A stretch of DNA of 64,000 nt from contig CP141137.1 in the NCBI GenBank assembly GCA_035236585.1, positions 10,928,327 through 10,992,326 of the forward strand, in the 5' to 3' direction. Origin of the DNA: Warburgia ugandensis. Its lineage: Eukaryota; Streptophyta; Magnoliopsida; Canellales; Canellaceae. The notes below the pieces were generated by a model. That model did no database searches. It had not been told where the DNA came from and was given only the letters and a program-made list of their open reading frames with translations. The position numbers and the translations under genes are program-made. Below are positions 1 through 64,000 of the stretch, in pieces; the stretch's first letter is position 1; the number at the start of each line of letters is the position of its first letter.

Positions 1-624
1 CTGGATGATCAGCTGAAAGCAGTAAGATGGTCTAAACACCCAGTTAAGTGGCATTCGTCGCCCAGGTTTTCGATGATCGAACCCCACCGTCCGCTGTTGC
101 CCGTGTCAGATGCACATTGTCATGCCAAACTCGCAGATAAAACAGCGTTAACTCCAAGGACTGTTTGACCGATCAAGATTTTATTATGTTATGCTTGGTA
201 TTTTGTGTTGAACAGAAGTGATGTTCAGTAGAGAAGGGTAAATACGTAGTTATTATTTTAAAAATAGCATTTTTAATAAAGAAACGTAAATGCTTGAGTA
301 TAACCCAAAATACTTGTCGATTACTTCGACGTGTAGGCTTATGGGATGCCAATTTTGGGGGCCACAAGACACAAATATCACAGGTACTTTTGCTCGACTG
401 AAGTTAATAGAAGGGTTCTGGAGTCATCATTCATATGTTTTGCCGATGCAGAAACTATAGACTAGGTTTACGAGGTTCTCGGGTTGATTTGGGTCTTACT
501 GATTAATTTAGTCTATGTTGTTATAGTGGTGACACTTGCCCACTCCTTGAGGCCATTTTTATTCAATTACCAGCTCCTTAACCTACTGCTCTAGACTGAC
601 TGGACTAAAACATTAGCTTCTAAG
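1..624. other. no gene recognised
   Basis: Mixed-composition sequence without a convincing coding frame. Short open frames here lack codon bias, splice context or any recognisable motif. The first 180 bases are richer in GC than what follows, which could be the edge of a repeat or exon lying outside the window, but no domain can be read from it. Confidence 0.5.
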
Positions 625-960
625 ACTTAGTGGTCCGTCGAGGCCACAACCCTTAGGTCCTTAACCAGGTCTCCAGAAAAATAAGCATTGGAAACATAAT
701 GGTCCATTGGGGCCACAGCCCTTGGGTTCTTAATTAGGTCTCCTCAAGAAAGATAAAATTGAGTAACTTAGACATGATGCAGAGGGGTTAAGATGCCTAG
801 CTGACATGTGAGATTATATTAATGCCGAGAGCCCACTAATTACCCCGAAAAATATAATGAAATGATACTAATACTAGAATTTAAATCAGAAGTGGAAATA
901 TTGGGCAAGCGTAGTGGTCTAATAGGCCACAACCTCTAGGTCCTTAACCAAGCTTATCTA
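625..960. repeat. degenerate three-copy repeat
   Basis: Three imperfect copies of a unit of about 45 bp containing GGCCACAACCC followed by a GGTCCTTAACCAGG-like stretch lie near 632-675, 705-745 and 914-955. The first two are close together; the third is displaced by about 170 bp. The copies differ by substitutions and small indels, so this is an old duplication. No coding meaning is apparent. Confidence 0.6.
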
Positions 961-990
961 AAGAAAAATTAAAAAAGGAATTTGGACAGG

Positions 991-1858
991 GCACTTGTCC
1001 ATGATTCTTCCAGTGATAAGGGTTGTGCCTCAGTTATTGAGCGAGAACGAACCACAAGGGTTGCAGCTACCTAACCCACAAAGCGACCTCTACTTATTCT
1101 AGGTCATGTCGATGGCTAGTGCATTAAATTTTAAGAGAGATTGTTTAACCGAGCTACTATAGGAGATAGTAAGATAACATGTTCTAAATGAAAGTAGAAC
1201 ATACATGAAAGATTCTAAATCTACACAATTGGTGGTACAGAGTACCATTTGCACAAAGATGCATTCAACAAAAATGAGAGAAGTACAATAGCTAGGCAAC
1301 TTCTAGAATTTTGTGCTTCTTTTTGAGTGGCTTGCATTTTGTAAGAGTATTAGATAGCTCTTGGAAAAAGACTTTGGTATCTAAGCTTGAAGAAAATGGG
1401 CAAAAGTTAGGGAAACGGTGTTGAGGAAAAAATGGTAAAATTAGTTGGGAGAATTTTGTGGGTCTTTGTAATATTTCCTGGTATTTTTATAATCTTAAAA
1501 TGTCATGATCTGTCCCATATCAGGGGTTAGAGTAGGCTTCAATGCTCTCTTTGTATGGTTGTCGGTTGGTGGACAAGTGGTACCATGTAATTTGATGAAA
1601 TTTGGTGAAATGGAAATTTATTTTTTCTTCTCCAAGGAAATATTCTTTGGTGAGCTCCAGCTGGTGTGAGGCTCTATTTTTGGAGGATCCACCTCCATAC
1701 CAATTTGTAGTGCTTTTGAGTATGTTTGTTCTATTTTCGTGGGAAATCTTAGGTTTACCAATTTTTGAATCTTCAATGAATAAATTTCATATAAAGCAGA
1801 GTTCTTTTGGGAGGGCCTCACTCTTTGGTGGCAAGCACTTGTCCATGATTCTTCCAGT
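991..1858. repeat. dispersed 24-bp direct repeat pair
   Basis: An identical 24-bp segment starting GCACTTGTCC and ending TTCCAGT occurs at 991-1014 and again at 1835-1858, followed in both by a similar TATAA-like stretch. The sequence between them carries no recognisable gene; the 99-codon open frame at 1602-1901 has no familiar motif and reads across one repeat copy. The pair may be footprints of an insertion or an old duplication. Confidence 0.5.
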
Positions 1859-2320
1859 TATAACACCCTTTGACCTTTCTTTTGGCAAAAATGGACCCTA
1901 ATTTTGTTGTATTGGTAATGTGGTACCACCTTTTGCGCTAACTTGCTTTGGCATCCCTTAACTTCTCCTTTAGTGATGGAGACTTTTATGTTGCCAAAAC
2001 AGGGGTATTTATACTCAAGTAGGCATACGCACTCAAGGGTGAGAGAAGAAGTTCATACCCTTCTTTCAATACATGGTGAAACTTTATTTTGCTGATCTAA
2101 GCCATTAATCATATTTAGACTGATTGATGTAAAAAAAATAGAATTTATGCCCATTGGATACCTTTAGCCTATGTTTCTATAAATAAATAAAAAGTTAGTA
2201 ACCATCCATTTTTGTTGATTTTTTGCAAAGACCCAAAAGGATTAGTTAGGAGCATTTAAAAGATTTGATTTTTGATGGATTACCTATTTTTGGTACAACA
2301 AATATGATGAGTGGTTTAGA

Positions 2321-2322
<2 letters not shown>
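1859..2322. other. no gene recognised
   Basis: AT-rich non-coding sequence between the direct repeat and the first microsatellite. Nothing recognisable. Confidence 0.4.

Positions 2323-2389
<67 letters not shown>
2323..2389. repeat. (CT)n microsatellite, about 33 units
   Basis: An uninterrupted CT dinucleotide run of about 67 bp. The arginine/glutamate and leucine/serine runs in overlapping open frames are translation artefacts of this repeat. A run this long and pure is probably length-variable. Confidence 0.97.
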
Positions 2390-2394
<5 letters not shown>

Positions 2395-2710
2395 GCATAC
2401 ATATACTTGTTATTCGTGCTCCTTTCTCACAATCTTTTAAAAGTTCTAACATCTTCTCATTTCTCATCTTTACTCTCTTCCAATATAGCAAAAGCCTCTT
2501 TTCATCAATACCTTACATTGATCAAGATACTCTTTTCTACTTCTCACTCTACATCACAACAACATCAATGACATCCACTTTTTCATCATTACACGTTGGG
2601 CTTTTCATAGCCTAACTAATTTCTTTTCTAGGGAAAATGTTCTGGACTCTTTTATTGTTTTATATTGTATTGTCCATGTCTATTTTCTAGTCTAGGCTAG
2701 ATCATCAATT

Positions 2711-2733
2711 CATCTCTCTCTCTCTCTCTCTCT
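2711..2733. repeat. (TC)n microsatellite
   Basis: A second, shorter CT/TC dinucleotide run of about 11 units lies about 320 bp after the first. Confidence 0.9.
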
Positions 2734-2867
2734 ACACGTGCTTTTTTGTTTTTTTATCCATAGATTTTTATGTTTAATATATTGGTATATATTGGTCTTT
2801 TCCAATATAACAACCCATCATAAATCATTACAAATTTAATGGTCTTAATATATCCTTAATAGACATC

Positions 2868-2869
<2 letters not shown>

Positions 2870-2909
<40 letters not shown>

Positions 2910-2946
2910 TATATAAATAAATAAATGTATATATATATATATATAT
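2870..2946. repeat. (TG)n then (TA)n compound microsatellite
   Basis: A TG run of about 19 units (2870-2908) is followed by TAAA-like steps and a TA run of about 9 units (2928-2946). Together with the two CT runs, four dinucleotide tracts fall within 630 bp. Confidence 0.93.
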
Positions 2947-5900
2947 GCAATGCCCTAAACTTTGAACAAAATAATATAATATTATCATTTATTTATTTCT
3001 TTTTTTAAGGAGATATTGTACAATTTTATAAGGCGTGAATTTCATGTATTCCTATGCATAAAGCTAGCTTTTTGGGAATCATATTAACATTAAAAAAGGA
3101 ATTACATGAGGGACAAATTTTGAGTATTTTTGTTCTTCCTTCTAATGATCATAGATCTTGAAATATCTCCATCATAAGTATAAGCACATTGTTGAACTAC
3201 ATTAAATTATCTACCTTTATTGCACAATTTAATTTGTTGGGATCATTTTTCACACCATATGACACAATTCTAGGGAAAATGACATCAGAATTTGCCTTGT
3301 GACTCCTCATTTCTATATAAAAGGCCCTTACCTTTGATTGATCAGACTTGTTCATCTCATTTCTTTTACTTTACTTTCAACCATTTTACCAAATTATCCT
3401 CCAACATTTATATATTCACCTATATTTAGAGCATGCATTGCACATTTAACTAGTTGTCCAAATACATTAAATCATGTGAGCCCCATCATTTATTACTAAC
3501 TTTACTAAATCAACTTGATAAACTCTTTATCGAATAACATAAATGGATTTCTCAAGTAGACTCTATGACAAGCTCTACATGAGTATCTTTTCCCTTGAAG
3601 GTGTGTGTCCCATATTGAGTATACCACACTCTTGGTGAGTTGAGTATACATTCCAGAGTATCTATATATTACTTGAAACTAGATTCTACATCTTAATACC
3701 TAGAGAATAAATATAAGATCTCACTTTTAAACTATGAACCTTTCAAGTTGAAGGGCATATATGGTTATGATATGCTTGAAACAGTCCCTCAATTTTGTCC
3801 ATTGAATGCTCTGACAAGTCAAAATCATGTCATATGTACAAATACACTTCTTTACACCTTCATATATGTTTTGAGTCTTTACCTACATGATTCATAATGA
3901 TCATCTACAATCTTATTAATATCATTACATTTAGCAAGTGTTCCTTAATGTGGCTTTGCAATCCTATTCTCGCTTGAGAATAATTTCATATTTACACGGA
4001 TTCAAAATAGACATGTTCCCTAAAGCCTCCCCACCCTTAAGGGCTTTCCATTTCTTCCCAGGTATGGATCTATGCATCCCTCTCTTCTAAGCCATGTACA
4101 TAACATACACCTCTTCCCAAATGCATATAACACTTTATCAAAGTTCACTTGTACCCCTAAGATTTAGTGAAATAAAATCACATAAGGATAATCTAGTCTA
4201 TCAACTATCAATATAGATGCAAAACAATCACTATACACCACATCACATCGAATAGAAGTTAATTACATCCAATATCTCAAAATTCAATTACAAAGTTTGA
4301 AATGAACCCTTGCTCCTGTTATGCAACATGAATAAAAAGGAAGTCTAGGCTAAGCATGACATCATCTATGTATTCAACCTATTACTTTATCTTAAATTTG
4401 AATTATAAACCATGAAATCAAGAAGATCTCTCCAACTCACTTGTTTTAGAGAATACGTTTTTGAGTGAGTTGAATGCTCAATGGATCTCCCACTAATAAT
4501 AGGTGATTTAGGTTAGGAACACAAACACTACTAATGGGTGATTCAGGTTAGGAATACAAACACTGTGCACTACTATAGACAATTTACACTAATATGATAT
4601 ATTCTTAGCTAAACACATCATTTCAAAGTCAAATCTGACATACCCTATCTCTGACAACTCATGCATAACACAACCATCACTCAACTTACAATAAGCATTC
4701 ATCATATTTCACATTACATCTCTGTATTTCAAGAAAACATGGCAAAAACACATCAATCAACAAGAAATATACACTCTTGGAAATCAAACAAGTAATAGCT
4801 GAGGAACTTACAACTCTCAATAATTCATTTTTCCCAACAGTATTACCTTTCAGTGACTCAAGTACATAATCGTGGCAAAGGAGAACTTGCAAGTTTATAA
4901 ATACGCCCCCCTGCAAATTTATCTGAGGAGGGAGAACTTACTTACTAATTTTTGCCTTCCGAATTTATCCAACAAGAGAGAACTTGCAATTTTCTACTCC
5001 CAAATTTATTCAGTGGGGAAGAATTAGCAATATCTACCTCTCAAATTTCAATCGTAAGTCAAACACACCTCAAGTGTATATTCCTTTAATAAAAAAAACA
5101 TATATTTTCATATCAAACAAATTGTTCATATCATACATTAAACTTACAGGAGTATTATATCTACCAAAATCCGTCAATCACAACTCATAGTCATAGCATA
5201 ACATGATATTTTCTCATCACAAGACAATAATCACATAACCAAGTCTCATCTAACATCTTCTTCCAATAAATTACCATTTAAATCATCTAATCATGTTCCC
5301 AAACACACATGAGGGCAGATAGGCATAAACAATTAACACAAGTTCAAGAATTCCAGACATGCAATAGCATTCCAACAAATATCTTATGATTCCAAATATT
5401 AGAATATGTAAACCAACAAGACACTCCCCAGCTATAGACGAAAGTATAGATTTCTTTTAAATAGACAATATTGAACATGTCTTGAATCATATGGAGCAAT
5501 AAAACATTCCTGTTGCAAATAAATGGCTAATTATACAAGTTCTAAATACAATCAATAATCTCAACAAAACCAAAATTATGACCAAAATTTTCTCAATTCT
5601 TGGCATTTCTCAAGCTAAAAATGAACAAGGGCATAGGAAATTATTTTATGTTGAGTAAATGATTCTAGCCTCACAAGGGATCTCATGATTTAGACTCCTA
5701 AATAGATTGCTACACCTCTTAGCAAATCCTACTTCCTATCAAATGCAATTCAAACACTTCCAAAGTCATTTCTAAAGAAGAATGAACTATTTCTCATCTT
5801 TCCTTTACTAGCTTCATGAGAGAAAAATAAGAGTACCATAATAGCTTTTCAACCCACTAACACAAAAGTAAACCTTATTAAAATGAAATATGTTTGTATG

Positions 5901-7000
5901 AAATTCATAAATGCACCATGCCACTAACACTAGCCTATTTCTCCAAACAATAAATTAATGATAAAAGACACCTTCAATCTCACTTATAAAAGCATGAATC
6001 CACTTGCAAGTTGAACTTTCCCCTAAGTCTAACACTGCCCCTAAAGAAATTCTTACTCCAAAATTATCAAAGCTATGATAACTCTTCAAGCTAAAATCAT
6101 TCAAGAGAAATTAGGAGATCTAACGGAATTATGGGGCATTGATCAAATATTTCAAGACCAAATATAATTTTCCACCTAGATAGCAGTCACCCCTCTTGAG
6201 TATAGCCCAAATCATATTTTGAAGAGGTAAACCCACATGGATAATCTATAAACTAAACCTAATTCATATTCAAATTCAAGAATTTAACATATTTCATCTC
6301 TCAAGTGAAAGAAAATGAGGATTATCACCACATTACCCTAGTCATCACCAATTTCTCGGAAAGACGAAAAAATTCAACCAAGAAAAAATCACATCTTGAA
6401 ATTTGCAACCAAAATCAATAAAATTGAAAACCCATGTGGCACTTCACCAATAAACATGGTCCATGAAGAAACTTTAGGGAAATACAACTCAATTTTTGCT
6501 AGATAATTATAATTATCCATTATGTGACAACATACACAATGCAATCTGCCCTACAAATTTGCTATTTATTAAAGCCTAAAAGTGAAATTCTCATCAAGAA
6601 CAACTACCATGTACATATTTCAAGCAAGAATCCTAAACAAATTCTATTGAATTATAGTGGAAGCCCTCAAAGAAAACATAACCCCTCTTAAAATATGTGT
6701 CCATAAATGACAAAAATTAAATCCCATGTAGGCACTCCATTCATAAACATAATCCATGAAGAAAATAGAAAATATTCAACTCAAATTTAGTTAGTCAAAC
6801 AACATTCATTCTTAATGTAAGCCTAAACATACCAAATGAGATCACTCTTCATAAATAATCACATATAAAACCTACCCATGTAACAAAATTTGCCTCTCAT
6901 TCCTCACTCTCTACCCTCTTAGTCTAAATCATCCTAAGATCAAAGAAAAGCTCACTCTGAAATTTTCTTAAATATCTTTCCAGGCCTCCAGCTTTTACCT
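2947..7000. other. AT-rich, gene-free stretch
   Basis: About 4 kb without a supportable gene. Open frames are short, without motifs and with non-coding composition. Runs such as 4890-5060, where phrases like GAGAACTTGC and CAAATTTAT recur, suggest decayed repetitive DNA, but neither ends nor a coding core could be identified. Confidence 0.5.
4491..4562. repeat. two-copy 36-bp tandem duplication
   Basis: Two adjacent units of about 36 bp share GGTGATTTAGGTTAGGAA-like and ACAAACACT segments, differing at a few positions. A local tandem duplication in otherwise unremarkable AT-rich DNA. Confidence 0.75.
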
Positions 7001-7965
7001 TGAATTTTTTTTTTTTTTTTACTATATATCAAGCGATTATGAGTACATTCCTCCAATTACATCAAGTGTTGTAATTACATTTCTTAGTTACTAGTGGCCC
7101 TTAATTACATTTATTTGATAAATGAATATATTCAAATAATCCTTTGATCACCAAATATATACAGAAATAAAGAAAAGACACTTGGTTCGAGATTGGATGT
7201 ATATAACCAAGCATGAATCTATGGCTTTCATGTTTTTTATAGGCATTAGTTCTAAAGTTGGATCAAAATATGTTGGGAATCGGTTTTACAACATGATTTG
7301 GCTATTGGCTCAATTTTACTACATGATCTGGTCAATGATTATTGTGTGAAAATTTCTTTGCAAAGTATTTCCTTGTCTCGATTGAAAGTGTATGAACTTT
7401 TATACCTTTTTGTTTAATATTAGGTGTAGCATCAACATGTTCTGTCTTTTATCATTTAAGCATAGGTAACTTTACATAGTTTCAAGTGCATAGTAATATC
7501 CTTTTACTCTATGATTTTAGGAGATGCATAGCGGCATAAGGTATAGATTTAGTGTTTCTTTAGGCATTCAATATTGATGTAGAAAGGCATGTATCAAGCC
7601 ATGAGCCAATTGACTTTTTAGGAGGGCTTAAAGTTTAACTCTATTACAATCTTGGCATGTCGTTTATAAACACAATATGAGAGTATGGATAGGAATATAT
7701 AAATATATATATACCTTTAATGATGGGGCCTGAATGGTTAGAGTCATCTTCACCTTAAGGCTCATGCATAGCTAGGGCCCACCAAGTTAGAATTATCATC
7801 ACCTTGGGATTTTCTCATAGCTAGCATCCATTAGGTTGAAATTACAATACCTGCTTTGCATGAATTCATTTATGTAAGATAGAAAAACCTTTGCACAGCC
7901 ACCTTTACATAGAATAGAATAGTATTTATTATTTTTACATAGACTATTCACATGTATCATACCAC
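7001..7965. other. poly-T tract and unassigned repetitive DNA
   Basis: A poly-T tract of about 17 bases at 7004-7020 is followed by about 900 bp of unassigned AT-rich sequence. Toward the end (7720-7830) phrases such as TTAGAATTATCATCACCTT recur imperfectly, leading into the tandem array that follows. No gene seen. Confidence 0.5.
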
Positions 7966-8280
7966 CTGTCATGGATAATACATGAAATATCCATGTAGGG
8001 GCTTACTACCTTTGTATGAAAAATCTACTATATTTGAATAGAATAATTATCCTTTTTGCATGAACTATACACGTGGGGTATACCCGCTTTGCATGGATAA
8101 TACCTTAGATATCCACTTAGGTTGTTGCCACCTTTGTATAGATAATCTACGTAAAACTGAACAGAATAATTGTCTTTAAACTATTTGCTTGGAGCATCCC
8201 ACTTTGCATTATAATACATGTGATACCCATGTAGGGTCCTACTACCTTTTCATGGATGATTCGTGCATGGCTATCTTCTT
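7966..8280. repeat. tandem array of about 120-bp units, 2.6 copies
   Basis: Successive blocks starting near 7966, 8087 and 8204 share CATGGATAATAC, ATATCCATGTAGG, CTACCTTTGTATG and GAACAGAATAATT-like segments in the same order. The units differ by many substitutions. This is an old tandem duplication in an LTR-like or satellite-like setting. No coding frame. Confidence 0.75.
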
Positions 8281-8284
8281 GTCA

Positions 8285-8480
8285 TTTTTAGAGCCCTCTA
8301 GTTAGATCAATGAGGACCGTTGGACTCGGGCTAGATAATTGGTGATTCTTAATCAATCATGACCATTAAACTTGAGCTGGATGGGTCGTAGCTCTTTGAC
8401 TTAGGTTGGAACAAACAAGGCTATTGAACTTAGGTTGGATGGATCAAGGTTCAGGATTTTGATTTGTGAGGCTAGATTGG
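8285..8480. repeat. short degenerate tandem units
   Basis: Four loosely related blocks of about 45-50 bp each carry a GACCATTGAACTTGG-like phrase followed by GGTTGGATGG. The similarity is visible but weak. They lie directly between two clearer arrays and may be part of the same repeat-prone element. Confidence 0.45.
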
Positions 8481-8580
8481 TGTACTTGGGTGGAGTTGAT
8501 CTTGGTCTTTAGATTCATCTTTGCGTTAGAATGACAAGACTTAAATTGAATTAATGTTGATTTTTTGACGAGTTAGATTA

Positions 8581-9010
8581 TGATTCCCTTTTATGAGAGT
8601 TAAATCAAAATGCTTAATTTCTTTTAGTGCTAGATCTTAGTGTATATTAGGGTAGGGCAAGATCTAAGTTGTTATATTTGGACTTTAGGTTAGAACTTAG
8701 CAACCTGTAAGTGAGAACCAAATCATTGCCATTAAATCATTATCTCATGTTAGATCTTATCATCCTCTAGGCTAGGGCTAGATCTGAGCCATCAAATCAT
8801 TATCTTAAGCTAGATCTTAGCATCCTCTAGGCTAAGGCTAGATCTTAACTTTTAGATGTCTATCTTAAATTAGATCTTAGCATTTGCTAAGCCAGGGCCT
8901 CGAAATAAGCTGTTGGCTCATAGTCTTAGGCTAGATCTAAACATAATCAATATTAGGGTTAGAAGTAAGCTATCAAATCATTATATTTGGATAGATTTGA
9001 CATCTCTTAA
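8581..9010. repeat. 60-bp tandem array, about 7 units
   Basis: Seven consecutive units of almost exactly 60 bp each end in a GCTAGATCTTAG-like phrase. The clearest units (8701-8880) also share CATCCTCTAGGCTAGGGC and a CAAATCATTATCTTA-like segment. Outer units are more diverged than inner ones, as expected when an array turns over in its centre. No reading frame persists, although 60 is a multiple of three. Confidence 0.85.
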
Positions 9011-9469
9011 CCAATAGTTAGATTGAGATCAAAGCATGTTTTAAAGGGGAGTCCAAGTCTTTTTGAGAGATTTACTTTAGTTTGGGGTTATATTAAGAGA
9101 ATGAAAGAAGGCGCATAATTTTGTTAAATGGTAGGGCTCACTTATTCTATTTCTTTGTCTTTATTTCTCATTGTTTATAATTAATGGGAAGCAGTACCCA
9201 GTTTATCATTTTGGAGGGGGTGCACTCTCTATCTCTTACTTTTATTATTTTATTATTTAGGATTAATTAGAGGGGCACCAAGTTTTTTTTATGGGGCTCA
9301 CTCCTAACTTCTTTATTTATCATGCTATGTCTCTGTTACATGCATTTTAGAGTTTGAAAAAATAAGATAAAAGCACTAGGCATCTTCCCCATTCTTTGTG
9401 GGGCCCACCCTCTATTTTGTTCAAAAAAGATCCCAAGACTGGAATACCAAAGAATGAATCATATAGGTT

Positions 9470-9705
9470 ATAAGCAGTGGGTGTCCCTAGAATGGAGAAT
9501 AAATATGCATGATCCTATGCATTGAATGTCTCCTCCTAGAATGGAGAACAAACATGAAATCTTCGTAGGCGTGGAATGTCTTCTGGAATGGAGAACAAAT
9601 TGGCACAAGCATAGGCACTAAACAACTCCTAGAACAAAAGAACTTGTAGGCTCTTAGGCACTAAATTTCTCTTAAAATGGAGAATGGGCAGGCACTGAAT
9701 GAGAT
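9470..9705. repeat. degenerate tandem array around TAGAATGGAGAA
   Basis: Four to five units of about 50-60 bp contain TAGAATGGAGAACAAA-like followed by ATAGGCACTGAATGTCTCC-like phrases. Spacing varies and the later units are eroded. It is the fourth tandem-repeat block within 1.8 kb. Confidence 0.7.
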
Positions 9706-11336
9706 ATAAGAGAGTGAGAGAATGGGACTACTAATTTCTTTCATATATTTTAATCTCACCTTGATCTAACAATCCTAAACCATTGATCTTTTTAAGCCTT
9801 TTATGAATGTCATCTCACCAATGGTACATCTAATTAATCATGGGACTGCAATGTTATACCATAATATCATGAATTTATGGTCGATGTAATTTCTCATGCA
9901 AACTAAGGATTAGTCACCAACTTATAGTGTCATGTGCCTTAGCATGCTTTTTAATTATATGGGTCCACACTAAACATATGACTCCAGTTTAGTGGTTTTA
10001 CAAAGTGGGACTAAATCATCCCAATTGGCCATTGATGACTTAAATGGCTATCACTTCTAGCAAACCTTAAGTGGGCCTAATTTGATGCATAAAAGATTCA
10101 AACTCTATTAACAAGTATGCTATCATTAGAAATGTTCAATAGAAGCCTAAAAGTGAGACCTAATTAGGAAAGGGGTGTTTTGTTAAAAATACCACTCAAA
10201 TAGCATAAAGATTTTCACACTTTCAATAGACAATAAAACATATGATTTTGACCATGCTTTGGATGAGCAAAATTATGCAATAGAGTGTTTAAATGGTCTT
10301 TAAGATTATGCTTTAAAATTCTAAGTGCCCTAAGCTAATATTACAATATTTTGCAAAAAAAACAAGGCAATTAGATGTGCTATTTGGCAGTCAAACTTTT
10401 TCAAAAATTTTAAAAATATCATTAGCTGACAAAACTATTTTCTAGACAACCTAAACTTGGAGTTTTCTTACCAAACTTTTGAGTTTAGTAATAGTATCTT
10501 ATTTTTGAATATTTGAGCATTTAAAATGAAAGAAATATCCCTAGCAGTTTTAGAAATTTGACTCAAGTTTCAAAAATATGATTTTGTATTAGGAGCCAAG
10601 AGTTTTTTTTTTTTTTTTTCTAGGAATTAAGTCTTGTGATTATTTTTATTGAATTCAAATAGGGGTGTTTTCTTATTGACATTATAATGTCTTAAGCTAA
10701 TAAATTTGAAATAATAATAAGTCATTTACTTAAATGCTACTACAATGCATCTAAGTATCCTTTGCAGTGGATTACACAGTGCAATCATATTGTCTCAAGG
10801 TGGTTTTGACAAAACACTCTCCTTTCCTCTCTTAGATAAAAATGCCTAGTAGGGCCCACTTCATGTCAAGAATGGTTTAAAGCTCTTCTAAGAAGAGTTG
10901 GTGCAAGGGTATTTTTTACAAAAACATCTATCTTTCCCCTTTCAAATAAAAATGCCTTGTAGGGGCCTAATCTCATCTCGAAAATGGTTTAAAAGTCTTT
11001 TAACAAGAGTTTCTCATGTTTTAGACTCTCCCTTGAGATAATTCTTGCTTGTAAGACTATTTTGAAAAGTCAAGACTTTTTAGGATTCTTAGACTCTTTA
11101 TGTAGTTCTTTGATTTTAATAGAAAATCTAGTGTGACTCCCTAGGTTTTACCAATAATAAAATGACAATTTATAAAAATATTCGAGATCCCTGTAAAAAA
11201 AAACTTTGATTTTTAAAGTAACCAAAAACATAACTCGAATAAAAGCATTTTATTTCAATGTCCTAGGAGTCATATAACCACAAAATCACAAATTTAATGG
11301 CGAAATAAAATCTCATTTCTATAGAAAATTCGATAG
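9706..11336. other. no gene recognised
   Basis: Gene-free sequence. Two related stretches near 10810-10870 and 10910-10990 share AAAAATGCCTAGTAGGGCC-like, ATCTCGAAAATGGTTTAAA-like and AAGAGTT segments about 110 bp apart, so a local duplication is present. A T-run lies at 10602-10619. No domain or splice structure seen. Confidence 0.5.
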
Positions 11337-14300
11337 TGTAATATCCTCAAATTTTAAATAAATAAATAATTAATTAATTAAAAAAATTATGTATAGAAAT
11401 TGGTCCTGAAAAATCAAAAACTAGAAAGTACACGTCGAGAGGAATTGAACAGTATGAAGAACGTGGAAAACGGAGCTCAAACGAAGAAGTTATGTGTCGT
11501 TGAAGTTAGAAGGACAAATTAGTAATTTGGAGAGGCTGAATTACAGGGGGTTGATTTTGATAATGGCACCCCCCCTTCTACATGCCTCTACCAAATCCAA
11601 TGATTTCGCCAAAAAAATCATCAGTGGGTGGCGTATAAAGGGAAAACTCCCCCTCCTCTAATTGCAAGCCCTTCCTCTCTCAAACTCCTTATACTCCCCA
11701 TCTTCTTCATTCCCTCTAACCCTTATTATGCTTATCGATTTCCTGCAACTAGGGTTTTGGTAATTTCTCATCAAAAAAAGCTCTCTGGTAGCGTCAACGA
11801 CCTCAAATCGACCAAGGTAAGCCTCAACCCCTTTCCCCCCTTCCATTGCGGCATGGGTGTTAGGATTTCGCACCCGTTAATGCTAGAAAATGGCATGGGT
11901 GCATAGTTCTTCTAGGAAATATGTGTGTTATACTGTTGACGTAAAAATAGGTTGACAAAACAACTTAAAATGGGGATCGGACCATCAATCTAGTGCATAA
12001 TGAACCCAAGAACAAACCCTTTAAGTTTGAGGGAAATCCGACGGTGGATGAAGCTGAAACTCGTGAAGAACAGTACGTAGGAGAAATTTTAGGAATATGA
12101 GAAAAATTAAATAAAAACTGAAATTTTGGCAAAATCAGTCAAAATGAGTGGCAAAAATGAAAAATACATGAAATTCTAAGCAAAACAATGAAAAAATCTC
12201 AAAATTTGGGCACCTGTAAGGTCACTAGTGATGACCTGACTCCTATCATCTTCCCCAGCACCGGCTCTCGCGTCGCGTAGGTGTAACCCAGTGTAAAACC
12301 AGGCTGCCGGTGTAAACCAGTGCAACCAGCCCCCCCAACCCTCTGTAAATTAATAATATTAATTTATGAAGTATTTTCACAAAAAACTTGATTTTGAGAG
12401 CTACAGAAGTCCAAATCATGATTGAAAACATCCATTGCGATCATCTTGACAATACGAACTTAGATTTAGCTTGAAAACATATATTTGACCACTTTTAGAT
12501 TAGTTAAATTATAAAATATTAATTAATAACTTAGAACCGACTGATCAAAGGGTGATTATAAGCCTCAAGACTTGAACAATGAGATAAAGTATGATAATAA
12601 ATAAGGGTTCTAAGGGGCATATTAGCGCAACTACTCTAGAAATTGATCTAAACCATTGGTCTGAACCAAAACTTGGGAAAGTATTGATCTGAGGATGATC
12701 TAACTATCAGATTAAGGTATAAACATTAGATACAAACAAAAACGAACATATGGACATGAGATGGGACTAAATTAAGAACTAAATCATAATTAGAGATCTT
12801 AGAGGATGATCCAATGGTTGGATCATCATAGATTTTATTACAATATAATAAATAACACGAAATAGTATTGTGGTACTGATAGGTACATTTGAACGTACAA
12901 GCTAAGAAGATTATATGCTTGACTTGGGTGATCTCACGTTGAGGTAGGTGACGACATTTAATGTTATGTTTGAATTAAAAAAAAAAAAACCTTACATTAT
13001 CATAGCATCATGATTGATTATGATTTAACTGCACTTATTATTAGTCTGTGATTTTGTGAGATTCAGAGTTTTATGCTATGATCGATATTAGATTTCGATA
13101 ATGTATTAAATGGATTTATGATCGATAGTATCTTGAAATTGATACTCCGTATTTATGTATATTTAGAAATTTTCTTTCCTGAAGCATGACTGAAATTGAT
13201 GGGTTTTCATGAGAAAAGAAAGCGAAGGCTTGGTGGCTGGTCCTTTAAGAGGCTAACCCCGGGATGAGGGCACGTGCCCTGGGGATTGCGAGCCACGAGT
13301 GCTCCTGGGTTTTTGAGATACTTGATTTCTGTGTTTTGTGTTTTATGACGGGTGCTCTCACCCGATGGATGTCATGCTTGGAGGGTGTAGGGCCGGCCAC
13401 TCACCCTTCGAAATTTGTAATGTGATTGTGATATGATAGACACTTGCCTACAGATGGTATTCAGTAGGGGTTTGGTAACATGGATAGTCCACACTACCGG
13501 TCTGGGCCTTTCCATAGGGGCGGACGTTAAGTCTCCCGTTATAATGTCGACGGGGAGCGGCGGTGGTTGAGACTCTTGAGAGTTGCCACTAGGCATGATG
13601 ATCTATACTCTTATTCTATGTGCTTGCATGATGAGCATTGAGATGTTATTGTATGCCTAGGTGTGATGATACTCAGAGGTTTGATATGAGTACTCATGAT
13701 CTATAATATGAGTGTATGGGACACTCGTGGGACCCACGTACCTTGGGGTACCCTGTTGTTATTGTATGCTCATTTACATTAGATAATATCATGTTTTAAA
13801 ATCCATGAGATGCATGTTTTATCGTATATGATGTTATAAGATTTTATTGGCATTGCTTATAATTATTATAGCGATTTAATTATTTTATCAACACTGTTAT
13901 TAGAATTGTTCTATTGTTGTTACATTAAATGTCTATGTTACCTACCAAGCATTGCTTGCTGAGGCAATGCGTTATTGTTACAATGCCTCAGATATTAAAG
14001 AAAGATAGGACTAATGGGGAGTTAGACGAATAGTGATCAAGATGTCTCATTTAGAGGTATGTTCTGATTCCAAATGGACTGTGAATGTATATCTATCTTA
14101 TTGGACTTGATTATATTATTGCGGGAATGTGGTTGTTGACTGGATGAGTCCTGGAATAGTAAATTTATTTTAAACATGGTTGCTTGGAAAAAAAATAATT
14201 ATTATTATGAGTTTGAGTCAATGGTTGACCCTCAGGATTTTTCTAGAAATGAAATTTGTTTAAAATTATTTCTCGCTGTTTTGGTTTTTATAAAATCTAG

Positions 14301-14356
14301 GGCCCCACCTTTTTAAAAGTTTTATTAAAAAGTGTTGAAAAACCCAGGTCACCACA
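11337..14356 (+). mobile_element. long LTR of a Ty3/gypsy-like element, plus orientation
   Basis: A 3.0-kb segment begins TGTAATATCCTC with A/T-rich sequence after it and ends AACCCAGGTCACCACA. Such TGTnAnnnCC starts and GGTCnnCACA ends are typical of long-LTR gypsy families. A TATA-type promoter lies about 300 bp from the start, and near the end there is a CTGAGGCAATGC hairpin motif also seen in the other LTRs here. A 5-bp target duplication is not evident (GATAG before, TAGAG after), and no primer-binding site follows. It may be a solo or truncated LTR. Lineage (Tekay-like by LTR length) is inference. Confidence 0.6.
11634..11640 (+). promoter_or_regulatory. TATA box of the plus-strand LTR
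   Basis: TATAAAG lies about 300 bp into the LTR and is followed within 25-30 bp by a pyrimidine-rich stretch, as in U3/R borders of plant LTRs. The 92-codon frame starting at 11,628 overlaps this site and is probably not a protein gene. Confidence 0.5.
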
Positions 14357-16605
14357 TAGAGTCTCCTCTGTATTTTGAACCATTGCACATAACACGTGCA
14401 ATACAAAAATCACCTAATAACACAATATAAGACATTGACACATGGGAGACTTAGTCTTCACACCCATTCATCCAAATCAAATACTACTTTTAATAAAAAT
14501 GTACACTCCAATAGTGGATAAGCAATCAAATTATAACAAAATACCCAAGGTCCCTCCATACAGCTATCACATCCAACAAGAATTCATATCCTTACATCTA
14601 GCTCACATTGCAATTATAATAATGTGTAGTCCATAAACAATAGGAAAAGTGAGGTCTTAAACAAACCCTGTCATCTCTGAAATGTTATCAACACTGCGCT
14701 AGAAATTGTCATCACCTTTACCTGCTCCATCAGTGCGTCAACCTATTGCAACTCTCTGTGTATAAGGCATTGCAAACAAAGCAATGCCTCAGTAAGCTAT
14801 GCTTGTGTAGGTGATTACAATAAATAAAACATGCAATAAACACTTTGCAAAGAGTACCAATATCATGTCGAGTATCAATAAAGTAAATCATCTATAACAC
14901 AAATGAAATCATCAATGTAAAACATCTTGGAATGTAAGGCATGCTCAAAACATAGATAAGCATCAATCAAAAGCAATAAGAATCCGTGTCCACATCGAAA
15001 TATAATGCATGTCATAATAAAACAAGACACCGTACAAAAACAAGCCCTAAGAGTGTTTCACAACACTCAATCACTGGTAATGAGTACTCATACCAATTCC
15101 CTGGGTTCCTCTCGTACAACCCGCATCAACCACCGGAGTCACTCATAGCCTAGGCCTGGCTCACCCCAATTCAACCTATATATAAGAGTATGGGCTACTA
15201 TATTGCAATGGCAACCACACCAGGATTTAAACCACTGTTGCTCCCAGTCGACAGCTAAACAGGAGATTTTCTCCATCCCCATGGGGGAAACAGACCCGTA
15301 GGGGAGACTACCCATGATACAACCACTTACGTACTTGGCCTTGTACCACTCAAGGGCAATGTCTAATCATCATCATCACAAAGTCAGAGGGCAGGTGGCC
15401 AACCGTACAACCCCCTAGAATAGTATCCACCATGTAGAAGCACCTGTCATAAAGCAGCAAAACATGCTATAAATCATGAAAAACTCCCAAGTGAATAACC
15501 TCAATAGGCTGAATTAAAATACATGATAAAGTATAAACCATCACATGTGAAAACATGGATAATTGTATAATCAATATCATGTTATCAAAGGTGAAGTAAT
15601 AAACATATTTTAATAGACACAATAGGGCATAAAACACATGCCTTAAGAATTTCAAGTGAGAAGTCATGATCATGAAATCAAGGAAAAATCTCAAATGTAA
15701 TCACCTACCTCGATGGATGCAGTTCTCCAATCAGGCGCGTAGACAATGTCACATCGTGCACTCTGGCGTACCTATCACATTACAAATTGTTTATCACTTG
15801 ATGCTCTCACATCTCAAAGTAAACAAATCCAAGTGATAACTTCATTGATCTGGCCATTAATCCTGGATCAACGACCCAAATCGTCTGATTAACACTCCAT
15901 TAGGGCAATCCTAAGCTAGATATTGGTCTTTCTAATATCTAGACCACCATCTGTCATCTTTTATTTATCAATCCATGTCATGATTCACCTAATCAATGTC
16001 CCTTAATCAAGAAAGGGTCAATCTATTTTATCTCATGAGGTTTGGAGACAATCAAATGTTAATCACAAGTGATAAAGAGCAATCCAACTGTTGGATTGCT
16101 CTTTATCACTTGTGATTAACATTTGATTGTCAATTTTATTCATTTTTATTACGATCCATTTAATCTCTATGTTTGTTTAGTGACTTACATGTATGTCTAT
16201 GATTACACGTTGATTTGATGGTTAGATCACTCTCTGATCAGTCCATCCTAAGGCACCTGATTAGATCAACGATCAAGGTCACTTTTCTTCGAAATTCAAT
16301 GAGATCTATTCTTCTAATCCCTAGATCATCTCATATTTGATGTATACAATCAAGTTCTAAGACCTGATCATCCATTGATAGGCCAGATCTAGGTCATCTC
16401 ATTGTATTTTGTGATTTGACTATTTTAAAAGTACTTAAATCAAATTTTCAAGTGAAATCTAGATTTGCATCATTCAGATGATCGCAACGGATCCTTCAGA
16501 TCGTGATTTCAATCTCTATAGCTCTCAAAATCAAGTTTTTTGTGAATAAGCTATATAAATTAATAAACTATTAATTTAAAGATCACGCGGCATCACGAGG
16601 AATCA
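14357..16605 (-). mobile_element. opposed LTR-like fragment, minus orientation
   Basis: Read on the minus strand, this segment resembles the 3' two thirds of the LTR just upstream. Shared landmarks in the same order are the ACAAAAAACTTGATTTTGAG stretch (plus positions about 16525-16545, matching 12378-12398), a CGATCATCT stretch beside it, and the CTGAGGCATTGC hairpin (about 14770-14790). The match stops near 16605, just before gag sequence. It may be the truncated 3' LTR of the minus-strand gypsy element to its right. Exact ends are unclear. Confidence 0.5.
16047..16131. repeat. 85-bp near-perfect palindrome
   Basis: Two 42-bp arms (16047-16088 and 16090-16131) are exact reverse complements separated by one T. 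The left arm starts GACAATCAAATG and ends CAATCCAAC. Pairing stops on both sides at 16046/16132. The arms carry no mismatch although the surrounding LTR-like DNA is diverged, so the palindrome is young, maintained, or an assembly effect. Confidence 0.95.
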
Positions 16606-16619
16606 CTACTTGACGCGAG

Positions 16620-17760
16620 TACCTTCAACGATATATTTATACTTGATACAAATTCACATGATGCCTCGGTATATTCTTTTGTTTCCCTTCCTTGACTACC
16701 AGTTGTTTATTGTAGTTATTTGCCATGTGTCCCAATTCCCGACATTTATAACATCTGAGTGGAGGTCTTTGTTGTATTGGATTTGGGCACATATTCCCAG
16801 GGTGAAATCTTCTACATTTAGGACAACACCTCTGATTTTTTCCAAGGGAAGAATTCCTTTTAATTCTTGGTGGCTTGACATTATTCATGGGCCCCTTGCT
16901 TTCTTAAAAGGTCTCGGATTTAAGTTTCCCATCTCTACTCTTTTTCCATTTTGATTTTGCTTAAAATCCTCCTCAAATCTAAAGGCCATTTCTATGCATT
17001 CCACCAAAGTTGTGGGTTTGATACCCAACACCTTAGTTCTCAATCCTGGATGAAGTCCTCCCAAAAATCTACCAGATATGTGGTGAAAACCTCTTCAACT
17101 GTATGAATTTGTTTTCATATTCTACAACAGACATACTCCCTTGTTGTAGATCCAGGAATTCTTTTTCCTTTCTTGCTTGAACATGAAGAGGAAAGTATTT
17201 GTTGTTAAAGACCTCTTTAAATTCTTCCTGAGAGATATTTTCTGGGTTTGAAAAGAAATTTCTCTTTGTCGATCTCCACTAGAAGGCAGCTTCTTGTTTC
17301 AGAATATAAGTGGTTATTTTGACTTTTACCTCTTTCGGAGTTCGTAAAACTTCAAAAGTTTTCTCCACCTCATATATCCATTCCTCAACTTTTTCAGCAT
17401 CACCCTTTCCATTGTAACCTATCACCATTTTCTGAAATCTTTCCACCATTTTGTCCAACTTCTTCGTTGATAATTGAGAATTTTCAATTACTCCCATAGG
17501 TACAGGTGAAAAATGATCTTGTACTGGTGTTGGAGTATTATTTCTTTGAACAGGTGTGCTGGACCCAACTTCATGCTGAGCTAGAGCTGGAGCTGGTGCA
17601 CTGCTATAGGTTGTATAGGCACCTAAAGTTGTTGAAGATGGGGAAGAAGACCCCGTAGTACTCTTGTTATAATTTTCTCAGCATTATTTTCTTGAGATAA
17701 ATTCTCCATAGTGAAATCACTAGTCCTTTGAGCCGTCCTCCTAGTTCTCGCAGGTGGCAT
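16620..17760 (-). pseudogene. Ty3/gypsy gag remnant
   Basis: Gag makes the capsid and nucleocapsid of the retrotransposon particle. The likely start is at 17760 on the minus strand (reading MPPARTRRTAQR), about 120 bp inside the primer-binding site. A retrotrans_gag segment lies at 17497-17279, with a DAEKVEEWIYEVEKTFEV stretch followed by a TYILKQEAA-like stretch, as in gypsy capsids. Further on (16888-16637) is a nucleocapsid with a first CPKC...HPGNMC motif and a CCHC knuckle CYKCRELGHMANNY, whose last cysteine is replaced by tyrosine. The frame is broken between these parts. No protease, RT, RNase H or integrase follows: the element jumps from gag into LTR-like sequence at about 16605. 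Confidence 0.8.
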
Positions 17761-17879
17761 CTGCTCATAAATCAAAATTTCTATATAAGGGTTCTATTTC
17801 ACTAATTGTACCATATTCCTAAATTTGGATTGTCATCTTAATATTGGACATGTAAGGGTTGCAAGTGATTGGATGAACC

Positions 17880-17893
17880 GTTCTGATACCAAC
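17880..17893 (-). other. primer-binding site of the gypsy element
   Basis: On the minus strand the sequence leaving the LTR reads GTTGGTATCAGAAC, one base different from the TGGTATCAGAGC complementary to the 3' end of initiator methionine tRNA. Its position between the LTR end and the gag start fixes the element's orientation. Confidence 0.85.
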
Positions 17894-19087
17894 TGTGAAG
17901 ACCTAAGTTTTTAAAACACATTTTAAATAAATATTTGCAAAGGTAGGGCCTTGATTTTGAAACATTTTAAAATACAAACAGCGAAAATATATTTTCTTTG
18001 AAATTGATTTGTCAAACCCGAGTGTCACCTCAAATTACTTATCATACATAGATTTTTTGTATAAAATAAAATTTTCATTGAATATCAATAGAAGTACTTT
18101 TATTAAAATTAGGATCAATCTAATAGTTCACATACACAGCCCCGGTAGTCATTACATACCTTGTCCAAATATTACAAATCCAAATTACAAAACAATTAAT
18201 ACAATCTTCCTCAAAGTAAAAACCATGAGTAGTAGTTCGGTGATGATTATCCTCAAGTCTTGAGCTTTCAATCTTCTCTAACTGTATTTGAGATATTGTA
18301 AACATTCAAACATTTACAATATCTCAGTGAGCTATGCTTAGTTGGGGATTTAAGAAATATAATCAATATATCTTAAAATCTACAGTTATTTATATTGATG
18401 ATATAAATCAATTTATACAATTGGATAACCATTTCATCATTCACCCATCATATGAATTATATGTATATATTACATATAAATAAAACCACTAAAAATCATG
18501 AATATAGTCAATATCATCAATAATATCTTATTTTCAAACTAATTTCAATATTAACACTAGGTGTTAATATATATTCTTACCGTATTGGGAATCATCCTCT
18601 AATACAACATTGGTAATAACTTTTACTAGGCATCTCATCATGCTATAATCAATTACATCATAATGCAAAATAATCCAAGAACTACCATGCTTACAGTCTC
18701 AATCTATATAATGCACCCGGATAACTGCTCAATACTCCACTGATACCATAGTGGAAAATAAAAATCCATGTTTGTATGGGGGGAACCATGGTTGTCATAA
18801 TGGCAGCCTTTCCATAATTGCCCCGCCCAACATTTTGCTTATCTTTGGGCGCAGTATCATCATCGTATTCAGTTTTGAAGAGTGGATGGCCAAACCCTCA
18901 TAACTCTCCTAGCATTGGCATCCCCAAGCATAAGCTTGTCCTAAAACAAAATCACAAGCCTCCATGCTTGTATGGAAAATAATATTTCATAAATACAGAT
19001 TGTGCGTCTGGTTATAATAGGACATGTCGATATCTTCTTTCCTTAAGATTTGTGGGTCCAACTTATGTAGTTCAAATATTCTCATTC

Positions 19088-19256
19088 TACCCTTTAAGTA
19101 ATTTCATAATTACTTAATCAATCCCTTGTATTCATTTCAACATCATTTGATGCCTTAAGTAATTTCATAATTATTTAATCAATCACTTTGTATTCATTTC
19201 AGCATCATTTGTTGATTCACAAACAATTTTAAATCATTTGTTGATTCATAAACAAT
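19088..19256. repeat. 65-bp tandem duplication inside the LTR
   Basis: Two units starting CTTTAAGTAATTTCATAA and CTTAAGTAATTTCATAA lie about 65 bp apart, each running to CATCATTTG. They are followed by two copies of ATTTGTTGATTC plus ACAAACAATT about 30 bp apart. Confidence 0.85.
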
Positions 19257-21760
19257 TCTAAGGCAATTATAATCAATATATAATTATCAAGATAAGATTA
19301 TGTGTAAAATATATGTATCTTCTATATTGAATATATTCTTAAGGTCCACCTACCTTTACTTTTAACAATCCATCTTCTCATTGATCTTGATCATCATATC
19401 CTTCATGTATCTATCAAATTATATGTATATAGTCATTCCTCAACTCATTTATACTTCCTAATTGTTCTTTTAATCATCCTTACATAGGATGATTTGGATC
19501 TTGTTCCTTGGATCATATTAATCAAGGATCTAATCTATTGATCTACATTCGAATCTAATATTTATACTACTTTAAAAATATATATATATAATATTATGAT
19601 TCTTATTATTCTTGATCATTCAAGATCTCCTTATGGATCTTGTTTGATCTTTAATTATCTTAATTACCAGTTTTATTAGGATTAGATAATTTATTATCCT
19701 TTTACAATTTTATTATTATTCAACCAGTTAATATTTTACTGATTAAGGATAATTTATGAACTCCTAATTCTAGACATCTCATCCTTATTTTAGAATTGAC
19801 TAAGGCTTACCAGTTAAAAGCTGCTCATAAAGTAGTTAATTCAATCCTCATGTAAGAAGGTGTTTAGACCTCATAAACGTCGCCAGAACGTGGGGGAAGA
19901 GCGAGGCTCTATTAGAGAACCCCCTTAACCACCATGTTTAGCATTTATTGGGGCGACCTTAGCTCAACCTTCATAAGGTTCACATGAGTATTAAACTCTA
20001 AATACACCTACTATTTGATGTTATTCATGGGGTTTATTATTCTCCTAAATTGGGCCGGGGAAATGATATTCCTTATACTATCCTACTAACTAGCCCTTAC
20101 AATCATTAAGTCCATATCCATATTCATTGTAAATGTTCATTAATATCTATTTTTATTTAATTACATTTTTCATGTAATTTACATAACATGAACATTAAAG
20201 CGTAAATAAACAAATTTAACAATTACACCTACTAAGCAAATAAAAGAACATTTACAATAGAAAATAATAATTCAGATGCTCATTTAAATACATCATATTT
20301 ATTCATTTTGATCAAATGATTATATTTTAATTCCTATTCAGTTTAGATCTTGATCTTTCATTTTTATTCAGATTTATCACATTATCTTAATGTGATATCA
20401 TTGCTAGATCATTGATTAATCTCATCAAATGATATGATCTTTCTTGATCAAACCGATCAAGAAGATCTTAAGTCATTTTATCAAAATCAAGAGCATAGAT
20501 CCCAATTTATCCCAAATTAGCCACATCAGGCTTAACAATCCATATGATCTTAACTTTAGATCATCATTCAAACTGATTTTAATAGTCTGATCATGCTTGA
20601 TTACTGAGATCAAGTAGATCCATGATCATTTTTAAGATTTCTCTTTCATTAAGGTTAAATTTCTTAATTCATCCTAGATCAGTCACATCTAACTCTTGAT
20701 TCCATGTTCTCTCATCACTAGATCACTGATGGATTAGAAATCCAAGGTCTGATCGTGTCAGATTTGATTGATCTTGAAAATTAGTACTACTTTTTGTAAT
20801 TTACGGAATTTTACAGTGAATAAAACCTAAGTTTTATGTTTTCATTAGATTCTACTCTTGATTAGAAATCTAGAGCTTCTTTTCAATCTTGATTTGGAGT
20901 TAAAATGAGCTCTAAATTAAGATTTTAAGTTTCAGATCAAAACAAGGGCCCAGATTCAATGTGGGTTACACAGATCGACAGGTCAATCAACAGCCCCCGC
21001 CCCCATTACTAGTGATTGCCGATGTATGAGGAGGGTGACCTAGGATAGGTAGGACGATTTGATTTGGATTGGCAGATCAGCTCTTCCCCAGATCAACGGC
21101 CAGATCTAATTGAAATTGATCTGTGATTTCATATCTTGGGGTTTTGGGACCCTCCAAATCGATCTAACAATTCAAAATTCCCAAATCTTATTGATTTACT
21201 AGTGTTCACAATTAGGTCACTGGATTCTGGTTCAGCGGTGTTTAGTTACTGGTGAACCAAATTCAACGGTGATTTGGCCGAGAAACCATGGGGGAATGAA
21301 AGAGGAGATGTCAGAGTGTCAAAGACCTACTGGATCTGGTTTGGAGTAGAGAGGAGAGAGATTTTTGTCTGATTTTGAACCCCTGGCCGAATGGCTAGGG
21401 TTTCTCAAATTTTTATGTTGCCAGGGTTGTTTGTTGGAGCCAGAGAAGAAACAGGGAGAGGGGAAATTGAGAGGAGAGTGCAGGGAACCCAATTCCAGGG
21501 TTCATGGAGCATTTCCGGTGCCAGAGGAGTGGTTGCGGTGAGGATCTGGATGGCCTAGGAAAAAACCTAGCCGGCTGATCCTTTGATTGGATTGGGTGGA
21601 AGGCGGGTCCGGGGACGCTCTAGCCTGGGACAGGCTGGTTCCTGTGCTATGCAGGTGTGGCGACTCCCACTTTGACTAGAAAGAGAGGAGAGAGAAAAGG
21701 AAAGAAAAGGAAGAGAGAGAGTCTAGGGATTTGAAATTTTGTGTGAATAGTGGCAGGAGT

Positions 21761-21767
21761 ATTTATA
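21761..21767 (-). promoter_or_regulatory. TATA box of the minus-strand gypsy LTR
   Basis: On the minus strand CCCTATAAATACTCC lies about 435 bp downstream of the LTR's outer end, the usual place for the U3 promoter. GA-rich sequence follows in the transcribed direction. Confidence 0.55.
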
Positions 21768-22200
21768 GGGCTGTTTTGGAATTATTTTAATTGAAATTTT
21801 AATTATTTTTATTTAAAATAAAATTTCCACTTTTCTTATTAAATTCAAAAGAGATTACTCATTATTTTATTCTTCATCATTGATATTGCTTGAGGTAGCC
21901 GTCCACTAGCTCATCTAACTTTTGTGGACCCCACACAAAAGTGAATTGACCATTTTACCCCTACAGGTAAATATAAATTCACAAAAATTACAAAAAATAG
22001 GGATTTTTCACTCGAGCTCAGATATCAGTGTGCTTATAATCATTCTGACTAATTTCCCATGAATGATTCTAAATATCTATGTTTCAAGACTTGATTCTTT
22101 TTCTAAAAAATAATATTATATTAAATATAATATTTCATCTCATTTTTTGTTAAAATTCCAATTAATTCTAAATAATTTCAGAAAAATTGGAGTTTTCACA

Positions 22201-23879
22201 CATATAGCTTAAGATTTCTACAACAAATTAGAGTCCTAAAGCCATATGACGCTGTAAATAATTTAAAGCTCTATAGCCATAAGAATTCTAGCCCAAGTCA
22301 AACTCCTATGGTCTAAGACTCCTTATCAAAATAAGAGACTTAGGGCCTAAGAAATTTTAATTAACTAAAATTTTAAAGGCCTTAGAGTCCTTAGGTGACT
22401 AGAGTCTGAAGACATAACATTTCTTGAATGGATGAAATTCTAATGCCCTTAGAGTCCTATGACCTAAGAGTCATTGAACAAGAAAATTACTAATGACCTT
22501 AGAATTCTTAAGAACTAGGAGCACTTAGAGAAACGTGAAACATAAAAACTCCTAGAGATCAAGGACTGTGGCCAAATGGTTCCTGCTAACTTGAAGAGTT
22601 CCAAAATATGAAGATTTTAGTAGAATGGGCCTTATCAACCTGAAATGCCCTAAACAATGAAAGTTCTAACTAAGCTTGTTTTTCCAACTTAGAGGTCCTT
22701 AAACGGTAAGGACTCTATCATCCCATACCCATATCACGTCTAGAAAGATATGCTACGACTCCGACAAAGTTATGCTTCATGCCCGTTGATGTTAATCACT
22801 CAGTGGTAATACATGCCTTCTCCTCCAATGTTGAGCAACTAAAGGTCACAAGATCCATGCCTAACACCACTACACATCTCCCAAAACTACATATAAAAAG
22901 AATATTACTATGTGCTAGTGGCTATGATAAATTTACCCGTATCAAATGATAAAAGATAGAACACATTAAAGCCATACCTAATTTCTAAATAGAGAGGATC
23001 AAAAAGCCACACACTCTTATCAAGTCAAAGCAATGCTTTAGAAGACATATATATTATTTATTAGCTCATGTCATAAAAATGAGCTATCAACCAAATCATA
23101 TTCTGCGACTGATTGAGACAAGTTTTGATCTAAAATTAAAACTACAACATACAAAGATCATGAAAGCCACAAATTCATGTTTTAGTTAATACATAAACAA
23201 CCTCTCATCAAAAGCTTTTTTCCTTGTTTTATGCATTGTATTCAAGGAAAATGTAACTAATGGACATTAGTTCTGTAGGAATGTACTCACATCACTTGAT
23301 ATTGTGAAATATAAAATATAATCCCCTTTCTTCTGGGAAAACTCGGCCCTCATGTTTCCTTTTTTTTATTGTTTATTCTAATTATAGACAATGTGAAATT
23401 TGACATTGACATCAAGTTAGCTATTTTCATTTTGAATTGAAAGACAACATGAAGCTATTTTTTGCTACTTGAGAGAATTCAATTGACTATCTTTGGAAAA
23501 TAGTCGATTGCATGGAAAAAAGGGGTTTTGAATTCCATGTTCAAGTCAACTAATAAGACAATTGATACTCAACCATCGAAGGAGAGATATCAAGAATATT
23601 TTGCTATATTTGGAATATAGCTAACTATCTAGTCAAAGTAGTCAATTATTTTAGTAATTTGAAATCTTGTCTCTTAATTATGCATATCCATTTCAAATGT
23701 CTAACATTCCATATCCAATGAATCAATTGGTTAAACATCATAAATTTGAGATCTTAAAAGCTCTATAATTACTTCTAAAAAAATTGAATATCAATATCTC
23801 AATCTCTCAAGCAAGTAGCTCAAAGGTTCTTTGTTCTAATTCTTATTCACCTTTTGTATTGGAAAACCTTCTCTCTCAA
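22201..23879. repeat. degenerate repeats, no gene
   Basis: 22230-22720 consists of loosely repeated phrases such as AGAGTCCTATGACCTAAGAG and CCTTAGAGTCCTTAGG at irregular 50-80 bp spacing, an eroded tandem array. The rest is AT-rich sequence without a recognisable gene, including a TTTTTTTTATTG tract near 23360. Confidence 0.5.
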
Positions 23880-24276
23880 GCATTAGTTATTGCGTTTCAT
23901 CCTTTGAGAGGAAAAAAATCTTCTTTAAAACTTCTTCCATTTGAGAAAGTGGCGTAACTTTCATGTTCTTGGAAAGTTTCCCAATGTTTGTAAGAAGGCC
24001 AAGCTTGCTACAAGTGTTCAGGTCCTTTGTATGCCAATACAGCATCAACTTGAGGTCTAAAATCTTATAAAGAGTTAATGGAACTCAAGCTATGTGTTAT
24101 CTTGAGAGAATGGAAGTAAGTGCTTAGGTTGGTTAGTTGAACTGTTACAAGAAACTTGTATTTAGTTTCTTATATACCACAATTTTGATTAATAAAATTA
24201 TTCTTGCGTATTGAGCACTTTGGGCAAAATAAATTTAATTTTTTTTTATTTAGGCCAATTCACCCCACTCCTTGAA
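23880..24276 (+). mobile_element. 3' part of a copia LTR
   Basis: The last few hundred bases before the primer-binding site include an AATAAAATTATTCTTG-like polyadenylation region (near 24190) and end in CCAATTCACCCCACTCC. That ending is common in Sirevirus-like copia LTRs. The outer end of this LTR could not be located, so the start given is approximate. Confidence 0.5.
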
Positions 24277-24290
24277 TTGGTATCAAAGTA
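24277..24290 (+). other. primer-binding site of a copia element
   Basis: TTGGTATCAAAGTA resembles the tRNA-iMet complement TGGTATCAGAGC with two differences, directly downstream of the LTR-like tail and about 150 bp before gag. Confidence 0.7.
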
Positions 24291-24436
24291 GGTTTTTTAG
24301 TTTTCAAAATAGTCAAAGATCACATGTATGTTTTTTGAAATGATAGAACAAGTTGTAGGAATCACACCTAGGGAAGGTTGGCGTCTCAAAGGTCTCATTC
24401 TATGATAGCACAAACTATACCTACTAGAAAGCCAGA

Positions 24437-25572
24437 ATGAAGATCTACACCAAAGTTGAGGGCTATAAGCTTTGGAGAATAGTAGAAGAAGGTCCCTACA
24501 TGCCAAAAATTAAATGTAGTGAAGGAGATCAATTCTTAAATAGATACCAAAGCAATGAATCTCCTCTATTGTGTTTTAGATACATTGAGTTCAATAGAAT
24601 ATCTACATGTGCATTTGTAGAAAAAATTTGGAATAAATTGGAAGTCACTCATAAATGGACAAGTCAAGCCAACAAAGCCAACATTCTTGTTCATGAGTAT
24701 GAGCTATTATTCATGGAACCTAATGAATCTATCATTGAGCATGAGCTACTCTCCATGATTAACTATTCTACCAAGATTATTGAATCCTAAGGTCACTACA
24801 ATTCAAGAGGCCATGGATCTCAAATTTATGATGTTTAACCAATGAGAGTATGAGAGTGTTATTTTTAGTAAGTATGAGAGTGTTATTTTTTAAGGAGATA
24901 AGTTAAAACATGAGTAAGAGATTGCTAAATCTAAGGTTGAGAGTCTTTAGAAACAAAATATTTTATTGCATTAAGAATTTGAGAATTTGAAAAACGTCAA
25001 TGATTTTCTAAATATTTCCTTGAGAAACAATGTTGCTTAAGCAGATTTCTTCTATGAGTGATACTTTTTACACTAATACATCATACTCCCATAGAAGAAA
25101 GGCAATTGTCAAACAAATTTAGCTAGCTCAAGGAAGCATAAATTCATTTACTTACTCTCAAGGACCCAAACTTCAAGTTTTAGGTAGTGTATGTTCAAAC
25201 CACATGACTGGAGATAAGAATCTATTCACAAAGCTTCAAGCAAGGCTATATCTCTTTTGGAAGGGATGAGAAAGGTAAAGTATGTAATATTGGTACCATT
25301 GGAACTTTTCCATCGTGCATTGAAAATGTTTTTTATGTCAATGGTTTAAACCATAACTTACTTTTTTATAAGGCAAATTGAGTGATAAAGATTACAAAGT
25401 TAAGTTTGAATCATATTTATACTTCATTGTGGATACAAATGATGACAATATCAAGCATGTTGGTTATAGAGATGTGTTGGTTATAGAGATGGATATATGT
25501 CAGTTTTTATTACATGTAGCACTTCACATCTTGGGGAGAGGCCTACAAAATTTGCATTCTCTTAAAGTGTAG
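24437..25572 (+). pseudogene. copia gag and protease remnant
   Basis: The first open frame (24437-24790) matches the UBN2-type gag of copia elements: MKIYTKVEGYKLWRIVEEGP, then FNRISTC, IWNKLEVTHKWTSQANKANI and VHEYELLFMEPNESI, in the family's order. The RFTNI-type segment after it is lost. Around 25195-25560 the protease and pre-integrase region can be read in pieces: CSNHMTGDKNLFTKLQA in one frame, and DKDYKVKFES after a shift. Everything between is eroded. The integrase and reverse transcriptase do not follow. Plus strand, consistent with the primer-binding site upstream. Non-functional. Confidence 0.8.
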
Positions 25573-25599
25573 TGCTTTCGACGAATCATTCAAATAATT

Positions 25600-26300
25600 T
25601 ATTTTTCTTATTGAATCTAGTTTATGGAATCTCCACTCATGTAGGTTGGGTTGTCGTTAAAACTGATTCTATTTAATAGGCTTTAGCCCCATCCCTTTGA
25701 TATCTCTCACACTAGCTTTTTAGCGAGTCCTTGTTTGGTGGATTTGCTAATTCTTTTTTTACCTTACAAATTTAATCCTAATGACTTCATGTGTGAGTAG
25801 TTGTCTAACATTTTTGTGCCTCATACGTTTATAATTAGATTTACCATTTTAGGCATGCTTTTAACCCTTACTTTAGTAACTTGGCTATCACAACGAATTG
25901 AGGTAGCTAGAGCTAGCTTGCTCCATAAAGGATTATTTTTTAATGAGTTTCTAAGTCATTCATCTTCTTTTCCTCCTTTAATTAAAAGATAAACTCGGAT
26001 TCCATAGTGGAACGTGTTTTACATGCATATTTGGTGGATTCCATCCACGGGTAGTGAAAATGTCTTCTAATATAGAATACTATGGTTACTACTTATCATA
26101 GTGAAATCCATGCTCCATATTGCCTCTCAAATATCTAGCATACAAATTAATGCATCCCTTTAGTGATGCATATATTGATCAAATAGATCAGATCTTATCT
26201 CCACATGCATCGGCTATTGTTACTCTTTAGTAACCATGCCATAAAACACAAAATAAATTCAAAATCTAAATGAAAGGGGTTTAGGTGACTATCTTGTCGT
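25600..26300 (-). pseudogene. copia reverse transcriptase/RNase H tail, opposite strand
   Basis: On the minus strand the end of a copia polyprotein can be followed through several frame changes. It runs from a YLRGNMEHGFHYDK stretch (near 26130), TRSTMESEF (near 26010, the RNase H motif with a catalytic Glu), and IRCDSQ (near 25895) to an ANP-K version of the ADPLTKGL motif and DIKGMGLKPI (near 25690). The order is right for the C-terminal RT plus RNase H domain. The fragment meets the plus-strand copia remnant head-on near 25580, so it belongs to a second insertion or an inversion. Confidence 0.8.
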
Positions 26301-27698
26301 AGGAGCAAAGATAACTGAACAACTGCGTGGGGAAAACCTTTTTTGAAGTAATTATAACTCAAATTTTATTTACTTTTCCACCTCAATCATAGTGGAGGCA
26401 TGTCCACAAATTTTCCATTTTCTTGAACTCCACCAAGTAGGTAAGAATCAATTGTCATTCAACCCTTTAAGTTCTAGAAAGACTTACCAATCTAGCTCTC
26501 CATCACGTCAAAATATACCAATGTTTCGTTTTTCTTTTGAACATTTAAAATGTGCCTCAGCTGTGGACCCCATTGAATTCCATCCAGTATTGATAGATGG
26601 CTATCATCCGACCAAAAAGTCGACTCTGGACATATTGCTTGTCAGCCCCAATCTAATGCACCCCATAATCCTGCCAAGTTTGTTAATCAAAATGGCCAAC
26701 AAAAGTCCCAGTAAGAGTAAATGCCACTCTTTTGAAGCATGGCAAAACTTCTTCTTTTTTTTCAATCTCAGCCATTTATCACACTCATAGTAAGAAAACT
26801 AGAAAATCCATAAGAAATTAATACATTTGGACAATCCTAAACACTTGCTTTAGGTCTTTAAGAAAATTAATAAAAATAGATAGTCATGATCTTTTAATTA
26901 AAGAAAGATATGCTAGAAAGATACAATGGACATGATATTTGACTTCTAGGCTAATGGCTTAGATATACAAAAATAGGCTCATGATCTTTAAAATTTGATA
27001 TGTCACACTATTTTTTAGCTAAAAAAATGAAAAAAGAAATTATTTATAACCATGGTAGTCCTTTTCCCTTAGGCGTGAACTATTAAGAACTGCCAGAGCG
27101 AGGAAACAAAGAGCTAGGGAAGCATGATCATTGGCTAAAGTTTACAAATCCATGCATCCATGGTCCAATCGGGCAGCCATGTTTTCAAGGTCAGTGTAAT
27201 TTTAGTTGTGATGGCAATGTTTTCCACGAATTTGGCTGATGGGTGAGGACTAGAAGGTATGTATATTGGGGTCGGTGGTCATATGGTTGAGAGTTTGAAG
27301 ATTACCAGCAGTCTGGAATCTACTTCGTTGGCCCCAGGCCGGCTTGCCTCCGCAGCTGCCACTCTCCAACCGACTTTCAAACTTCTAGTCTGACAAGCAA
27401 CTCATTTGTATAGGCCCCATAAAATTGTGTTTCTGTCATACAAAACTGAAGAAAAATGGTCCCCGAGTCCATCTGATGATTTACCCTCATATTTGTTCGT
27501 TCTATCATACAGTCCATTCGATGATGTTAATCTTATATTTGTTCTCTTTGCATTGTCGTAATAACCTTCTAACAACAATAACAACGAAAATCCGCTTATG
27601 GGGTCTCTGCAGTAGCACCCATATCTCGGACCATCATCCCTTCTCTTCGTCCGCTTTCTCATACTTTAAGTTCCTTCAATAATACTCACCGTAGAACA
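26301..27698. other. no firm gene; region upstream of an LRK10L-like pseudogene
   Basis: A 132-codon plus-strand frame (26392-26790) is the longest open frame here, but shows no recognisable domain, signal peptide or splice context, and is rich in phenylalanine and serine, as AT-rich non-coding DNA often is. From about 27060 base composition becomes more gene-like, and this may be the old promoter of the pseudogene at 27,699. Confidence 0.4.
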
Positions 27699-28395
27699 TG
27701 TTGCTCCTATCCAAAATCATTTCCTTTTTCTCTGTACTCAACCTCGCCAATTCCTCCTCTTCCTGACCACTGTCGATGGCAACGCAGTCGATATCAGCAA
27801 TTGCACTTCTTCTCTTGCGGCAAAGATGTTGAAATCAATTACCCTTTTTGGCACAGCAATGGAATCACTCCCCAAGTACTGTGGCTACCCACACCTAGTC
27901 CTGGTATGCAACGATGAAGAAAACACTGTTGCTCAACTCGCCAACCATGATGAATTCGTCAAGGATATCAATTACCAAGATCGAACGATCATCCTCGTTC
28001 ATACAGGTATTACGGAGAGTAACTGCCCAAGGCCACGCTACAACGTTTCTCTGGCAACCACAACAATGTTATTCCACAATGGATTGAAAGTGAATGTCAC
28101 CTTCTTCTTCAATTGCTCTTCCTTTTCAGATGCAGAGCCACTTGTGCGATTTAATAATGGCAGCTGATGGTCTTATTTCTTAGAGGCAGGGATGTACTGT
28201 GTTTCAGATGGGTTTAACTGGTCTGAGTCTTGTGAAGAAACCGCCGTGGTCCCTGTAATGGAGACGGATTTCAGTTGAACTGGACTACTACTGTAAATTG
28301 TAGAGTCAGTGAAGAGTCTGACGGGTATTGTGGATTGCCAATCAAAACTTCGTTTGCCATTGTAGCGATGGACCACCTACCATATCTTGTCCTGC
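27699..28395 (+). pseudogene. LRK10L/WAK-like receptor ectodomain, broken
   Basis: Intact family members are cell-surface receptor kinases with a cysteine-rich galacturonan-binding (GUB_WAK_bind) ectodomain, a WAK_assoc domain, one membrane segment and a cytoplasmic kinase. A hydrophobic start (MLLLSKIISFF) at 27699 is followed by CGKDVEINYPFWHSNGI, then after a one-base shift by KYCGYPHLVLVCNDEEN, INYQDRTIILVHTGI and VTFFFNCSSFS, all in family order. The C-terminal WAK_assoc part (TTTVNCRVSEESDGYCGL, near 28280-28335) is in yet another frame. There are at least three disruptions and no kinase follows. The splice donor seen in the other copies is not clear here. Confidence 0.8.
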
Positions 28396-29667
28396 TACGG
28401 CCGCTCTTCCTTTTCTCCTCTTTTTTCCTTTTTTCTTTCTCGGGACTACTGATTTTGATGGAATTATTGGTGAGATGTATGCATGTTTGAAAACTCCGTA
28501 AACTCAGATAGCTACCTATTCTAGTTTTCGGCTGAGTCAAGTGATTCTACCACAATGTCTGATGTTGTGTCAAGAATGAAGTAAACCACGCAGGTCAATG
28601 CTATAAAAGCACACAATTCATAAATGGCTAACAAACTTAAGTCAGATACTAGTCCCTAATTGGAGCATCATAAATTACAGAAAATCTATCATGTTCAGTG
28701 TAATTTCTAATCGTCCCACTAACTTACAAAATTTCTATTTTGGAAGTTATGAAAGTTAGAAAGTTTTAAGTAAGACAGAAATTAGAAAGTTCCTTAGTTT
28801 GATCTGTAGATGTAAGAGAAATCTATGTTAGAAGCATATACGAGGGGTGGTCGCCTAGATGATTGAATGAATTGAAGTCCTCTCTCTCTCTCTCTTCTTC
28901 TTCTGCACCCTTTTCCTCTTCTAGTCCGAATTTGGCCATTTTCTCATTGTTCTTGGATGAGTTTTCACTTTGATTGGATAAATTTAGTGGAAGGAGATTG
29001 GAAGAAGTCATTTCTGGCTAAGAACAATTCAAAGCCAGCAGGTTTTTCACTAAAATCTGCTGGACTTCATTCCTTACAAGCATGTCCAAGAATGCAACAT
29101 TTTACCCTGTTAGCCTTTAGAAAACCTCTTTTCAACCCATTCTTCCTATGAAAACAGTATGAGGACCTGCTGCAAACCCTTCATTACCAGTCCTATTTTT
29201 TTGTCCATTATTTCTACTGTTATTTAAACCTAAATTTTATCTATAAGGCCAACGTTTTTGCAGTGTACCTAGACTATGTTTCAAATAGCTGATACTCTTT
29301 CTCCGGCCCCATAATTCAAGGTCTATACACAGATTTTCATCCCCCTTTCTTAAATCCTAGTTTCCCTCTTCAACAATACCATTTCCGTACTATTCCATTT
29401 CCAAAACTGATTTAGAAAACCTTAGAATCCATCAGAAAGCTCTAACTTGGAACCCTTGATCTAGTCTACATCAATAGGCCTTCTACTGTAGGGGCTGTGG
29501 CAGGGGCCTCTCCTGTTGGTCTGAGGTATTGTACGAACCTGCTGCGGGTGTGTGTTCCAGTGCTCATGAAACAGAAGAAAGAAAAAGAAGAACAAGAAAG
29601 GAAAAATGAAAAACATAAAAAAGAACGGTGAAAGTGGTACTACCCCAACCCAAACTCACACAAAAGA
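28396..29667. other. no gene recognised
   Basis: Sequence downstream of the ectodomain pseudogene. It holds a short TC run (28880-28894) but no kinase motif (no HRDxKxxN or DFG-like stretch on either strand) and no supportable exon. Small open frames near 28,960-29,150 have no familiar motif. Confidence 0.45.
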
Positions 29668-29719
29668 ACATTTTTAAACATTTTTAAAAGTTTTTTTACT
29701 TAAAGAAACAACTCTTGCA

Positions 29720-29826
29720 AAATGCAAGGTAAGGTTGTGTACTATAGATTCTTTGTGGTTTGTCCCTTCCTCGACTCTGCATGTGTTAGAGTTTCGTGCA
29801 CTGGGTCTGTCCTTTATTTTTTATAG
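29720..29826 (+). mobile_element. Au-like SINE 3' fragment 1
   Basis: Reads GCAAGGTAAGG, CTATAGATTC, TTTGTGGTTTG and TTTCGTGCACTGGGTCTG, then a T-rich tail. It matches from memory the 3' consensus of Au-type plant SINEs (GGTAAGGCTGCGTAC ... GTGGTCC ... GTGCACCGGGCTGCCCTTT). The tRNA-derived 5' half is missing. Confidence 0.8.
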
Positions 29827-30198
29827 CTGAAAAGAAGGGGGCTTGGAACTTGACCCGTCCCTTATAAGGGGAGAGCTAAAATCAATTAAGACTTATTTGT
29901 GAGTCTAAGAGATGCGAAGGTCTCCAAAAACCCAAACGAGTCTTTTAGCTTCCATTTTGGAATAGAATAACAGAGCATCAAAACATCTATAATAAAATAG
30001 AATAGCCACCAAAACGGAATGACTATTTAGACATTAACCCTACTTCCAAACTACTTTAACCATGTATTTGTATAGAACTTCTAGTTCACTCTAAGTGACA
30101 CTTCTTCCATACTTATTTGTTCCCATGAAATCACCCACATGTTCATCTTTACTTTCCTTATTGCTTATTGCTTTGTGCATCTTGCCTTTTTCTCTTTA

Positions 30199-30295
30199 CA
30201 AGGTGAGGCTGCCTACTATAGGCCCTTATGGTCCGCCCCTTCCACAGACCTCACATAGGTGGGAGCTTCGTGCACCGAGGCTGCCCTTTAATCAA
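30199..30295 (+). mobile_element. Au-like SINE 3' fragment 2
   Basis: Closest of the four to the Au consensus at its 3' end: GGTGAGGCTGCC, TTATGGTCCGCCCCTTCC, GGGAGCTTCGTGCACCGAGG and CTGCCCTTTA. It interrupts copy 1 of the surrounding duplication. Confidence 0.85.
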
Positions 30296-30439
30296 TTATA
30301 GCATTGCTTCCCCTAATTACTTCTAGCTCAAGCAATTGGGACTGTTGTTGCATTTTTTTACATGAAGCGCTCAAGTTATCATTTTTAACTTGGGGCAGAA
30401 CATTTTTAAAAGTTTTTTACTTGAAAAGAAACAGCTCTT

Positions 30440-30548
30440 GCAAAATGCAAGGTAAGGCTGTATACTATAGACCCTTTGTGGTCTACCCCTTAACCTGACC
30501 TAGCATACATGGGAGCTTTATGCACTGGGTCTGCCCTTTATTTTTTTT
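30440..30548 (+). mobile_element. Au-like SINE 3' fragment 3
   Basis: The duplicate of fragment 1 in copy 2 of the 720-bp tandem duplication, with GGTAAGGCTG, GGGAGCTTTATGCACTGG and TCTGCCCTTTATTTT. Confidence 0.85.
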
Positions 30549-31065
30549 GCTGAAAAGAAGGCTCTTGAAACTTGACCCCTCCCCTGCAAGAGGAGAGCTA
30601 AAATTAATTAAGACTTATTTGTGAGATCTACGAGATTCAAAGGTCTCCAAAAACCCAAATGAGTCTTTTAGCTTCCATTTTGGAATAGAATAACAAAGCA
30701 CCAAAACATTCATAAAAAATCGAAGAGCCACCAAAATGGAATGAGTATTAAACATTTACCCTACTTCTAAACTATTGTAACCATGTATTTGTATAGAACT
30801 TCTAGTTCACTCTAAGTGACACTTCTTCCATACTTATTCGCTCCCATGAAGTCACCTACATGTTCATCTTTACTTTCCTTATTGCTTATTGCTTAGTGCT
30901 TTGTGCTTATTGCCTTTTCTCTTTACAATCAGTTTTGGCATTGCTTCTTGTAGTTGCTTCTAGCTCAAGCAAATGGGACCGTTGTTGCATTTTATTTTAT
31001 TTTTATATGTGAAGTGTTCGAGTTATCATTGCTAGCAACCAAGCTTTAATAATCCACCTTTTTTG

Positions 31066-31202
31066 TGTGACCTTTAGGTTATGGGTTAAAGGTGTGGAAA
31101 CAGCCTCTTGCAAAGTAAGGAAAGGATGCGTACTATTGACCCTTTGTGGTTTACCCTTCTCCGGACCTTGCATATGCAGGAGCTTCGTGCACCAAGCTTC
31201 CC
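31066..31202 (+). mobile_element. Au-like SINE with part of its 5' half
   Basis: This copy keeps more of the body. A B-box-like GGTTATGGGTTAAAGG (31076) precedes GTGGAAACAGCCTCTTGC, followed by the 3' signature GGATGCGTACTATTGACC and GGAGCTTCGTGCACC. The order fits a tRNA-derived pol III SINE; the A box is not recognisable. The 3' end runs into a CCTTTC repeat instead of a simple T tail. Confidence 0.85.
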
Positions 31203-31229
31203 TTTCCCTTTCCCTTTCCCTTTCCCTTT
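31199..31229. repeat. (TTTCCC)n hexamer repeat
   Basis: About five TTTCCC units follow directly on the SINE 3' end, probably grown by slippage from its CCCTTT tail. Confidence 0.9.
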
Positions 31230-34200
31230 TAGAGAAGTTGATCCACTAACTTACAAAATCCAAAATGAGTGTTTAAATAGCTACTTTTGACTTTTTTCTA
31301 GCCAATCACACATCATATGCACTTTACAACTACATTAAATAACTGAAATTACCACTCATAAGAAAAATCTTTAAAAATAAAAAAAAATTATTAAAAATTA
31401 TCAAACTAAGTTACAAAACAAAGATTTGAATTTCACTCTTCAAATATGAATAATGCATATATGAAAGTAATCAACAAAATTAAGCTAACACCAACAAATG
31501 TAAAAAAAAAGAAAAAACATAAACTAGAAAATTTTGAAATTATAAATTATTAAGATAATGTCGTCGAACTGACAATGAATGCATAAGGAATGTAATTCTT
31601 TTGACATTGAGACTACCCACCCAATTACCACTCATGGTATGAAAAAAAAAAAACTTTAATCTAGGAGTGCAATTCCTAATGCTTGGTTATTCACCATAGA
31701 TGTCTTGGGATCTCTAGAGAGTAGTTTGCTTTATTTGAAAGTGGGAACATCATTGGTTGTTCTATTTTGCCAGATGAATTCTTGTATTCTTAGTTTAAAA
31801 GTGAGAATGGAGGTAGTGCTTGCCAGCTTGACATGTAGGATGCATATAACTACTTTTGATTGTGGATTGTACTGCATGGTTTTGGACAATACAGATATTG
31901 TTAAGCCTTGCCTCTCCTTCCTATGCATGGGTTTCATCTTGGTGAATCCTTTTTGAGAATCAATCTTTGAGACCTTTACTGATTGAGGGATCAACTCTCT
32001 CTACTTCTCTCTTAACTACTATGAGATAAGTTTTGTAGTTGTCTCATGGCCCATGCTGGTAATACAAGTTGATTTTCATCTTCAAGAACTATGAAAGAAA
32101 GAAAGATATTTTTTTCTGCAATATATTGGTGAAGAAGAACAAAAGAAGAAACAATGGATATACTTTTAGGTTTTTAGCAAAATAATGCTACATTTTGGCA
32201 TTTTTGCAAAAAAGTCTATTTTTTGAATTTTGTAAATTTATCATTAAGTTTTCATGAGCTTTACAAAATTGTCATTCTCTATCCATCCTCTCTTATTGTT
32301 AGATTTTCAAAATTCTAATACTACCCTCCAATTTGAATTCAAGTTTCATACTTTGGAACAGTAAGCCATGATTAAGTTGAAGACTTTGGCTACCAATTTC
32401 AATGACTTTTTTATAAAAAATTTTTAGTAAAACTTGGTATCTAATACAATTAAATAACAAGAAATATAATGGTACGGTTAGATTTCAAGAAGAAATACCA
32501 ATAGTGATATATTCAATCGTAAACATACTATGTTTATCAACTGGCATAATAGTACCTCTTACGCTTCTTCAATGAAATTCAACAATTTAAACTTCAATTT
32601 CTCACTAAAAATAGATATAAAATTATTCATAACACAGATTAGAGCATAATTAATTATCTAAATTAATATAATAAATATAATAAATTAAAAAAGCTCAAGT
32701 TTAAAGCATAAGCAAAATAATGTCAAACAGTAACAAGTTGCAGAGTTTGAGCTCTTCTAATGAAAATTGGAAATCTAAGATTTAAGCCTTCTTCTTCTAA
32801 TGTCTTTTATCTAGCATGATTAATTTTAGAGATTTTTGATGATTAACAAAGCATGAAATCACACACAAAGTTTTCTTGTTCACCATCATCTATCAATAGA
32901 AGGGTAAAATTTTAAAATTTACCGAGTCACCGAGAAGCTCGGTGATCTTTCCAATAACTCTCGAGAGTTCACCGATCTGACTCATCCGATCTATCCAGTC
33001 AAAACCATGATGACATCATCCGAGTTTTTTGGGCTATCCAACCTGGATCAGCCATTCCCGAGTTGGATCACATGGTTTTAAACTATACATGTATCTAGGG
33101 AGTATGTTCAGAGATAGCACCTGCTCTGATTGCAAAAAAAGTGCAACCCACAGAACTAATGCTAGCTGTTGGAGTTTGGTGGATGGTCCAACTCAAAGAA
33201 GGGTCTGTTCTTTTCTCCTTTTTGGCTAAATATTTCTTCACACTAGATGCTACCCATAGCTTTGGTTCATAAAACAGAATATCGACTTTATAACCGATCG
33301 GGAAAGGCCAATATATCAAAAAAGTTAAACAAGAAATATGATACCTGATATAACACCCATGTCGTCAAATATCACCGATTTACGAAGATTTTGGCTCCAG
33401 CTATTCATATGACGACCAATACCACTATTTTGTTTGGTTCTTTTGCGTTTCACGTGAGTTCTTCACCTGTACTTCTTCGTATATATTGGGAATGGTTGAG
33501 TTTTGTGGAGATAGAAAGATACTTACAAGTTGAGCAAGTTGGTCAATCAACAACCATGCGGAATGTCTTCGGTGCTTTATGATTCAGCAATTGATAGCTT
33601 CAGCGAAATTCAGCCCATGACTATTGTGTGGAACAGCCAATTACTTGCTAGCTAACAGAAAAATAAATGGGGTATGAAATGCAGTCTGAGTTATGGCGTT
33701 AGGAAAAGACTACATTGCGTCTCAATTACTTCAAAAGCCGTGAGATTCGGAGTCAACCAGAAGAAAACGAAAAAGCAAATATAACTGGCAAGAAAGTAGT
33801 CGAAACCGTCACGTAGCATGAACGCCATAGACTTTCTAATCCAGGTCCCGACCTCGACAGCCTATGCCTATCGAGAAGATCCAGAGGCGATGGGCTACCT
33901 GTGATGGAGCGCATCAAATGTGTGTGGGAACTAAGCATCCTCCTTGTATTTTAGCAGGCAGATAATTATGCTTATTGGTTCCCAATCACCATTTGAAAAT
34001 CCTTTCCTGTCATAGTTGCCAAACCCCTTTTCTACTGTTATATTACCATTGTCTTTTATTTCTAGTTATTCTATGCTTTATGCCCATTGATTTTGGGGTT
34101 CAAAATAAGAAGTTGCTATCGTACAAGCTCCCTTGTTTAACATGGCAGTGCTCAATTTTGCACTTCCTTGTTGCTGACACAAGCTACCAACAACTGGCTA

Positions 34201-34265
34201 TGAAAGATAATAAAGAGAGGAGATCCAATGTCAAAACAAAACATACGAAGCTTCCGAGACGAATA
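31230..34265. other. no gene recognised
   Basis: About 3 kb without a supportable gene. 32,915-33,090 is GA/TC-patterned, with GAGTCACCGAG and an exact AACTCTCGAGAGTT palindrome (32956-32969), as in some small non-autonomous DNA elements, but ends were not found. Short open frames (31,705; 33,029; 33,975) show no familiar motif. Confidence 0.4.
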
Positions 34266-35215
34266 ACCATAAGGTCATTAGGTTTTTCAAGGATAATATT
34301 TTTACTAGGTTTGAAATACCTAGAGCCATTATTAGTGATGGGGATATCACTTTTGTAATAGATGTTTCAAGTCTCTTTTACAAAAGTATTCTGTCACTCA
34401 TAAGGCTGCTACCGATTATCCATCCCCAAGATAGCAGGCAAGTTGAGGTGTTCAACAAAGAAATTAAAGAATACTTGAGAAAACAATACACCCTGCTAGG
34501 AAGGACCGTGTCTTTGCTATTAAACGATGCACGAATCTCATGTTACAATAGACTCCTTTCCAAAAAAGAAAAGGTATAGCCATTGGTCAGTTTCATTTGA
34601 ATCAAGCGAGCACTCAGATTGGCATGAGACTGCCTTTTGGTACTCCATCATTGTGGTTTATACCATACTGCTTTTAAAACACCCATTGGTATGTCCCCTT
34701 ACAAGTTAGTTTTTGGCAAGTTTTTGTCGTTTAACAGTTGAGTTAGAACTTTATGCTTTTTGGGCTATTAAAGTATCTAATTTTAATAGGAAATTTGAAC
34801 TCCTTGAATAAGAAGAAATGTGCCATGAAGCTTAGGAGAGTTTTAGACTGTACAAAAGTAGAACAAAAATGATTCATGATAAACTCATACATAGAAATTC
34901 CCTTGAACCTCATAAAAAAATATGGCTATTTAATTCAAAATTGCTTTTTTTTATGGTAAACTTAAATCTCCATGCGGTGGTCCTTTTATTGTTATAGAAG
35001 CTTTTTCCTCATGGTGTTGTAGAGGTTTTCCACCCTTATGATGAAGTAAATGGTTAAAGGTTGAAATTTGTGATTGAGAGCATAGTTGAGAAAGGAATTG
35101 TTCAATATGTTGAGTTAGTTGATCCAATTTGAGTGCTTTAACAACATCTGGGCAAAGACAATTAACTTAGTGCTTGTTAGGAGGCAACCCTATCTTTAGG
35201 GTTTCATTCTTTCTT
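34266..35215 (+). pseudogene. Athila-type Ty3/gypsy integrase remnant
   Basis: Integrase joins element DNA to the genome. In shifting frames the plus strand reads HKVIRFFKDNIFTRF, PRAIISDG (near 34315), EVFNKEIKEYLRKQY (near 34445), FKTPIGMSPYKLVFGK (near 34670-34720) and CGGPFIVIEAF (near 34975). These are Athila-type core and C-terminal landmarks in the right order. After them comes the typical CTTGTTAGGAGGCAACCC stretch (near 35175), which follows pol in many Athila copies. At least five stops or shifts interrupt it. Reverse transcriptase is not found upstream, so this is a truncated fragment. Confidence 0.8.
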
Positions 35216-38200
35216 TCTATTTATCCTCTTGTTATGGTGTTCCAAACAAACAAACAAAACAAAGAGAGAATATGTAGGACAAGGAGCCAAAGCAGCTACT
35301 CCTGCATAGAGATAAGATGCAAATAGTAGAGCTAGAGTTGCTACATATAAAAGGGAGTCCTTTCTAATATTTTTCTTTATGTCTGGTTATCCCTTTCTAG
35401 GTTCTCTCTTTCCTTAATGTCTTTTGCTTATTATAGTAATTGCATTATATTCTTTGTGTGAATTAAAGATAATTTTAATATAGGCTTCGGGAAATGAAAA
35501 TTCTTATTCTAGTTAATTTTTGTCAGTTAAATTTTTTTTTGTAATATTCTCATGAAAACATGTTTTTTTTTGTTAGAAGGATCGATTTAACATAGAAAGA
35601 ATACGTGAATTAACCTAGTGATGATTACAATTAAGTTTAGTGATTTAAATAGTATTTCATTAGCTTGGAATTTTTTGTCGATATTCTTAAACCACTTTGC
35701 ACACACTAGATAAATTTAGTAATACAATTGTATTATCTATGATTGTAATCTTGGTGGAATGTTTTTTTTATTGAAATATATTTTTAGAAAATGGGTATGT
35801 TAATGGTCCTCAAATTTCATGATAGAATGTGAAGCTTGATTATTAGTGAAGAAATTTTAGGTTTGGTGTATAAATAAGCTCAACAAAAGAAAAAAGTAAA
35901 AAGAAATGAGAAATAAGATCGTCCTTTTACAGATTAACCAAATTTCTATGCCTCAAGAAGCATGAAGCATTTACGTCAAAAGGTAGAATGGCTTCCATAA
36001 CTAATTTATTTCTACAGCATATTTGATTTGAGCTATTGGATTAAGGGTTTGTCTTTATACATAGTGTCCTAAGCCAACTACATTGGGAGTCATTGGCCCA
36101 ACAATTGTTACATATACTAAGTAAAATGCTTAAAAGAGTTAGACATTACACAATTTTTGTAGATGATAGAGATTGTGGTAAGAGAATTTCAAGAACAAAA
36201 CACCTACACTTTTTATTTTTAAAAACTTTATAAATAACGATATTTTCTAATATAAGAAGTTTCCTTCTATCCCTACTACTTTCCTAATTAGAGACTTTCC
36301 TAAATGAAAACCTTCTTACATAAGCAAGTTTCCTATTGTTTCTCTAAGCTAATCACATATTGTCATAAAAGAAAATACTTTTCTAACCAAAATATGAATG
36401 CTTTACCAATATTTGATCAAGTGAAAAATGTTTTATTGATGATAAAATAAGGTGTTGCTTATTTGATCCTTGATCAATGAATTTGATTGCAGAGCCCATG
36501 ACTTCCACCTATATGGAACCTCTCTTACTCCCAAATTAATTTTTTAGTAGTGTTGATTATTTGCTCCTTGTTAGATGAATCTAATTGTAGAGCCCATGGC
36601 TTCCTTGATCGACACCTCTCTTATAATCAAAATAATTTCTCTAGTGATAAGGTGATGTTTACTGATCATAGATTATTATTTTTTTTCTTTTTTGTTCTTC
36701 CTCTTCTCTTTTGTTTAGCATTGTTCTCTTGACCAAGTTTGTTGGGCCTTAAGATATCCTTTATTTTGTACTCTTCTCATTACATGGTAGAACTTCCCAC
36801 AATTTAGTAGAAATAAATTTCACAAAGAAAAAATTTGAAGCAAAAATAAATAATAGAAGTTTAGATATTCTTTTCATTTTTTTGAGGAAAAGGTAGAACT
36901 TAATTTAGATTTCTTTTTTTCTTCAAATTGAGGAGATTTTATGTCATGTATAAGTATGGTTTAGAATCTTTAGATCGTAGAAATAATGGCTCCCACTACA
37001 CCAAACGCTAGCTATTTAGTACTACAAAACACACAACCACTCTTGAATTTCACCTTGGAGATTATAATCAAATGATAATAGGATAGTGGGCTATTATCAT
37101 AGGGTCAGCTGTAGTGTTGCAAGCTAAGGATGAATGTAGATATTTGTCCATGTTCCCTCATCTAAATGAATTGTTTGATGCAAAGCATCCACTCACATCA
37201 TGAAATTTCTTACCAGTTGAGGATGGGACAAGTATTGGAAAATCTTATCCCATTTCAAAAAAGTTGACACATAAAAATTTTGTCCTATCTCATCCTAACC
37301 TTGCTCATCTAGTCCCAAACATCCCGAGTTTGGGATAATTAGCATGACAAGTAATGTCTCAAGTCATTTGCTTTTTAAAAAAAATAAAATAAAATATTAC
37401 TACTTAAAAAACATGTAAGGTACCTAACACTCAATTTATGTAAAAGTCTAAATGATAATATATAAAAATTTGTACAATTTCATGTTAAATTTTTTTGATA
37501 TAAATATAAAGTATGAATCATTACAAAATTGTGTAAAAATAAAAATAACCAATCAACCAAGCCTCTAATAGATCCAATATTGAACTCCCTAATTCTGCAA
37601 AGAGTTCATAAAAAATATTTTAAATATTAAGGTAAAATATTCATAACAATAATTTAGTTGTTCAAAAAATAATATATTATGGTTTAAGTTATTACTATTT
37701 TATAGTTTTGAGTTTCAACAATAATGTTTTTCATTTTCTTTCTCACTTCATGGTACTTATTAATGCATGTTGAAAAAGAAAAAGTCACCCCCTCACTCTT
37801 AAAGAAACACACTCTTTCTCATGATGAGGATATTAATGATTTTTTTTTTAAATTGTGAGACACAATGTCTTTTAAAACTCAAAACTCATATACAATACAT
37901 ATAAAATAGGTGGGATCCTTGATTTAAACTTTCAATTTTATGGTTTACTTAAAATAATAAAACTTCTAAGCAACAACTCATTTCCAAAATCCTTGGGTGT
38001 TAAATGACAAATAAGGCAAAAGCATATTAATGACACATAATATGAAACAAATCATATCTAACTACATGAAAACTATGTTAGAAACAAAAATGGTAATGCT
38101 GAGAATACTGAAATCATCAAGACTAAGGGTTTGTCCATTATTACTCAACATCTATTCATAAGGCTAAGTCTACGAGTCAGAGATATCTATAGAATAACAT

Positions 38201-38279
38201 CTAATTAATTATTGCTCATTAGCAAGCACAAAATAATGTCTAGTAAATTACATATATCAGAGTGGTTGCCTTCACTAGT
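35216..38279. other. AT-rich, gene-free stretch
   Basis: No gene seen in 3 kb. Two related segments near 36,440-36,540 and 36,550-36,650 share TGATCCTTG/TGCTCCTTG, GCAGAGCCCATG and CACCTCTCTTA-like phrases about 110 bp apart, a decayed duplication. Several T- and A-runs are present. Confidence 0.5.
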
Positions 38280-38850
38280 TCTCCACTTGTTTTTCCTTAC
38301 TGTTATCCCTTTCTATATCAAAGGCATTACAAACCACAGCCAGTGCCTCAACAACTTATCACTTGTGTTTATATAGGCATTTAATATTTAACTAAATACA
38401 TGTGGGTGGTACAACAACTGAGTAGCAAAATTTCATAACTCTCATGAAAGATAAATAGCATAAAAGCTGAATAGCCAAATCTCATGATAGTGAAATACAG
38501 TAGCATTATAAAATCAATGTCAAACTAGTATCCAATACAAGCATGAATGACCTCAAAATAAATCATGGAGATCACATGAAATCAAATCAACACAATATTA
38601 TATAGCATAATATAAGTGATGATTCATAAATCCAGAAGTGCCAAGTATATAAAACTCCAAAACGTCAAAATGCATATGCATGTCATCAATAAAGGGCACC
38701 CAAATCCCACAAGTCCCACGAGTGTACCATACACTCACATGAGAGAGGTTAATGCAAGTCCGATGTATTAAAAAAAATAACTAATACGCCAAAAGTCCCA
38801 AGACTGAAAGAACATATCAAGTTAAATTCTTAGACCGATGTGCTAGACTA
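38280..38850 (-). mobile_element. fragment of the same gypsy LTR family
   Basis: Two landmarks of the LTR at 11.3-14.4 kb recur here on the minus strand: the GCATTACAAA...CAGTGCCTCA hairpin (near 38325-38350) and CCCACGAGTGTACCATACAC (38717), the reverse complement of sequence near 13,715-13,735. The order and distance fit the LTR's 3' third. No coding part or element ends were found. It abuts the promoter side of the LRK10L-like gene. Confidence 0.6.
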
Positions 38851-39159
38851 TAGGGCCGCTTTGCGTCTCATACAACAAGTTGGCACCACTTACACCAGAT
38901 ATTTTGTAATTTACTTTGTATTATACATTTTATACTCAAGTCTTTCCTAGTCAAAAGTTTTGAAATGACTCGTAGATATTTGCGAACCAGTTTTTCTAGT
39001 CTCCCGAAGTAATAGATGCTTGCCTTAGGAGACCATGGACTGAAGTTTTCCAACTGACTCTTTGAAACGGCCAACGTCCTTTGTCGTCCACCCCGCAATA
39101 ATAGTCCCAACAGCAGAACAATGGAAATCCCAGAAAGTTTCCTATTTGAAGCGTCCAAA

Positions 39160-39909
39160 ATGAATCGGTTGCTCTTATCATATTCTTTTGTCTTCCTCTT
39201 GATCCTCCTCTTCTTGGCTTCAACTTCTCTTTCCCAAGACGATGATCTTCGGGATGTGGACTGCCGTCCTAGTAGTCACACCTGTGGAAACATCACACTA
39301 GACAATAGTTAGGTGATCGCCCAAGGAAATGCGTTCATCCAGGTTGCCGAATCACCCGTGAAGACAACTTTTTCCAGATAGAGATTGGGCCGAAGATGGT
39401 ATATCGGGTCCGTGAAATCGATTATAGGAACCGAGTCTTAGCTGTGTTTGACAGGTATCTCAAGTCTGATGGGTGCCCTACAGTGAGGAATACCACCACC
39501 CTTAATTTTGATTACTTTGGACCCACTGATCACGATTGGAAAGCAGTTCTATACCATAACTGCTCCACCCCGATTGAAAAGCCGGATCTCCATCCAATTC
39601 CCTGCTTAACTACGGCCGGAAATTATGCTTACTATACCATACCAAGTGATCCCACCCACATTGATTCATTTGACAGTTGCATAACTCGGGAGGTTGCAGT
39701 TTACGGAGAAGGTTTGCATCGCCTTGAGCGAAATGAGACGAGTCTGGGCAATGTTTTGAGTGACGGTTTTAGTGTGACATGGACGGTGGGGCGTGAGATA
39801 TGTAGTCCTTGTTTTGATTATGGTGGTTACTGTCTTCCTCGCAACGATTCTAACCAATCTCCCACCTGTTTCTGCAGTCACGAACAGCATGCATTCTCCG
39901 TCTGTGATG
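39160..39909 (+). pseudogene. LRK10L-like receptor ectodomain, first exon (copy A1)
   Basis: The likely start is the second ATG (39160), giving a clear signal peptide (MNRLLLSYSFVFLLILLFLA) and mature start near SLSQDDD. GUB_WAK_bind follows: CRPSSHTCGNITLDN, then a stop and frame change at about 39308-39315 where the family has ISYPFW. It resumes with PRKCVHPGC, EDNFFQIEIGPK and YRVREIDYRNRVLAVFDRY. The WAK_assoc part ends with CSPCFDYGGYCLP and TCFCSHEQHAFSVCDG. A textbook donor GGTAAGT (39909/39910) follows at the position where family members splice to later exons. Apart from the one lesion the reading frame is open for about 200 codons, so decay is recent. No membrane or kinase exon was found downstream. 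Could be expressed as a short secreted form only if the lesion is an assembly error. Confidence 0.85.
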
Positions 39910-41676
39910 GTAAGTTGTGAGATGTCTCTATATGGCCTTTGTTTCTTTAAATTTGCTTACAAGATTGGGAGCAATCTTCAATTTATTTAAGACGTTCTCG
40001 TTGACTTGCTACAAATTCTCCAGCAAGAGATGACTAAAAAAGGAAGGTTGAAATTCAGAACAAAGAGTCTCCCACATGAAACAAGGCAGGATTGATTGCA
40101 TTTCCCCTAAGTTTTAATATGAAATCCTTCGTTAACTAGTCATCTTAGTTGTGGAGCTGCAAAAACCGAGTACAAATTGGGCTGAGGACCTTTGTTAGGA
40201 AGACAGGGCTAATTAGAAAGTCATAATTTGTTGAGTTTGGTTTGGACATCTTCAGTTATTCCTCTGCAATCTAACTTAGAGCTGGAAGAGAATTCGGATC
40301 ACTTATTGATGATCTTTTGGACTCCTGCCTTCTGGATAAAGGGCCTTGTATCGTGCAGAGGTTGCATGTACACTCTTTCATTTTGGCAAGGACACCCTTC
40401 TCTTTATTTTATACTCGTTCAATGATTACAACCGTTTAATTGATATGCCTTTTTTCTGATTGGACTGCACACAGAATACTTCTCTGTCGGACGGTCTGTG
40501 CCTCTGGTTTGTGGAAGCGTTGAGTCATTGGGTTTTAATTTTTTGTCCTTTTAACTGTTCCTTTACGAGAAACGCAGTCGCACTTGTTTTCAGTATTAAC
40601 CTATCTACCCCTTTGGATGGTATGATCTATTCATCTTGTTTGGCTTGCTTGTAAGAATTGGCTAAAACTCAAAATTCATGATCGCCGGCTGATTTAAGCT
40701 ATGCTGTCTTAGGTTTTGAAATTATGATCATCGGATTTTCTTCTTCTGAATTAACCAGTAGCTAGAAGCTTCCTATAGGCATCAGTTTCTGCAGGTTGCC
40801 TAAATATGGGAGGCCCAACAAGATTTTCTCTTCCTTAAATTTGTAGGTCCCAAACAGGTTCTTAGAATTCTCCGTCGAGTTAATTCAGGATTTATTTCTC
40901 TTTCAGTTTGCCCAGGAGATACGTCGTGTTGATCATCCAAAAGTGGCTCCATTCGCTTCCCTTTTCCTACATAATTAATATTTTTTGTGCCGAAAAAAGC
41001 AGTTATTATATAAAACACCTGTATTCGGGGGCTGACAGTCGAGCAAGCATATGAGAGTATATCTAATTATCTGTCATGTCGGTCGCTACATGAACGATCC
41101 AGATCATATTTAATGTCAGTCTGACTTCAGGCCCAAGCACCACATTATTGAAACCTGATCTTATAAATCTAAGGCTGAGATCGTTTAGATCGTCTTATTA
41201 TTGCAAAATTAATAAACATGGACTAGTCAAACCCAAGGAAGGGGCTTGGAAAATGGGAAAACAGTGGCGTCACCATCAATCCATGGAAGAATATTCAAAG
41301 ATAAGAAAGCGGAATGTCTTCCCCTCCTAATCTTCTATCTTTCTCTCCATCCAATCACCTTCAAGTCTTTCTGACGAAGACCGCAACCTCACTTAATTCC
41401 TCAACTACCACAAATACCCTGTTGGATGTTCCATCTTCAAGTCCCATCCCCTCCCAAAGTCAAGGGCATATCTGTCACACTCTCCCGCGTCAATTTGCTG
41501 CCACTGCTTCTCTTCTCAAACCAAGCCAATCAGGACCGAAGAAAAAGCAGTGCATTTATCATTCAACTTACCACCGAAAAAATGTGCCATGAACGTCTCT
41601 CTGTAGTCTCCAATTCTATTTTCTTTGGCATGTTTTGATCTCTTTCTAACCTCTTTCTTCTTCTCTGTCTCCCCAA
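39910..41676. other. intergenic block, unit A of a tandem duplication
   Basis: Intron-like and promoter-like sequence between the two LRK10L-like genes. It is repeated in the same order at 43,288-44,770 plus 57,974-58,238. No kinase motif occurs on either strand. Near 41,220-41,320 a conserved block (CCCAAGGAAGGGGCTTGG, then GCGTCACCAT) lies about 370-450 bp before the next gene and is also kept in unit B, so it may be a promoter element. Confidence 0.75.
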
Positions 41677-42411
41677 ATGATTCTCCACTGGTTACTGTTC
41701 AAAACCTTATTCTTCTTTCTAGATACAGCTCGTTCATTTGACCCACAGTTTGAGAATTGCAGGCCTACTGCTCGTGGAAACCATAACATAAGCTACCCAT
41801 TTTGGATCGATGATCAGCCAAGTTACTGTGGATATCCAGGCTTTCATGTCACCTGCAGAAATCAGAGTGGCCCTTATCTTGATCTGTACGAAGACAACTC
41901 CTACCATATTAGAGAAATCTTTTACCATAACAATTCAATTTCATTCCTTGCCACTGAATCCTCGTGAACTGAAGCATGCCCAGTTTCCCTTCATCATCTC
42001 ACTCTTGATAGAACTCCGTTTTATCTTACTAGAGCCACCCAAAATCTCTCCTTATTCTTCAATTGCACTGTGAATCCACCTCCTACGTTCCGTCCAATTT
42101 CTTCTTGCTTGACAAATAACAAGACAAAAAACGCTTATTACTCCCTATCCACGATCAACGAAGGGACAGTGATGAAATTTTCCAGAACCTGTGGGTCCAT
42201 TGTTATTGCACCAGTTACGAGTCGAGAGCCTTACGATTCTGCAAATTTAGATCCTACCGTTTTTTTTAGGAGGGGGCTCCGAATTGCAGCGACTGTCAAG
42301 AGAGCGGTGGACGGTGTGGATATAATGAGACATCTCTTCATTTCGTCTGCTTTTGCTCAAACCGTCCTCATCTCAGAGTATGCATTGGTCATTCCACTCT
42401 TACAATACAGG
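41677..42411 (+). pseudogene. LRK10L-like receptor ectodomain, first exon (copy A2)
   Basis: Signal peptide MILHWLLFKTLFFFLDTARS, then CRPTARGNHNISYPFW, SYCGYPGFHVTCRN, YHIREIFYHNNSISF and LSLFFNCTVNPP, the complete GUB_WAK_bind order. WAK_assoc follows with FSRTCGSIVIAPV and, after a shift, APNCSDCQESGGRCGYNETS and FVCFC. The exon ends TIQG with a GT donor at 42412. Two lesions are visible: an in-frame TGA at 41965-41967 where the duplicate at 58.2 kb has TCA (Ser), and loss of 19 bp near 42275 relative to the duplicate, which shifts the frame. The downstream frame continues, so both lesions are young. No kinase exon was found. Confidence 0.87.
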
Positions 42412-42813
42412 GTTCGTTGGCCTTTTACCCTTTTTTGTTTAGTATCTAACTAACAAAAAGTGTTTATAGAATGAAGGTTGACCAAGATGTTCCACCCCAA
42501 TCACTTCCTATTTTGTACTAAAAATAAATTAATTTTTTTTAAATATATTGAAAAATTATGAATGGCTCGACCTGATACCTGGGTTTCTACCCCTTTGCTA
42601 TCATCTGGTTTTGCGTTTTCATTTTCTTTGACAGAATTCTTGGCCAATTCTTTCGAGGGTAACTTTCTTTCCCATCACTACCAAATGTGCACACACTGTA
42701 AGGCCTTCTACCATGGTGGTAGAAGGGCATTTATGTTCATAGATCACTGTTCCTGGCGCTTATGGTTTATGCGTTATCCATAGAAGTTTTGCTTGCTAAC
42801 AGAAAAAGAAAAT
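42412..42813. other. intron-like sequence, no gene
   Basis: AT-rich sequence following the splice donor of copy A2. It includes a CCTTCTACCATGG/CCATGGTGGTAGAAGG-like inverted repeat (42702-42728). No recognisable exon. Confidence 0.45.
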
Positions 42814-42938
42814 GCTCCAAATTGCACTGACTGTGATAAGAGCTTGTACATTTAATCGGACTTCTAATTTCGTGTGCTATTGCGAGGATCTTGCTCACCA
42901 TAGAGCATGCCATGCTGGGGCTACTAAAGTAATACAGG
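42814..42938 (+). pseudogene. isolated C-terminal WAK_assoc piece of an LRK10L-like exon
   Basis: Reads APNCTDCDKS, then after a one-base shift TFNRTSNFVCYCEDLAHH and ACHAGATKVIQG, ending in G followed by GT (42939). It aligns with the end of copy A2 (APNCSDCQESGG ... FVCFC ... TIQG), including the splice position. It is a third, partial ectodomain copy lying about 400 bp after A2, probably left by an earlier duplication. The rest of that copy is not visible. Confidence 0.75.
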
Positions 42939-43104
42939 GTTTGTGTCTTTTCCCTCTTTTGTTTTGTTTTATAGAGTCAATGTGAAGCTTTTATGGGGTC
43001 AAAACCATTTATCCAGTAAATTTTTCGTTTTCTGCGAGAAACATTAAATGTTTTTTCTTCTTTGCATAACTAGCATTGTTGCAGTTAAAAGGAAGGTGTG
43101 CCAC

Positions 43105-43287
43105 CGTGGGCGCAATGAGACGAGTCTGGGCAATGTTTTGAGGGACGGTTTTAATGTGAAATGGACCGTATGGAGTCAGTTTTTTATTATTACGGTGGGT
43201 ACTGTCTTCCTGACACTAACCATTCTAACGAACCTCCCACCTGTTTCTGCAGTAACGAACAGCATGCATTCTCCCTCTGTGATGGTC
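43105..43287 (+). pseudogene. 3' end of LRK10L-like exon (copy B1)
   Basis: Begins abruptly at about 43105 and matches copy A1 from its RNETSLGNVL stretch onward: RNETSLGNVLRDGFNVKWTV, then in a changed frame a GGYCLP-like stretch and TCFCSNEQHAFSLCDG, followed by GTAAGT at 43288. Three extra bases (GTC) separate the old exon end from the donor. The 5' two thirds of the exon is missing, so the tandem duplication started inside the gene. Non-functional. Confidence 0.85.
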
Positions 43288-44770
43288 GTAAGTTGTGAGA
43301 TGTCACTAATTATCCTTGATAACAATTTTTCTTCTTCTTTTCCTTGCATTTGTCTATATGCCCTTTGTTTCTTTAATTTTGGGTACAAGATTGGAAGCAA
43401 TCTTCAATTTATTTAGGACGTTCTCGTTGGCTTGCTACAAATTCTCCAGCAAGAGATGACTAACAAAGGAAGGTTGAAATTCAGAACAAACAGAGTCCCA
43501 CATGAAACAAGGCAGGATTGATTGCATTTCCCATAAGTTTTAATATGAAAAATTTTGTTAACTTGTCATCTTAGTTGTGGAGCTGCAAAAACCGAGTACA
43601 ATTAGGCCGAGGACCTTTGTTAGGAAGACAGGGCTAATTAGAAAGTCATAATTTGTTGATTTTGGTTAGGACATCTTCAGTTATTTCTCTGCAATCCTTG
43701 GATAACATCTAACTTATAGTTGGAAGAGTGTTCAGATCACTTAATTGATGATCTTTTGGACTCCTGCCTTCTGGATAAAGGGTCTTGTGTCGTGCAGAGA
43801 TTGCATGTACACTCTTTCATTTTGGTAATGACATATTTTATACTTGTTCAATGATTACAACCATTTAATTGATATGCCTTTGTTCTGAATGGATTGCAAA
43901 CAGAATACTCCTTTGTCGGACGGTCTGTGCCTCTGGTTTGTGGAAGCGTTTCATTGCGTATTAATTTTTTGTCCTTTAAACTGTTCCTTTATGAGAAATG
44001 CTATTGGGACTCGTTTTCGGTACTCAACCTAGTTTCCTCATCTTGGGATGGTCCGATCTATTCATCTTGTTTGGAATACTTGCAAAAATTGGCTAAAACT
44101 CAAAATTCATGGTCGCCGGCTGATTTGAGCTATATGCTGTTTTAGCTTTTGAAATTATGATCATCGGATTTTTTCTACTGAATTAATGAGGAGGCCGAAC
44201 AAGATTCTCTTCCTTAAATTTGTAGGTCCCAAACAGGTTCCTAGAATTCTCCTTTCAGGACTTATTTCTCTTTCAATTTGCCTATCAGATACGTCTTGTA
44301 TATCATCCAACTGTGGCCCCACGCCCTTTCCCTTGCACTACTTCATTAATATTATTCGCTGGGCAGACAGTCAAAGTAAGTAAATCAGAGTAAATCTAAT
44401 TATGTCCAGATCATAGTCAGTGTCAGTCTGACGTCAAGGCCCAAGCACCCCATTATTGAAACCTGATCTTGTAAAATTTAAGGGTGAGATCGTCTTATTA
44501 TTGCAAAATTAATTAACATGGCCTAGTCAAACCCAAGGAAGGGGCTTGGAAAATGGGGAAACAGTAGCGTCACCATTTTCATCTTCCATGAGGAAGAATA
44601 TTCAATGATAAGAAAGCGCCAAGTCTACACCTCCTTCAATCTTCTATCTTTCTCTCCATCCAGTCGTCTTAAAGTCTTTCTGACGGGGACCGAATCCTCA
44701 CTTAATTTCTCAATTACCAGAATTATCCATATCATATTGACTTTCAGCCTTTCTCCTTCCCTATTTTGGA
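43288..44770. other. intergenic block, unit B of the tandem duplication
   Basis: Follows 39,910-41,440 closely, in the same order with small indels: AGATGACTAA (40026/43455), GACGGTCTGTGCCTCTGG (40490/43919), CGCCGGCTGATTT (40682/44114) and CCCAAGGAAGGGGCTTGG (41230/44530). It stops at 44770, where a hAT element is inserted, and resumes at 57974. Offset between units is about 3.4 kb, falling to about 3.3 kb toward the end because of deletions in unit B. Confidence 0.9.
44763..44770. repeat. left 8-bp target site duplication of the hAT element
   Basis: ATTTTGGA directly before the left terminal inverted repeat. It agrees at seven of eight bases with GTTTTGGA after the right end. In the unbroken copy (about 41425) the corresponding sequence is GTTGGATGTTCC-like, consistent with one pre-insertion site. 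Confidence 0.85.
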
Positions 44771-45000
44771 TAGGAGTGGCAATTCGGGTTGGCGGGTCGT
44801 TTTTGTGGCGGCACGAACACGACACGAATAGTGTTATGGGTCGACACGAACACGACACGCTTAATAGTTGTGTCAAAAACCTGTGACTCGTACACGACCC
44901 GGTTCTTAAAAAAATGACACAACACGACCTGTGTAACACGATTAATTGACTGAGTCGTGTTGGATACACGACACGAAATGACACAACACGACATATTAAA
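44771..45000. repeat. left terminal and subterminal region of the hAT element
   Basis: The 12-bp terminal repeat TAGGAGTGGCAA is followed by GGCGGGTCG and then direct and inverted CACGAACACGACACG-like motifs up to about 45000. The 156- and 116-codon minus-strand frames over this stretch are products of the repeats. The motif density suggests transposase binding. Confidence 0.8.
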
Positions 45001-45110
45001 AAAACTGCTCTCCCAACTCCCAACCAAGTCCCAACTCCCAAGTGAATAGAAGTTATAGAACGGCTGCCAAGGCCCAAACTCCAAAACAACCACAATAAAA
45101 TAAACTAACA

Positions 45111-45350
45111 TATAGGACGGCTATTTCACAGTCGTTCTATAAAACCCTAACATATAGGACGGTTGTAACATAACCGTCCTATATATCATTGGTTTTATAG
45201 GACGGTTGTGAAATAACCGTCCTATATGTTACAGATTTTATAGAACGGTTGTGAAATAACCGTCCTATATGTTATTTTATAGTACGGTTATTTCATAACC
45301 GTCCTATATATTAGGTTTTATAGAATGGTTGTGAAATAACTGTCCTATAT
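45111..45350. repeat. palindromic-site array 1 (6 units)
   Basis: Six units of about 31 bp, period about 42 bp. Each is an imperfect palindrome: a TATAGGACGGTT half-site, an 8-9 base loop (mostly GTGAAATA), and the inverted half-site AACCGTCCTATA. Substitutions in individual half-sites include GGCT, GTAC and AATG. It lies between the left hAT end and the 3' end of the hAT transposase gene. Confidence 0.95.
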
Positions 45351-45917
45351 TTTACTTTTTATAATTTTATTCCACTCCACCGTTGTGACTGATCTTATGA
45401 TTCTGACTGAACTGTATCTTTGAATCTTTATCACCTGAAGCAATGACAATGACGTTCTGGAGCAGAATTCAATAGCATGGGTCTTTCAGTTATGAAGAAC
45501 TAAACTTTCAACCCAAGTTACCAACCCCCACATAAATTGTTAGGAGGGAATTCATTTCTCCAACTCCTTTCATGCTCATCGTCACTGGTCATTGCTATAT
45601 CCACTGAATCACTGGTGACTGATCCACCACACGACAAGTACATAGACAACCAAATTACCAATAATGTTCCTGTAATATTTTATTATTTTATTTAGAAACA
45701 ACACAGTTCTTTATAGTTTAGTATTACACCACTCACTGACTCACTTCACAAGTTCACAATTCACATGATATGTAAAAAAAAGAGACTGAAATGAATCAAA
45801 TAATGACAATAGTAGTAAATAAATATGGATTAAGTAGCACATGATGGAAATATACTTCCATCAATGTATTAAGTATCAAACACAACAAATTAAAATAAGT
45901 CATGAAAATTATACAAA
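45351..45917. other. 3' flank of the hAT transposase gene
   Basis: Non-coding sequence between array 1 and the transposase stop codon. It would contain the 3' UTR of the minus-strand gene. Nothing else recognised. Confidence 0.4.
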
Positions 45918-48438
45918 TTAATCAAAATAAATTGATCCAGAGTCTTCAGTTGGTTGAAGTGATCCTGCAGTGCTACTTATGCTTACAATGTCCTCAGCAA
46001 GCTCATCCATGGCAACTGTAATGGTAGAGTCTACAATCATATAGAATAAACAAGCATTAGTTATTACTAAGCTCATATAAAATATAATGTAAATATAGAA
46101 TTATAAACTATTACCTTTCAATCCATATAGCCAATCTCTCACACAAATCAATGCTTGCATGGTATCTGGCTTTAAAGTAGATCTATATTGGTCAAGAACC
46201 CGACCACCAACACTAAAAGCAGACTCCGATGCAATTGTAAATATAGGAATGCTCAAGACATCACGAGTCATGGCAGCAAGTTCAGGATACCTAAAATCAA
46301 CATTTGAATCAAATATAAATGTAAATAAGATTATAGAAATAGTGTTTACATGAGATTATTAGTCAAACAACCTGTATTGATTGCCTTTCCAGAATGCAAG
46401 AATGTCTAGCTTTGACTCTTGCAATCTTGGTTCATCCAAATAAAGCTCCAATTGTGATTTTTGCATAGCCAAAGTACCTCCTTCACCTTCAAATGAATCA
46501 AATTCCTAATGCAAATGCAATTATATTATTCAACGTACTATAAGACAATTCATACTTCATAGCAAATTTTAATATACTAAGTAGTAAGCGACATATAATG
46601 AAAGATACAATTATAAATAAAATCACCTTCATGACATCTAAAACCTCTTGACTATATGACATGTTCTGTCTATCATCAGCACCTGCACCTCTATCCACTG
46701 GGGTAGATGAGGAGAAAGGAATAGGATAAATCTTAACCTTATATTTATTGAAGAGAGAGAATAACTTTTCCCTAACTTGAGCAAACTCCAAGCAGCCACT
46801 GCCAAACAATTTCTTGTATGAGAATTCCACAAAGGAGAGCTTATACCGAGGATCCAACACACATGCAATTGCCAAAATGGTGCTGAATTCAGACCAGTAC
46901 TTTGAAAACTTGGCAAACATTTGGGTGGACATACGCTTCATATAGTCATCATCACTTCTCATGTATTGTGTTAAACTCAAATAAATTACAAATGCTGCAT
47001 GAAAGTAGAGATTTGCAGTGAGATACTTGGATCCAGAGAACATGCAGGTGGCATCATAAAAAACTGCCAAAAACTTTAAAATTTTTGTAGCCTTTTCCCA
47101 TTCAATGAAAGAAGGACAATGCTTATAATTTGAGTCACTTAGTTCTAAGTGACAAAATGCACGTTGGTAACAAAGAGCACTTTCAAGCATCAAATACATT
47201 GAATTCCATCTTGTAGGACAATCTTGTCTTAAGCCCTTTTTTGTCTCAATTGACATGTGATTCACACACTCTAAAAAAATTTGTTTTCTACTTTGTGATG
47301 CTTTAACATACTTGATACTCTCTCTAATTTTTTGAATGGCATCATCAATTTCTTTCAAACCATCTTGCACAATCAAATTCAAAACATGACAACAACAACG
47401 TAGATGAAGGAACTCTCCACCACAAACAAGAGTGTTCCTGATGTTTAATTGATACCTTAATAACTCAACAGAAGAATCATTAGAAGAAGCATTGTCTAAA
47501 GTGATTAAAAAAATCTTTTTCTCAATCCCCCATTCTACCAATAATGAGTATAACTTTTCTGCTAATAATATTCCATTATGTAGAGGTGGTAGGAAACAAA
47601 AATTTAATATCCTCTTTTGTAAGACCCACTGACTATCTAGAAAATGTGCTATGAGACTTATATAACCATCAGTAATACAAGAAGTCTACAAATCTGATGT
47701 CAAACTTATCCTACTAGGTGCAAATTCTAACATCTCTCTTATCTTTCCTTTTTCTCTTTTATACATTCTCAGAACATCTGCTTTTACTGTATTTCTACTA
47801 ATCAAGTGCAAATCTGCACGCAAATATTTCAATAGAGTTCTAATTCCATCATACTCAACAAATTGGAAAGGCAAATCATGCATAACAACTACAGCTACTA
47901 CTAACTCACAATAAACTTCAAGATCAAACTTATTATCTGAAGCTGCACTTAGTGACACTGACATACTCCCCTGACTTTGAGATAAAAGCAACTGGCCTAT
48001 ATCACGAGAAGAGCTCCGTTGACAAGTCTTTATATGACGTTTTAAGTTACCAGTACCAAATTTGCTATCGCAAATGTATATTGCAGAACACTTCTTGCAT
48101 TTACACGTTTGCCTTCCATCTTCTGATAAAGGAAGGTGTTCAAAAAAATTCCAAATTGGAGACATTAATTTCCTATGCTTTATACCTCTATTGGATTTTG
48201 AAACTAACTCCACGTTCTCCAAATTAGCAAACTCATCATCATCGTTGTTGTGGTGTAGCATATTCAAGTTATCAGAAACATCAGTGCTCCCAACTTCAAC
48301 TTGTGCCTATATTGCAAAATGCAAATGACAAAAAAAAATTAGTTCACACTGACAGTAAACTAAACACTTCAGACTTCACCAACAATTACTAATAAGTAAT
48401 AAGGGAAGGGAGTGAGTGAGTGAGTGAGACACTGAGAC

Positions 48439-48472
<34 letters not shown>

Positions 48473-48729
48473 CTCGAGAGTGAGGAAATTGAGAGGAATG
48501 AAAAGAGTCAGACTCATAATTTCATAGAGAAATAACAAAAAACAAACACATGACATACCTGTGGTGCTGTAGTAGGGGTGCTGCTGCTCAGCGTGTTAGA
48601 ACTTAGAAGGGTTGATGTTTGAACTTGAAGAAGAAATCTGGATTCTGGTCCTCTGGAGTCTGGAAAGGGAAATCTGAAACAGATGTAAAATTGTAAATTA
48701 TAAAAGCAGCTGCAAGCCTTCAACTTCAA
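45918..48729 (-). CDS. hAT-family transposase (BED finger, hAT dimerisation), one in-frame stop
   Basis: Would cut and rejoin the element's ends in the nucleus. Five exons can be traced with GT/AG borders and matching phase: 48729-48559 (start uncertain), 48306-46627, 46505-46372, 46290-46115 and 46030-45918, about 755 codons. Domains in order: BED zinc finger (WNFFEHLPLSEDG, CKCKKC, GNLKRHIKTC), RNase H-like core with KIFLITLDNASSND, RCCCHVLNLIVQDGL and DCPTRWNSMYLMLESAL, then DPRYKLSFVEF, and the C-terminal dimerisation domain ASESAFSVGGRVLDQYRS ... LICVRDWL. The stop TAG at 47686-47688 stands where relatives have Trp in SLTSDLWTSC. This is the only lesion found, so it is very young. RICESLEEPER/DAYSLEEPER-like, but the flanking ends argue for a mobile gene, not a domesticated one. 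Confidence 0.88.
48411..48477. repeat. (GAGT)n and (GAGAGTT)n short repeats
   Basis: Four GTGA/GAGT units, then four GAGAGTT units, lie within the first intron of the hAT transposase gene. Slippage repeats. Confidence 0.9.
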
Positions 48730-48740
48730 CCTTGGGTTGG

Positions 48741-49022
48741 TAACGTTGGTTATGTATTAACGGTCCTATATTTATAAAATATAGTACGGTCATGTATTAA
48801 CCGTCCTATATTTTAAAAATATAGAACAGTTATGTGCTAACCGTCCTATATTTAGATAATATAGAACGGTTACTTAGTAACCGTCCTATTTTTTGTAAGC
48901 TTTAACATATAGGACGGTTATACATTAACTGTTCTATATTGTCCAAATATAGAATGGTTATACACTAACCGTCCTATTTTTACATAATAATATAGGACAG
49001 TTACGGACTAACCGTCCTATTT
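48741..49022. repeat. palindromic-site array 2 (7 units)
   Basis: Seven units of the same inverted half-site pair (TATAGRACGGTT / AACCGTCCTATA), with loops such as ATGTATT, ACTTAGT and ATACACT, and linkers unlike those of array 1. It begins only about 12 bp from the possible transposase start, so it overlaps where the promoter should be. Confidence 0.95.
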
Positions 49023-50817
49023 TACACATGGTTTATTCCTTCATTACCAATCTGTGAGTGTGAGTGTGACTGTGAAGTCTGTGATGTGCCAGATTTCCAC
49101 TTTTCAAGTGACCAGTCTGCCTGACAGGGACTGATAGCCTTCTTTCCTCCAATTCCAAACTGGCAAGTGGCAAGTGTGGCAAGTGGAGTTAATGAAAGTT
49201 GAAACTTACACTTCAATCATTTGTCAAATATTTTGATTTTTGAGTCATTGTCCTTAATGTTACTTGTTAGATAACTTAGATGTCATGAATCATGATAGAT
49301 GATCCGAGGTGGGGCCCCCCCTTGTAGACTTGTAGTGGCGGGAAAACAAAATGAAAGTTGAAAACTGAAAAGAACATAAAGGTTTAACTTTAACTAATTA
49401 ATAATTATCTAGGTATACAGTATAGAGTATACTAACTACTAAGTCAATCTAGAGTCTAATCTAACTGTCTAAGGCAATTGTTTAGTCTTTTTGTATAATT
49501 GTATTGTATCATGTAAGTTAAGTAAGGCCAAATCCAATTATCCAATTGAATTTGAAGTCTTATCCCTAAACCTAAAGAACCCTAGCCTAGCCTGGCTGGC
49601 TGGTTTAGGTTGTTTGCTATAACTATAAGCCTATAACTATAAGTTATAAGTAACTGTATAACCTAATTTCTTATCAACCATTTTCAGTTTAGCTACACAT
49701 TGTCACTTGTCAGTTGTTACAACTTACAAGTTACACTTAGTAGATAAGTTAACCAAGTTTTGTAAGTTGTACAAGTAAAATTGAAGTGAGAGACTAACTA
49801 ACTGTCATATATTGTTGTATAAAATTATAAATGCTAATGAATAATGATTTTCTTATGTTAATTTTACATGTCTCACCAACTAATTGATCTAATATATCTC
49901 TTTTCAATCAAATTCATGAATATCATGTATCCAACTCATATAACTCAATATTTGTTTCTCATTTCTAACTCCTAATTGATGATAATAGATTAGGAATAAC
50001 TCATTCATGATTCATCCATGATCCATTGATCCATCATTCATGTAGACATTTGTAGAGTAAAATTTAGTAACTCCTTTAGTAATATCATTCAACATTTGTG
50101 TTAATTCAACACACAACTCCTATTCTCTGTTCACATTCTTACCTCACCTAATGAGTTAATTACAATGTTACATAACTAATAATTATTCCCTTGGGACCCT
50201 TCCTAGTTCCTATACTATACTCATTATCCTCTAATGAGATAATTACTCAACTCTTTCTATACTCATTCTCAAGCTACTGAGTTAATTACATAACTGTTTC
50301 TATTCTAGTTCAGTTCAGTCATTCTTACCTAATGAGTTAATTACATGACTCTTTCTCTTTCTTTACTTATTATCATTTATCAATGTTATCATCAACATTC
50401 AACAACTTTTGAATTCAGTATGAGTTACTTACATAACTTTGCTTTTTTAAGCTGATCCTCAAGTGAGATCATCAGATGAGTTAAATACATTATATACATA
50501 ATTAACACTTACTTTACTCATCCTCCCCTGACCTCAACCTCAACAACTATGTTGAATTGAATATGACAGTATGAGTTACTTACATAACTTTGTTTTTAAG
50601 CTGATAGATACTCAACCCAACTAAGAAGTCTGAGCCTGAGATGAACATATATGCTCTGTCTTTTTAAGCTCATCCTTAACTTAAGGAAATTAAAATGAGT
50701 TAATTACATAACTCTTTCTTCACTCCATACTTAATAACTAGTTTTATTTAAGCACATCCTCAACTAAGATTAATTAAATACATAACTCTTATAGCTTATA
50801 CAACTCCTATATTTCAA
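49023..50817. repeat. gene-free spacer with decayed repeats
   Basis: About 1.8 kb between the two halves of the element. 50,140-50,790 is a run of loose repeats containing ATGAGTTAATTACATAACTC and CTTTCT phrases at 60-110 bp spacing. Short back-to-back phrases (CTATAACTATAAGTTATAAG near 49620) also occur. No hAT or CACTA end could be found here that would split the element into two nested ones. Confidence 0.6.
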
Positions 50818-51310
50818 TATATAGATGGTTATAAACAAACCATCCTATATTTAAATATATTATAGGACGGTTATTTAAAAACCGTCCTATATTTAAATAT
50901 ATTATAGAACGGTTATTTTGAAATCGTCCTATATTTAATATATTATAGAACGGTTATTTGAAAACCGTCCTATATTTGATTATATTATAGAACAGTTATT
51001 TTAAAACCGTCCTATATTTAAGTATATTATAGAACGGTTATTTGAAAACCGTCCTATATTTAATATATGATAGAACGGTTATTTGAAAACTGTCCTATAT
51101 TTGATTATATTATAGAACAGTTATTTTAAAACCGTCCTATATTTAAATATATTATAGAACGGTTATTTGAAAACCGTCCTATATTTAAGTATAATTATAG
51201 AACGGTTATTGAAAAACCATCTTATATTTAAGTATATTATAGAACGGTTATTGAATAACCGTCCTATATCAGTATATTATATAGAACGGTTATTTTAAAA
51301 CCGTCCTATA
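50818..51310. repeat. palindromic-site array 3 (12 units)
   Basis: The longest and most regular array: twelve units of about 31 bp with a period of 41-46 bp. Typical units read TATAGAACGGTT, loop ATTTGAAA, AACCGTCCTATA, with a linker ATTTAAGTATAT-like found only in this array. Variant half-sites (AACAGTT, AACTGTCC, CATCTTAT) are scattered. It lies upstream of the Ptta/En/Spm-type gene. Confidence 0.97.
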
Positions 51311-52514
51311 TGGTTCTATACATATAATATATCGTTTTCACTTTTCACTTTTCACCTTGGTCATTCTCAGCCCTAATTTCAATCTTCTAAGTTCCAACCC
51401 AACGATCCAATCCAACCTATATTGAGAAGGTGAAAACGACCATTCCTCTTTGATCTTTCACATATCTAAGCAAAGAAAGGTATGTATTTATGATTGTTTG
51501 CATCTTTAATGTAATTTCGTATACAGTTCTCAGATTTCGATTTATGTTGTCTTTCATTTGGGTCTAGAAATGGGGTTTGTTGGGAAAAAGATGGATGAGC
51601 AAAAAAACAGGAGCTGGAAGTGGAATGGGATTGTGGGAGATATGTATGTTCCTCTGACGGAAAAACCAAACATATAAATTATAAAGGTTCTGAGTCTTCT
51701 GACTTTACCCATAGTGCATTAGTACTGAATCAGTGAATCCTGATAGATAGGTTCTTAGAGAACTGCATCTACTGAAATAGTCTCCAGCTGAAATGTAGAG
51801 CAGACTGAGCAGTAGAAGAAACAGGACACAAGATTGAGGGAGAGACATTAAACTAGTTCTTTCTTTTACAAAATGGAAAAAAAAACATTACCTTTATCTA
51901 ATTTATCACAAACTAGCTAGAGCTTATATCCCAATTTCTTCTTTTCCTTAAGGGAGCCCTAGAAAAAAGAACCAAATCAAGAAAAATTTCTCAAAAACTA
52001 AAATTAACATATCTCATATCTGCATCAAACAATGTCAGATTTTCAACATTTTTGATGTGTTGGAACTATTGAAACAAGAGGAATGATTAAGTGATAGTTG
52101 ACGAAAATAAAAAATAAAGGATGAAGGAACATAACAGATTTTTTAAATTATTATTAGACTGGAATGAATATTTTGAGATAGGAAACTTAATGAAATGGCC
52201 AAATCAAGTTACAAATAATGAATGTTATACAAAAACAAAATATCACATATTTTTTCCACTCTGCATACTGGAATGGCATACTTCTGGGGCTATGGCACTA
52301 TGCCAACATCACAAAAAATGGGAACATGCATAATTGCTTGTTTGAAGAGATAGAGGGAGCAACAATATGACCTTGTAGGAGGCTTCCAATATAGTGTCCA
52401 TTGTCCAATGAAAAATTTGTGATGGTTTTCAAGGGTGCTACTGATTAGTATCCCTGTATAATTGTATTCCTCTTTTCTTGCCTAACTGTAGTCATTTTTA
52501 TTTGTGAAGCAAAC
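51311..52514. other. 5' flank of the Ptta/En/Spm-type gene
   Basis: About 1.2 kb upstream of the first recognised exon. A possible leader exon could lie here (a TCTAAGCAAAGAAAGGTATG-like donor near 51,465), but no coding exon is recognisable. A TATA element could not be assigned with confidence. Confidence 0.4.
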
Positions 52515-55500
52515 ATGGAGCAAGTAGAAGAGGTAGGAGAGGTACAAGTAGAACAATTACAACACACAGAAGCAGAACAATCAAGGCTATCAAGCACATG
52601 TCCATCAGTAACACCACCGGTGGTCAGTGTCAAGAGAAAGGTCAGGGGGAGGGGGCCAACACAAATGGAACATATAAATAAGAGAACCTCAATTGGAATA
52701 AAAGAAACGATACAATTCAACACTAAAGGCCAACCGATTGGTGGTGCTGCACATGCCTATGCTAGCTTCATATGTTGCACTGTTAGAAGACTTGTGCCAG
52801 TATCAGTGACTGATTAGAGACATGTATCGCCACAAGTCAAAGATTCAATATGGGAAATGGTCAAGGTATGTAAATTCTTCATACATATAACATAATATGC
52901 CCTTTATATTTATATGTTTTGTTTTTGTTTGCATATGAATCATGATAAGATACACACAGTTGCTACAATACTGACTAGTTAGTCACTTTAAAATGCTTCT
53001 TCTTTTGTTTTGTAGTCTGCCTTTGACGTATCTGATGAGTGCAAGAAGCAAGCCTTACTAGGAGCTGGTGAAGCTTGGAGGAAATGGAAGAGTGAGCTTG
53101 CAAGGAAGTACATACTTCCAAATTCCCATGATCCTTCTACGCTTCACATGGTCCCTCAGTTGTATTCCTGCTTCATTGACTAGGAAGCATGGAATCAATT
53201 TGTACAGTATAGGCTATCTCCTGATTTTGAGGTAATCACAACTTGAATTAACCAAGCTAAATTTTGAGTCTTGTAATCATTATAATTGATTGCATTTTGA
53301 ATCTTTGATCACATTACTTTGATGTCCAGGCAAAGCGTATAAAAGGACAAAAGGCTCGTGCACAGAACCATACGCCGCACCACCTTTCAAAGGTTGGCTA
53401 TGCACGATTAGAGGCAGATGTAGTAAGTATATCATGTCACATTCCATTTGTCTAATCATAGTAGATTTTTTTTTATTAACTCTGACTTAGTGTCTCTTAT
53501 AATCTTATTACAGCAAAAGAAGGCTGGGACAACGGATCCCATCGACTGTGCTATTCTATGGAAAATTGCACATTCGAAAGGGCGTAACTCCCACACCTTT
53601 GCCAACGAGACAACTACAACAATTGCTTCAAGAATTGTAAGTGGTTTAAGACTTTAAGTTTTATACTTTTACTTTATTTGCATACTGCCTAGTTAAATAT
53701 TTTTATACTTTTATACCCTTGCATAGTATATTATTTAAATATTACATGTATAATAGTGATTTTATCATGTGATGATCTTTATGTGTGCAGGAAGAGTTGA
53801 CCCAAGAACAAGAAGAAAGTGCAACTACAAGGACTCTTAGCAACACTGCTACAAAGGGGGACATCCTGTATAGGGCAATGGGCAACAAGAATGAGCACCT
53901 TGACTGGATAAGGGGCCAAGGTCGGGGTGTTGTTCCTTCCAAATTCTTCTCCAAACAAAAGGCTCCTACGCTACAAGAATTGGAAGAATGGAAGAAGCAA
54001 ACAGTTGTGGAGATATATAGCATGGTCAAAGATTAACTGTTGAAGGAACTCCAAGGTGGCGGAAGAACCTCATGTGAGGATGTTGGCGGCCCTCAAGCTG
54101 AAGCTCAACCTCAAGTTCAACCAGCAAGAAATAATAATAGCTGCACTCCTACTCCTAGTCCTCCATCAGATGAAGAGGTGGCAGAACAAGTACTCTCAAT
54201 CAGTGAGGTATGTATATTCACTTGTTTAGTTTTACAATGTTACTTATTTACTAACCTTTTTAGTTTACACTTTACATTACATCACTAATTATAATATATA
54301 TGTCATTTCTCAAATGCAGGTGGGTTAGTGCATGTTGCAGCTACATACATTTGAGAACCATGTGGCTGTGGCAACATTGTACGAGGTTCGGCCCATGACT
54401 TCTGCCACCTTGCATGGTAAGTTGATGCCTCCACACACTAAGCGTGTGTGCATCACTACTGCCACTCAACCAGATGCTCCCCTTCCATTTCCAGTCGAAG
54501 GGGATGATGTTGAAACTGTTGGGGATACAATTGGATATCATGTGTGTTGGCCAGAGAAACACATAAAACCAATGATATCCAATTCCAAGGTACATATATA
54601 CTAAATATAGTCATGGCTTCATTTTCTCCTACCTTTTTTTAAGTCCTCCTAAACTGTTCATTGATTAATATTGTCTGCAACATGTCGGACAGTTGGATCA
54701 CCAAAAGTAGCACAAGGGGCAATTGAAGCAAACCTTGCTGCCGGCAAATTCTGACATAGTGGCAAGTGTAGCCACATCCCAGCCTTCTCAGGTAGTACTA
54801 GTTCTATATTTTTGCATAGTCACTACTCACAAGTCACAAGTCAGTAGTACTAGTTCTGTAGTTCAAAACACTTGTTAGGTGCTCACTAGTCACTACTCAC
54901 AAGTCACAAGTTAGTAGTCACAATGTTATTATTGTTATATTATAAAATATTCTAATTTTACCTCACTGGGTTTCTTCTTTTATATCTACTAGTATATCAG
55001 TATATGTTGTATATATTCATTACTAATTTCTAAAATGTTAGATGATTACATCTACAGTATAGGGATCAAGTGGAGGTTCCACCTAACACACCTCCATTCC
55101 TAAGAGTACTATACAAATTGGCCAATGAAGGCAACACAAATACAATGAACCCTGTAAGGATAGAGGTAGGTGTGCTTTCAAATGATGTGGTTGAGGTTCC
55201 ACTCTTCAAGGAAGACCTCATAGCCATATGTAATATGGATCAATTGGAGTACATGCACATCATAGTCTATATAGGGTACGTCGTGTAACTGCTCTATTAG
55301 AGTTAAGACTTACCAATCAATGTAACATTACTTAATACTTGCTTTTTTAATAAAACTTAATAATTATTTGACATTAACCCAAATTCCAAATGCAGGTATT
55401 TGCATGATAGCTTGCAAAGACTAGAGGTCAAGGACATTTACAAGTTCCTTGACCCTTCTCTTGTCTTTCAATTGGACCATTTGCCTAAGGACAAACAAAG

Positions 55501-56172
55501 TGAAGATATCATTCCTGGTCTCATGACTTATGCGAAGGGGCAAGCATTACAGATTCCCTACAATAGCGGGTACGTTGTAACATAGGTTGCTTAATTATGC
55601 CATTTTAATTTCACAATTCATAGTTTCATACACATGAATACTACATCAGTTAAGATTAGAGAAAATTCAATTGAATTATTATTTTTATAGGTCCCATTGG
55701 ATGTTGCTAGCTTTGGATGTGCATGGTAGCCATGCAATTTTTTTTTATTCATGTGGAGCACACATTCGAGAACATCTTATGGAAATTATAAACAAGTAAG
55801 TCTTTATTATTTCTTTTATTATAATATAACTACTCACCTGACAACTATAATAATATTCATAATCTAATGTTTTTCAATTATATGTGGTAGAGCATGGTAT
55901 AAATGGGCTGAGAGGGAAGGCATTCACCACCCACCAAAACTCAACTGGAAGAAGGCCAAGGTATAGTTTACTAATTACTGCTCTTTAGACTCTTTCATAT
56001 AATTTTAAACCTGAACTTATTGGAAATTATATTTTGAAACTTTTCTATTGTCTTTGGTGGCATTGTTCTGCTGTGCCCTAAACAAAAATTAGATTGGGAG
56101 TGTGGATATTATGTTCTTAGATACATGAGAACCCTCATTCGCAATGGAGTTACAGTCTCACAATTGAGAAAG
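52515..56172 (+). pseudogene. Ptta/En/Spm-type (Transposase_24) + DUF8039 + Ulp1/C48 protease-like gene
   Basis: Twelve exons with consistent phase: 52515-52865, 53016-53231, 53330-53422, 53514-53636, 53791-54207, 54320-54589, 54693-54791, 55058-55275, 55396-55569, 55691-55795, 55891-55960 and about 56074-56172. Transposase_24 (exons 1-5): KRKVRGRGPTQMEHI, GEAWRKWKSELARKYI, YRLSPDFE and NKNEHLDWIRGQGRG. A DUF8039-like part (exon 6) has DAPLPFP ... VGDTIGYHVCWPEKHI. The Ulp1-like part has SHWMLLALD (catalytic His) and CPKQKLDWECGYYVLRYM (oxyanion Gln, catalytic Cys); the usual LDSL aspartate is not evident. Stops at 52815 (TAG), 53181 (TAG), 54034 (TAA), 54326 (TAG) and one in exon 7; the exon 12 acceptor AG is lost. 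Related proteins bind element DNA (TNPA in En/Spm) or resemble deSUMOylases. Fusion in one gene is inferred from phase continuity. Confidence 0.8.
54797..54930. repeat. short direct repeats in intron 7
   Basis: Two copies of a segment containing GTCACTACTCACAAGTCACA followed by AGTAGT occur about 75 bp apart within the intron. A local duplication. Confidence 0.75.
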
Positions 56173-57390
56173 GTAACACTTAAACTTACTGACCAATGTT
56201 GCACTTTTGATTTGTATATTTCCTGACTTAATCCAAGATTACATGACAGATTATATTATGAATTTTAATTTGTAGTTCAGTGATGTAAAATTGTAAATGA
56301 ATGTATATTATCATTCATGTATATACATTTTACTCAAATATAATACAAAGATCAGTTCATTTCAATGGATGTGTTCTATTTTTCTTTTGATTAAAGTACA
56401 CTGTATCAATGTATGTGCTTTCTTTGTTTCAAACTTTCAAATTTCAATGATGTGATTGTGAAGTTGGTGTTTTGATCAGCAGATGGGTTAATCATCAATT
56501 TTCAATGATGGCTTAGATCAGCAGATGGGTTGTATTGTATCATGTATGTACATACAGTCTACAGATACAGTATGGGTGGTTGATATCATATCATGTATTG
56601 TATCATGTATTGGAGAGGGATTCATATATGGAATGGAGGTTGATGATTGAAATTACTAATATATACTGAAGTTGTAGATTTGATTCATATGAATATGATA
56701 CCAAAAAACTTTCAAATTTCAATGATGTGATTGTGAAGTTGGTGTTGTGAATGGAGACCTGATGGACATCCTGCCCAAGTGCCCATACAGGCAATTTCAT
56801 CCATTTGCTGAGGAATGAGGATAAAATTAAAAATTCCTAAGTTCAGAATGATTGTCTGCATTGGTGCCTGCCTGGGCCTATTGACAATTGGAATGATATA
56901 GTCATGGAGATGGTGCTAAGTGATTGATATGTTGGGCAATTGTGATGATTGGAGCCCATGATTTTGAGCTACCAAGTTTCTGACAATCAGAACACAATTG
57001 TTTGCATGAACAGAAAGAGGGATGAGGAAGTTCCACTAGTTGTAATTATATCATGTTTGCAAGCTTTCACTTATCTGTTGCCAATCAAATGTGTTTTATC
57101 AGAAGCTTATAAACTGGAATGTGAAGTTGCTTCGGCTTACATTTCAGGAAATCCTACTTCATTCAGATCTTAAATCACAGATTTCTGGATTATATTTTGT
57201 GAATTCCTGTTGATAGTTTGTCACTCTCATGTCTTTGCTTTCTTTTCATATTCTCTAAGATGCACCCGAACGAGAACCTAGAAGAAGCTGTTCCTCTGAG
57301 AATATCTTTATAGTATATGTGTGAGAATAACTCACTAACTCTTAACAGTGGCTCCATAAGAACCCTCTATTCTCCAATATAACTTAGTAA
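56173..57390. repeat. 3' flank with a 40-bp direct repeat
   Basis: Gene-free sequence after the last Ulp1-like exon. A nearly identical 40-bp segment (ACTTTCAAATTTCAATGATG, then TGATTGTGAAGTTGGTGTT) occurs near 56,428 and 56,708; CAGCAGATGGGTT is also repeated (56,480/56,520). The family's last exon after RTLIRNGV is not recognised. Confidence 0.7.
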
Positions 57391-57730
57391 TTTAGGACGG
57401 TTAGTGAATAGCCATCCTATATAAATAGTAATATAGGATGGTTTGTGAATAGCCGTCCTATATAACTAGTAATATAGGACGGTTTGTGAATAGCCGTCCT
57501 ATATATAACTAGTAATATAGGACGGTTTGTTAATAGCCGTCCTATATATATAATTAGTAATATAGGATGGTTTGTGAATAGTCGTCCTATATATGACTAG
57601 TAATATAGGACGGTTTGTGAATAGCCGTCCTATATATAAGTTATAACTACTAATATAGGACGGTTTGTGAGTAACCGTCCTATATAATATAACTAGTAAT
57701 ATAGGACGGTTACTCATGAACCGTCCTATA
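57391..57730. repeat. palindromic-site array 4 (8 units)
   Basis: Eight units, period 41-53 bp, with half-sites TATAGGACGGTT and AGCCGTCCTATA, a loop TGTGAATA and a linker containing ACTAGTAA found only here. The last unit reverts to AACCGTCC. The minus-strand frame over it (RPILLV repeats) is a translation artefact. It is about 240 bp from the right hAT end. Confidence 0.96.
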
Positions 57731-57775
57731 TTTTCAAATTGTGTCACGTGTCACAGTCAAAGTGTCAAGGTAATA

Positions 57776-57973
57776 AGGTCATGAGTGGGTCGCGTGTCAA
57801 ATAGGTCGACACGACAGGTCAAATTCATTGACTCAAACACGACACGATTTTTGGCGTGTCATTTTCGGGTCACCCGAAAATGACACGAACACGATAAGAC
57901 TCGACCCAAACCCACTAAAATCGTGTCGGGTTCGAGTCGTGTTATCGTGTCGTGTCATATTTTGCCGCCCCTA
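57776..57973. repeat. right subterminal and terminal region of the hAT element
   Basis: CACGACACG/CGTGTCGTG motifs in both orientations up to the terminal repeat TTGCCGCCCCTA. Their kind and distance from the end mirror the left side, supporting one element with these two ends. Confidence 0.82.
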
Positions 57974-57981
57974 GTTTTGGA
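57974..57981. repeat. right 8-bp target site duplication of the hAT element
   Basis: GTTTTGGA follows the right terminal repeat and matches the left ATTTTGGA at seven of eight bases. After it, GATGTTC...CAAGTCC-type sequence continues the duplicated LRK10L-like upstream block (compare 41,424-41,450). Confidence 0.85.
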
Positions 57982-58238
57982 TGTTCTATCTTTCAAGTCC
58001 TCTCTCCTCACACTGTCGAGGGCATATTCGTCATACTTTCCAGCGTCAATTTGGTACCACTACTCTTCTCAAGCCAAGCGAATCAGGACCGAAGAAAAAG
58101 CAATGCATTTAGCATTCAACTTACCACCAAAAAAATCTGCCATGACCATCTCTGTAGTCTCCACTTCTATTTTCTTCAGCATGTTTGGATCTCTTTCTAG
58201 AGCCTTTCTAACCTCTTTCTTCTTCTCTGACTCCCCAA

Positions 58239-58946
58239 ATGATTCTCCACTGGTTACTGTTCAAAACCTTATTCTTCTTACTACAAACAGCTCGTTCAAT
58301 TGACCCACGGTTTGAGAATTGCAGGCCTACTACTTGTGGAAACCATGACATAAGCTACCCATTTTGGATCGATGACCAGCCAAGTTATTGTGGATATCCA
58401 GGCTTTCATGTCACTTGCAGAAATTAGACTGGCCCTTATCTTGATCTATCCGAAGACAACTCCTACCATATTAGAGAAATCTTTTACCAAAACAATTCAA
58501 TTTCACTCCTTAGCACTGAATCCTCGTCAACTGAAACATGCCCAGTTTCCCTTCATAATCTCAATCTTGATGGAACTTCGATTTCTCTAACTAGAGCCAC
58601 CCAAAATCTCTCCTTATTCTTCAATTGCACTGTGAATCCACCTCCTACATTCCGTCCAATTTCTTCTTGCTCACAAATAATAAGACAAAAAATGCTTATT
58701 TCTCCCTATCCACAATCAAGGAAGCGACGGTGGTGAAGTTTTCCAGAGCCTGTGGGTCTGTTGTTACTGCACCAGTTATGAGTGGAGAGCCTTTTGATTA
58801 TGCACATGTAGAAGATCCTACCATTTTTTTGAGAAGGGGGCTCGTTTTAGGGTGGATTGCACCGAATTGCAGGAAATGTCATGATAGTGGTGGACGGTGT
58901 GGATATAATGAGACATCTGTTTATTTCGTCTGCTTTAGCTCAAACC
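58239..58946 (+). pseudogene. LRK10L-like receptor ectodomain (copy B2), cut by a copia element
   Basis: The duplicate of copy A2: signal peptide MILHWLLFKTLFFLLQTARS, CRPTTCGNHDISYPFW, SYCGYPGFHVTCRN, LSLFFNCTVNPP, and in the final frame RGLVLGWIAPNCRKCHDSGG and RCGYNETSVYFVCFSSN. Lesions differ from A2: a TAG at about 58425 where A2 has CAG (Gln), and one base fewer near 58670, which shifts the frame. It keeps Ser at the A2 stop and the 19 bp lost in A2, so the two copies decayed independently. The exon stops at 58946, where an LTR begins inside the WAK_assoc part. Its far upstream region lies on the other side of the hAT element. Confidence 0.87.
58942..58946. repeat. left 5-bp target site of the copia element
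   Basis: AAACC precedes the LTR. In copy A2 the uninterrupted sequence reads CTCAAACCGTCC, so insertion took place after AAACC. The matching right copy lies beyond the window. Confidence 0.6.
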
Positions 58947-59311
58947 TGTTGCAAAACAAGAGGAATAATAGAAGGCAAAATATCAAAATGAAGAACAAAC
59001 CATAAAGTACACGTCCATTAATTGGTAAAAGTCTATAAATAGATATTACAACAAACTAATCTTACCCACTCACTCCACTAACTTCCATAAAACAACCACT
59101 AACTTCCCATAAAACAACTACCACTTTTACCACTAACTTTTATAAAATAACTACTAACTTCTACCACTAACTCCCATAAAACAACCACCACTTTTACCAC
59201 TAACTCTCATAAAGTTGCCACTAACTTTTACCTCTAAAACCTATAAAACTACTATTAACCAACTTTCAAAGCCATTCAAACCACTATCTTTCAGATAAGT
59301 AAATCTTAATA
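58947..59311 (-). repeat. 3' LTR of the copia element
   Basis: Starts TGTTGCAAAACAAG in plus coordinates and ends AATCTTAATA (canonical ending TAACA mutated), 365 bp. 59,085-59,260 is a degenerate tandem repeat of CCACTAACTTCCATAAAACA-like units. The matching inner border at 63650 fixes the LTR edge. Confidence 0.85.
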
Positions 59312-59324
59312 CCCTCTCTTAAAC
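59312..59324 (-). other. polypurine tract
   Basis: On the minus strand TTTAAGAGAGGGT lies directly before the 3' LTR, where plus-strand DNA synthesis is primed. It is a weakened form of the usual AAGGGGGAG. Confidence 0.6.
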
Positions 59325-59639
59325 TGATATATGCAGAAATCAATTTAAGAAAAAAAAAAAACTTTGACAATTCTGTTATGCCCTCCCTTGAACAACAATA
59401 TTTGAAGAGCATACTCCCAGCATTCTTCGAAGCTTTACAAACACAGCTTTCTTGAATGGTTTAGTCATAATATCAGTCACTTGATTTTCACTTTTACAGA
59501 ATACCAAATCAATTATACCATCATTGTGAAGATCACGCAAAAAATGCTATCTAACATCTATATGCTTGCTCCTTTCGTGTAAAACTAGATTTTTTGAAAT
59601 CTTGATTGCTGAAACATTATCACAATGGATTGTTGTTCG

Positions 59640-61140
59640 ACCTTGCTAGTGATTTTGAAGTGTTTCAAGCAATCTTCTCAACTAGATAGCTTGACATGAA
59701 TAAGATGCTGCTGCAACAGATTCGGCCTCTGTAGTTGACAAAGTAACAATTTGTTGTTTCTTTGATGACCATGATACATCCCTAGAACTCATCATAAAAA
59801 CAAAACCAGATGTGCTTTTTCTATCATCAAGATCTCTAGCATAGTCACTATCATAAAAAGTAAACAAATTTTTTTTTGATCCTGTTTTATACAAATTTCC
59901 AAAGTCAACTATACCTTTCAAATAACAAAAGATCCTTTTTATAGCTAAGAGATGATTCTCTGTTGGATTCTCCATCTATCGACTTATTAAACTAACACCA
60001 CGCATGATGTCAGGCCTTATTGAAGTTAGATACATCAAGCTTTCAACTATCTACTTGTAAATAGTAACATTTATCTTCTTCCCTCCATCATCTCTCATCA
60101 ACTTTAAGCCACATTCAGTTGGGGTACAAACAGAATTGCTATCCTTCATTTTGAAGCTATCCAAAATCTCAAGAACATTTTTTTTTTGTGAAATAAAAAT
60201 ACCAGCTGATGATTGCACAACTTCAATACCAAGGAAAAAATGCATCAATCCCAAATCTGACATATCAAATTCAGTCATCATATTTTTCTTAAAAGCATCA
60301 ATCATGACTCTATCATTACCAGTATATATCAGATCATCTACATATAGACATACAACAAGCATTTTTCCATTGCTACCATGTTTTGTAAAAAGTTTATGCT
60401 CATGATGACATTTATCAAAACTCTATCTAGAAAAATAAGCATATATACGACTATACCAAGCTCTTGGTGCTTGTTTTAGTCCATATAATGCCTTTTTTAG
60501 TTTGTATACCTTATTCGCACTACCTGGTTTCACATATCTAAGAGGTCGAATATACCTCTTCCTGTAACTCACCATGCAAAAATGCCGACTTCACATCCAA
60601 TTGATAAATGGACCATGGGTTTTGGGCCGCTATAGATAATACCAATCGAATAGTATCAAGCCTTGTAACTAAAGCAAACACCCCTTTGTAATCAATGCCA
60701 AATTCTTGCTTGTATCCTTTTCCAAAGAGACGAGCTTATACCTGTCAATTCCACCATCCTTGTTGAGCTTAGTTTTATAAACCCATTTCACACCAATGGA
60801 CTTTTGCCCAATTGGAAGATATGACAACTCCCAAGTGTTATTTTTTTCTATTGATTGAATCTCCTCATTCATGGGTTTTTGCCATTTTTTATCTTTAATA
60901 GCTTCATGGAATGTTAAAGGATCACAATCTGCAAACAAAGCAAAATGAGCAGTTGAATCATCATCAGATAAGTCATCTCCACTTACATAATCCATCATCC
61001 AATTTGGCCTTTTTCTTGAGCGTGGCTGAACATCATCAATATGCTCAACTGTTGTTGAATTTTCACCAAAAGATTGAGGTTTGTTGGTCTGCAACAGGGG
61101 ATTGGGGTTGGAGTTCAATTTTGTCTTCACCTTCATCAAA
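59640..61140 (-). pseudogene. copia reverse transcriptase and RNase H
   Basis: Reverse transcriptase copies element RNA to DNA; RNase H removes the RNA. From 61139 down: WQKPMNEEIQSIEKNNTWEL, then GVKWVYKTKLNKDG (RVT_2 start). The active site is LYVDDLIYTGND (near 60345), then MSDLGLMHFFLGIEV. RNase H has YARDLDDRKSTSGF and STTEAESVAAASY (near 59720). Stops and shifts interrupt the frame near 60700-60400, after 60051 and around 59980. Both YVDD aspartates are kept. Confidence 0.87.
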
Positions 61141-61179
61141 AGTAACTAAAATAGGCTGTTGCTTTGAAGCTTTTTTGTT

Positions 61180-62460
61180 TCAATTCCATGTATTCTCCTC
61201 ATCAAAGACAACATCTCTGCTGATTATAATCTTCTGTGTGATTGGATTGAATAATTTATATGCTTTGGAAGCTTCACTTATGCCAAGAAAGATGCACTTT
61301 TCACCCTTATTATCAAGCTTCTTCCTTTTCTCATCTGGAACATGCGCATAAACAATGCAACCAAAAATTCTGAAGTGATCTACACTTGGTTTGCACCCAC
61401 TCCAAGCCTCCTCAAGTGTCATGTTTTGAACAAAAAAAGTAGGACTTCTGTTTAACACATGAATGCTTCAATTCACTGCTTCCCGCCAGAAGTTCTTTGG
61501 AATGTTCCCTCTTGCCAGCATGCTTCTCACCAAGTTGAGGATGGTTCTATTTTCTCTCTCAGATACACCATTCTATTGAGGTGTATAGGCAGTTGTGAGC
61601 TCCCTTCGAATGCCTCTTTCATCACAATATACGTCAAATTCTTTTGAACAATATTCTCCACTACAATCAGTACGAATAGTTTTAATGCTTTTTCCTGTTT
61701 CCTTTTCCACGTGTGCTTTGAAGCTTTTGAATGCACTAAAAGCTTCTGATTTCTCCTGCAAAAAATAAACCCAAGTTTTTTCGAGTATAATCATCAGTGA
61801 AGGTAATTAAATATCTTTTATATCCATTAGAAGATGGATTTATTGGCCCACAAATGTCAGAATGAACCAGTTCCAAGACATTCTTTACTCTCCATGACTT
61901 TCCTTGAGGGAATTGTGAACGATGTTATTTGCTAACAACACATTCTTCACAAACTTGAGAAAGAATGATAATTTGAGGAAGTCCCGACACCATCTTTTTC
62001 TGTTGGAGAGTTTTTAATCCACTAAAATTCAAGTGGCCATAACGAAAATGCCAAAGCTATGAAGGATCTTTCACTTCAGCCATTAAGCAAGATTGGGCAT
62101 TTTTTATCTTCAATGGAAACAACCTGTTTGAACTCATTTGAACAATAGCAATAGCTCCTCTTAAAGGATCATATATCTCACAAGCACCATTTTGAATAGT
62201 TATTACATAACCTTTTTCTTGCAATTGACCGGCACTTAACAAATTACTTTTCCAGTCAAGAGCATAAAAAAACATAAGAAATTGTTTCTACAAAACCATT
62301 CTTGGTTCTTATGTTGATATCACATTTTCCCATTACATTCACAGTAGAGCAATTACCAAAAGTCATAGTAGAATGAAAGCCTTCATTTAAATAAGAAAAA
62401 GAAGACTTACTACCACACATGTGATTACTGCAGCTTGTATCCACGCACCAAACATCTTAT
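61180..62460 (-). pseudogene. copia protease, pre-integrase and integrase
   Basis: Protease: DTSCSNHMCGSKSSF (near 62440), with the usual DTG as DTS. The pre-integrase domain follows: DWKSNLLSAGQLQEKGYVI and LWHFRYGHLNFSGL. Integrase: GPINPSSNGYKRYLITFTDD, then TIRTDCSGEYCSKEF (D and E of the catalytic triad near 61680), AYTPQ and NGVSERENRT, and the C-terminal RIFGCIVYAHVPDEKRKKL. A stop follows TPQ (61574), and others fall near 62050, 61930 and 61470. Joining and cutting activity is lost in this copy. Confidence 0.87.
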
Positions 62461-62499
62461 TCAGGCTCCTTGTTGGCATGGTAAGCCATCAATAAAGTA

Positions 62500-63493
62500 T
62501 CTACTTCCTTATTTTCTGCAAAATTCGATCTCTCCTTTTTCTTTGTCATTAGGCAATTTAGTATAACATTCGGAACAATAGTGACCAAATTTATGACATT
62601 TGAAGCACTCTACCTTAGATTTGTCAAATTGTTGATCTCGTCCTTTACCTTTGCCTTGAAATTGGTCATCATTAGCTTTGAAAATTTGATATTGCCTACT
62701 TCCATCTCTGTTGCATCGACCTCCTCTTCCTTTACCTCTCCTCTACCCCTTCCTCTAAAATTTGAGAATTGAGTAAAGGTAGAAGCCTTTAGAGCTTACT
62801 CATCTATAGTTGAACTTTGATTCATCTTTTGTTCATTGACCAATAAGGAGTTCTGGAGTTCATCAAGTGAGAGTTCATTTATATCTTTAGATTCTTCGAT
62901 TGAGTAAACAACATAATCATACTTTGATGCTAAAGTGAGAGTTCATCTATATCTTTAGATTCTTCAATTGAGCAAACAACATAATCATACTTTGATGCTA
63001 AGGAACGTAGTATCTTTTCAACAATAGCAACATCTTCTATTTTATCAACATGGAATCACATTTTGTTGGATATCCCCATGGTCCTTGCATAATAATTGGC
63101 AATAGACTAACCATCTTTCATCTGTAGAGTCTCAAAATCCCTCCTCAAAGCTTGAAGCTGTGCACGCTTCACCCTTGACGAGCCTTAATATATTTTTTTC
63201 ATTTAATCCCAAATTTGCTTGGAAGTTTCTTTGCTGAGAATTGTTTCTAAGATAGATTGGTCAATTGCTTGAAAAAGATAATTCTTTGCCTTCAAATCCT
63301 TTAGCTTTAAAGCTTCTAACTCTGCTTTTTGTGCATCTGTTAAAACTATATCAGCCGCTAGCTCTGCTACACCACCATCAACAACCTGCCAATATTCTTT
63401 GGACCTTAAGAAGTTCTCCATTAGGATGCTCCAATGGTCATAGTGACCATCAAAGCAAGGAAAAGTTAGTTGCACAAAGTTTTCTGAAGCCAT
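62500..63493 (-). pseudogene. copia gag
   Basis: The start is probably at 63493 (MASENFVQLTFPCFDGHYDHW), with an in-frame upstream ATG at 63556 less likely. A UBN2-type capsid follows: SILMENFLRSKEYWQVVDGG ... LKDLKAKNYLFQAIDQSI. The CCHC knuckle CFKCHKFGHYCSEC lies near 62600. A 68-bp tandem duplication at 62867-63002 shifts the frame in the middle, and a stop lies near 63185. The primer-binding site is about 145 bp upstream. Confidence 0.88.
62867..63002. repeat. 68-bp tandem duplication in copia gag
   Basis: Two adjacent units starting GTGAGAGTTCAT at 62867 and 62935 run through ATCTTTAGATTCTTC and ACATAATCATACTTTGATGC. The period of 68 is not a multiple of three and therefore shifts the gag frame. 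The units differ at a few positions. Confidence 0.93.
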
Positions 63494-63635
63494 GAATGAA
63501 TCGTTGTTACTGCAATAGAAGAAAGTTACTGCTGTACTTCTCACTTTTTTCTTCACTCACGGATCTCACTTCTGTTTTGACTCTCACAATTTTATTTTAT
63601 TTTATTTACACTTAAGTACTCTCTTCCCTCACAGT

Positions 63636-63648
63636 GGTTCTGATACCA
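63636..63648 (-). other. primer-binding site of the copia element
   Basis: On the minus strand TGGTATCAGAACC lies one base after the LTR end CAACA, nearly matching the tRNA-iMet complement TGGTATCAGAGC. Confidence 0.85.
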
Positions 63649-63649
63649 C

Positions 63650-63826
63650 TGTTGCAAAACAAGAGGAATAATAGAAGGCAAAATAACAAAATGAAGAGCA
63701 AACCATGAAGCACACATCCATTAATTGGTAAAAGTCTATAAATAGACATTACAACAAACTAATCTTGCCCACTAACTCCACTAACTCCACTAACTTCCAT
63801 AAAACAACCACTAACTTTCCATAAAA
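63650..63826 (-). repeat. 5' LTR of the copia element, truncated
   Basis: Begins TGTTGCAAAACAAG, like the 3' LTR, and follows it for about 175 bp to CTTTCCATAAAA. It then meets an inverted LTR copy instead of continuing for the full 365 bp. Confidence 0.85.
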
Positions 63827-63835
63827 GTGGTAGTT

Positions 63836-64000
63836 GTTTTATGGAAAGTTAGTGGTTGTGTTTATGGAAGTCAGTAGAGTTAGTGGGCAAGATTAGTTTG
63901 TTGTAATATCTATTTATAGACTTTTACCAATTAATGGATGTGTGTTTCATGGTTTGCTCTTTATTTTGTTATTTTGCCTTCTATTATTCCTCTTGTTTTG
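63836..64000 (+). repeat. inverted second copy of the copia LTR, runs off the window
   Basis: Read on the minus strand from 64000 it gives CAAAACAAGAGGAATAATAG and continues along the same LTR, past the point where the other arm stops, to CAACTACCAC. It differs from the facing arm at several positions (AACACACATCC against AGCACACATCC; a one-base change in ATAGATATTAC; an extra CAC step), so it is a separate, diverged copy. The arms are separated by about 9 bases. Confidence 0.85.

Follow-up and report, generated by a model that had tools for sequence, protein, structure and literature searches.

A 13.2-kb hAT element of Warburgia ugandensis with a second, Transposase_24-type gene and four arrays of a palindromic dyad

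Introduction

Ac and Tip100 are single-gene plant hATs, and short TIRs of the TAGGG/CAGGG kind are a hallmark of the hAT superfamily. CACTA and MULE elements provide known examples of site-binding accessory proteins that activate or aid a transposon (TNPA and VANC, respectively). In the CACTA element En/Spm, TNPA binds a short motif repeated in the regions next to both ends (PMC8195511, PMC2613891), and the soybean CACTA element Tgmt* carries subterminal repeats capable of forming palindromes, two at one end and 12 at the opposite end (PMC2613891). VANDAL elements (MULE) employ VANC as a second protein and contain short tandem motifs in their non-coding parts, the units of which are gained and lost; the motifs of VANC21 are reported to lie in one orientation, and the KIU elements have a Ulp1 domain (PMC5735166, PMC13317346). 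For the grapevine Hatvine families of hATs, TIRs are mostly 8–23 bp and complete lengths are 2.4–5.5 kb, with one given as "variable" (PMC2528002).

The element described here lies in a window of 64,000 nucleotides from the Warburgia ugandensis genome. Like the single-gene plant hATs (Ac, Tip100, Hatvine), it has hAT domains, short TIRs and 8-bp duplications. Unlike them, it is 13.2 kb long and has, besides the transposase gene, another gene and dyad arrays at four places, and the available text of PMC2528002 tells of none of these for any hAT. As in En/Spm, a Transposase_24-type protein (40.4 bits against a cut-off of 28.7) accompanies a transposase encoded by another gene, and a short motif is repeated close to either end, here as arrays A and D (PMC8195511, PMC2613891). 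However, its ends are of the hAT and not the CACTA type, its duplications are 8 bp and not 3 bp, its transposase is that of a hAT, its two genes are divergent, arrays also stand at both gene starts, and there is a Ulp1-like tail. Scans of both gene models and of 10 ORFs returned no Transposase_21 (TNPD). With VANDAL/VANC it shares a second protein and tandem motif arrays in non-coding DNA, the unit number of which changes across 30 copies (array A 3–6, array B 4–8) as described for VANC targets (PMC5735166), and with KIU a Ulp1 domain (PMC5735166, PMC13317346). The transposase superfamily and the protein family differ, as the models match the Transposase_24, C48 and hAT/BED families of Pfam rather than a VANC family and a MULE transposase, and the motifs form dyads whereas those described for VANC21 have one orientation. 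The palindrome-capable subterminal repeats recall Tgmt* (PMC2613891), which, however, has CACTA ends and transposase. In a literature search covering mainly open-access papers, no hAT with such a layout was recognised among the matches listed.

Results

The hAT ends, the hAT gene, the second gene and the four arrays are one real unit (Table 1). The original prediction had proposed hAT-type ends with an 8-bp target duplication. The ends stood, with TIRs of the TAGGG/CAGGG kind (the C13 copy reads TAGGGGTGGCAA ... TTTTGCCGCCCCTA), while in the window an exact 8-mer duplication appears only if the frame is shifted by one base, and at the ends 44771–57973 the match is 7/8 bp. This frame was set by two other full copies, which were read end to end elsewhere in the genome; both contain the two genes and four arrays in the same order, with perfect 8-bp duplications outside TAGGGG...CCTA. 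A related gene-less hAT (L092) has similar ends, a perfect 8-bp duplication and dyads near both ends; the right end is 88–89% alike in L092 and a second relative (L091). The ACACGAC/CGTGTC repeat is a motif distinct from the dyad and occupies the last 240–300 bp at each end.

Table 1. Features of the element (positions in the window)
Feature	Position	Strand	Description
Left target-site duplication	44763–44770	none	7/8 bp match to 57974–57981
Whole hAT element	44771–57973		Ends TAGGAGTGGCAA ... GCCGCCCCTA; length 13.2 kb
Left hAT end	44771–45050	+	TIR TAGGAGTGGCAA and subterminal ACACGAC/GTCGTGT repeats
Array A	45111–45349	none	6 dyads TATAGRACGGTT-N7-AACCGTCCTATA; lone half-site 45054–45065; in 30/30 hAT loci
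hAT transposase gene	46101–48306	-	Main exon 46627–48306 (BED, RNase-H-like); C-terminal dimerisation part in 46101–46355
Array B	48780–49021	none	6 dyads and lone half-site at 48759; upstream of hAT gene; in 30/30 hAT loci
Spacer between the two divergent genes	49022–50860	none	Parts 82–83% alike in relatives L093–L095
Array C	50861–51310	none	11 dyads and half-site at 50838; upstream of second gene
Transposase_24 gene with Ulp1/C48-like tail	52515–56172	+	12 modelled exons, 5 in-frame stops
Array D	57391–57730	none	8 dyads; present in both other full copies
Right hAT end	57735–57973	-	CGTGTC-type subterminal repeats and TIR (TAGGGGCGGCAA from right)
Right target-site duplication	57974–57981	none	Partner of 44763–44770

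Many copies of the element are present in the 1.12 Gb genome. The left end (44771–45071) returned 41 listed matches, 40 of them at 92% or above (itself included). With the window included, 28 of the 30 hAT-gene matches examined were accompanied by the second gene, and 27 of the 28 second-gene matches examined by the hAT gene (40 matches listed for each gene); the partner was absent or undetected at three of 58 places (two hAT-gene matches and one second-gene match). Whether full-length relatives always carry both genes and all four arrays had been posed as a check, and the two full copies do. Simple nesting had been predicted to show as hAT parts without the second gene and a separate element around the second gene; these were sought at the same matches, and the partner failed to appear only at the three places noted, which supports one element and not a nest.

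Four arrays of one palindromic site, each gene lying between two of them, had also been predicted, and the window indeed contains 31 dyads in arrays that flank both genes when the geometry is fixed at a 7-bp spacer. Half-sites with up to two mismatches number 73 in the window against 8.35 expected, a count reached in 0 of 100 shuffles. Allowing spacers of 0–14 bp and at most one mismatch per arm, all 26 pairs across the whole window had a spacer of 7 bp. Of 447 pairs of facing half-sites, 444 have a separation of 19 bases, equivalent to the 7-bp spacer; the dyad-to-dyad distance is 20–41, and the genome holds 3439 exact dyads versus none of the reversed pattern. Between arrays the spacer sequences differ, and the arms differ far less. 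In related hATs without genes the dyads recur with other spacer sequences. Among the relatives, the 7-bp length is found in 8/8 pairs of L092, 6/8 of L091, 2/2 of L093 and 2/3 of L095. The edge of array C is visible in all eight second-gene loci inspected (L043–L050, window included). Judged from these sequence patterns, the view that the dyads behave like a fixed, putative protein-binding site is supported.

The copies show methylation-type decay. For the dyad regions of arrays A and B, CG decay was 0.10 and 0.086 versus 0.096 for gene CGs, with 0.066–0.067 in other parts. With CG decay in arrays A and B keeping pace with that in the genes, these two arrays appear to have had no lasting protection, and by this measure no sparing of them from methylation was seen.

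The proposed BED-finger hAT transposase on the minus strand was confirmed by Pfam domains (hAT-like_RNase-H, E=1e-26; Dimer_Tnp_hAT, 2e-27), with zf-BED above its cut-off of 20.6 bits on the exon frame only (21.7 bits, against 18.5 bits on the joined model). Likely positions of the catalytic acidic triad were located by eye in the reading frames, and a further 5′ exon near 48570–48650 is possible. The plus-strand gene, described beforehand as Ptta/En/Spm-type with a Ulp1-like tail, answers to that description: its spliced model exceeds the cut-offs for Transposase_24 and Peptidase_C48 (31.1 bits; cut-off 20.7), the only Pfam families found in it. In the window copy the last exon of the model has lost its splice acceptor, and that boundary may be off by a few bases. 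L093 hints at a possible final exon; an exact-string search of two copies did not reveal it. When the Ulp1-like tail was aligned to SENP5 (E 6e-5), the window was seen to keep His, Gln and Cys, and the position aligned with the catalytic Asp holds Tyr in eight of 10 copies, holds Asp in one and is frame-shifted in one. Among 8000 scored candidates from a large protein collection, none was a homologue of the second protein at E ≤0.001, a result that says little because the collection seems to be without close plant proteins. A search for the Transposase_24 family in the element's own genome produced 12 candidates and no match; the control genomes gave no signal either, making this search uninformative.

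The window copy is dead, with one in-frame stop in the main exon of the hAT gene and five in the second gene, a point absent from the original prediction. A majority frame taken over the copies has no stops in either the hAT main exon (30 copies) or the second gene (28 rows; 10 rows for exons 5–12), and since both frames are open the source element of the family was probably intact. Comparing variants common to at least three copies with singletons, the ratio of replacing to silent changes was 38:15 versus 230:79 for the hAT gene and 22:12 versus 173:55 for the second gene (no formal test); within the burst, neither gene shows a clear excess of silent changes among the shared variants. Codon differences between a second subfamily (82–83% alike in the spacer) and this one, for two short exons only, were two silent and four replacing in one and two silent and three replacing in the other.

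Discussion

A hAT unit with a second gene and arrays suggests reliance on a site-binding helper protein. By analogy with the systems above, the best explanation, to which we give an even chance, is that the locus is a broken copy of a two-gene hAT family in which reading the dyads would fall to the second protein, a role like that of TNPA in En/Spm or of VANC in VANDAL. According to this model, the hAT transposase would recognise the short inverted ends, probably together with the adjoining ACACGAC-type repeats, and would cut and insert the element, giving the 8-bp duplications. The Transposase_24-type protein, the presumed binder of the dyads, would engage them as a dimer. Through arrays B and C, which immediately precede the divergent genes, it could act as a switch for both, keeping or making them active against DNA methylation in the manner of TNPA for Spm and VANC for VANDAL, and at arrays A and D, beside the ends, it may hold or expose the ends for excision. 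In favour of this model are the pairing of the two genes across copies, their open majority frames, the fixed dyad geometry that relatives mostly keep, the dyads of gene-less L092 and the changing unit numbers; against it count the unspared CGs of arrays A and B, the lack of a clear excess of silent changes in either gene, the Asp lost from most Ulp1-like tails, the three places where no partner was found and a subfamily comparison confined to two short exons.

We advance more tentatively, and on balance would not yet assume, the broader proposal that hATs are a third superfamily with its own sequence-specific activator or anti-silencing system. In it, a Transposase_24 protein whose SUMO-type tail is a pseudo-protease would bind a rigid dyad located at the two promoters and at either end of the element, the arrays diverging between subfamilies mainly in the spacer; it could have originated by recombination with CACTA or by convergence, and would define two-component hATs. 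If true, the accessory-protein strategy arose in, or moved by recombination into, a third superfamily. A hAT family with dyad arrays and a reader would be a natural test of how arrays and readers co-evolve, and would bear on why Ulp1-like tails occur on such proteins more than once.

The main rival, though less likely, is that the hAT transposase itself binds the dyads as subterminal sites and that the second gene serves some other purpose or does nothing. The motif AAACGG is the subterminal binding site of the Ac transposase, and the ACGG core contained in the half-site resembles it; a BED finger is present, above or below its cut-off depending on the model, and gene-less L092 has dyads close to its two ends. 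However, the ACACGAC/CGTGTC repeats could be the transposase site instead, arrays B and C lie at gene starts and not at element ends, and the second gene has kept an open majority frame.

Less probable again, and in our judgement quite unlikely, is that a hAT at some time captured an accessory gene of CACTA type together with the arrays belonging to it, and that this cargo hitchhikes without function for the hAT. Grapevine Hatvine-6 hATs do carry captured sequence (PMC2528002), palindrome-forming subterminal repeats are known at CACTA ends (PMC2613891), and neither gene gives a clear selection signal within the burst. Against such a passenger, the majority frame of the 12-exon model is open, the hAT gene lies between arrays A and B at every one of the 30 loci, and the relatives' dyads keep mostly the same geometry despite their different spacers. 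Protein families of two transposon classes within one element might also reflect simple nesting of a CACTA or other element inside this hAT copy alone, but this is highly improbable and as a local event is ruled out by two full copies at other loci that show this arrangement, each with its own duplications, and by the co-occurrence of the partner genes.

Two genes and four site arrays lie between one pair of hAT ends

The original prediction placed two genes and four arrays of a palindromic site within one pair of hAT-type ends, and this layout stands (see table). The element is a hAT transposon, alike to that superfamily in its ends, duplications and transposase, with an accessory gene type and site arrays like those of CACTA elements. 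The product of the minus-strand gene scored 93 bits for the hAT RNase-H-like domain and 95 bits for the hAT dimerisation domain; its BED finger was over the cut-off on the exon frame and under it on the joined model. The plus-strand gene could be read as 12 exons with a GT donor after each, and this model exceeded the cut-offs for both Transposase_24 (40.4 bits) and Peptidase_C48 (31.1 bits). Exon 1 is uncertain because no acceptor AG immediately precedes the start codon. The window copy carries five in-frame stops in the second gene and one in the hAT main exon, and the acceptor before its last modelled exon is absent (present in 9/9 other copies read there). Approximately 98 bp found in two other full copies are missing from the window copy at about 56245. 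A short last exon near this position, hinted at by the relative L093, was not found in an exact-string look at two full copies.

Features of the element, its surroundings and related loci (internal features in order from left to right)
Feature	Location	Strand	Description
Element	44771-57973		delimited by hAT-type ends
Left end			ACACGAC-type repeats
Array A			6 dyads
hAT gene		-	transposase
Array B			6 dyads
Spacer			1.8 kb
Array C			11 dyads
Second gene		+	Transposase_24, C48-like tail
Start codon	52515		second gene
Missing segment	about 56245		~98 bp
Array D			8 dyads
Right end			CGTGTC-type repeats
Upstream frame	39309-39920		receptor-kinase-like
Downstream frame	58212-58736		receptor-kinase-like
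Tandem repeat	59095-59254		units 33/67 bp
Tandem repeat	62865-63001		unit 68 bp
L089	G000:C7:10597014-10598014		second-gene match
L092	G000:C1:7659100-7660900		gene-less hAT
L093	G000:C1, 4.33 Mb		second subfamily
L094	G000:C1, 5.99 Mb		second subfamily
L095	G000:C1, 9.05 Mb		second subfamily

The two genes travel together in separate insertions

The window's own genome (1.12 Gb, 14 contigs) was searched with probes from the hAT gene, the second gene and the left end. Counting the window, each gene probe returned at least 40 matches at 95% or more, and the left end matched at least 41 places, all but one of those listed at 92% or more. By coordinates, 8 of the 40 listed hAT matches (window included) had a listed second-gene match at a distance of 5.9-6.2 kb and in the correct orientation; the second gene was also present in two further hAT copies fetched whole and at the expected place in 18/20 further matches probed. 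At locus L061 another part of the element occupied that place, and at L064 only short element pieces did. The second gene thus accompanied 28/30 hAT matches examined, of 40 listed. In the reverse direction, 8 of 40 listed second-gene matches paired with a hAT gene by coordinates and 19/20 others probed had one at the expected place, giving 27/28 examined, of 40 listed; L089 was the sole case of the 20 in which nothing of the element lay at the expected hAT-gene place. The two whole copies, both with the two genes, are each flanked by their own perfect 8-bp duplication. Because these duplications differ from each other and from that of the window, the three copies are separate insertions.

The reading as a single element is well supported. 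The second gene may be an old capture, later multiplied with the hAT part as a unit. Simple nesting at the window locus is ruled out by the presence of the same unit in separate insertions elsewhere.

The source of the burst probably had both genes open

A base-by-base majority consensus of 30 copies of the hAT main exon is free of stops over 560 codons. The single-copy changes of this exon (230 replacing, 79 silent, 21 stops) are much as selection-free decay would give, and 2/30 exons showed no stops or indels. For the second gene, 30 loci were given to the alignment and 28 yielded rows (L061 and L064 did not); the majority frame contained no stops over 746 codons (28 rows; 10 for exons 5-12). 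GT donors were found in 28/28, 28/28, 27/28 and 20/20 readable rows for exons 1-4 and in 10/10 rows for exons 5-11. Acceptors, checked over two bases ahead of the last one, were compatible with YAG in almost every row. Exon 12 was the exception, its modelled boundary being off by a few bases. Two of ten near-complete second genes showed no stops or indels, most of exon 12 being unread. Open frames of both genes in the source suggest, short of proof, that the element needed both.

Divergence from the majority was 1.1% (median of 30) outside CG/CHG sites and 8.1% at them, and the decay of the copies is of the methylation type. With about 7e-9 substitutions per site and year, the age of the burst would be perhaps one to two million years.

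The C48 part of the second protein could be aligned to SENP5 (E 6e-5) with His, Gln and Cys present; the Asp position is Tyr in 8/10 copies, Asp in one and frame-shifted in one. L050 is the sole copy of the ten that has the catalytic Asp. The tail may bind SUMO or a similar protein instead of cutting.

Dyads of mostly constant geometry recur across hAT subfamilies

Counted with the spacer fixed at 7, the dyads of the four arrays (TATAGRACGGTT-N7-AACCGTCCTATA) number 31; when spacers of 0-14 bp were permitted (≤1 mismatch per arm), 26/26 window pairs again had 7 bp. The 12-base half-site occurs 73 times in the window (≤2 mismatches) versus 8.35 expected, a count reached by 0/100 shuffles; five of these occurrences fall beyond the element's ends. 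Across 33 sequences (30 hAT loci, the two whole copies and the window, three copies being partly counted twice), 444/447 facing half-site pairs were spaced 19 bases start to start, equivalent to the 7-bp spacer; the remainder were two at 5 and one at 20 bases. Neighbouring dyads are separated by 20 to 41. Conservation at the individual arm positions is 81-100%, one G/A position excepted, and spacer sequence varies among arrays (commonest GTGAAAT in A, ATTTGAA in C and TGTGAAT in D; B mixed). The hAT gene lies between arrays A and B in 30/30 loci, the edge of array C precedes the second gene in 8/8, and array D is present in 3/3 full copies (window counted). Genome-wide, there are 3439 occurrences of the exact dyad and 0 of its reversed control; the first 50 places, which are those listed, are all on contig C1, several with other spacers.

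Related loci carry the site as well. Among the listed dyad places is L092, a gene-less but complete hAT some 1.46 kb long. It has a perfect duplication, ends 80 and 89% like those of the window, and eight dyads, 8/8 with 7-bp spacers whose sequences (CATCTGG, CCTTTGG and similar) are unlike those of the window family. L091 has a right end of the same kind with dyads (6/8 pairs at 19, two at 5). L093-L095, whose spacer region is 82-83% like that of the window, form a second subfamily, with pairs at 19 bases in 2/2 cases in L093 and 2/3 in L095 (the third at 30) and no pair in L094. L093 is an internally deleted copy in which the spacer runs straight into the second gene's last two modelled exons; counting itself, its end piece matches at least 40 places in the genome at 94% or more. 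The dyads are thus a property of a group of hAT subfamilies, gene-bearing and gene-less, with arms and geometry mostly kept, as would be expected of a dimer-binding site.

A candidate role for the second protein

In En/Spm, the protein TNPA binds subterminal repeats, and transposition requires it together with TNPD (PMC2613891); tnpA is marked in Pfam by Transposase_24 (PMC8195511), and Spm activation by TNPA correlates with demethylation (PMC10398659). In VANDAL elements, the VANC proteins bind short motifs, tandemly repeated in non-coding parts (PMC5735166), and cause silent marks to be lost (PMC10398659), some VANC genes carrying a Ulp1 domain (PMC13317346). We infer the function of the element by analogy: the second protein would read the dyads, those at both gene starts would serve activation, and those near both ends would serve excision. 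In arrays A and B, decay of CG sites has kept pace with that in the gene, which speaks against a simple form of this TNPA/VANC-like model; if these arrays were ever protected, the protection thus stopped at silencing. In the leading alternative, the hAT transposase itself would read the dyads. The last 240-300 bp at the element ends hold separate ACACGAC repeats, distinct from the dyads, which argues mildly against the transposase as dyad reader.

Surroundings of the insertion

The tandem repeats to the right of the element bear no relation to the dyads. By eye, the frames on either side of the element resemble extracellular parts of LRK10L/WAK-type receptor kinases. A few hundred bases separate the element's right end from the downstream frame, so the element may occupy the promoter of that receptor-kinase-like gene.
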